A stretch of DNA of 33,460 nt from an uncultured Alphaproteobacteria bacterium. GTDB taxonomy: Bacteria; Pseudomonadota; Alphaproteobacteria; Rs-D84. Where the stretch lies: the NCBI GenBank assembly GCA_944389185.1, contig CALXLL010000003.1, positions 76,754 to 110,213 on the forward strand, read 5' to 3'. The notes beneath the pieces were generated by a model. The model made no database searches and had not been told where the DNA came from. It worked only from the letters and a program-made list of their open reading frames with translations. Made by a program: the position numbers and the translations under genes. Positions 1 through 33,460 of this stretch are shown here, piece after piece. Every line of letters starts with the position of its first letter. Position 1 is the first letter of the stretch.

Positions 1-2
1 GT

Positions 3-1397
3 GAAGAATTTGATATAAAGGCTCATATTGACCGTAAAAACGGTGCGATTTATGTAAAACGTTTGTTTGAAGTAATAGAATCTCCGGAAAGCAAGGGTGA
101 AGAATACGATCCTAACACTATGTTGACGGTGGCGCAGGCGAAAAAGTATGCAGAAAACCCACAGGTTGGTGACGTCGTAGAAGATCCTTTGCCAGAACCT
201 GAATTTGGTCGTATGGCGTTTCAAACGGCAAGACAGATTATGACGGCGCGTGTTCGTGACGCAGAAAAAGGCCGTCAGTATGAAGAATTCAAAGATAATA
301 TTGGTGATATCGTAAGCGGCGTCGTAAAACGTATAGAGTTCGGTAATGTATTCGTAGATATAAATGGTAAAGCAGAAGGTTATATAAAAGGAACAGAATT
401 AATACCTGGCGAACGTTTAGCTGTCGGTGATCGTGTTCGTGCTTTAATTATGGACGTTACGCGTTCTAATACAGGGCCACAGATTTTCTTAACAAGAACG
501 CATCCTATGTTTATGGAAAAGCTGTTTGTGCAAGAAGTTCCGGAAATATACGAAGGAGTTATCAAGATAAAATCTGTTGCGCGCGCACCTGGTTCACATG
601 CAAAGATTGCGGTTGAAACCCAAGATCCTTCTATTGATGCGGTTGGTATGACTGTCGGTATAAAAGGGACAAGAATTCAACCTGTTATTAACGAATGCCA
701 CGGTGAAAAGATAGACGTAATTTTATATTCTGAAGACCCGGCAGTATTTATAGTAAACGCTATGCAACCGGCAAAAGTTGCAAAGATAATAGTTGATGAA
801 GATACTCGTAGTGCGGCCGTTGTTGTGACGGAAGATCAGCAGTCTTTGGCCATTGGTCGTCGCGGTCAGAACGTTCGTTTGGCGACTCAATTAACAGGGT
901 GGAATATTGACGTAATGAGTGAAGTTGAAGAACAAGAACGTAGAGCAAAAGAGTTTAAAGAAAAAACAGAATTGTTTATAAAAGGTTTGGACGTTGATGA
1001 AATGATTGCTCATCTTTTGATTACAGAAGGTTTCAGGACGATAGAAGAAATTGCTTTTGTTGACAGGAAAGAGCTGGAAAGCATTGAAGGCTTTAATCCT
1101 GAATTAGCAACAGAACTGCAAAATCGTGCCAAGTCTTATTTGGAAAAGTTAGAGCAAGACTATAAAGACGAAGGTCATAAACTTGGTATGTCGGATGATT
1201 TGTTAAACTTTGACTTTATAAAGCGTCCTATTATAATGAAGCTGGGACAGGCAGGTATCAAATCATTGGAAGATTTGGCCGATTTATCATCGGACGAATT
1301 GATAGAAATACTTGGTGAAGATACAATGAGTCAACGTTTGGCCGGACGTGTTGTTATGAAAGCGCGTGAATTGGCATATGGTATAACGGAAGAATAA
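3..1397 (+). CDS. nusA: Transcription elongation/termination factor NusA (5' end outside window)
   Basis: NusA binds RNA polymerase and nascent RNA and modulates pausing, termination and antitermination. The reading frame is open from base 3, so the start and most of the N-terminal polymerase-binding domain lie off the left edge. The visible part shows the end of that domain, an S1 domain (about bases 275-510, with GDIVSGVVKRIEFGNVFVDI), then two KH domains. KH1 contains GIKGTRIQPVINE and KH2 contains AIGRRGQNVRLA. Two C-terminal helix-hairpin-helix repeats follow (about bases 970-1170 and 1195-1390), an arrangement common in proteobacterial NusA. infB follows after 68 bases. The ylxR gene that often lies between nusA and infB is absent. 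Identification is secure; only the start is unknown. Confidence 0.96.
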   Translation, partial: EEFDIKAHIDRKNGAIYVKRLFEVIESPESKGEEYDPNTMLTVAQAKKYAENPQVGDVVEDPLPEPEFGRMAFQTARQIMTARVRDAEKGRQYEEFKDNIGDIVSGVVKRIEFGNVFVDINGKAEGYIKGTELIPGERLAVGDRVRALIMDVTRSNTGPQIFLTRTHPMFMEKLFVQEVPEIYEGVIKIKSVARAPGSHAKIAVETQDPSIDAVGMTVGIKGTRIQPVINECHGEKIDVILYSEDPAVFIVNAMQPAKVAKIIVDEDTRSAAVVVTEDQQSLAIGRRGQNVRLATQLTGWNIDVMSEVEEQERRAKEFKEKTELFIKGLDVDEMIAHLLITEGFRTIEEIAFVDRKELESIEGFNPELATELQNRAKSYLEKLEQDYKDEGHKLGMSDDLLNFDFIKRPIIMKLGQAGIKSLEDLADLSSDELIEILGEDTMSQRLAGRVVMKARELAYGITEE

Positions 1398-1412
1398 TTA
1401 AAAAAAACGAAA

Positions 1413-1447
1413 CCGCAAAACTTCGTATAATTTTCGAAGTTTTGTGG
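1413..1447. promoter_or_regulatory. 13-bp hairpin between nusA and infB
   Basis: Bases 1413-1425 pair with 1435-1447 (13 pairs, one G-T) around a 9-base loop. An A-run (1400-1407) precedes it on the plus strand and no T-run follows. As a rho-independent terminator it would therefore work only on minus-strand transcripts, yet no minus-strand gene lies here. On the plus strand it could be an RNA processing or attenuation site between nusA and infB. The pairing is seen directly; the function is inferred. Confidence 0.45.
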
Positions 1448-1465
1448 TTAAATAAAGGCATAAAT

Positions 1466-3850
1466 ATGGCGACATTAACACTTGGTAAATCAGTAACAAT
1501 CGGGGCTGTGCAAAGCAAAAAGGGCGACGCTGTTTTTGTAGAGCGTCGTCGTCGTGTTGTTGCACCTGGAAGTAACGAATTGCGCGAAGAACCTGTTGCG
1601 CCGGCTGTTCAACACAATGCAGCTGACGAGAAATTAAGGGCAGTATTGGAAGCTGCAAAAGCGCGCGAAGAAGAACGTAAAAAACGTGAAGCCGAAGAAG
1701 AAGCAGCACGTATTGCACGTGAAGCTGAAATAGAGCGTGAATCCAGAGAATATCAGCATGTAAAAGAGCAACTGGCCGCAAAAGATACTGTTGAAGAAGT
1801 CAAGGAAGTTAAAGAAGAAAAGAAAAACTTTTCTGCGCCTAAAAAAGCAAACAATGGTCAATCTTATTCTAAGAACTCGAAAAATTATAGCGACGAAGAG
1901 GATATAAGACCAAATAAGTTTAACGGTCACAAAAAAGATTTTAAGAAAAGCGGTAAGATTTCAATTCATGATATTGTTATCGGTTCTGATGATGACGACG
2001 AAGAAATCGGTTTGCGCGGTGCCAATCGTCGTCGCAGTGAAGCTTCGTTAAAACGTTTTCGCGAAAAAGCCAAGGCAGTATTCAATGCACCGCAGAAGGT
2101 AGAGCGCGTTGTTAATCTTGGTGATACGATAACCGTTAAAGATTTAGCTGCTGCTATGGCAGAAAAAGTCGGTAACGTCATAAAGAAATTAATGGAAATG
2201 GGTATGATGGCGTCTCAGAATCAATCTATTGATGCTGATACTGCCGAATTGATTGCAAGCGAATTTGGGGCGAAAGTAAAACGCATAGAAGTCAAACCGT
2301 ATGCCGATATTCTTGAAAGACAACCAGACCCAGAACATTTACAACCCAGACCACCTGTTGTTACGGTCGTAGGACATGTAGATCATGGTAAGACATCTTT
2401 GTTGGATGCTTTTCGTAATGCGAATGTGGCGGCAAAAGAAGCCGGCGGAATTACGCAGCACATATCTTCTTATGAAGTAAAAACAAAGTCAGGTCATATA
2501 ATAACTTTCTTGGATACGCCCGGACACGAGACTTTTACAGCTATGCGTGCACGCGGTGCGCAGATGGCTGATATAGTAGTCTTGGTTGTTGCTGCAAACG
2601 ATTCTATTATGCCCCAGACCATAGAAGCAATTAATCATATTCGTGCGGCCAAGGTTCCTTTTATTGTGGCAATAAATAAGATTGATTTGCCAGAAGCAGA
2701 CCCGCAACGCGTGAAAGTAGATTTACTTCAGCAGGAAGTCCAGGTTGAAGATATGGGTGGTGACGTTCAGTGCGTTGAAATATCTGCTACGAAAAAAATC
2801 GGTTTGGATAAATTGGAAGAGGCTATTTTATTACAGGCCGAACTTATGGATTTAAAAGCCGACCCAGATATGCCGGCTGTGGCTTATGTTGTAGAATCAA
2901 AAATGGAAAAAGGTTTAGGTGCGGTTGCTACTGTATTAATGCGTCAGGGAACTTTGAAAATAGGGGATGTGTTCGTAGTTGGTGAAACATTCGGACGCGT
3001 TCGTGGTTTAATAAATTCGGCAGGTGAAAGAGTGAAGTTTGTTAAACCTGCACAACCGGCTGTAGTATTAGGCTTAGACGCTGTTCCAAATGCTGGTGAT
3101 GAACTTCGCGTTATGGAAACGGAAGCGCAGGCTCGTGAAGTGGCTGCATACAGAACGCAACAAGCAAAAGATAAAGCAAATGCGGTAAAACGTTCGTCCT
3201 TGGAAGACCTGTTTGCAAAGCGCGATGAAAATAAGAAATTGGTTTTACCGATTGTTTTACGTGCAGACGTGCAAGGAAGTGTAGAAGCTATTACTGATAT
3301 GCTGAAAAATATACAAACAGACAAAGTTGGCGTTGATGTATTATCGGCAGGCGTTGGGCAAATTACAGAAGGTGATATAAGATTGGCGGCTGCTTCTGGG
3401 GCTGTTATAATCGCGTTTAACGTTCGTGCAGACAGCGCAGTTCGTGATATGGCAAGAAATAGCGGCGTTGATATAAGATATCACAGCGTAGTGTATAGAA
3501 TTACAGAGGAAGTAAAAGATATATTATCCGGTAAACTTGCACCAGAAAGGAAAGAAAACTTTATTGGTTATGCGGATGTGATTGCTTTGTTTACTGTTGG
3601 CAAGGGCATTCGCGTTGCTGGTTGCCGTATGACCGAAGGCGTTATCAAAAAAGATGCTTTTGTTCGTTTGTTACGTAACAACGTTGTTATATACGACGGT
3701 AAAATCGGAGAACTTCGTCGTGAAAAGAATGAAGTTAAAGAAGTATCAGGTGGCGTAGAATTCGGTATGAGTTTTGATAAATATAACGACTTGAAAGAGG
3801 GTGATCGAGTAGAGTGTTATGAAGTAGAAGAAGTAAAAGCTCATATTTAA
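1466..3850 (+). CDS. infB: Translation initiation factor IF-2
   Basis: IF-2 is the GTPase that places initiator fMet-tRNA on the 30S subunit and drives subunit joining. ATG 1466 is chosen because AAAGG precedes it and the next residues ([12 protein letters not shown]) fit alphaproteobacterial IF-2; this gives 794 aa. A charged, repetitive region rich in Glu, Lys and Arg follows the N-terminus, then an IF2_N-type domain (about bases 2110-2270). The G domain carries GHVDHGKTS (G1), DTPGH (G3), NKID (G4) and SA (G5). The C-terminal half contains the usual beta-barrel and fMet-tRNA-binding regions. The gene closes with a strong terminator. rbfA and truB, the usual downstream partners, are not present. 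Confidence 0.97.
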
Positions 3851-3854
3851 CGAA

Positions 3855-3885
3855 AAAAAACCGAGTAATATATACTCGGTTTTTT
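3855..3885. terminator. Bidirectional terminator between infB and der
   Basis: The stem CCGAGTA (3861-3867) pairs with TACTCGG (3873-3879). It is preceded by eight A and followed by six T, so it can terminate infB on the plus strand and der on the minus strand. The two genes converge here. A second perfect 9-bp hairpin (GATTGATAA with TTATCAATC, about 3917-3937) overlaps the end of der. Confidence 0.85.
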
Positions 3886-3931
3886 GTGAGGTTGAAGAAA
3901 ACAACAACCACAGACTGATTGATAAGTGTTA

Positions 3932-5257
3932 TCAATCAAATGGATTATCGTCTTTTTTGTATTCTATTACAATAGGCAGGTGTTCCCACTTTAAAGCTTC
4001 TGCCAGCCCACGACGTAAATATCTGGTGTAAGATTCAGGAATATCAGACGCACCGCCTACGTTTATAGTTATACGCATTGGGTGACGACCTGTTTGACGT
4101 GCGAACTTCACTTTCATAGGCCTTTTCAGACGTGACATAGGTGGTTGTCTTTGTTCTATCAGTTTTTCAATAATTCTGTTTATTAAACTGGTTGGAGCTT
4201 GTGAATTAGATATATCCCATTGTTCGTATATTCGTTTAAATAAGTTTTGAATACCTGTTCCCTTTTCAGCAGACACAGCAAGTATTAAAGGTTTTATAAT
4301 CTGATGGAAAGAGTTTGAAAATTGGTGCTTTAATTTTAATAATTTTTCATCACGTTCTGACGGGTCAACTAAATCCCATTTATTTAATGCCACACATAGT
4401 ATTTTGCCAGCATCATATACTTTCGATGCAATCCCCAAAGCTTGATTTTCTATGTTTTTAGTTGCGTCTACAACTAATACAACAACGTTAGCTTTGTCTA
4501 TTGCGTCTAAGGATTTTAAGGCGGATAAAGTTTCTACGTCATCTTTTACACCGGCTTTTCTGCGAAGACCGGCGGTATCCATTAAAATTATTTCTCGTCC
4601 ATAAAACTGTGTCGGTATTTTTACTGTATCCCTTGTTATACCTGGTTCGTCTTTCACTATTTGTCTTTGCTGCCCAAGAACTTTATTTACCAGCGTTGAT
4701 TTACCGACATTCGGTTGACCAAGAATAGCTATCTTTAATCTATCTTGGTCGTTTTCTGGTTCTGCTTCAGGTGCTTTATCAGCAATAGAATCTAAGAAAT
4801 CGTATATTTTATCAAAACCTTGTTTATGTTCGGCGGAAATTAAAACGGGTTCACCAAAACCAAGTTTATAAAAATCATGTATGTCAGACAGCTTTTTGTT
4901 CGATTCTGATTTATTTATAAGCAGTAATATCGGAGCTTTTGTTTTTCTACGAATAAATCTTGCCCAATTAATATCATCGTTCATTAAACCTGTTTTCCCG
5001 TCAACTACGAAAAGAACGGCGTCCGCTTCGGATATAGCTTTTATAGCCATATGTGTAGAATCTGCACTGATACCAGTTTTATTGTTTTCCAATCCTGCGG
5101 TATCAAACAGCTGATATCCCTTGTCTTTAATTGTTCCGGATATTACATCACGCGTAACACCAGGTCTGTCGTGAACCAAAGCGTCCCTTGTTCCTGTTAA
5201 TCCATTAAACAAGGTAGATTTTCCTGTATTTGGTCTTCCTGCTATTATTACTTTCAT
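3932..5257 (-). CDS. der: Ribosome biogenesis GTPase Der (EngA)
   Basis: Der is a double-GTPase needed for maturation of the 50S ribosomal subunit. The 441-aa protein has two tandem G domains and a C-terminal KH-like domain. G domain 1 has GRPNTGKS (7-14), DTAGL (52-56) and NKSE (115-118). G domain 2 has GQPNVGKS (180-187), DTAG (227-230) and NKWD. The KH-like domain is basic, with RQTGRHPMRITI. ATG 5257 has a weak GGA upstream and a TATAAT box at 5288-5283. In many proteobacteria der follows yfgM and bamB. Here those genes are upstream on the same strand, but a plus-strand gene separates bamB from der, so der has its own promoter. Confidence 0.97.
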   Translation of the reverse strand: MKVIIAGRPNTGKSTLFNGLTGTRDALVHDRPGVTRDVISGTIKDKGYQLFDTAGLENNKTGISADSTHMAIKAISEADAVLFVVDGKTGLMNDDINWARFIRRKTKAPILLLINKSESNKKLSDIHDFYKLGFGEPVLISAEHKQGFDKIYDFLDSIADKAPEAEPENDQDRLKIAILGQPNVGKSTLVNKVLGQQRQIVKDEPGITRDTVKIPTQFYGREIILMDTAGLRRKAGVKDDVETLSALKSLDAIDKANVVVLVVDATKNIENQALGIASKVYDAGKILCVALNKWDLVDPSERDEKLLKLKHQFSNSFHQIIKPLILAVSAEKGTGIQNLFKRIYEQWDISNSQAPTSLINRIIEKLIEQRQPPMSRLKRPMKVKFARQTGRHPMRITINVGGASDIPESYTRYLRRGLAEALKWEHLPIVIEYKKDDNPFD

Positions 5258-5324
5258 TGTTATTTTTCCGTTGATTTTTTTTTATTATAAAGCAAAATTA
5301 TAAATAATCAAATGGGGGTATAAA

Positions 5325-5921
5325 ATGAAGGAAAAAACAAAAAAAAGATTTGCATATCTTAAAGATTTATTGATTAACCCAAAGCGCTATTTTACGAAAA
5401 TCGTCGCTGATGGTAATATGGAAGAATCTATGTTAAAGGCTTTTTTATACGGTTTATTAGGTGGCGTTTTAGTTTTATTGTTGCGTTTAATCGGTGGTGC
5501 TACTATCACTATCAGTTCTGTATTTACGGCTATAATAATCGTTCCTGTGCTGGCAGTTGCATTGCTGTTCGTTATGGGTGGTTTATTAATGCTGGTTTCT
5601 GAAATTACTGGTGGTGAAAGAGATTGGGAAATTGCTATTAAAGGTTTGGCTTCAATATTCTTTATTTATCCGGTAATTTTGGTTTTAAATGCTTTGGCCT
5701 TTAACTGCACATCAATGTGGATTATAAGTTTGCTTGTAGACATTTACGTTTTGTTCTTATTTTATAATATATCTTTATATTGTATGCGCGGTAAGAAAAG
5801 TAATGTTATAATAGTTATTGCTATACTTGCTTTATTCCTAGCAACCGTATATGCAACTGATTATCGTATAGGTTGGTTTATGTTAAAGAATACAACTGCA
5901 ACGCTGGCGTGCTTGGTTTAA
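5325..5921 (+). CDS. Yip1-family-like integral membrane protein
   Basis: This 198-aa protein starts with a short basic cytoplasmic segment ending LINPKRYFTKI, typical of Yip1/YIPF-domain proteins. It then has about five hydrophobic segments (roughly residues 38-58, 62-90, 108-128, 130-152, 158-175). Bacterial Yip1-like proteins are poorly understood and no function is claimed. The start has a strong GGGGG ribosome-binding site at 5312-5316. The gene is alone on the plus strand, divergent from der and convergent with the bamB-like gene, and so sits inside what is usually a yfgM-bamB-der operon. Family assignment rests on the N-terminal motif and topology and is moderate. Confidence 0.7.
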   Translation: MKEKTKKRFAYLKDLLINPKRYFTKIVADGNMEESMLKAFLYGLLGGVLVLLLRLIGGATITISSVFTAIIIVPVLAVALLFVMGGLLMLVSEITGGERDWEIAIKGLASIFFIYPVILVLNALAFNCTSMWIISLLVDIYVLFLFYNISLYCMRGKKSNVIIVIAILALFLATVYATDYRIGWFMLKNTTATLACLV

Positions 5922-5939
5922 GATAAGGTTATATATAAA

Positions 5940-5965
5940 AAATCCCGCTATAAGCGGGGTTTTTA
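5940..5965. terminator. Terminator shared by Yip1-like and bamB-like genes
   Basis: CCCGC (5944-5948) pairs with GCGGG (5954-5958). An A-run precedes it and T-rich sequence follows (5960-5970). The two flanking genes converge, so the hairpin can serve both. Confidence 0.75.
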
Positions 5966-6697
5966 TTTTTCATCTAATACATTTCCAGTTACGGCATTTA
6001 TTTTCTGATTTCCGACCGAAATAACTGCGTCTGCATAAATTGGCGCGGTTTGTTCTTTTACTTTTGTTCTCCAAAAAACAGAGCCGTCCGTTGTTCTGAT
6101 AGCATATAAATAATCATCTGTTCCCACAACGAAAGCCGCTTTGTTAGTAATTATAAAAGGAAGTGCGGTTCCTATTTGTATGCACCATAGTTTTTTACCG
6201 TTGTTCGTGTTTAATTTACAAAAGGCGTCACCTAATCCACCGACATAAACAGATTTATTTATAATGGATATTGGTGCAACGATATCTAATATTGAAGACC
6301 CACCCGTAATAATACTGTTGCTGTATATATCTGCTGTCCAAACGACGTTTTTATTTGAAGTATCTATTTTTACCAATTCACCTGTTGTAAGACCCGCGTA
6401 TACATATTTACCGCTGCATACAGGTTTTTGGTCGCTTTTTACAAGGTTAGAGGTAGGGAAGCCAGAAAATATTTTTGTTTCACCTTTCCAAATTGTATTT
6501 GATGAATCTTGGGTATACGGACAGTTAGTTTTGGTTGTGCTTGGTATTTCATTTGTAAGTCCAGAAATATCTTGATTTAATAAATTGAAGCTTTGCGTGT
6601 CAAATATTGGTTCGCGAACGCCCGGTAATATAGGGTCATGCTTAGAACAAGCCCCAAGTAAAGCAAGACAACAAACTAAGCAAGATATTTTCTTCAT
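5963..6697 (-). CDS. BamB-like PQQ-repeat lipoprotein, short form
   Basis: The N-terminus has a lipoprotein signal with lipobox LLGAC (Cys17), followed by a LPG...EPIFD segment as in alphaproteobacterial BamB proteins. At least four PQQ-type beta-propeller blades follow, each with a VYVGG...LNTxxGKxLW pattern. BamB is the scaffold lipoprotein of the outer-membrane beta-barrel assembly machine. At 244 aa this copy is clearly shorter than the eight-bladed BamB (usually nearer 380-450 aa), so about half the propeller is missing. It ends cleanly at a terminator with no frameshifted remnant beyond. It lies 9 bases after the yfgM-like gene, which supports a BAM-related role. It could instead be a degenerate or specialised PQQ lipoprotein. 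Confidence 0.75.
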   Translation of the reverse strand: MKKISCLVCCLALLGACSKHDPILPGVREPIFDTQSFNLLNQDISGLTNEIPSTTKTNCPYTQDSSNTIWKGETKIFSGFPTSNLVKSDQKPVCSGKYVYAGLTTGELVKIDTSNKNVVWTADIYSNSIITGGSSILDIVAPISIINKSVYVGGLGDAFCKLNTNNGKKLWCIQIGTALPFIITNKAAFVVGTDDYLYAIRTTDGSVFWRTKVKEQTAPIYADAVISVGNQKINAVTGNVLDEK

Positions 6698-6706
6698 GCC
6701 AGCCCC

Positions 6707-7357
6707 TTATTTTAAAAGCTGTGCACTTGCAGAAATTGTAGCAGGTGCTTGTTTGTCAGTTAAAATGACGTCCAGCCATTTATTAGCGTTTTCTGAATCG
6801 CCCACGCTAAGATATTTTTGTGCGACAACCAAGCGACTAAGATAATAAAAGGGTGATTTTTTAGTATCTAAGTCTGATAAGTAGTCTTCAACTTCTTGTG
6901 GGGTCATATCGTCACCTTGTATATTTACAATGTGTAATTTAGCCAAATCACGAAAATCTTTAGAATTACCTTCATTTGCAAGTTTTTCTAATTTAGCGAT
7001 ATCTTTTTCAAGGATATAAGATTGGAATAAAGCCAAATCAGCAGTTGCACCAGAAGAGTTATCGGCCAGTCTTTCTAAGGCCTTGGCATCCATATTTTCA
7101 ACGGCTGTTTCATAATTCACGGCTGTTGCAAGCTTATTAGATTTATAAGTTTGAACGCCGATTTGAATACCAGTGACAATTATAAGAATGACCAAAGCAC
7201 CGGCAATTAAATGTCTGGAATATTTCTTTATAAAAGCCTGAGTTTTTTCGTTATTAACTTCTTCCCAAACTTCGCGGTATAGAGCGTCTTCTGCGTATTC
7301 TTCGCGAGTCTTTTTCTTAATTTTCAAATCTTTATTTCTTTCAAGAATAGATGCCAT
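6707..7357 (-). CDS. YfgM-like TPR-fold inner-membrane protein
   Basis: The 216-aa protein has a charged cytoplasmic N-terminus, one transmembrane helix (about 49-69) and an alpha-helical periplasmic domain of the YfgM/TPR_21 kind. YfgM proteins associate with the Sec translocon and periplasmic chaperones. The AGGAGA ribosome-binding site and the 9-base gap to the bamB-like gene mark the first gene of a two-gene minus-strand operon, divergent from rpoH. The position next to bamB and near der agrees with the conserved yfgM-bamB-der order. The sequence is diverged, so part of the assignment rests on context. Confidence 0.8.
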   Translation of the reverse strand: MASILERNKDLKIKKKTREEYAEDALYREVWEEVNNEKTQAFIKKYSRHLIAGALVILIIVTGIQIGVQTYKSNKLATAVNYETAVENMDAKALERLADNSSGATADLALFQSYILEKDIAKLEKLANEGNSKDFRDLAKLHIVNIQGDDMTPQEVEDYLSDLDTKKSPFYYLSRLVVAQKYLSVGDSENANKWLDVILTDKQAPATISASAQLLK

Positions 7358-7404
7358 AGAAAAGTCTCCTATTTTTATAAGGTATCTTGATAAATGATAA
7401 TTTA

Positions 7405-7413
7405 TGGTATACT
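7405..7413 (+). promoter_or_regulatory. Extended -10 promoter of rpoH
   Basis: TGG-TATACT (7405-7413) is an extended -10 element. A possible -35 TTGATA (7387-7392) is 15 bases upstream. Transcription would start near 7420, leaving only about three bases before ATG 7423, and no ribosome-binding site is visible. Confidence 0.5.
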
Positions 7414-7422
7414 ATAAAAGTT

Positions 7423-8331
7423 ATGAAAAAGCAAATCAAGAACGCATTACCGATTCCTGCAAGTCAAAGCTTAGTTGCTGCCCGTGGGGTCAGTGATGAA
7501 TCTAGTCTTGCGCAATATATACAAACAATACAAAAGTTTCCTGTTTTAACCGCAGAAGAAGAATACGAATATGCAACCAAGTGGGTAAAGGAAAAGGACG
7601 AAAAGTCTGCGGAAAAGCTGATTGTCAGTCATTTAAGAATGGTTGTTTCTGTTGCTTATGATTTTCGTAATTATGGTATACCTGTTGCAGATTTGATTGC
7701 CAGCGGTAATATGGGATTAATGGAAGCTTTGCAAAAGTTTGATCCTGAAAAAGGTTTTAGATTTTCTACTTACGCTATGTTCTGGGTAAAGGCCGAGATT
7801 TATGAAACGATTTTAAATAATTGGTCTTTGGTAAAAATTGGAAGCTCGGCAAATCAGAAAAGGGTGTTTTTTAATTTATCTAAGGCAAGACGCGCTTTGG
7901 GTATAATGGATAATAATCTTTCTGAAGAACAGACAAAGCAAATTGCTGATTATTTAAAAGTTCCAGAAACAGACGTTAAAAGGATGGCGACCAGGATAAC
8001 TGCTCGAGATGTATCGTTAAACGCACCTGCCCACCAAAGCGATGATAATAAAGATGTTCTGTCTAACTTATCGGACGATAAAACTGGAATAGAAGAGTTT
8101 GCAGAGCAGAAAGAGTTTAGAAAGAAGGGTTTTGATATGTTAAGACGTCATCTTGCAAGTCTTCCGGATAGAGACCGAGAGATTTTATATGCAAGAAGAC
8201 TAACTGAACCTGCGGCAACGCTTGAATCTTTATCAAAGAAATATGGGATATCGCGCGAAAGAGTAAGGCAGATAGAAGAGCGGGCCTTTAATAAATTGCG
8301 TGATGCTATGTTAAAAGAAACCGAAGGGTAA
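7423..8331 (+). CDS. rpoH: RNA polymerase sigma-32 (heat-shock) factor RpoH
   Basis: This 302-aa group-3 sigma factor directs RNA polymerase to heat-shock promoters. Region 2 contains DLIASGNMGLMEALQKFDPE and FSTYAMFWVKAEI (about 90-127). The RpoH box is recognisable as NQKRVFFNLSKARR (about 144-157), which separates RpoH from RpoD. Region 4 carries the helix-turn-helix YGISRERVRQIEERAFNKL. ATG 7423 is chosen over an upstream in-frame TTG (7387), because the TTG lies in the promoter and adds an uncharacteristic tail. The -10 box ends ten bases before this ATG, so the mRNA may be almost leaderless. A porin gene follows after seven bases. Confidence 0.95.
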   Translation: MKKQIKNALPIPASQSLVAARGVSDESSLAQYIQTIQKFPVLTAEEEYEYATKWVKEKDEKSAEKLIVSHLRMVVSVAYDFRNYGIPVADLIASGNMGLMEALQKFDPEKGFRFSTYAMFWVKAEIYETILNNWSLVKIGSSANQKRVFFNLSKARRALGIMDNNLSEEQTKQIADYLKVPETDVKRMATRITARDVSLNAPAHQSDDNKDVLSNLSDDKTGIEEFAEQKEFRKKGFDMLRRHLASLPDRDREILYARRLTEPAATLESLSKKYGISRERVRQIEERAFNKLRDAMLKETEG

Positions 8332-8338
8332 TTTCATA

Positions 8339-9367
8339 ATGTTTTATAAATCACTAACAAGCAAATTATTTTTGTTATTCATTATTTCTGTGCCGAATGT
8401 CGCGCAAGCTTGGCAATTTGATTATGATAGATTTAGTTTTAAGCTAAACGGTTATGGAACAATAGGTGTATTGGAACCGAAAGATATAAAACCAGATTTT
8501 GTTGGTGATTGGCGATTGCGGGGTCAGGTTAATTATGCGGCTGCAAGTAATCACGTGTTGGGGTTGGTATATGCAATAGACGCTGCGTCGGTTGATGAAG
8601 ATAAGTATATTCGTGAAGTCTTCGGTTTTTGGGAATCAAGCAATTTTGGTCGTATAGAGTTTGGATTGACAGATTCTGTTGCAAGAAAGTTGGGCGTAGG
8701 TTTACCAGATGTCGGTGGTTTGCGTGTTAATGACAAGCCTTTGTTTTATAAAAAGATCAGGCCGGACGGACCTGTTATATCTGATACTACGCTTACAACG
8801 GGGCGAAGCGCTTTAAGACTTAATATAGTTTCTTTACCGACTAATTTTATGCAATATGGAATATCTTTTGCGGGGCTGACAGATAATTATGATTATGCGA
8901 TTGATGCGGGGCTTAAAATAAGACAACCGGACGGAAAGGTTAAAACTGCGTTTGCTTTTGGCGCATCTTTTATGGACAAGCCAAATGATTATAGAACGGA
9001 TGCTTATACGCCTGTGGTTAATGCTGATTGGCGTGCGCAGGTTTCAGCTGGTATGAACATTCAGTATAACAGTTGGATATGGGGACTGACTGCAAGATTG
9101 ATTTATGATGAAAATCCAATAGGGCCTGTTTCGGATGGTTTGGCTGTTGGGACTGGTATAAGTTACGATTTATTAAAGTATAGCATATCTTTATCTTATA
9201 TTTTTTCTGATACTGGTATTTGGAATAGGGGCGTTAAAGATTATATAGATAACACTATTATTGGTTCATTCAGATATAAATATAGTGAAAACGTAGACGG
9301 ATGGACTTCAATTGGTTTTACAAGCGATACGCCTTTTGTTTCTGCGGGTATCAGAGTTGTTTTCTAG
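8339..9367 (+). CDS. Porin-like outer-membrane beta-barrel protein
   Basis: The 342-aa protein has a signal peptide (cleavage likely after AQA, residue 24). Many short amphipathic beta-strands ending in aromatic residues follow, and the C-terminus ends in Phe (AGIRVVF), the usual outer-membrane barrel signature. FKLNGYGTIGV after the signal and FESSNFGRIEFGLTDS-like text fit the general gram-negative porin fold. Its likely role is solute diffusion across the outer membrane. It starts seven bases after rpoH with a poor ribosome-binding site, so it is probably cotranscribed with the heat-shock sigma gene. A hairpin terminator follows. Substrate specificity cannot be read from the sequence. Confidence 0.8.
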   Translation: MFYKSLTSKLFLLFIISVPNVAQAWQFDYDRFSFKLNGYGTIGVLEPKDIKPDFVGDWRLRGQVNYAAASNHVLGLVYAIDAASVDEDKYIREVFGFWESSNFGRIEFGLTDSVARKLGVGLPDVGGLRVNDKPLFYKKIRPDGPVISDTTLTTGRSALRLNIVSLPTNFMQYGISFAGLTDNYDYAIDAGLKIRQPDGKVKTAFAFGASFMDKPNDYRTDAYTPVVNADWRAQVSAGMNIQYNSWIWGLTARLIYDENPIGPVSDGLAVGTGISYDLLKYSISLSYIFSDTGIWNRGVKDYIDNTIIGSFRYKYSENVDGWTSIGFTSDTPFVSAGIRVVF

Positions 9368-9373
9368 GAACAT

Positions 9374-9399
9374 GGTCTTATGGAAGACCGTTTTATTTT
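9374..9399 (+). terminator. Terminator after the porin gene
   Basis: GGTCTT (9374-9379) pairs with AAGACC (9384-9389) around an ATGG loop, followed by GTTTTATTTTA. It lies seven bases past the porin stop codon. Confidence 0.65.
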
Positions 9400-9400
9400 A

Positions 9401-9429
9401 TGGAAAAATCTTAACAAGTGATTTATAAT
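9401..9429 (+). promoter_or_regulatory. Sigma-70-type promoter for the structured RNA and glycosyltransferase
   Basis: TGGAAA (9401-9406; four of six matches to TTGACA), a 17-base spacer and a perfect TATAAT (9424-9429). The predicted start at about 9436 coincides with the first base of the structured RNA, which supports both calls. Confidence 0.65.
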
Positions 9430-9435
9430 CAGGGT

Positions 9436-9613
9436 GACATCAAGGTTTTGATGTTGGGGTGTGGAAGCCTCGCTAAGAGCGTTTAAGAAATTAAACGAAA
9501 AACTCCTGTCAACAGGCAGGAGGGGCGTGAATATTCATAATAAACGCCACAATACTCTTAGATTGTTTCCAACCTCCTGCCGCCTTGTGATAATCATGGC
9601 GGTTCAATTTTTT
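9436..9613 (+). ncRNA. Unassigned structured RNA or leader with competing pairings
   Basis: This non-coding stretch holds many perfect helices: 9437-9443 with 9448-9454; 9481-9486 with 9491-9496 around a GAAA tetraloop; 9503-9508 with 9517-9522; 9524-9528 with 9544-9548. Long-range helices 9473-9479 with 9555-9561 and 9462-9466 with 9567-9571 close a multibranch fold. A competing 9-bp helix joins 9515-9523 to 9573-9581. The latter overlaps a terminator-like hairpin (9580-9584 with 9598-9602, then six T at 9608-9613). CTCCT copies at 9503-9507 and 9574-9578 could also mask the AGGAG ribosome-binding site at 9624-9628. It may be a riboswitch-like leader of the glycosyltransferase or a free small RNA. 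It matches no family I recognise (not tmRNA, RNase P, SRP RNA or a common riboswitch). Confidence 0.6.
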
Positions 9614-9637
9614 AATTGAATTAAGGAGCGAAGAAAT

Positions 9638-10534
9638 ATGAAAATATCAACAATCATACCTGTTTATAACTGTGAAACTTATATAGAGCAGACTCTTGAG
9701 ATTTTAAGACTACAAAGTTTTCCTAAAAAAGATTTAGAAGTAATAGTTTTTCTTGACGGTTGCACCGATAAAACGCCAGAAATTGTAAAGAAGTATCAAA
9801 AAAATCATTCAGATTTACACTTAAAAATCATTAATAGCAGTCAGAATGTAGGTTCATCAAAGGCTAGAAATAAAGCTGCGTCAGTTGCTGTTGGTAAATA
9901 TATCCATTTTATGGATTGTGATGACTTAATAAACGAAGATTTTTATACAGAACTTTATAAATCTGCTGAAAATACGAATTGTGACGTTGCAGTCGCAAGT
10001 TTTTATAATGAAAAATATCCGAAATCAAGTATATTATTTGACAATGATATAATCATAAAGTCTTTGCAAGATAAAATAGATTATACTCAAGTTGATAAAC
10101 ATGGGTATGCTTGGCGATATTTAATTAAAAGAAGTTTTTGGGAAGAAAATGATTTCGCTTTTCCGGAAGATGTGAAATACGTAGAAGATTTGGTTTTGAT
10201 GAATAAGTTAATTTATAAGTGCAATTATATAAGTCTTGTTCCTGGGGCGATTTATTATTATAAATACAGGGCTAATTCGATGCTGAATAAAAATACAGAC
10301 TCTGAACGACGTGGCGCAGATTATAAAAAAGCATTATCTGAATTAAACAATTTTTTTACTAAATCGCATATAAATTATTCTGTAAACAGGTTGCCAGTGT
10401 CTTATATAAGACTATTTAATATATTACCGCTTTTAAGTATCATTGATTTCGGTAACGATAAAAAAGTCTTTTTATTTAATTTTATACCTTTGTTTAAAAT
10501 ACGAAATAAAATAAAAATACAAAAATATAAATAA
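9638..10534 (+). CDS. Family 2 glycosyltransferase
   Basis: This 298-aa protein has a GT-A catalytic domain: ISTIIPVYNCETYIEQTL at the N-terminus, FLDGCTD (39-45), SSKARNKA, and the metal-binding DxD region FMDCDD (residues 91-96). It would transfer a sugar from a nucleotide donor onto a surface polysaccharide, lipopolysaccharide or protein acceptor; neither donor nor acceptor can be told. The AAGGAG ribosome-binding site is at 9623-9628. The gene stands alone with its own promoter, structured leader and terminator, and its third codon positions are notably AT-rich, which hints at transfer or a surface-diversity role. No other sugar genes are in the window. Confidence 0.9.
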   Translation: MKISTIIPVYNCETYIEQTLEILRLQSFPKKDLEVIVFLDGCTDKTPEIVKKYQKNHSDLHLKIINSSQNVGSSKARNKAASVAVGKYIHFMDCDDLINEDFYTELYKSAENTNCDVAVASFYNEKYPKSSILFDNDIIIKSLQDKIDYTQVDKHGYAWRYLIKRSFWEENDFAFPEDVKYVEDLVLMNKLIYKCNYISLVPGAIYYYKYRANSMLNKNTDSERRGADYKKALSELNNFFTKSHINYSVNRLPVSYIRLFNILPLLSIIDFGNDKKVFLFNFIPLFKIRNKIKIQKYK

Positions 10535-10560
10535 AAAAGCCGGCATTTGCCGGCTTTTTT
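10533..10560. terminator. Bidirectional terminator after the glycosyltransferase
   Basis: GCCGGC (10539-10544) pairs with GCCGGC (10549-10554) around ATTT, flanked by six A and six T. The convergent TPR gene ends just beyond, so the hairpin can serve both strands. Confidence 0.88.
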
Positions 10561-10570
10561 ATGACTTTTC

Positions 10571-11566
10571 TTACATTTGTAAGTCAGATATCAACCCTTG
10601 TATTCTTGACATGCTGTCAATATCATTTAAAGCTGCAGCAATCGTATAAGCAGATTGCAAATCGCTTTGTGCAGATTCTATATTACCAAGGTTTAAATTC
10701 AGTGCAGCGGATTTTTCAAAGTAAGACATTGCGTTACTTGATAAGTATTCGCGTTCTTCGGTTGTTGTCGCACCTTGTATCTGTTCTGATATTATGCGAA
10801 CAGCAGTAGCATAATCGTTAATTGCTTCGTTATAATTACCAACAGCGGTATAAGCTTCTGCTCTTTCAGCATAAACAGAAGGGTTGATAGAACCTTCTTG
10901 TCTGGATAATGAATTGGTGTAATCGGCAATGGCACCTTCCCAGTTCTTTAACCACAAGTTCAATTGACCGCGTTTTGCATATAAATCACGCAAGTTCAAA
11001 ATAAGATTTGGGTTTGTTGTATATGAAGCCAAAGCATTGTTTATATCATTTAAAGCAGCGGTATAATCTTCCAATCGCATATTTAATAAAGCACGGTCAT
11101 AATAAGCGATGGAATTATTAGGTTCTTGTGCAATTGCTGCGTCAAAGTCAGCCAATGCTTTTCTGTAATCGGAAGATTGTAAGTAAGCTTCACCGCGTAA
11201 AATGTAAGTATCAATACTTGCGTTACCTGAATCAATTGCAGTAGTTAAATCTGCAATAGCATCAGATATATTGCCTTCAAGAAGTTTTGCTTTTCCAGAT
11301 TCGTAATAATCATTTGCTTGTAATAAAGCCTCTTCTGTAATTTCTACATTGTTGGTATTTTGTGTTTGTTCAAAAGCGCCATGGCTACGTCCCAATATAT
11401 AAAACGTTGCTGCGATAAAGAATAGAATTATAAACCAATAAACATAAATGGATAAAGACCAAGAATTATTCGGTTGCTTTTTAGATACTTTTATATCTGT
11501 TTTAACCTGCGTCATACGAGGTGATTTTTTCGCACCAGCATTTTTTTTAGAAATATTTTTTTTCAT
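10571..11566 (-). CDS. Membrane-anchored TPR-repeat protein
   Basis: The 331-aa protein has a lysine-rich cytoplasmic N-terminus, one transmembrane helix (about 38-59) and an extracytoplasmic array of roughly six tetratricopeptide repeats. Clear examples are YDRALLNMRLEDYTAALNDI and YAERAEAYTAVGNYNEAI. TPR arrays are protein-interaction scaffolds, and no partner can be named. The gene has a good GGGAG site and begins 28 bases after the rluB-type gene, making it the likely third gene of an rsmE-rluB-TPR operon. This gene is separate from the YfgM-like gene and is not a copy of it. Confidence 0.8.
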   Translation of the reverse strand: MKKNISKKNAGAKKSPRMTQVKTDIKVSKKQPNNSWSLSIYVYWFIILFFIAATFYILGRSHGAFEQTQNTNNVEITEEALLQANDYYESGKAKLLEGNISDAIADLTTAIDSGNASIDTYILRGEAYLQSSDYRKALADFDAAIAQEPNNSIAYYDRALLNMRLEDYTAALNDINNALASYTTNPNLILNLRDLYAKRGQLNLWLKNWEGAIADYTNSLSRQEGSINPSVYAERAEAYTAVGNYNEAINDYATAVRIISEQIQGATTTEEREYLSSNAMSYFEKSAALNLNLGNIESAQSDLQSAYTIAAALNDIDSMSRIQGLISDLQM

Positions 11567-11594
11567 GATGAAGCTCCCTTCCTTTAGAAGAATA

Positions 11595-12293
11595 TTAGAG
11601 AGTTTTTAGCAATTCGTCAATTGTTTTTTGCGGTAATTTTTCTATTCTGCTTACTGGTAATTTTCCCAACTTAACAGGGCCAAAAGAAACTCTGTGTAAT
11701 TTTATTACTGGGTAACCACAGGCTTTCAGAACTATTCTGACCTCATTTTTTTTACCTTCTGTGACTTCCACGCGCAAGGTATTATATGAGATTATATTAA
11801 TCTTCATAGGTTTGTAAGTTATACCGTCAACAGTTATACCGTTTAAAGCAGGGCTGATATCAGCTGACGGCATTTTTTTAACGGTTGCGATGTATACTCG
11901 TGGAATATTTGATTCTGGTAAAGTCAATTTTCTTGCCGCTTCACCATTGTTCGTAAGAAGTAAAAGACCAGTAGTTTTATAGTCTAATCTTCCGATATAT
12001 TTTAAGTTTCTATATTCTTTCGGTATACAGTCATAAATAGTTTTTCTTTTTTGTGGGTCACTGGTTGTCGTTACCGTATTAATAGGTTTATGAAAAGCAA
12101 ATATTTCCAGTTCTGGTTTTTTATTTATAACTTTACCGCTTATTTTTATTTCGTCTGAATCGTCTATAAAATGGACGGGGGTTATAACGGTTTCGCCGTT
12201 TACAGTGACCTGGCCGTTTTTTATTAAGCGCTCTGCTTCGCGTCTTGAAGCGAAACCGCTGTCGGCAATAACTTTTGCTATTCTAGTTTTCAT
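11595..12293 (-). CDS. RsuA/RluB-family pseudouridine synthase
   Basis: The 232-aa protein has an N-terminal S4 RNA-binding domain (RIAKVIADSGFASRREAERL, residues 4-23) and the catalytic motif GRLDYKTTG (101-109). Asp104 is the expected nucleophile. The family converts specific rRNA uridines to pseudouridine: RluB acts on 23S rRNA and RsuA on 16S rRNA. The absence of extra domains fits either RluB or RsuA, so no symbol is given. Its ATG overlaps the end of rsmE by 11 bases, so the two rRNA-modification genes are translationally coupled. Confidence 0.88.
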   Translation of the reverse strand: MKTRIAKVIADSGFASRREAERLIKNGQVTVNGETVITPVHFIDDSDEIKISGKVINKKPELEIFAFHKPINTVTTTSDPQKRKTIYDCIPKEYRNLKYIGRLDYKTTGLLLLTNNGEAARKLTLPESNIPRVYIATVKKMPSADISPALNGITVDGITYKPMKINIISYNTLRVEVTEGKKNEVRIVLKACGYPVIKLHRVSFGPVKLGKLPVSRIEKLPQKTIDELLKTL

Positions 12294-12948
12294 AATTTAT
12301 TAAACGACTTATTGCTATGGCGGCTGCCAATTCAGCGCGCAAAATTGTTTTACCCAAAGATATGCTTGTTGCACCTTTGTTGTCTAATGTTTCAAATTCT
12401 TTATCAGAAAAACCGCCTTCTGGACCTATAAGAACTTTGTTCAGCTTTTTGTCTAGTGTTTTTATATCTTTTCCGTATGCTGCACGTTCATCTGCAAAAG
12501 CTATATCTGCAAAATCAATTTTGCTAAAATTGATGGGAGCTAATAATTCAGGTATGCTGTTTCTATTAGATTGTTCTGATGCTTCGCAGATAATTTTCTT
12601 CATTCTTTCCCAGTTAATATGATTTGCTGTAGTTCTTTCGGTTATGACGGGTTGTAAAGTTTTTACACCCATCTGAGTCGCCATATTTAACAAATCGTCA
12701 AGACGTTTAATAGGCGAAAAGTATAAAGTTATATTATTGCTGGGGTCTTGGTGATTTGTTTCTTTAATTACGATAATTTTTTTGTTATCGTCAGATAAGT
12801 TTGCAGTGAACTCTTTACCTTTGTTAAAAATAAGACAGTCTTTTCTTCGCATTACGTGGGTTAAGTAATGAGAAATATCTTTCGATACTTCTATATTATC
12901 ACCGACATTTAAATCTTTTTCTATAAATATTCTTGGAATATTTTTCAC
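12283..12948 (-). CDS. rsmE: 16S rRNA m3U1498 methyltransferase RsmE
   Basis: RsmE methylates N3 of U1498 in 16S rRNA using S-adenosylmethionine. The 221-aa SPOUT protein shows the family motifs ERTT (104-107), EASEQSNR (122-129), LIGPEGGF (173-180) and LGKTILRAELAA (198-209). The start codon is GTG, preceded at a rather long distance by AGGAAA. It overlaps the downstream pseudouridine synthase by 11 bases. It is divergent from the virD4-type gene, with the two promoters packed into 56 bases. Confidence 0.93.
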   Translation of the reverse strand: MKNIPRIFIEKDLNVGDNIEVSKDISHYLTHVMRRKDCLIFNKGKEFTANLSDDNKKIIVIKETNHQDPSNNITLYFSPIKRLDDLLNMATQMGVKTLQPVITERTTANHINWERMKKIICEASEQSNRNSIPELLAPINFSKIDFADIAFADERAAYGKDIKTLDKKLNKVLIGPEGGFSDKEFETLDNKGATSISLGKTILRAELAAAIAISRLINYEN

Positions 12949-12986
12949 TGTTTTATTATTTCCTGATTTATAAATATAATTTTTTC

Positions 12987-12995
12987 TGATATAAT
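12987..12995 (+). promoter_or_regulatory. Extended -10 promoter of the VirD4-type gene
   Basis: TGA-TATAAT (12987-12995) ends ten bases before ATG 13005. Transcription would start near 13002, leaving about three untranslated bases and no ribosome-binding site. Confidence 0.5.
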
Positions 12996-13004
12996 GATAT
13001 CACA

Positions 13005-15263
13005 ATGGCAGAGAAGTTCAAGATTTTATCAGCAGGCGGTGATTCGAAAGGCTTAAATATATTTAAGTCCAGTGCTTATAAAGAACATCAACGTGGACCT
13101 ATGGCGCAGATTTTTTGGCGCTTGCGCTGGGCAGTTGGTGTGTGGTTGGTATGCGCTTTGGCTTTTGGTGTGGCTTTTTTTATAGAGCACTTATGGCGTT
13201 ATGGTTGGTCACCTGCAACGGCTAAATGGTTATCAATATATCTTCATAACTTTTTATATACCGGTGGTTTGTCAATAGTTGCCGAGATTCCTTATTGGCT
13301 TGGCCGCTGTATAATGAGGCCTGATTTGCCTTGTATCGTTCCTTTGTTACCTATAATTGCTTATAATTTTTTAGTAGATAAAACTTTAATGGGAGAGTTT
13401 AACCCGCACGGTAAAGATAAATATGATTCCGCGTCTTCTAAAAAAGCCTCTGAAGAAGATATAAAGAAAATGCGTCAGAACTTCAAGAATAAAGAAGGTT
13501 TGTTCGGTGGTTTTATTGTTGTTCTTGGATATTTTAAAAGAAAGGGCAAGCAGGTTCCGTTGATGTTTGATGAACCGTTGTCTGCTTTATGTTTAGCGCC
13601 TCCGGGGACTGGTAAAACTGCCGGGGTTGTTATTCCGACAATTTTAGATTGTGATAATGTTTCTATGATTATAAATGACCCGAAACCAGAATTAAAGCAG
13701 GTGACAAGTGGTTATCGCGCAAGTATTGGTTCTGTATTCATTATGAATTGGGCAGGGCAAGACGACCCAGAACATGGTATTTATTACCCTTCTTGGAACC
13801 CTTTGTCGCCCGAGCATGTTCCGTTTAATCAGGAACAAAGAGATTTGTATATAGATTCAATCTGTAAAGTTTTGGTACCTGATAATCCGTCTTCTTCTGC
13901 CGACCCGCACTGGTCATTGTCAGGTCGGGCAGGTTTATCGGGGTTGGTTCATTATATAGTATCAAAAGTAGAAAGGGCCAAAGCAGACGATTATTTTTAT
14001 TCTCGTATTTCTTCTGGTAAGTTTGATGCGGAAGACGCAGCGGTTTTATCGGATTATTATTTATCTATGATGAACGACCCAAATGCTTACGCTGCGCTGG
14101 CTTTATTACAAAAAGGAGAGTTGAATCAGACTAATTATGTTCACGTTGGAACTTGGGCAAATATACCAGACGCTTGGGTTGGAAAAGAAGCTTCACTTCC
14201 TATGATTTTAGATTGGTTAAACGCAAGTCAATTAGACGTAGCTGCAAAGTTAGAGGCTAGACGGAAAGAGGGCGACCAAATGGTAATGATGGCGGACCCT
14301 ATGAAAGAGTTATTCGAAGCCGCGGTTGAAGAGGCAAGACGATATGCTTATTCACATCGTGCAGTTTTAGAATTAACGCAGCTTGCAAACACTCCGGATA
14401 AAGAGCGCGGTTCTATTATATCTACTATGATGGCTGGGCTTGCGATATTCCGTAACGCTGCTGTTCGAAATAGAACAAGTCATTCAGACTTTCATTTTTC
14501 TGATATGCGCGGTTTAAAAGATCCTCGTGACGGTAAGGTAAAGCCTGTTACGGTTTATTTGTCTATAAATATGGTTGATGCCGAGGCTCTAAATCCTATT
14601 ACGGGTATATTTATAGAACTTATGTCCAGTTATTTAATGGCAAATAAACCAGATCAAGACAATAACGGTATAAAGATGGGGCCGTATCCCGTAATATTTA
14701 TGTTGGATGAAATGCCGAAGATGCAAAAGTTGCAAGCAGTTATACAAGGCCCAGATATAGGTCGTGGTTGTAAGGTTTCGTATGTGATTATAGGTCAAGA
14801 TATTCATCAGATTGCAGAAAAATATGGGCGTGACGCTGCCGATACTATTATTTCCACTACGGCGGCAAAAATCGTTATGCGTCAAAATGATTTAGAGACG
14901 GCAAAGCGCTTTTCTGAAATGATGGGCGATAAAATAGAGATAAAAACTGAAAACGATAAAGAAATTAAAAAAAGCTCGCCTTTATATACGCCTATGGATA
15001 TTATGAAATTGCCGGAAGGCAAACATTTAGTTATTTATCAAGGTTTTTATAATCGTCCAATAGAAGCCGAGCAAGCAAGGTATTTCTTAAACAAATCTGA
15101 TGTAGAGAAAAAGCTGTTTGCAAAAACCCAGATGGGCGAAAGCAGTCCTTTACCAGATTTTTTAATACCTTCTCATCATGCAAGAATGGGTTATTCAGGA
15201 AAACCAAAAGTGTATGACCCTAAAACGCACGAAGTAAAAATATTGGAAGTAATAAAGAAATAA
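13005..15263 (+). CDS. VirD4/TraG-family type IV coupling ATPase
   Basis: Coupling proteins are hexameric inner-membrane ATPases that deliver DNA or protein substrates to a type IV secretion channel. The 752-aa protein has N-terminal membrane segments (about 42-62, 78-98, 106-124). It has a Walker A site LAPPGTGKT (197-205) followed by GVVIPTI and NDPKPEL, an interrupting helical region, and a Walker B site FMLDEMPKM (about 566-574). Downstream are GQDIHQIAEKYG and PVIxLDE surroundings typical of VirD4/TraG. It lies alone between rsmE and fabZ, with its own promoter and terminator and no channel, relaxase or VirB genes nearby. Isolated placement recalls the dispersed Rickettsiales rvh system, but membership in that lineage is not shown. 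Confidence 0.92.
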   Translation: MAEKFKILSAGGDSKGLNIFKSSAYKEHQRGPMAQIFWRLRWAVGVWLVCALAFGVAFFIEHLWRYGWSPATAKWLSIYLHNFLYTGGLSIVAEIPYWLGRCIMRPDLPCIVPLLPIIAYNFLVDKTLMGEFNPHGKDKYDSASSKKASEEDIKKMRQNFKNKEGLFGGFIVVLGYFKRKGKQVPLMFDEPLSALCLAPPGTGKTAGVVIPTILDCDNVSMIINDPKPELKQVTSGYRASIGSVFIMNWAGQDDPEHGIYYPSWNPLSPEHVPFNQEQRDLYIDSICKVLVPDNPSSSADPHWSLSGRAGLSGLVHYIVSKVERAKADDYFYSRISSGKFDAEDAAVLSDYYLSMMNDPNAYAALALLQKGELNQTNYVHVGTWANIPDAWVGKEASLPMILDWLNASQLDVAAKLEARRKEGDQMVMMADPMKELFEAAVEEARRYAYSHRAVLELTQLANTPDKERGSIISTMMAGLAIFRNAAVRNRTSHSDFHFSDMRGLKDPRDGKVKPVTVYLSINMVDAEALNPITGIFIELMSSYLMANKPDQDNNGIKMGPYPVIFMLDEMPKMQKLQAVIQGPDIGRGCKVSYVIIGQDIHQIAEKYGRDAADTIISTTAAKIVMRQNDLETAKRFSEMMGDKIEIKTENDKEIKKSSPLYTPMDIMKLPEGKHLVIYQGFYNRPIEAEQARYFLNKSDVEKKLFAKTQMGESSPLPDFLIPSHHARMGYSGKPKVYDPKTHEVKILEVIKK

Positions 15264-15290
15264 AAAAAATCGCCGTAATGGCGATTTTTT
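15264..15290. terminator. Bidirectional terminator between VirD4-type gene and fabZ
   Basis: ATCGCC (15269-15274) pairs with GGCGAT (15280-15285), flanked by A and T runs. The two flanking genes converge here. Confidence 0.87.
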
Positions 15291-15729
15291 ATCTTTCTGG
15301 TCTTGGTTCCATAATTGCGGTAAATGTTGCTTCTGCTACTTTTTTTCCGCTTACCATAGCTATACCATGAAACTTATACAGTCTCATTTTTGACATTATC
15401 AATTCCACGTGTAATTCCAGGACGTCACCTGGCAAAACCATATGTGAAAACTTGATTTTTTCCATGGTTGTAAAATAACCAAGATTTTGACCGTCTTTTG
15501 TTCCTATTTTACTGAAAGCTATGAAACATGCTGTCTGAGCCAATGCTTCTACTTGTAAAACCCCCGGCATTATAGGTTTGCCAGGAAAGTGCCCCGCGCA
15601 CCAAAACTCATCATCACGAACATAATGAATACCAACGCCACTTGTTTCGTTAAATTCGCGTATTTCATCAACTAAACGCATAGCACCGCGATGTGGTATA
15701 ACTTTTTCTATGCCTTCTGCATTAACCAT
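15289..15729 (-). CDS. fabZ: (3R)-hydroxyacyl-ACP dehydratase FabZ
   Basis: FabZ removes water from 3-hydroxyacyl-ACP in fatty-acid elongation, and so competes with LpxA and LpxD for the hydroxyacyl-ACP pool. The 146-aa hot-dog-fold protein has PHRGAMRLVDEI and the active-site segment GHFPGKPIMPGV (His47), with Glu61 in QVEALAQ. AAGGAGA precedes the ATG. The start is 11 bases after lpxD, so the pair is an operon, and lpxA, the usual next gene, is absent here. Confidence 0.95.
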   Translation of the reverse strand: MVNAEGIEKVIPHRGAMRLVDEIREFNETSGVGIHYVRDDEFWCAGHFPGKPIMPGVLQVEALAQTACFIAFSKIGTKDGQNLGYFTTMEKIKFSHMVLPGDVLELHVELIMSKMRLYKFHGIAMVSGKKVAEATFTAIMEPRPER

Positions 15730-15740
15730 TTAATTTCTCC

Positions 15741-16787
15741 TTATCCGTTTTTAACATGTTTTCTTAACCAAGCATAATGACGCATAAACTCGGTCCCAGG
15801 ACCTGCCGGATAACCCATATGTCTTTCACCGTCAGGAACGTTGCGAAATACCCCACTATTTGCACCTATTTCTGCATCGTTACCTATTTTTACCCCGTTT
15901 GCAATTCCAACGTGTCCGCCCAATAAAGCACGATCACCTATTATTGTGCCACCGGCCAAACCAACACCCGAAGCTAAAAAGCATTCTTTGCCTATGATAA
16001 CCCCATGGGCAATTTGACATAGATTATCAATTTTGGTTCCATCGCCTATTATTGTGTCCGCCATTGCCCCCCTATCAACGCAAGTATTCGCACCAATAGA
16101 AACTCTATTACCCAATACGACGCGACCTACGTGTGGTATGAATACATTATGCCCGTTTTGACGGGTATAACCAAAACCATCCTTACCGATTACTGCATTT
16201 GCATTTATTACGCATTCTTCACCTATTGTTGCATTTTCTATATGTGCACCAGTTTGAACAATGGTTCCACGACCAATAGTTACATTACGACCTATAAATG
16301 CCCCTGGGTATATTTTTACGTCAGGTTCAATTACAGCGCCTTTTTCAATAGTCGCATACTGACCGACGTAAACAGTTTTTTTGTTTCTAAAGAATACACC
16401 ACGTTCTATTGCTGCATAATAACTTATTCCGAAACGTGGTTTTTCTTTATAAATCTCGCCTAATATTTTAACGATGTTTCCACGTGGCGTATCTGTTATT
16501 AAAAGCGTAGCACTTTTTGGAGCATGTTTTACTTGTTCTGGTTGAACAAGTATAACCGTTGCTTTTGTGTTTTCCAGAACTTCTATTGGTAATATTTTAA
16601 AAGCAGAGCTATTTTGTTCTGTTGAATAAAAAGCCAGTTGTCCTGGTTTTGCATCTGCAATTGGTGCAACTCCACGAATAACGGTATCTGGGTTACCTTT
16701 TAATTCAAGACCGAATTTTTCGGCCAGTTTACCGGCTGTTGTTTTAGTTGCTGCCGGGGCAAACAAAGATTTTATTATATTAAACAT
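15741..16787 (-). CDS. lpxD: UDP-3-O-(3-hydroxyacyl)glucosamine N-acyltransferase LpxD
   Basis: LpxD adds the N-linked hydroxyacyl chain in lipid A synthesis. The protein has an N-terminal uridine-binding domain (AFYSTEQN region) and a long left-handed beta-helix of hexapeptide repeats, with the catalytic His in NLCQIAHGV. ATG 16787 (348 aa) is preferred over an in-frame start nine codons upstream. A perfect TATAAT (16799-16794) ends just six bases before 16787, inside that longer reading, so the mRNA would begin at the ATG itself. It shows that this organism makes lipid A. The skp gene upstream is cut off by terminators. Confidence 0.95.
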   Translation of the reverse strand: MFNIIKSLFAPAATKTTAGKLAEKFGLELKGNPDTVIRGVAPIADAKPGQLAFYSTEQNSSAFKILPIEVLENTKATVILVQPEQVKHAPKSATLLITDTPRGNIVKILGEIYKEKPRFGISYYAAIERGVFFRNKKTVYVGQYATIEKGAVIEPDVKIYPGAFIGRNVTIGRGTIVQTGAHIENATIGEECVINANAVIGKDGFGYTRQNGHNVFIPHVGRVVLGNRVSIGANTCVDRGAMADTIIGDGTKIDNLCQIAHGVIIGKECFLASGVGLAGGTIIGDRALLGGHVGIANGVKIGNDAEIGANSGVFRNVPDGERHMGYPAGPGTEFMRHYAWLRKHVKNG

Positions 16788-16793
16788 GTTGCG

Positions 16794-16799
16794 ATTATA
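16794..16799 (-). promoter_or_regulatory. -10 box of lpxD, leaderless arrangement
   Basis: TATAAT on the minus strand (16799-16794) is followed by six bases and ATG 16787. The predicted first transcribed base is the A of the start codon. No convincing -35 element is seen. Confidence 0.5.
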
Positions 16800-16821
16800 C
16801 TCTAAAAAAAACAAATTAAAA

Positions 16822-16870
16822 GCAGAAAGTAAAACTTTCTGCCAGCAAAAAACACCGCCCTATTGGGCGG
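16822..16870 (-). terminator. Tandem terminators after skp
   Basis: Two perfect hairpins lie in a row: 16855-16860 with 16865-16870 (CCGCCC/GGGCGG) and 16822-16830 with 16834-16842 (9 bp). Read on the minus strand, each is followed by a T-rich run. They separate skp from lpxD, so lpxD depends on its own promoter. Confidence 0.8.
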
Positions 16871-16876
16871 AGCTTT

Positions 16877-17542
16877 TTAGAAACCTTGCGGTTTTTCCAT
16901 CTTAACGGAAGATACTTTTTTATCCAAAGCTGTAATTACTTCATCAGTGATATCTAAGTTTTCAATTTTTGGATTTGTTCTTGCGTATCTACCGTCCATT
17001 ACTACGGATAAGTTTTTCTTATCTATTATACCTTCAATTACTGGGTCCAGATGATTTGTTTGGATGTCATTCAAAGCTTTTTGATAAGAAACTTCCAAGT
17101 TTTGTGCACGTTCTGTTAAGTCGCGTTGCAAATCATTTATTTTATTTTGGTAATCAACCACGCGACGTTGTAAAGCTTCCCTGGATAATACGTCCTGAGA
17201 TTTTTCAATTTCTTCTTTTTCTTTTTCCAAATCTTTTTGTTTTGTTTCCAGTTCGTCACGTAATTCTTTTTCATAAACTTCGCGTTGTTTACGTAAGTCT
17301 TGTAAAGCTTTTGCCTCTGTTTGAATTGCGTCCATACGAATGACGGCTATACGTAAATCGGCTGCGCTTGCTGCGTCTGTAGATACAACTTCCATTGCTT
17401 CTTCTATATTAGCCGTTTTTTCACCAGAGCGCATTGCAGATACGCCCCAAATACCTAATGCTGCAACTACTATAACAGCAGCAGCAATAATGCCTGTTTT
17501 TGTGTATTTTTTTACAATTGGATTATTCGGTGTTTTAGACAT
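16877..17542 (-). CDS. Skp/OmpH-family periplasmic chaperone, membrane-anchored
   Basis: Skp holds unfolded outer-membrane proteins in the periplasm. The 221-aa protein shows the OmpH pattern: IAVIRMDAIQTEAKALQDLRKQ, then a long charged coiled coil (about 80-150), then a C-terminal part with VVMDGRYARTNPKIENLDITDEVI. Instead of a cleavable signal it has a hydrophobic helix at 18-36 with a long following linker, so it may stay tethered to the inner membrane. AAGGATG precedes the start, and a TATACT box lies upstream. Its position before lpxD-fabZ matches the conserved cluster, but bamA is missing. Confidence 0.85.
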   Translation of the reverse strand: MSKTPNNPIVKKYTKTGIIAAAVIVVAALGIWGVSAMRSGEKTANIEEAMEVVSTDAASAADLRIAVIRMDAIQTEAKALQDLRKQREVYEKELRDELETKQKDLEKEKEEIEKSQDVLSREALQRRVVDYQNKINDLQRDLTERAQNLEVSYQKALNDIQTNHLDPVIEGIIDKKNLSVVMDGRYARTNPKIENLDITDEVITALDKKVSSVKMEKPQGF

Positions 17543-17618
17543 ATTTTCATCCTTTTTGTTAGTTTAGATTTAGTATAACAATATTTTATTTAAAATAAAA
17601 GCGAAACTTATTCTGCCC

Positions 17619-18305
17619 CTATCTGACCGGAGCAATTCTTAATTCAACCCTTCTATTTGTTAACCGCCCGATATCATCCTGGGCTGCAATAGGTCTGCTG
17701 GCACCGCGTGCAACGATAAATAACCTTGTTGGTTTTATACCGTTTTGAGAAAAATAGACGCCGACTCGTTGTGCCATATCAAACGATAAAGCCTGTTCTG
17801 CTTGTTGGTTATTCATAGCATCTGTATAGCCTGCTATTTCTATAAAAGTTGCATCATATTTCTTTAATATTTTAGAAATCTTTTTTAATGTATCGGAACC
17901 TGTTTCTGATATATCTGCCACATTTAATTCCATCAAAGCGTCTCGCACCAATATTACTACCACTTCTGTTCCTGCACGCTGAACTGATATGCCTGGTTTC
18001 CTTAAAGCGTCATATAGGTCATATTCAAGATTCTTCATATAATTTAAGATAATTGCATTATCGTTTTCTTGCTTGTTTCCGTATTCAAGAGCAGAATTGT
18101 CTGTCTTTGTATCTGCACTTACCACTTTACCGCCGTCCCCCAAATAAATTGGTTTTTTCGCCGTCCGTGATATTTCGTTCATATCCATAAAACTTGCGCC
18201 ATAAAGATATGAAGACCAAGTGCTTCTTTCTGGGCTGTGGTATTGCACGCATCCAAATAATACTGTGGAAATTAATAAAAAAGATAAAGCTTTATAAAAT
18301 CTCAT
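17619..18305 (-). CDS. OmpA-domain outer-membrane lipoprotein next to a prepilin gene
   Basis: The signal peptide ends in lipobox LFGC (Cys19), and the C-terminal half (about 108-228) is an OmpA/Pal peptidoglycan-binding domain. This carries IEIAGYTDAMNN, a helix, LFIVARGASRP and the terminal NRRVELRI. It would be lipid-anchored and bind peptidoglycan. The start codon directly abuts the PilS-like gene's stop (TAAATG), so the two are coupled. An OmpA-domain lipoprotein of this size (228 aa) also occurs in type IVB secretion systems (IcmN/DotK) and as generic Pal/YiaD proteins. The pilin neighbour makes a role in anchoring a pilus or secretion complex plausible but unproven. Confidence 0.85.
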   Translation of the reverse strand: MRFYKALSFLLISTVLFGCVQYHSPERSTWSSYLYGASFMDMNEISRTAKKPIYLGDGGKVVSADTKTDNSALEYGNKQENDNAIILNYMKNLEYDLYDALRKPGISVQRAGTEVVVILVRDALMELNVADISETGSDTLKKISKILKKYDATFIEIAGYTDAMNNQQAEQALSFDMAQRVGVYFSQNGIKPTRLFIVARGASRPIAAQDDIGRLTNRRVELRIAPVR

Positions 18306-18764
18306 TTATTCTACTATAAAAGATACTTGGTTAGTTCTTGAAGAAAAGCATTGTGAAGTTATATCTGTTTCAAAGCCGTTAACTTTTATTGCTTTTGCCC
18401 AGTCTGGAACTGCAATGGTAAAATATTCGCATTCTCCTTCGGATAATTCCGTAAGATTTATTGCGAATTCTGCACCGCCGTTTTCTGCTGTAACAGACCA
18501 GTTTGCGCCACCAATCGGAGCGCTATTATTTTTTAATGCGCCTGCCTTAACCAAGTAATCTACGCTGACACCCGTATAGTCGCCACGTAGCTGCAATAAT
18601 AATTTAGTGTTTGATGCAATTTGTTCTATTTCTGAGCTTGCGATTTTTCGTGCTTGATTATTGCGAATTACGTTATAAATGCTGACGGCGCTTACTGTCA
18701 TTGCACCGGCAATTGCAAATACACCCAGCATTTCTATTAAAGACCTACCGTATTCTTGACGCAT
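18306..18764 (-). CDS. PilS-like type IVb major prepilin
   Basis: The 153-aa protein has a short class III leader ending in Gly6, then RSLIEMLGVFAIAGAMTV with Glu at mature position 5. This is the prepilin-peptidase signal and hydrophobic assembly helix. The C-terminal globular domain contains Cys residues (GECEYF and TSQCFSS) that could form the usual pilin D-region disulfide. ATG 18764 is chosen over one ten codons upstream because AAGGAGA precedes it. The ribosome-binding site lies in the 10-base gap after dnaX, and the OmpA lipoprotein gene abuts its end. Its resemblance is to PilS of IncI/R64 thin pili. No pilus assembly genes are nearby. Confidence 0.82.
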   Translation of the reverse strand: MRQEYGRSLIEMLGVFAIAGAMTVSAVSIYNVIRNNQARKIASSEIEQIASNTKLLLQLRGDYTGVSVDYLVKAGALKNNSAPIGGANWSVTAENGGAEFAINLTELSEGECEYFTIAVPDWAKAIKVNGFETDITSQCFSSRTNQVSFIVE

Positions 18765-18774
18765 AAAGATCTCC

Positions 18775-20310
18775 TTATATTTTATTTTGAACATCTATTA
18801 ACTCACCTTCTTCAAATAAAGACATTGCACTTGCAACCATTGGGTCTGCTTCTAATTCTTCTTGTTGTTTTTCAGTTACGGTTTGAGAATGTTCTTTACA
18901 TTCCTGTTGCTTTTCCAGATTCCATTTTTTACCTGTATTTTTTTCTAACCATTCAGAAAGTTTTGTCGAAAAATCAGGGTCGCCTTTCCTATCAAAATAT
19001 TTAATAGTGCCATCTGAAAAGTCTATTACTTCTATATTTGTGCTGAAATAAGAAAATAATAATATTTCTTTAGTTGTTTTTAAAGCTTTTGCCAAATCGT
19101 CAGAATTATTAATAGTTAATTTAGAATCTGTTTTTTGTGCTGGTTGAACGACAGCTGGTTTCTGTTTATCTGCACTTTTTAACATGTCTGGTATAGAAGG
19201 TATATCAGCTATGTGCATTAATCTGACTATCAGCATATCAAAGCATTGTTTTTGATTGCTTGTCGCTTGCATTTCTGCAACAGAAGCAACCATTACCTGC
19301 CATATTCTTGATAAAGTATTCAAAGAAACCCGAGCGTTTATACTTATAATTTTTTCGCGTTGGTCTGCCGTATAAGGACAATTTATAGAGTTTCCTGCAT
19401 GTAAAGAAGGATGCATACGTGTCGCCCAATGAGTCCATTCCATCATATCCGTCAATAACATAGATAAATCTGCACCGTTTGTATAAATCTGGTCGGCGCT
19501 TTCAAGAGCTTTTGCAACGTCGCCCGAAAGTAAGGTTTCCATAAAGTCGACTACTACCCCTCTATCTGCACGTTTAAGCATATCAAGCACGGATTTTTCA
19601 TCTACTTTACCGCCAGTTTGAGCGATTGCTTGGTCAAGTAAAGAAAGTCCGTCACGAACGGAACCGTCCGCAGCACGTGCAATAAGTTCGTTTGCTTGGT
19701 CTGATAATTCTATATTTTCTTGTTTAGCAATCCAAGCAAAATGGTTTTTAAGGGTTTCAACGGGAACGCGAACTAAGTCAAATCTTTGACATCTTGATAA
19801 AATAGTAACAGGGACTTTTCTTATTTCTGTTGTTGCAAGTATAAATATTACGTGTGCCGGTGGCTCTTCCAACGTTTTTAATAAAGCATTAAATGCGCTG
19901 GTAGACAGCATATGAACTTCGTCGATTATATAAACCTTATATCTTCCATTGGTTGGTCTATATTGGGCTGCGTCTAATATATCCCTCATATTATCAACAC
20001 CGGTATGGGAAGCGGCGTCAATTTCCATAACGTCAATATGTTGACCGGCGGCAATAGCGCGACAATTTTCGCAAACACCGCAAGGTTTTGCCGTAGGTCT
20101 GTCAGAAGATAAGCAGTTTAATGCTTTTGCAAGTATTCTTGCAGTGCTGGTTTTACCCGTTCCGCGTATACCTGTAAAAATATATGCGTGGGCGATACGT
20201 GAAGTATTTATCGCCGTAGTTAAAGTTTTAACTAATACGTCTTGACCGATTAAAGATTGAAAATCTTGACTGCGATACTTTCTTGCTAGAACTGTGTAAT
20301 TATTATCCAT
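18775..20310 (-). CDS. dnaX: DNA polymerase III subunit gamma/tau
   Basis: DnaX is the clamp-loader ATPase and, as tau, the replisome organiser. ATG 20310 (511 aa) follows AAAGGAAG and gives the normal start DNNYTVLARKYRSQDF. Walker A is GIRGTGKT (47-54), zinc ligands are Cys66, 77, 80 and 83, Walker B is IIDEVHML (128-135), and the SRC arginine-finger motif is at 172-174. The C-terminal tau region is short and diverged. The usual next genes (ybaB, recR) are replaced by the pilin and OmpA genes. No gamma-forming frameshift site is evident at the domain III border. Confidence 0.95.
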   Translation of the reverse strand: MDNNYTVLARKYRSQDFQSLIGQDVLVKTLTTAINTSRIAHAYIFTGIRGTGKTSTARILAKALNCLSSDRPTAKPCGVCENCRAIAAGQHIDVMEIDAASHTGVDNMRDILDAAQYRPTNGRYKVYIIDEVHMLSTSAFNALLKTLEEPPAHVIFILATTEIRKVPVTILSRCQRFDLVRVPVETLKNHFAWIAKQENIELSDQANELIARAADGSVRDGLSLLDQAIAQTGGKVDEKSVLDMLKRADRGVVVDFMETLLSGDVAKALESADQIYTNGADLSMLLTDMMEWTHWATRMHPSLHAGNSINCPYTADQREKIISINARVSLNTLSRIWQVMVASVAEMQATSNQKQCFDMLIVRLMHIADIPSIPDMLKSADKQKPAVVQPAQKTDSKLTINNSDDLAKALKTTKEILLFSYFSTNIEVIDFSDGTIKYFDRKGDPDFSTKLSEWLEKNTGKKWNLEKQQECKEHSQTVTEKQQEELEADPMVASAMSLFEEGELIDVQNKI

Positions 20311-20380
20311 GACGAAACTTCCTTTGTCTGCAAGGATAACAAAACACATCTAAATTTCAACAATTAAAAGTATAAAATAT

Positions 20381-20719
20381 TTATTCGTTATTGTTCAAAT
20401 TCGTTATAAAGTCTGGAAAGCCTATATCTTCTTCTTCCGTGTTTTCAGTTGCTTCAGAAGTTTCGGTATTGTCTGTGTTTTCCATAGATTCTTCTTCTGT
20501 TACTGCGGTTTTGTCTTTTGGATCGCGTGTAGAATCTATTTTACCTTGTTCTTCATTGACGATGCGGCCGTAATGTTCCGCAGCTTGCATTAAACGTTCG
20601 CGTTCAATTTCATCACTTGTTTGGCGTGCTTGGTCCATATATTGTTTTCTTTTTTGACGCCATTTGTGACAGCGTTGAATCATCATCCCCACAGACGTTT
20701 GATTTTTTTTGTTTTGCAT
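20381..20719 (-). CDS. DUF4167-like small protein
   Basis: The 112-aa protein is basic at its N-terminus and has a helical segment RQKRKQYMDQARQTSDEIER followed by AAEHYGRIVNEEQ. This resembles the DUF4167 pattern of alphaproteobacteria (a short helix pair with AEHYxRxxNE). The tail is very acidic and rich in Thr and Glu (about residues 60-100). No function is known. A TATAAT box (20737-20732) ends 12 bases before the ATG with no ribosome-binding site, so the leader is very short. It lies 70 bases upstream of dnaX and diverges from the PilV-like operon. Confidence 0.65.
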   Translation of the reverse strand: MQNKKNQTSVGMMIQRCHKWRQKRKQYMDQARQTSDEIERERLMQAAEHYGRIVNEEQGKIDSTRDPKDKTAVTEEESMENTDNTETSEATENTEEEDIGFPDFITNLNNNE

Positions 20720-20811
20720 GTTTTTTACTTTATTATAAGGAAATCATTTCTTATGCAACTTTTCTTGGTTGCTTGTTTAACGAAACAAATAATATATTAT
20801 CTTAAAACTGA

Positions 20812-20840
20812 TTGCAATATTTTTTTTCTGTTGCTATTCT
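20812..20840 (+). promoter_or_regulatory. Promoter of the PilV-like operon
   Basis: TTGCAA (20812-20817), a 17-base spacer and TATTCT (20835-20840) with an extended TGC before it. Transcription would start near 20847, just ahead of the TAGGAG ribosome-binding site (20852-20857). Confidence 0.55.
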
Positions 20841-20862
20841 TTCAGTGTGTGTAGGAGTTTTT

Positions 20863-22218
20863 TTGAAAAATCAACGCGGAAACTTTTTATTACAAGCTTT
20901 GTTGGCATTTACTTTGATTTTTGCCTTTATACCTTTTGTTGCGCAGCAATTAGCAGGTCGTGATATTGACGCAAAAATGTATTCTTCTACAAGACAGATA
21001 GAACTTGCCCAGACAGCTGCTAGAATATTTATTCGTGAAAATGCTCAGAGCCTGCCTTATAACACGACGGTCGTGTCTGGAAATGAGTTTGCAGATTTGT
21101 TAGAGTCTTATGGATTGCCGCTGGGGTTTGTTCCAAAAACTGCTTTGGGACAAGATATTTCTTTGGTTATAAAAAAAGAACCTACTTCTGTAACGGCATT
21201 CTTAAATGTTTCCAAAGGGGATTTATCCGAACTTCAATTGGCCGAGCTTAGTCGAAGACTTGGTTTTTATTCTTCATATACGGATAACGGTTTATTGGTT
21301 GGTTTGGCGTTAAACGACGTTTATTCTGATGTTGTGAAAAGAAATGAAACAAATCTTGATAATAGTGCTTTTTTAACGGACTTAGATATGGGGGCTTTTT
21401 CTTTAAGTAATGCAGAAAGCCTCTTGGGAAGAAGGGCAGAGGCCGAAACAAGTCAGTTTAATACTTTGTCTATCACTGGTTTGGAAAACGGCAGAACCGC
21501 TAAAAATAGCATAGATTCAATGTTTTCAGATAAAGCTGTGTTTCAAAATAAGTCTGGTGAAGCCCCTTTGTCGCTAACGCGCGGTTCTTTGTTTGTTGGT
21601 GATATAAGTGCTAAAACCATTTCAAAGTTTGGAGATACAGGTAATTTTTCTTCTAATTATGCGTCTGTTTATGAATTGACCATGACTGCCGGCAGAACCA
21701 GTTTTTATGGTCCATTAGAATGGACTGTTAACGGCAGTTTAATAACAGAAAAAATTAATTTAACAGTAGATAGTTTAGAAATAGAATCTTTTATAAACGC
21801 AAGTGGGGGGCAAGACGTTTATATAGACCCCGATAGTTTAGATTACAGTGTAAGTTCTGGTATTGATGCTGGGACTATATACGCTTCAAATATAACTATG
21901 CGTGACCAGACGTCTGATGCGTTGGCGGAAGGTGAAACAGGTGAAGTTATTCTGGATATAAGACCTGCGGGCACGTCTTTCTTTTCTGATGTAGCTTATT
22001 TAAATATAAGTAATGAAGGTTTTTCTATTCTGAAAGATCCAAAAGATGACGATGCAGAAACACTAAGCTGCCGAGATATTATTTACGATTTAGAAGGTAA
22101 TTATGACAGGAACTCTTTATCGCAATATATAATATGCCAATATGTATTTTGGCAAAGACTGGAAAAACGTATAGATATCAAAAAGTGTTTGTTGGAAGGT
22201 AAAAGTGGTTGCTTATAA
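20863..22218 (+). CDS. PilV-like minor prepilin, first of three
   Basis: The start is TTG 20863, chosen for the TAGGAG site five bases upstream and because it places a typical prepilin leader (KNQRG) before NFLLQALLAFTLIFAFIPFV. This gives 451 aa. The residue at mature position 5 is Gln11 instead of the usual Glu. After the assembly helix come AQTAARIFIREN, a first globular domain, and a shufflon-N-like turn (LTDLDMGAFSLSNA, about residues 170-183). A long region that looks like repeating beta-strands follows, then a Cys-containing C-terminus (LSCRD, IICQY, IKKCLLEG, GCL). R64 PilV proteins are minor pilins with a C-terminal adhesin. The end overlaps the next gene by 14 bases. Confidence 0.75.
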   Translation: MKNQRGNFLLQALLAFTLIFAFIPFVAQQLAGRDIDAKMYSSTRQIELAQTAARIFIRENAQSLPYNTTVVSGNEFADLLESYGLPLGFVPKTALGQDISLVIKKEPTSVTAFLNVSKGDLSELQLAELSRRLGFYSSYTDNGLLVGLALNDVYSDVVKRNETNLDNSAFLTDLDMGAFSLSNAESLLGRRAEAETSQFNTLSITGLENGRTAKNSIDSMFSDKAVFQNKSGEAPLSLTRGSLFVGDISAKTISKFGDTGNFSSNYASVYELTMTAGRTSFYGPLEWTVNGSLITEKINLTVDSLEIESFINASGGQDVYIDPDSLDYSVSSGIDAGTIYASNITMRDQTSDALAEGETGEVILDIRPAGTSFFSDVAYLNISNEGFSILKDPKDDDAETLSCRDIIYDLEGNYDRNSLSQYIICQYVFWQRLEKRIDIKKCLLEGKSGCL

Positions 22219-23413
22219 AAACATTTTTTATAATTTAAAGCAGCAAGCCGGTGCTTCTGTATTAGAAGTCTTACTGGCCATGGGGATTGTCGCATCTGTT
22301 GCGCCGTTTTTGTATACGCAATTGATGGACAGCAGTAATTATATTAGAAATATGTCTATTGCAAAAAATATAATAAATATAAAAGACCCTATGTTTAACT
22401 TTATTCGTATAAATCAAGATTTGTGGCCGGATACGGCTCAGATAAAACTTTCAGAAGACGAACTTGATAGCATTTCAGATTTACCAGTTGCGGCTTTCAT
22501 AGATAAATATATGGTTCAGAGTGCAGTTGTAATAGATACTTATCTTGCGTTTGATTTCGGTGATAGCGATTTTACCGCGGCGCAAATAGCGAATAGCATA
22601 GGTATGGATGCAGCTGTTGTAGGTCAAGATGGTATTGCTTATGGGCAAGATTGGGCTGTGGCCGCACCGGATTTTAAAGAAGGTTTCTTAATTTATAGAA
22701 TAACGCGTGATTTAAGCGGTGAAGATAAGACCAGATACTTACATCGTGGAACGACCGGTGAAGACGAGCTGAATAAAATGTTACGCAATTTAAATATGGG
22801 TAATAATAATATTTATAATATAGGTGGCGTATTTGCTAAATCATTAAAATCATCAAACGGCGCAGCTTTTTTCGTGGAAACAGGAATGTTGTCTGCTGAT
22901 ACAGTTTATTTTTCATCCGGTGCAAATATAGACGGAGAAGCAGTTTATTTCGATAGTGTAAGGGTAACAGATGACGTATCTGGTTTTAGAAATATTTATG
23001 CAAATTCATTAAACGGCAATAAGTATACAACAAAAGGGCGCGTTATAGCAGATAGAGTAAATGTTCTTAATTCGGTAAATGTATCAAATGATTTTACGAT
23101 AAAGTCTGATACGTTAAGAACTGTCAGCGGGTTTGTTGGTGTAAGTGCAAACTCTGTTTATACGCCGTTTTTAACAACAGAAGAAATAATTTTTTATGAC
23201 GATTTTGGTTTAACCGTTTCTGGTGAGTTGCTATATTCTACTGATACGCCGATTAAAATAGGAAGTTGGTATTTTCCTTCCACCAGATTACCGCAATTTT
23301 CAGAATTAAATATAGAACGTGCAAATATTCCAGCTATGCCATCAAAAGATTCTTTTAAATCTTTAATGACTACTGGATGGAAAAACATACCTGCAAAGAC
23401 AAGTCAATTATGA
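22205..23413 (+). CDS. PilV-like minor prepilin, second of three
   Basis: GTG 22205 follows GGAAGG and overlaps the previous gene by 14 bases. The 402-aa protein has prepilin leader ...KQQAG (Gly16) followed by ASVLEVLLAMGIVASVAPF, with Glu21 at mature position 5. It is the best PilV match of the trio around residue 190-205, where LNMGNNNIYNIGGVFAKSL matches the shufflon-N domain pattern (LNMGGxxIxNxxxVxAxxL). The rest alternates short strands of the kind DTVYFSSGANI and EAVYFDSVRVTD, as in trimeric tip adhesins. It likely sits at the pilus tip or as a minor pilin. The C-terminus ends without a clear receptor domain. Confidence 0.78.
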   Translation: MVAYKNIFYNLKQQAGASVLEVLLAMGIVASVAPFLYTQLMDSSNYIRNMSIAKNIINIKDPMFNFIRINQDLWPDTAQIKLSEDELDSISDLPVAAFIDKYMVQSAVVIDTYLAFDFGDSDFTAAQIANSIGMDAAVVGQDGIAYGQDWAVAAPDFKEGFLIYRITRDLSGEDKTRYLHRGTTGEDELNKMLRNLNMGNNNIYNIGGVFAKSLKSSNGAAFFVETGMLSADTVYFSSGANIDGEAVYFDSVRVTDDVSGFRNIYANSLNGNKYTTKGRVIADRVNVLNSVNVSNDFTIKSDTLRTVSGFVGVSANSVYTPFLTTEEIIFYDDFGLTVSGELLYSTDTPIKIGSWYFPSTRLPQFSELNIERANIPAMPSKDSFKSLMTTGWKNIPAKTSQL

Positions 23414-24738
23414 AAAAAGAAAATAATATTTTTATAGAAAAAAACTTTGGCTTTGATAAAGGAAGCATATTAATAGAGCTGTTGTTAAGCGTTGCATTGG
23501 TTGCCGTTATGATGCCTTTTGTATTCAGGTATCAACAAAACTCGGTTCGTCGGGTAGAAAATATTGCTGTTATGCGCCATATGGAAGACACTCAGTCTGC
23601 ATTAGAAAGGTATATACTGGAAAATAGAGATAATTTATTAAATACGGTTGGTAAGAATATAATAAGAATAAATCCTTCGGACTTAGCTGACTATGGTGTT
23701 GCTGCTGATGTTATAGAAAATAAAGATGATAAGTATCAGTTACGTATTTTAAAGTCCAATGATATAAACGGTAAAGCAACTTTACAAGGGGTTATTCTTT
23801 ATAACGACCCAGACATCAGTCCTTTGCGGACAAGAGAAATTGTTTCTATGGCTGGCGGTGATTTAGGTTTTGTTGACGGGGTAAAAGCGTTTGGTTCTTT
23901 CGGGGCATGGCGTGCGAATACGATTGATTTAGGATTAGGTTCGTCTGATGGTATTATAGGTATTACGCCTGTGACGCGTGATATTGACTTATATTTATGG
24001 CGCGCGCCTTCTGATAATGAAGATGACGCAACTATGATGTCTGCTTTAAATCTTGGTGGGCACGATATAAAAAACGCAACTTTTATAGATTCTGAATTTT
24101 TACAACTGGAAGAAACTTTGTTAAGCCCAGTAATAGCTACTAAAGACACGATATTTCAGAACAGAATAACCATAGATGGTGTGTTTGAAAGTAAAAATGC
24201 TACTGTATCAGGAATATTATCTTCTGATTCAAGAAACCTTGAAGTTAACAATATGTTTAGCTTAGAAGATACAGGTAAGTTTTCCAGTTTTGCAACAAAT
24301 GACTTATGGGTTTATGATTTAAGCTTATCAGGTTTATCTATTTATACGGAAGACGATTCTGATGCAGCGATTTTAAAGATAAATAAAATGATAGATATGA
24401 CGAACGGAAGAATTGACGCTTTGCAGGTAAGCGTTGGTTTTACTGGTTCTATTACTCCTAAGCTGGTTGTTAGAAACAGAATAGAAGATTCTATAAACAA
24501 CAGATATTTTTGGGATTTGTATACTAACACAGCTTATTTTAACGATTTGATTTTAGCGGAACTTACAAGAATGGCGCCGTTGGCAGTTTATATGGAAAAC
24601 GATAAAACAAGTGTTTCAAGTCAGGTGTTTGGGGCGGTTTCTGCAAATAAGAATGCAACGGTATCCGATTATTTAAATGCTATAACGGAAATTCAAAGAA
24701 AAGTTACCGAGAAATATCGTCAGTTGAATTTGGAATAA
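23410..24738 (+). CDS. PilV-like minor prepilin, third of three
   Basis: ATG 23410 overlaps the previous stop as ATGA, a translational coupling junction; an upstream in-frame start inside the previous gene is less likely. The 442-aa protein has a longer leader ending in Gly18, then SILIELLLSVALVAVMMPF with Glu23 at mature position 5. A shufflon-N-like turn (LNLGGHDIKNATFIDSEFL) lies around residues 212-230. Many short beta-strand repeats follow, and the end is helical (about 415-442). The overall layout equals its two upstream neighbours, though outside these motifs the sequences are diverged. The three probably form hetero-oligomeric or alternative tips. Confidence 0.78.
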   Translation: MKKENNIFIEKNFGFDKGSILIELLLSVALVAVMMPFVFRYQQNSVRRVENIAVMRHMEDTQSALERYILENRDNLLNTVGKNIIRINPSDLADYGVAADVIENKDDKYQLRILKSNDINGKATLQGVILYNDPDISPLRTREIVSMAGGDLGFVDGVKAFGSFGAWRANTIDLGLGSSDGIIGITPVTRDIDLYLWRAPSDNEDDATMMSALNLGGHDIKNATFIDSEFLQLEETLLSPVIATKDTIFQNRITIDGVFESKNATVSGILSSDSRNLEVNNMFSLEDTGKFSSFATNDLWVYDLSLSGLSIYTEDDSDAAILKINKMIDMTNGRIDALQVSVGFTGSITPKLVVRNRIEDSINNRYFWDLYTNTAYFNDLILAELTRMAPLAVYMENDKTSVSSQVFGAVSANKNATVSDYLNAITEIQRKVTEKYRQLNLE

Positions 24739-24742
24739 AATA

Positions 24743-24751
24743 TGGTATAAA
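24743..24751 (+). promoter_or_regulatory. Extended -10 promoter of the zinc-ribbon gene
   Basis: TGG-TATAAA (24743-24751) lies seven bases before ATG 24759, just past the third PilV-like stop codon. The predicted transcript starts at or one base before the ATG. Confidence 0.45.
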
Positions 24752-24758
24752 TCAAATC

Positions 24759-25271
24759 ATGAAAATAAAATGTGATTTTTGTAAAACAGAGTATAATTTA
24801 GATAAGTTGCCAAATGGTAACGTAAAGTGCGCTATTTGTGGAAATGTTTGGGCTGTCCAGAAAAGCAATAAAAAGAATTCTTTTTTAATGTTTTTTGCGG
24901 CTTTATGTGCATTATTGGCTGCGCTGGTATTTACAATAGTTGTGTTTATTAATTATCAAGCTGCTAAGATAAAAAATAATCCTTTGGTTGCGTCTATTAC
25001 AGAAGTCACAACTGTCACAGATGAAATGGGACGACAAAAAGTTTCTGTATCTGGGACCGTAAAAAATCAGTCAGAAAAAATATATGGTGTTCCAGATTTA
25101 ATAGTTACTTCTTATGACGAAGAAGGTAACGTTGTTTCAAAGCAAAAGTTTTTACCAAGTGCTACTTTGCTGGACGTAGGTGAAGAAGTTAGTTTTAATC
25201 ATATATTATCTTCTAATCCTGCGGTGGTAAAAAAAGTGTCTGTTGAACTTGAAATGCAAGGGGTAAAATAA
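24759..25271 (+). CDS. Zinc-ribbon membrane protein (MJ0042-like N-terminus)
   Basis: The 170-aa protein begins with a zinc ribbon: CDFC (Cys5, Cys8) and CAIC (Cys24, Cys27), the pattern of MJ0042-type domains. A linker, a transmembrane helix (about 41-66) and an extracytoplasmic domain with beta-strands (KVSVSGTVKNQSEKIYGVPDLIV) follow, similar in plan to DUF3426 proteins. Function is unknown. Its stop overlaps the next start (TAATG). It probably has its own promoter within the PilV-like operon's end. The gene's neighbours do not settle whether it acts with pilins or with the envelope. Confidence 0.7.
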   Translation: MKIKCDFCKTEYNLDKLPNGNVKCAICGNVWAVQKSNKKNSFLMFFAALCALLAALVFTIVVFINYQAAKIKNNPLVASITEVTTVTDEMGRQKVSVSGTVKNQSEKIYGVPDLIVTSYDEEGNVVSKQKFLPSATLLDVGEEVSFNHILSSNPAVVKKVSVELEMQGVK

Positions 25272-25741
25272 TGAAAAAACTTTTTTTGTTTATATTTGTT
25301 TTGCTTGCAACAACGCCTGTTTTTGCTGCGGACAGCAGTGATAAACCTGCAACGCAGCCAAGAATAAGCATTTTTTCAACCAGCACAGATTGGCAAGCTT
25401 TAACGGGCTTGTTGCTGTATGAATATCGTGGTAAGTTTATACCTGATAATAAATTGATAGGTAAGGGACTGGTTTTATATTATCTGGACGGTTTTCCTTG
25501 CTATGGTTTAGGTGAAGGTGTTCGTGTTTGGTTGGGACCGAACAATAAACATGACGGTGATTTAAGAATTGCTTGTGTATATCCACCAAAGGAAATAAAG
25601 TTTACTTGGCGAAACGCTTTACGTGACGCGGATGAAGCGGTAAGTTCTGGTTTGTTAACTTGTCCTGTGACTGGTGACGGGGAATTAACAATAGACTTAT
25701 CCAAGTGTGACCAAGAAACAGGTTGGGACAAGTTAAAGTAA
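25271..25741 (+). CDS. Small secreted protein of unknown function
   Basis: The 156-aa protein has a signal peptide (cleavage near VFA/AD, residue 19 or 20) and a mature domain with four Cys (PCYGL, IACVYPP, LTCPVTG, KCDQ) that could form two disulfides. I do not recognise the family. AAGGGG precedes its ATG, which overlaps the zinc-ribbon gene's stop by one base, so the two are coupled. The RluA-family gene starts nine bases later. Confidence 0.65.
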   Translation: MKKLFLFIFVLLATTPVFAADSSDKPATQPRISIFSTSTDWQALTGLLLYEYRGKFIPDNKLIGKGLVLYYLDGFPCYGLGEGVRVWLGPNNKHDGDLRIACVYPPKEIKFTWRNALRDADEAVSSGLLTCPVTGDGELTIDLSKCDQETGWDKLK

Positions 25742-25750
25742 GTTTTACGT

Positions 25751-26710
25751 ATGAAAGAAATAAAAACTTTTATTGTTGAAGATTCAGAAGTCGGTTTACG
25801 GCTTGATAAGTTTTTGGTTATGAAAATGCCAGAATATTCAAGAAGTGAAATACAAAAGTTTTCGGTTTTATATAATGGGAAACCGACCAAGTTTTCAGAG
25901 AAAATGAAAGTTGGTAGTAAAGTAGAAGTTCAAATTAACGACAAAGCCAGTGATATTGCTTCTGAAAATATATCCAGCGATTTTGATTTAGATATTATTT
26001 ACGAAGACAACGATATAATCGTTATTAATAAACCGCGTGGGGTAGTAATGTATCCTTCTGCTGGTAATAAGACTGGGACTTTGGTTCAAAATATTTTATC
26101 GCATACACACTTATCTGCGCTGGGGGGGCAGACAAGGCCTGGTGTTGTTCACCGGCTAGATAAAGACACAAGTGGTGTAATGGTGTTTGCAAAAAGTGAT
26201 GCGGCTTTTCGGGGGTTGGTAAAGACTTTTTCTACGCACGATTTGACCAGGAAATATATCGCTTTTGTTTGGGGCGTTCCGAATTGGGAAAGCGCTGATA
26301 TTACAGGGAATATAGCCAGGTCATCAAGGAATAGGCAGAAGATGACGATGGTAAAGACGGGCGGTAAACCTGCACATACGGAAGTAAGTGTGTTAAATGT
26401 CTGGCCAAGACTTGGTGTTTCAGAATTCAGGTGTAATCTATTAACCGGCAGGACGCATCAGATAAGGGTTCATTTGTCTGTTCATGGTTTTCCGGTTTTG
26501 TGTGATCCTTTGTATGGGCGCAGTTCTTCGCGACTTGGTAGTGTTAAGAATACTGATTTGCTAGATTTTTTGAAAGATCATACCGGACAGATGTTGCATG
26601 CCGAAGTGTTAGAGTTTGTTCATCCTGTATCTGGGGAAAAAATGTCATTTAAAGCTAAACTACCTGACGATATGCAGGAATTAAAGTATATTTTAAATGA
26701 AAATAATTAA
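25751..26710 (+). CDS. RluA-family pseudouridine synthase (RluD/RluC type)
   Basis: The 319-aa protein has an N-terminal S4-like domain (LRLDKFLVMKMPEYSRSEIQ) and the RluA-family catalytic motif HRLDKDTSG (134-142) with Asp137 as nucleophile. It also has the usual LLTGRTHQIRVHLS and PLYGR segments. It pseudouridylates 23S rRNA (RluD or RluC type); the exact target cannot be decided. It follows the small secreted-protein gene by nine bases without a clear ribosome-binding site. Confidence 0.92.
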   Translation: MKEIKTFIVEDSEVGLRLDKFLVMKMPEYSRSEIQKFSVLYNGKPTKFSEKMKVGSKVEVQINDKASDIASENISSDFDLDIIYEDNDIIVINKPRGVVMYPSAGNKTGTLVQNILSHTHLSALGGQTRPGVVHRLDKDTSGVMVFAKSDAAFRGLVKTFSTHDLTRKYIAFVWGVPNWESADITGNIARSSRNRQKMTMVKTGGKPAHTEVSVLNVWPRLGVSEFRCNLLTGRTHQIRVHLSVHGFPVLCDPLYGRSSSRLGSVKNTDLLDFLKDHTGQMLHAEVLEFVHPVSGEKMSFKAKLPDDMQELKYILNENN

Positions 26711-26805
26711 AGTTTTATCTTTGTCAGAAAACTTATAAAACATCGCATTTTTTATTAAGAAATCTTGTTTTTTTTCTTTATCAAATAATAATTTTATGAT
26801 AAACT

Positions 26806-26811
26806 TATAAT
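26806..26811 (+). promoter_or_regulatory. -10 box of the large cysteine-rich protein gene
   Basis: TATAAT at 26806-26811 lies 20 bases before ATG 26832, in the 121-base gap after the RluA-family gene. GGAG at 26821-26824 is the ribosome-binding site. No good -35 is visible. Confidence 0.45.
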
Positions 26812-26831
26812 AATAAATATGGAGTCAGGGA

Positions 26832-29800
26832 ATGAGTCTTCTGAAAAAAACAGTAAGTTTAATTGCTATTTTTAGCGCGATGCCGGCTGCGTTGGCTGTA
26901 ACGGCCAGACCAAGTGTTGTAGGGACAGCTTCTTCAAGAATGCCTACTTTAACGGGCTATGTTTCAAGTTCTTCATCAAGCAGCAGCAGTTCTTCTTCAT
27001 TGCTTGCAAATGCAGAATGCATAGAAGCTTATACAGATTGCTTGAAAGGAAGCGATGTTTGTGGTCCAAACTTTGAAGAATGCACTAATAATACACTGTT
27101 TTATGCTAAGAAGCCTTTATGCGCAAGTACCCTGATTCAATGCAGTGCTTCTGGTATAAACAGTTTATTTGGGACCAGTAACCAAACTGCGTTTTCAAAT
27201 AAGAATTCTTCTGGTGAATATATTTATCCAACCGCAGGCAGTGTTTTGGGGCAATTAATTGAAGCCGCCCATATAAACAATCGTTATGACACAAGCGAAT
27301 GTGTCAGAAGATATACAACTTGTTTGAAACGTGACGATGTTTGCGGTTATGATTTTGAGCTTTGCACAAGTAATTCAGAATTCAAAAAACAAAAATTATT
27401 CTGTGAATCTACCTTGGCGCGTTGCCAAGATGAAGGCTTAAAAGAATTGTTCGGGACAACAAATACCGCGGCAAATCCTTCTTCGGATAGTCGTATTGGT
27501 ATTATGATTTCAGAAGGTGCGGCGCTGGCAGCTGTTAACGCTGTATCTACTTGTTATAAAGTTGTTGATCAATGTTTCTTAAACGCTTGTGCTACTAACC
27601 CTTACAGATGTAAAGAAGGAAGCAGCGTAGAAGCGGCAAAAGCTGCTGCGGATTTCAGCGGCGTTGAAACCAATTCTTTGGCAGATGTAACTATTATAGA
27701 CCGTAATAACGTTTCTGGTTTCTTAAGAAACGCATGTTTGGACACTATTGGTGCTAATAAGTTCTGTTATGCCACATTTATCGGTAATGGTAATATGCCG
27801 ACTAATTCACAATTACAAGACGAAGTTATACAGAATGACGTTTATTCCGAAGCTTATGCTGCCAGAATGAATGATTCTATGCGCGTAAAAATTGATGATT
27901 TGGTTGCTCAGTTTGATAAAAAAGCGAAAGAGCAATGTGCAGAAACAATTATTTCTTGCGCAATGCGGACTTGTGGTGAAGGAAGTGGGGCAGCTTGTTA
28001 TGCTTCGGCTTTCAACACGTCTAATACTGTAAAAGGTGTTACAAATCCGGCAACTATGGAAGATATAAAGGCTGGTTGTGAAGGTGTTGTAAATAATGAT
28101 ATGGCTTGTAAATATGCAGGTTCTACATTTAACACAACAACTGGGTTGGTTATGTTTGAAGAATACAGCTTGTTTGACAAGTTGTTTACGGCACCTGACG
28201 ATAAGACTGTATCTAACCCTGACCCTGTTGGTGCAGTGGCTCAATTGAATTCTACATTGTCAACTTCTTATAACCAAGCAGCGCTTGACAGCATGAAAAA
28301 ACAATGTCAAACGATTGCTACGAATTGCGTAAAATCTATGTGTGGTGCAGATTATGTAAATTGCTATCGTAACCGCACTGACGTTTATTCTTCTTTGACA
28401 GATTCTGGTAACAGTAATTTTGATGCAAGTATGAATAAAGTCGGCGGCGTTTTGGATCATACAATTGTATTAGGTTTGTGTATGAACACGGTAAAGTCTT
28501 CACCTGTTTGTGAAGAACACTTCAAGACCGAAGCTGCGCGTGCAAAGGCAGGAAAAGATACTACTTCTTCTTGGGGAAGTGCAACGGACGTTCGTTCGGG
28601 TTGGTTAGACGCTGGCAGCTTTACCGCTTCTGAAATACTTTCAACAGTTCAGGATGTTGATGCAGATGGTAACTTGCTATGCACAACTATGCAGGATAAC
28701 GGTGGTGATACTGGCCGTTGTGATGATGCAAGTGGTAAGTATATTTATCCAAAAATGATTGGCACAGGTGAATATGAAATTCAACAAGCAGAACGTGCCA
28801 TATTTAAGGACTTGGTATACGACTTAGAAATAGAGGCTCAGGCACAATATAATGCAAAATTAACGAAGCAACAAAATATGTGCATGTCCAGTAATTCTGG
28901 CGGTATCATGGGAAGCGATGATATGGGAAGCACGTTTATGTGGGTAAAATTAAGAAATAATAAGGTTCCTAATGATTACTCTGTATCTGGTTTGAAGTCT
29001 ACGCAATTTGTTGCAAGTAATGAATTATATGGTTCGTTCTGTCGCATAAGGGTTACTGTTCAATCTGATGATCAAAAGGTTCAGGCTTTGATAAAAGACA
29101 AACCTTCATGGGCGAACGCATACTTTGCAGCAGGCGACGCGTTTACTTGTGGCAGCTGGATACCATACGAAGATTTACAAGAAATATCACAGCAAGTAGG
29201 TCAAGAGGCACGTGATAGTGCGATAAGCCCGCAGGCAAAGAACTTGCCTTGGTGGATGGCTGCGATTGGCACTGTTGGTGGTGGTATTGGTGGTGCGTAT
29301 CTTGGTGCTGGTATTGCGGATGGAACGGTATTTAGTGGCTTGACCGGCAAGTCCGATAGCAAGGTTTCGGATGGAAGCTCTTTGGAAAAATGTGTAAGCT
29401 TTGCGGAACAGGCGATAAATTATGCAGAATCTGGTAATTATCAGTCTGCTAGAATGCTTGGTAATAGTGCTGTGTCAATGGCAAAAGATGCCGGTTTGAA
29501 GGTTGACAATAGCGTAAGCAACGCTATAACGCAACTTGATGAAAATAAGCATAAAGAAAACATTAATGGTGTATCTAAGCTTGATGTTTATGCTATGGAA
29601 ACGGCAACAACCAACTTTGTAAATAGTATTGATGGTTTGCGTGTTCTCTGCGAAGCTTCTGATGCAGATGCAATTCAAAACGAGCAAGACGAAAAGAACC
29701 GTAAATTAGGTATAGGTCTTGGTTCGGCTTTGACTGGTATCGCTGGTGGTGTATTAGGTTATACCGTCACAAACAGCATACTGCAAGCACAGATGGATTC

Positions 29801-29918
29801 AGCAGAAAAAGCTGCGATGGAAGAATGGATGAATGATATCGGTAAGCATATCCGTTGCTATATCGGTGCAGATGAAGTCGGTCAGTATGGTGACGTAATC
29901 AGCACCAGTATGGAATAA
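26832..29918 (+). CDS. Large secreted cysteine-framework protein (1028 aa)
   Basis: I recognise no family. A signal peptide (cleavage near ALA, residue 22) is followed by a 12-residue serine run (45-56). Two copies of a module with identical spacing follow: C63-C70-C77-C84-C97-C104 and C157-C164-C171-C178-C191-C198, each ending in LFGT. Three copies of a second module come next: C241-C248-C253-C260 with C302-C312, C369-C376-C381-C389 with C416-C426, and C492-C499-C504-C511 with C550-C560. The C-terminus has two glycine-zipper helices (about 808-828 and 959-980) that could insert in a membrane. It begins an apparent secreted-protein cluster and ends at a terminator. Disulfide-rich outer-membrane or conjugation proteins such as TraN are a possible analogy, not an identification. 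Confidence 0.85.
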   Translation: MSLLKKTVSLIAIFSAMPAALAVTARPSVVGTASSRMPTLTGYVSSSSSSSSSSSSLLANAECIEAYTDCLKGSDVCGPNFEECTNNTLFYAKKPLCASTLIQCSASGINSLFGTSNQTAFSNKNSSGEYIYPTAGSVLGQLIEAAHINNRYDTSECVRRYTTCLKRDDVCGYDFELCTSNSEFKKQKLFCESTLARCQDEGLKELFGTTNTAANPSSDSRIGIMISEGAALAAVNAVSTCYKVVDQCFLNACATNPYRCKEGSSVEAAKAAADFSGVETNSLADVTIIDRNNVSGFLRNACLDTIGANKFCYATFIGNGNMPTNSQLQDEVIQNDVYSEAYAARMNDSMRVKIDDLVAQFDKKAKEQCAETIISCAMRTCGEGSGAACYASAFNTSNTVKGVTNPATMEDIKAGCEGVVNNDMACKYAGSTFNTTTGLVMFEEYSLFDKLFTAPDDKTVSNPDPVGAVAQLNSTLSTSYNQAALDSMKKQCQTIATNCVKSMCGADYVNCYRNRTDVYSSLTDSGNSNFDASMNKVGGVLDHTIVLGLCMNTVKSSPVCEEHFKTEAARAKAGKDTTSSWGSATDVRSGWLDAGSFTASEILSTVQDVDADGNLLCTTMQDNGGDTGRCDDASGKYIYPKMIGTGEYEIQQAERAIFKDLVYDLEIEAQAQYNAKLTKQQNMCMSSNSGGIMGSDDMGSTFMWVKLRNNKVPNDYSVSGLKSTQFVASNELYGSFCRIRVTVQSDDQKVQALIKDKPSWANAYFAAGDAFTCGSWIPYEDLQEISQQVGQEARDSAISPQAKNLPWWMAAIGTVGGGIGGAYLGAGIADGTVFSGLTGKSDSKVSDGSSLEKCVSFAEQAINYAESGNYQSARMLGNSAVSMAKDAGLKVDNSVSNAITQLDENKHKENINGVSKLDVYAMETATTNFVNSIDGLRVLCEASDADAIQNEQDEKNRKLGIGLGSALTGIAGGVLGYTVTNSILQAQMDSAEKAAMEEWMNDIGKHIRCYIGADEVGQYGDVISTSME

Positions 29919-29934
29919 TCCATGAATAGTTATA

Positions 29935-29966
29935 AAAAGCGCTCTTTACCGAGCGCTTTTTATTTT
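29935..29966 (+). terminator. Terminator after the 1028-aa protein gene
   Basis: GCGCTC (29939-29944) pairs with GAGCGC (29951-29956), followed by TTTTTATTTT. A near-copy occurs at 32621-32647. Confidence 0.8.
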
Positions 29967-30008
29967 CTCTAAATTATATATTTTTGTCTTTTAAGAATCT
30001 TTTTTTTG

Positions 30009-30017
30009 TGTTAGAAT
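30009..30017 (+). promoter_or_regulatory. Extended -10 promoter of the 587-aa protein gene
   Basis: TGT-TAGAAT (30009-30017) would start transcription near 30024, about 11 bases before ATG 30035. Confidence 0.45.
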
Positions 30018-30034
30018 ACAAATTAAGAGAGAAT

Positions 30035-31798
30035 ATGAAAGCTTTATCAGGATTTTTATTAATTGCTTTGTCTCTGTTGTCTTTTGACGCGGTTGCTGCT
30101 GCGGTTGCAACCACGGCAGGTAATAATTTAACGGCTTATAATCCGTCTGGATACATCAGCAATAATAATTGGAATAATCTGATGAACAGCCGGTCTTATA
30201 TGACATCGGCAAACGCGCCTACGGCAGATTTCGGAAATTGTAATGCTGTTATTTTAAGATGCGCGCAACCTAAATGTGCGGGTGGCGGTTGCACAAGTAT
30301 GGATTTGGCACGAACGATAGTTTCTGGTTGCGTTCAATCTAATGAAAGCTGTAAAGAATACGGTGATGATTTAATAGAATATATTTCCGCGCAATTGGTG
30401 GCAGATTCTAATGCAAAAGCCAATCAAGCGGCACTGGAAGCACAAACGGCAGCAGCGCAAGCAGCTCAGCAACAAAGTGCTCAACAGATACAAGCAATGC
30501 AGACGCAGATGCAACAGATGCAAGCACAGATGCAACAACAAAATGCAGAAGCTAATGCTCAATTACAGGCTGCTTTGCAACAGCAACAAGAAATAACGGC
30601 TCAGGCAATTGCGGATATGGCGGCTCAATCTGCAAGTGCGACAAGTTCTAATTCTGCCGTCACGGTAACGCCGGAAGTTCAGCAAGTTGCTGTGGAGTCT
30701 GGTGTGTCGGCAGATGTTTTGGCTAGACAACAGATATCGGGTCAAGTTTTATCAAGCTTGGAAAATGCCGAAGTTGCGTTAAAAGAATTAAAAGCCGTTT
30801 TAACCGATGTTTATGATTATGCCGGTTGCGATAGTTCGGGAAATAATTGTTCCGGTCCAAAGCGCGTAAAAATGTTTAAGCAAAAAGCTATGAACTTTTT
30901 TGAACCTTATAATGCGGTGCTGGACGAGCTTTACGACGCTCTGATTCTTGCACAATCTGTCGGCGTTGATATAACAGATATTTATATGATGCTGAACGGC
31001 AGTTGCAATGCTTGGGCGCAATATTTATGCGGGCCCGGTCAAGTAATGCACTATACGCAGACAAATTGTGTTAACGGTGTATCTATCCCGGTAAGCAACG
31101 CAGGTGAAACAGGTGCAGTTATAGGTGGGTTTAGTTGTAAAGTGGGTCAAGTTGTTCCTATGGCTGACGGCGGTTGTCAATTGGTTAAAATGTTAACTAA
31201 TAATGCAGACGTTCAAAAAAGCTGGTTGTATCCAGATGAGGGTTCTGACGGTTCTTCGCAGATACGTGTAGGCTGTGTATCAGAGGCTTTGGATAACTCG
31301 GTTTTATTCAGCAGTCGTAAAAAACAGGCTTCTATAGATATAGAAACTTTGCAAAGAATAATAGAGCAAGATGCCCCAAGCAGCTTTGGTAACGCGATAT
31401 TCGGAAGCGGTCAAACTTCTCCAAAGCCAGATGGCATAAAGTTTTGTGCTGTAAGCGAAGAAAGTTATGCAGATTTACAGAAATTGGTTTCTTTAAAACA
31501 ATTACCAGAATCTGTATGTGTTTCCGATAATGACTTGAATAATTATATCAGAGATAATGTAGCGGTAGGCATAGTTATTTCTACTAATAATGAAAGTGTT
31601 GAAAACGCAAAGGCTGTGTGTTTGGCAAAAAGGAACGAAGAAAGTTTTGGTAGTATGGCCCAATGTTTATGTGAGCAGGCTATGATTATAGATTATCGGG
31701 TCAGCTGGAATGGGAATAGTTGCGTTTGTGAAGATATTTGGAACGAGGGAAAAACATACAGTTTTAATCAAGCTACGTTAAGGTGTGAAGAGCAATAA
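30035..31798 (+). CDS. Secreted cysteine-rich protein with coiled coil (587 aa)
   Basis: No family recognised. ATG 30035 is chosen because it starts a clean signal peptide (KALSGFLLIALSLLSFDAVA) next to AAGAGAGA; an earlier in-frame start only adds a promoter-coded tail. Near the mature N-terminus is a framework C69-C76-C81-C86-C99-C106, sharing C-x6-C-x4-C with the preceding 1028-aa protein. Residues 125-200 are rich in Gln, Ala and Met (MQTQMQQMQAQMQQQ) and form a likely coiled coil. The C-terminal half has further Cys pairs (CNAWAQYLC, GFSCKVG) and closing CLCEQ and CVCED motifs. The next gene starts directly at its stop codon (TAAATG). Confidence 0.82.
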   Translation: MKALSGFLLIALSLLSFDAVAAAVATTAGNNLTAYNPSGYISNNNWNNLMNSRSYMTSANAPTADFGNCNAVILRCAQPKCAGGGCTSMDLARTIVSGCVQSNESCKEYGDDLIEYISAQLVADSNAKANQAALEAQTAAAQAAQQQSAQQIQAMQTQMQQMQAQMQQQNAEANAQLQAALQQQQEITAQAIADMAAQSASATSSNSAVTVTPEVQQVAVESGVSADVLARQQISGQVLSSLENAEVALKELKAVLTDVYDYAGCDSSGNNCSGPKRVKMFKQKAMNFFEPYNAVLDELYDALILAQSVGVDITDIYMMLNGSCNAWAQYLCGPGQVMHYTQTNCVNGVSIPVSNAGETGAVIGGFSCKVGQVVPMADGGCQLVKMLTNNADVQKSWLYPDEGSDGSSQIRVGCVSEALDNSVLFSSRKKQASIDIETLQRIIEQDAPSSFGNAIFGSGQTSPKPDGIKFCAVSEESYADLQKLVSLKQLPESVCVSDNDLNNYIRDNVAVGIVISTNNESVENAKAVCLAKRNEESFGSMAQCLCEQAMIIDYRVSWNGNSCVCEDIWNEGKTYSFNQATLRCEEQ

Positions 31799-32560
31799 AT
31801 GAAAAATATTAAACGTTCTCTTAATTCTAGATTTAATTTGCCTTCAATAATGGCGTTATTTTGCATGTCTTTTGGGATATCTGGTTATGTTTTTGCTGCA
31901 ACAAATAATGGTTGTGGCACAGATAGAAATACTCGTATAAACCCAGAAATTGCACTATGCAGCACTCATGTTTATAATATAGGTCAAGTTGAAAACCCTT
32001 CTGACGAGGCTACACGTCAAGCTATGCGGGATGTAATCGCTTTGAAGACTACTGTAATTACTCAGCAGCTGGAACAGCAATACGATTTCTTGGAAGCAAC
32101 CGTAAAGCGCTTAAAGACTCAGTTAGAAAAAGCAGTCTTAACCACTTCTTTTGAAGCCGCCGGCGCTTCTAGTTCATCTTCCAGCAGGACTTCAAACGAT
32201 AGCAATGTAGTTTTAATTGGTGCAGAAAACTGTTTGTTAAAAACAAGCACTTCAGATGGCTTAAATTGTATACAAAATAATATTCGTATAGTCTTACAGG
32301 CTGTAAGTTCAGGTAATATCGGTGAAGCTTATCGTCAATTACAAAAAGATTTAAGTTTTGCAAGGTCTTACGCTGTTAGTGGGGTGACTTTTGATAATGC
32401 TACAAATCAATATTCTGAGCCTGTTCAGTGTAACGGCTTAAAAGCTCAAAAAGATTCAGTGAATAATTGCGCATACGCTTTGAATATAGCTGTTATGCAA
32501 CAAATAGAGAAAAATAATAATAGTAAAAATATGTATAATAATTCAGATATCCAAAGATAA
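31799..32560 (+). CDS. Secreted protein with paired cysteines (253 aa)
   Basis: No family recognised. A signal peptide (cleavage near YVFA, residue 33) is followed by C39 and C54, a helical region (about 70-115, likely coiled coil, TTVITQQLEQQYDFLEATV) and a short Ser run (SSSSSS, near 125). Two spaced Cys pairs come next (ENCLLKTSTSDGLNC and VQCNGLKAQKDSVNNC). The start abuts the stop of the 587-aa gene and no separate ribosome-binding site is clear, so the two are coupled and likely act together. A terminator follows. Confidence 0.78.
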   Translation: MKNIKRSLNSRFNLPSIMALFCMSFGISGYVFAATNNGCGTDRNTRINPEIALCSTHVYNIGQVENPSDEATRQAMRDVIALKTTVITQQLEQQYDFLEATVKRLKTQLEKAVLTTSFEAAGASSSSSSRTSNDSNVVLIGAENCLLKTSTSDGLNCIQNNIRIVLQAVSSGNIGEAYRQLQKDLSFARSYAVSGVTFDNATNQYSEPVQCNGLKAQKDSVNNCAYALNIAVMQQIEKNNNSKNMYNNSDIQR

Positions 32561-32565
32561 AAAAT

Positions 32566-32590
32566 ACCGCCAAAACGGCGGTTCTTTTTT
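32566..32590 (+). terminator. Terminator after the 253-aa secreted protein gene
   Basis: ACCGCC (32566-32571) pairs with GGCGGT (32577-32582), then TCTTTTTT. Confidence 0.82.
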
Positions 32591-32616
32591 GTATCTTATT
32601 ATTTATTCATTTATTA

Positions 32617-32647
32617 AAATAAAACGCTCTACCGAGCGCTTTATTTT
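32617..32647. terminator. Terminator of the right-edge minus-strand gene
   Basis: CGCTC (32625-32629) pairs with GAGCG (32634-32638). Read on the minus strand it is followed by TTTTATTTTAAT and lies just past the stop codon of the gene ending at 32651. Plus-strand sequence after it is also T-rich. Confidence 0.7.
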
Positions 32648-32650
32648 TCT

Positions 32651-33391
32651 TTATGGACATTGTTGTAATTGATTTAATACATTTTGAACGTCTGTGTTTA
32701 CGGATACTGTTATTTCACGACCAAGACCGTCTGTATATGTGTAATAAAACTTATAGTCTTTGAATTCAGGTATTGCTTTATATATGTCTGTAAACGGTGC
32801 AAGCATGGCCTTAAACCATTGCCTGCCACGACATAAGCACCCGTTCCTTACGTCTGCAATTACGCCCGCTGTGGCAGTATTTGGATATTTTGTATCAAGT
32901 TCGGAATCTGTAATCATTAAACAGCGAGCCCCCAAACCATAAAAGTTTGCGTCATCAGATAAAAACTTATATACCAAACCATCAGATGCACCGGCTTGTT
33001 TTAATGAATAAGCCATACCGTCTGTGCAACATGCGTTAGCCGAACTCATTAACATCTTGTATCTTTCAAGTAAAGGAGCTGCTTCCGGCACGTTTGCGGT
33101 TATGTTTTTATTGTATATAGCAACGTTTATAAACTCGTCCATTTTCTCGTCACGTATTTTCGGACTACGTGGTGATACCGTTTCACGAACAATTGGTTTT
33201 TTACGCCATATTTCGCATTCTTTCTTTGTTTCAAACGGGCAACCGTCAGAATAACCAAATGTAACTTCTACAACTTCTGTTAAGTCTTGTGGTGTATAAG
33301 CAGGGTTAATGTTTGACCAAAGATTTTCAGAAGGTTTTTTTGGACTAAGCAATTCTTCTACTCTATCCCTTGTTGCTTTTGCTTCTTCCAT
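32651..33391 (-). CDS. Protein of unknown function, cysteine-containing (start uncertain)
   Basis: From ATG 33391 the protein has 247 aa. The frame stays open upstream to the window's edge through a 13-base homopolymer (FSFFFF), so the real start may be further upstream or outside. No signal peptide is seen after this ATG. A helical, charged N-terminus (EEAKATRDRVEELLS) is followed by Cys pairs or clusters (DGCPFETKKEC, NACCTDGM, ARCLM, NGCLCRGRQWF) and a Tyr-rich stretch (FKDYKFYYTYTDGLGREI). The family is not recognised. The Cys content resembles the preceding secreted proteins, so it may belong to the same cluster on the opposite strand. TATAAA ends six bases before ATG 33391. Confidence 0.65.
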   Translation of the reverse strand: MEEAKATRDRVEELLSPKKPSENLWSNINPAYTPQDLTEVVEVTFGYSDGCPFETKKECEIWRKKPIVRETVSPRSPKIRDEKMDEFINVAIYNKNITANVPEAAPLLERYKMLMSSANACCTDGMAYSLKQAGASDGLVYKFLSDDANFYGLGARCLMITDSELDTKYPNTATAGVIADVRNGCLCRGRQWFKAMLAPFTDIYKAIPEFKDYKFYYTYTDGLGREITVSVNTDVQNVLNQLQQCP

Positions 33392-33412
33392 GTTTTGTTT
33401 ATAAATATCTTT

Positions 33413-33425
33413 AAAAAAAAAAAAA
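33413..33425. repeat. 13-base poly-A tract (poly-T on the gene's strand)
   Basis: Thirteen consecutive A on the plus strand lie 22-34 bases upstream of ATG 33391 and just upstream of its TATAAA box, in the open frame. Tracts this long are prone to slipped-strand length change; see findings. Confidence 0.85.
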
Positions 33426-33460
33426 GAAAAATTATTTACTACATATATTTCATTCAACGG

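Follow-up and report, generated by a model that had tools for sequence, protein, structure and literature searches.

A conserved, exported array of predicted six-cysteine helical hairpins in the alphaproteobacterial order Rs-D84

The DNA analysed here, in the following called the window, is a stretch of 33,460 nt on contig CALXLL010000003.1 (assembly GCA_944389185.1) of an uncultured alphaproteobacterium of order Rs-D84. Its forward strand carries at 26832–29918 a gene whose ORF translation is an exported protein of 1028 aa with 38 cysteines, to which all features named in this paragraph belong unless stated otherwise. An N-terminal signal peptide with an AxA-type end, judged by eye from the sequence, occupies residues 1–22 (26832–26897), which are also the most hydrophobic part of the protein (KD 1.89). 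It is followed by a low-complexity linker (residues 23–54, 26898–26993; defined from the alignment and a pLDDT <50), in which a conserved TARPSV...RMPTMT precedes a Ser run. Five six-cysteine modules come next: A1 (C63–C104, 27018–27143), A2 (C157–C198, 27300–27425), B1 (C241–C312, 27552–27767), B2 (C369–C426, 27936–28109) and B3 (C492–C560, 28305–28511). The rest of the chain comprises a region of a long helix plus beta structure in the AF2 model (residues 642–790, 28755–29201) with invariant C684, C737 and C773, a first glycine-zipper segment (residues 805–835, 29244–29336), a hypervariable four-helix domain (residues 848–955, 29373–29696), a second glycine-zipper segment (residues 957–982, 29700–29777), and a conserved C-terminal domain (residues 985–1028, 29784–29915; mean pairwise identity 0.51), whose C1009 is found in 79/79 sequences covering that position. 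Stretches resembling residues 642–790 also occur in separate proteins of about 290–330 aa in the genus. Just past the gene, a consensus scan alone marks a terminator-like hairpin of 13 pairs on the same strand (29932–29963).

The two A modules, with cysteines at 63-70-77-84-97-104 and 157-164-171-178-191-198, share the exact spacing C-x6-C-x6-C-x6-C-x12-C-x6-C and are each followed by LFGT, as the preliminary description of the protein had reported; its three further modules were likewise recovered with every spacing exact, namely C241-6-C-4-C-6-C-41-C-9-C312 (B1), C369-6-C-4-C-7-C-26-C-9-C426 (B2) and C492-6-C-4-C-6-C-38-C-9-C560 (B3). These frameworks are real and not a product of chance. 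Not one of 20,000 shuffled versions of the protein contained a single copy of the A-type six-cysteine pattern, none had any six-cysteine spacing vector twice, and C-x6-C was observed 13 times against a shuffle mean of 1.3. Searched as DNA through the whole genome, the A pattern was found four times (two copies in the 1028-aa protein and two in further exported Cys-rich proteins) versus 0 for the reversed-pattern control. The gene was retrieved from 80 named loci or contigs, several of them labelled Candidatus Enterousia, and orthologues were present in 35/35 searched genomes of the genus. In an alignment of 81 sequences, with relatives 42–65% identical to the 1028-aa protein, all 30 module cysteines are invariant and the modules rank among the best-conserved regions (pairwise identity 0.50–0.71). 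The cysteine count from C63 onward is even in 71/81 orthologues, and the hypervariable domain holds an even number of cysteines (0, 2, 4, 6, 8 or 10) in 70/81; this parity, which includes the hypervariable domain, is a sign of disulfide bonding in an oxidising compartment.

The A and B modules had been described as two types. Their spacings do differ as stated, and an AF2 model built from the 81-sequence alignment nevertheless predicts helix-loop-helix units for both, with pLDDT of about 80–94 over most of the modules. In A1, a helix at residues 55–71 carries C63 and C70, a loop carries C77 and C84, and a second helix at 87–102 carries C97, with C104 just past its end; A2 has the same arrangement. 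B1 is modelled with helices 221–255 and 291–307/310–316 and B2 with helices 348–384 and 406–422/424–436, the B modules having longer inserts than A between C4 and C5. A 643-aa protein encoded elsewhere in the genome bears a unit C-6-C-4-C-6-C-12-C-6-C, intermediate between the A and B spacings. Both kinds thus look like a single six-cysteine design, a helix with C1 and C2, a loop with C3 and C4 and a helix with C5 and C6, and the A/B difference is better read as a variable C4–C5 segment within it than as a separation into distinct kinds.

Common descent of the modules was supported to different degrees. The A1–A2 alignment scored 158, compared with 35 for a control in which the cysteines were held fixed. 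HHalign profile links reached 99.5% for A1–A2, 98.1% for A1–M2, 95.7% for M2–M4 and 90.7% for A1–M4, M2 and M4 being modules of paralogues; B3 matched M4 at 83.7%, M2 at 57.5% and A2 at 45.6%. The first four links, and more weakly B3–M4, exceeded controls in which the cysteines were kept and the remaining residues permuted. Homology of A1, A2 and the paralogue modules is therefore well supported by their sequences and that of B3 to the A type moderately so, while B1 and B2, which gave no HHalign profile link to other modules beyond the framework, appear tied to them by that framework and by predicted secondary structure alone.

To assign bonding partners, we used an alignment of 106 paralogues in eight subfamilies. 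In module M2, C2 and C5 are jointly absent from 44/44 members of four subfamilies and both kept in the other 62/62; the same 44 paralogues jointly lack C3 and C4 of module M3, both of which the other 62 retain. In M4, subfamily F895 has lost C3 together with C4, and two proteins from another taxonomic family have lost C2 together with C5. No half-pair loss was seen among the cleanly aligned modules of the 106 paralogues; subfamilies F812 and F815 have lost C2 from M4, where C5 cannot be aligned with certainty. On the tree, the M2/M3 change falls on one fully supported branch and there are four changes in total, each of which removes one nested pair (C2 and C5, or C3 and C4). Co-loss was observed in the paralogue modules, and the module cysteines of the 1028-aa protein itself never vary. 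Within the latter, the position sums of the two outer pairs, C1+C6 and C2+C5, agree exactly in A1 and A2 and are 3 apart in B1–B3, which fits the requirement of an antiparallel hairpin. Co-loss and register together imply nested bonds C1–C6, C2–C5 and C3–C4, C1–C6 following by exclusion once the two inner pairs are fixed, and the modules would accordingly be closed by disulfides within each hairpin. AF2 secondary structure, register and pairwise co-loss thus agree with the helical-hairpin pairing suggested at the outset for the outer cysteines. In the A modules, the accompanying picture of helix-spaced cysteines holds for C1, C2 and C5 and fails for C3 and C4, which AF2 places in a loop, so that each unit would have three nested bonds rather than two.

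Invariant cysteines alone do not fix their partners, and chlamydial envelope proteins are cross-linked between chains (PMC6752827), so another topology, such as C1–C5/C2–C6 or bonds between modules or between copies of the protein, was weighed. We regard it as unlikely: every cleanly aligned co-loss removes either C2 and C5 or C3 and C4, and the crossed pairing C1–C5/C2–C6 would be 14 to 17 residues out of antiparallel register. Binding of metal, haem or Fe-S clusters in place of disulfides would be another use for the cysteines of such a Cys-rich protein, and the top Foldseek match of the full model, itself insignificant (E 0.7), is to 3u8v, a small protein that binds metal. The 1028-aa protein, however, contains no CxxC or CxxCH and matches no metal-site family in Pfam or NCBIfam; it has a signal peptide, the genome encodes a DsbA homologue, and the cysteines disappear pairwise and keep even parity, which makes this use very improbable.

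The nested hairpin preferred here matches no described family. The 1028-aa protein had no match in Pfam at E up to 1 and none in NCBIfam or PHROGs; its paralogues gave nothing above the cut-off in Pfam and NCBIfam, with no relevant Pfam family for ten of them. Against PDB folds, residues 53–322 yielded 0 Foldseek matches at E <= 0.001 and a best VIA Z of 2.7 (61 chains), and neither CX6C hairpin repeats nor Cys-rich proteins of reduced genomes led, in the literature searched, to an account of the family. The data support the view that the family was previously unnamed, in line with the earlier suggestion of an undescribed array. Exported bacterial repeat proteins built of disulfide-linked helical hairpins are represented by Helicobacter Hcp with its Sel1-like repeats; the present protein has no Sel1 match in Pfam (E up to 1), and its units carry six differently spaced cysteines where those repeats carry two. 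The closest likeness in design is to the twin CX9C (CHCH) proteins, such as Cox17 and the CHCHD4 substrates, which consist of an antiparallel helix pair joined by two nested inter-helix disulfides, an arrangement that the helices, register and co-loss predict here, and which are oxidised after export from the cytosol, as is proposed for the hairpin units. The first helix of the hairpin units, in contrast, always has C-x6-C, with C-x9-C confined to C5–C6 of the B modules; a third, loop bond would be present, and five units are strung together in one exported bacterial protein of 1028 aa. The lack of CX9C in the first helix and of any Pfam match bears out the initial caution against claiming CHCH homology, and spacing and sequence tests exclude membership. 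The mitochondrial substrate NDUFB10, with CX6C-X29-CX11C (PMC12114033), shares a likeness of spacing only.

The preliminary description dealt with one protein; in wider searches the module proved not to be confined to it. The next gene (29984–31798) contains a further six-cysteine module, C-6-C-4-C-4-C-12-C-6-C (30239–30352, forward strand), whose cysteines are found in 23/23 near-complete sequences including that of the window, one of them with a spacing shorter by one residue. At least 12 exported module proteins are encoded in the genome, comprising the 1028-aa protein, the product of the next gene and ten on contigs 1, 4, 5 and 7; these 12 total about 9,650 aa, or about 3.6% of the assembly of this 0.8 Mb genome. 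By profile search, the family is present in 129/142 genomes of order Rs-D84 (Candidatus Enterousia and relatives), usually with 10–20 module matches per genome within the window's own taxonomic family. Two other families of the order had no match with the profile and weak matches in a single-sequence search. Among 385 alphaproteobacterial genomes from 276 genera, five matched, all of order Rs-D84, and no match fell in another order; judged from these searches, the family appears to be found only in Rs-D84.

The last residues of several paralogues follow one motif, C-[ET]-[DE]-I-x-[MF] (CEDIQM, CTDIQF, CEDINM, CEEIKM), which is possibly a sorting or assembly signal; these paralogues end at 10987 and 14035 of L145 and at 8929 and 11471 of L147, and one is on L189. 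The genome also encodes exported Cys-rich proteins of other designs on the minus strand: one of 2232 aa with 155 cysteines (L224 223–6921), one of 766 aa with 61 cysteines (L221 15617–17917), and one with a 508-aa stretch of EGF-like cysteine repeats (L145 18300–19826).

In the C-terminal half of the 1028-aa protein, the core of the first glycine-zipper segment is free of charge in 79/81 sequences (median maximal KD 1.21) and that of the second in 76/79 (1.52); the first is unstructured in the AF2 model. Their moderate hydrophobicity leaves membrane insertion and sidedness unsure. Between these conserved segments, with the conserved C-terminus beyond, lies the hypervariable domain (about residues 845–955), which is confidently modelled, has a mean pairwise identity of 0.11 and ranges from 89 to 256 aa in length. 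Given that this domain is apparently disulfide-bonded, any membrane crossed by the segments would have to be the outer one. The full model gave Foldseek and VIA matches for the four-helix domain only (residues 842–953; talin, FAT and designed bundles), and their Z of up to 11.8 was discounted because that range is common for helical bundles; a sequence profile search of the PDB returned nothing but C-terminal helical noise. Weak C-terminal profile matches to the alpha-pore-forming toxin components YaxA/XaxA (E 0.014–0.056) raise the idea that this half is pore-forming or toxin-like, with the hairpins as its stalk. We consider that highly improbable: those matches cover the coiled stretch that varies most (identity 0.11), in which chance similarity between helices is frequent; designed helical bundles match in the same profile search; and the structural matches of the region are generic four-helix bundles.

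In 67–70 of 80 loci, the order of the genes upstream is kept; these comprise three prepilin-like genes, a zinc-ribbon gene, a gene for a small exported protein and rluD. The prepilin-like genes lie in a row at 20812–24738 of the window; their large products (468, 402 and 453 aa) have prepilin-like N-termini and match no family clearly, and a fourth, small pilin-like gene lies at 18306–18794 on the minus strand. A VirD4/TraG coupling protein is encoded at 13005–15263 of the window, and a VirB11-like ATPase (T2SSE match) and VirB4- and VirB3-like genes, the latter two recognised by eye alone, are scattered over contigs elsewhere (L218 16656–19371 and L216 18164–19123, both on the minus strand); VirB10 (PF03743) was not found in the genome. 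VirD4 and these genes are possibly a dispersed type IV secretion system. The hairpin protein was considered as a component of such a system and ranked low.

The neighbourhood bears on where the array is placed. The same nested-disulfide hairpins might form a soluble scaffold, or one on the inner-membrane side, in the periplasm instead of a surface layer, for example as an aid to pilin-like or type IV secretion machinery encoded nearby, and this is a possibility of some weight, although the less probable placement. The prepilin-like genes, zinc-ribbon gene and rluD kept directly upstream speak for it, as do the PilB-like ATPase, VirB11-like ATPase and VirD4 encoded in the genome and the just moderate hydrophobicity of the glycine-zipper segments. 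The terminator-like hairpin just past the gene and the presence of rluD in the cluster, however, weaken an operon reading, the paralogues are encoded at other sites, distant from pilin-like and secretion genes, and the hypervariable domain suggests exposure.

We favour outer-membrane placement, and the following course of events is proposed. The 1028-aa protein, a supported case of an exported disulfide-rich repeat array, would be exported by Sec, and a DsbA-like oxidase would probably form the module bonds after export; a candidate with CPYC and N-terminal membrane segments is encoded at L147 16921–17745. Each of the five hairpins would be held by nested C1–C6, C2–C5 and C3–C4 bonds, giving a stiff, protease-resistant rod or scaffold. 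Anchoring or assembly at the outer membrane would probably depend on the two glycine-zipper segments, with the intervening hypervariable helical domain exposed, and together with its many paralogues the protein may build a disulfide-stabilised envelope or cell-contact layer in these probably partner-dependent bacteria. The hairpin-array structure is well supported; a function in envelope strength or cell contact is suggested by the features above, and we give the reading as a whole about an even chance. Chlamydia, also of reduced genome, offers an analogous setting with many Cys-rich envelope proteins (OmcA, OmcB, MOMP) that need Dsb oxidation (PMC6752827). The present protein has no OmcB/OmcA family match in Pfam or NCBIfam, and its bonds would lie within modules and not between chains as in the chlamydial network; a further point of difference is three peptidoglycan transpeptidase hits in the genome.

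The order Rs-D84 is described as genome-reduced, fermentative and probably an obligate symbiont or parasite, with respiratory chains reported absent and with hypothetical membrane proteins that might take part in transport or in contact with other cells (PMC12306168). A Pfam search of the genome found neither DsbB nor VKOR; together with the reported lack of respiratory chains, this makes the re-oxidation of DsbA, and with it the oxidation of hundreds of cysteines by a fermentative cell, a puzzle. A bolder and rather doubtful extension is that Rs-D84 has an envelope architecture of its own, in which multi-gene hairpin arrays (about 4% of 0.8 Mb), with a hypervariable domain between membrane segments, would attach to partner cells or draw metabolites from them and be oxidised without DsbB or a respiratory chain. 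Apart from that extension, the hairpins would be a bacterial counterpart of the CHCH hairpins of mitochondria, with no relation to them in sequence. The uncultured order Rs-D84 occurs widely in animal guts and probably depends on partners; a leading candidate for its contact machinery is this expanded, conserved and exported family, retained while the genome shrank strongly, which provides a concrete, testable gene set.
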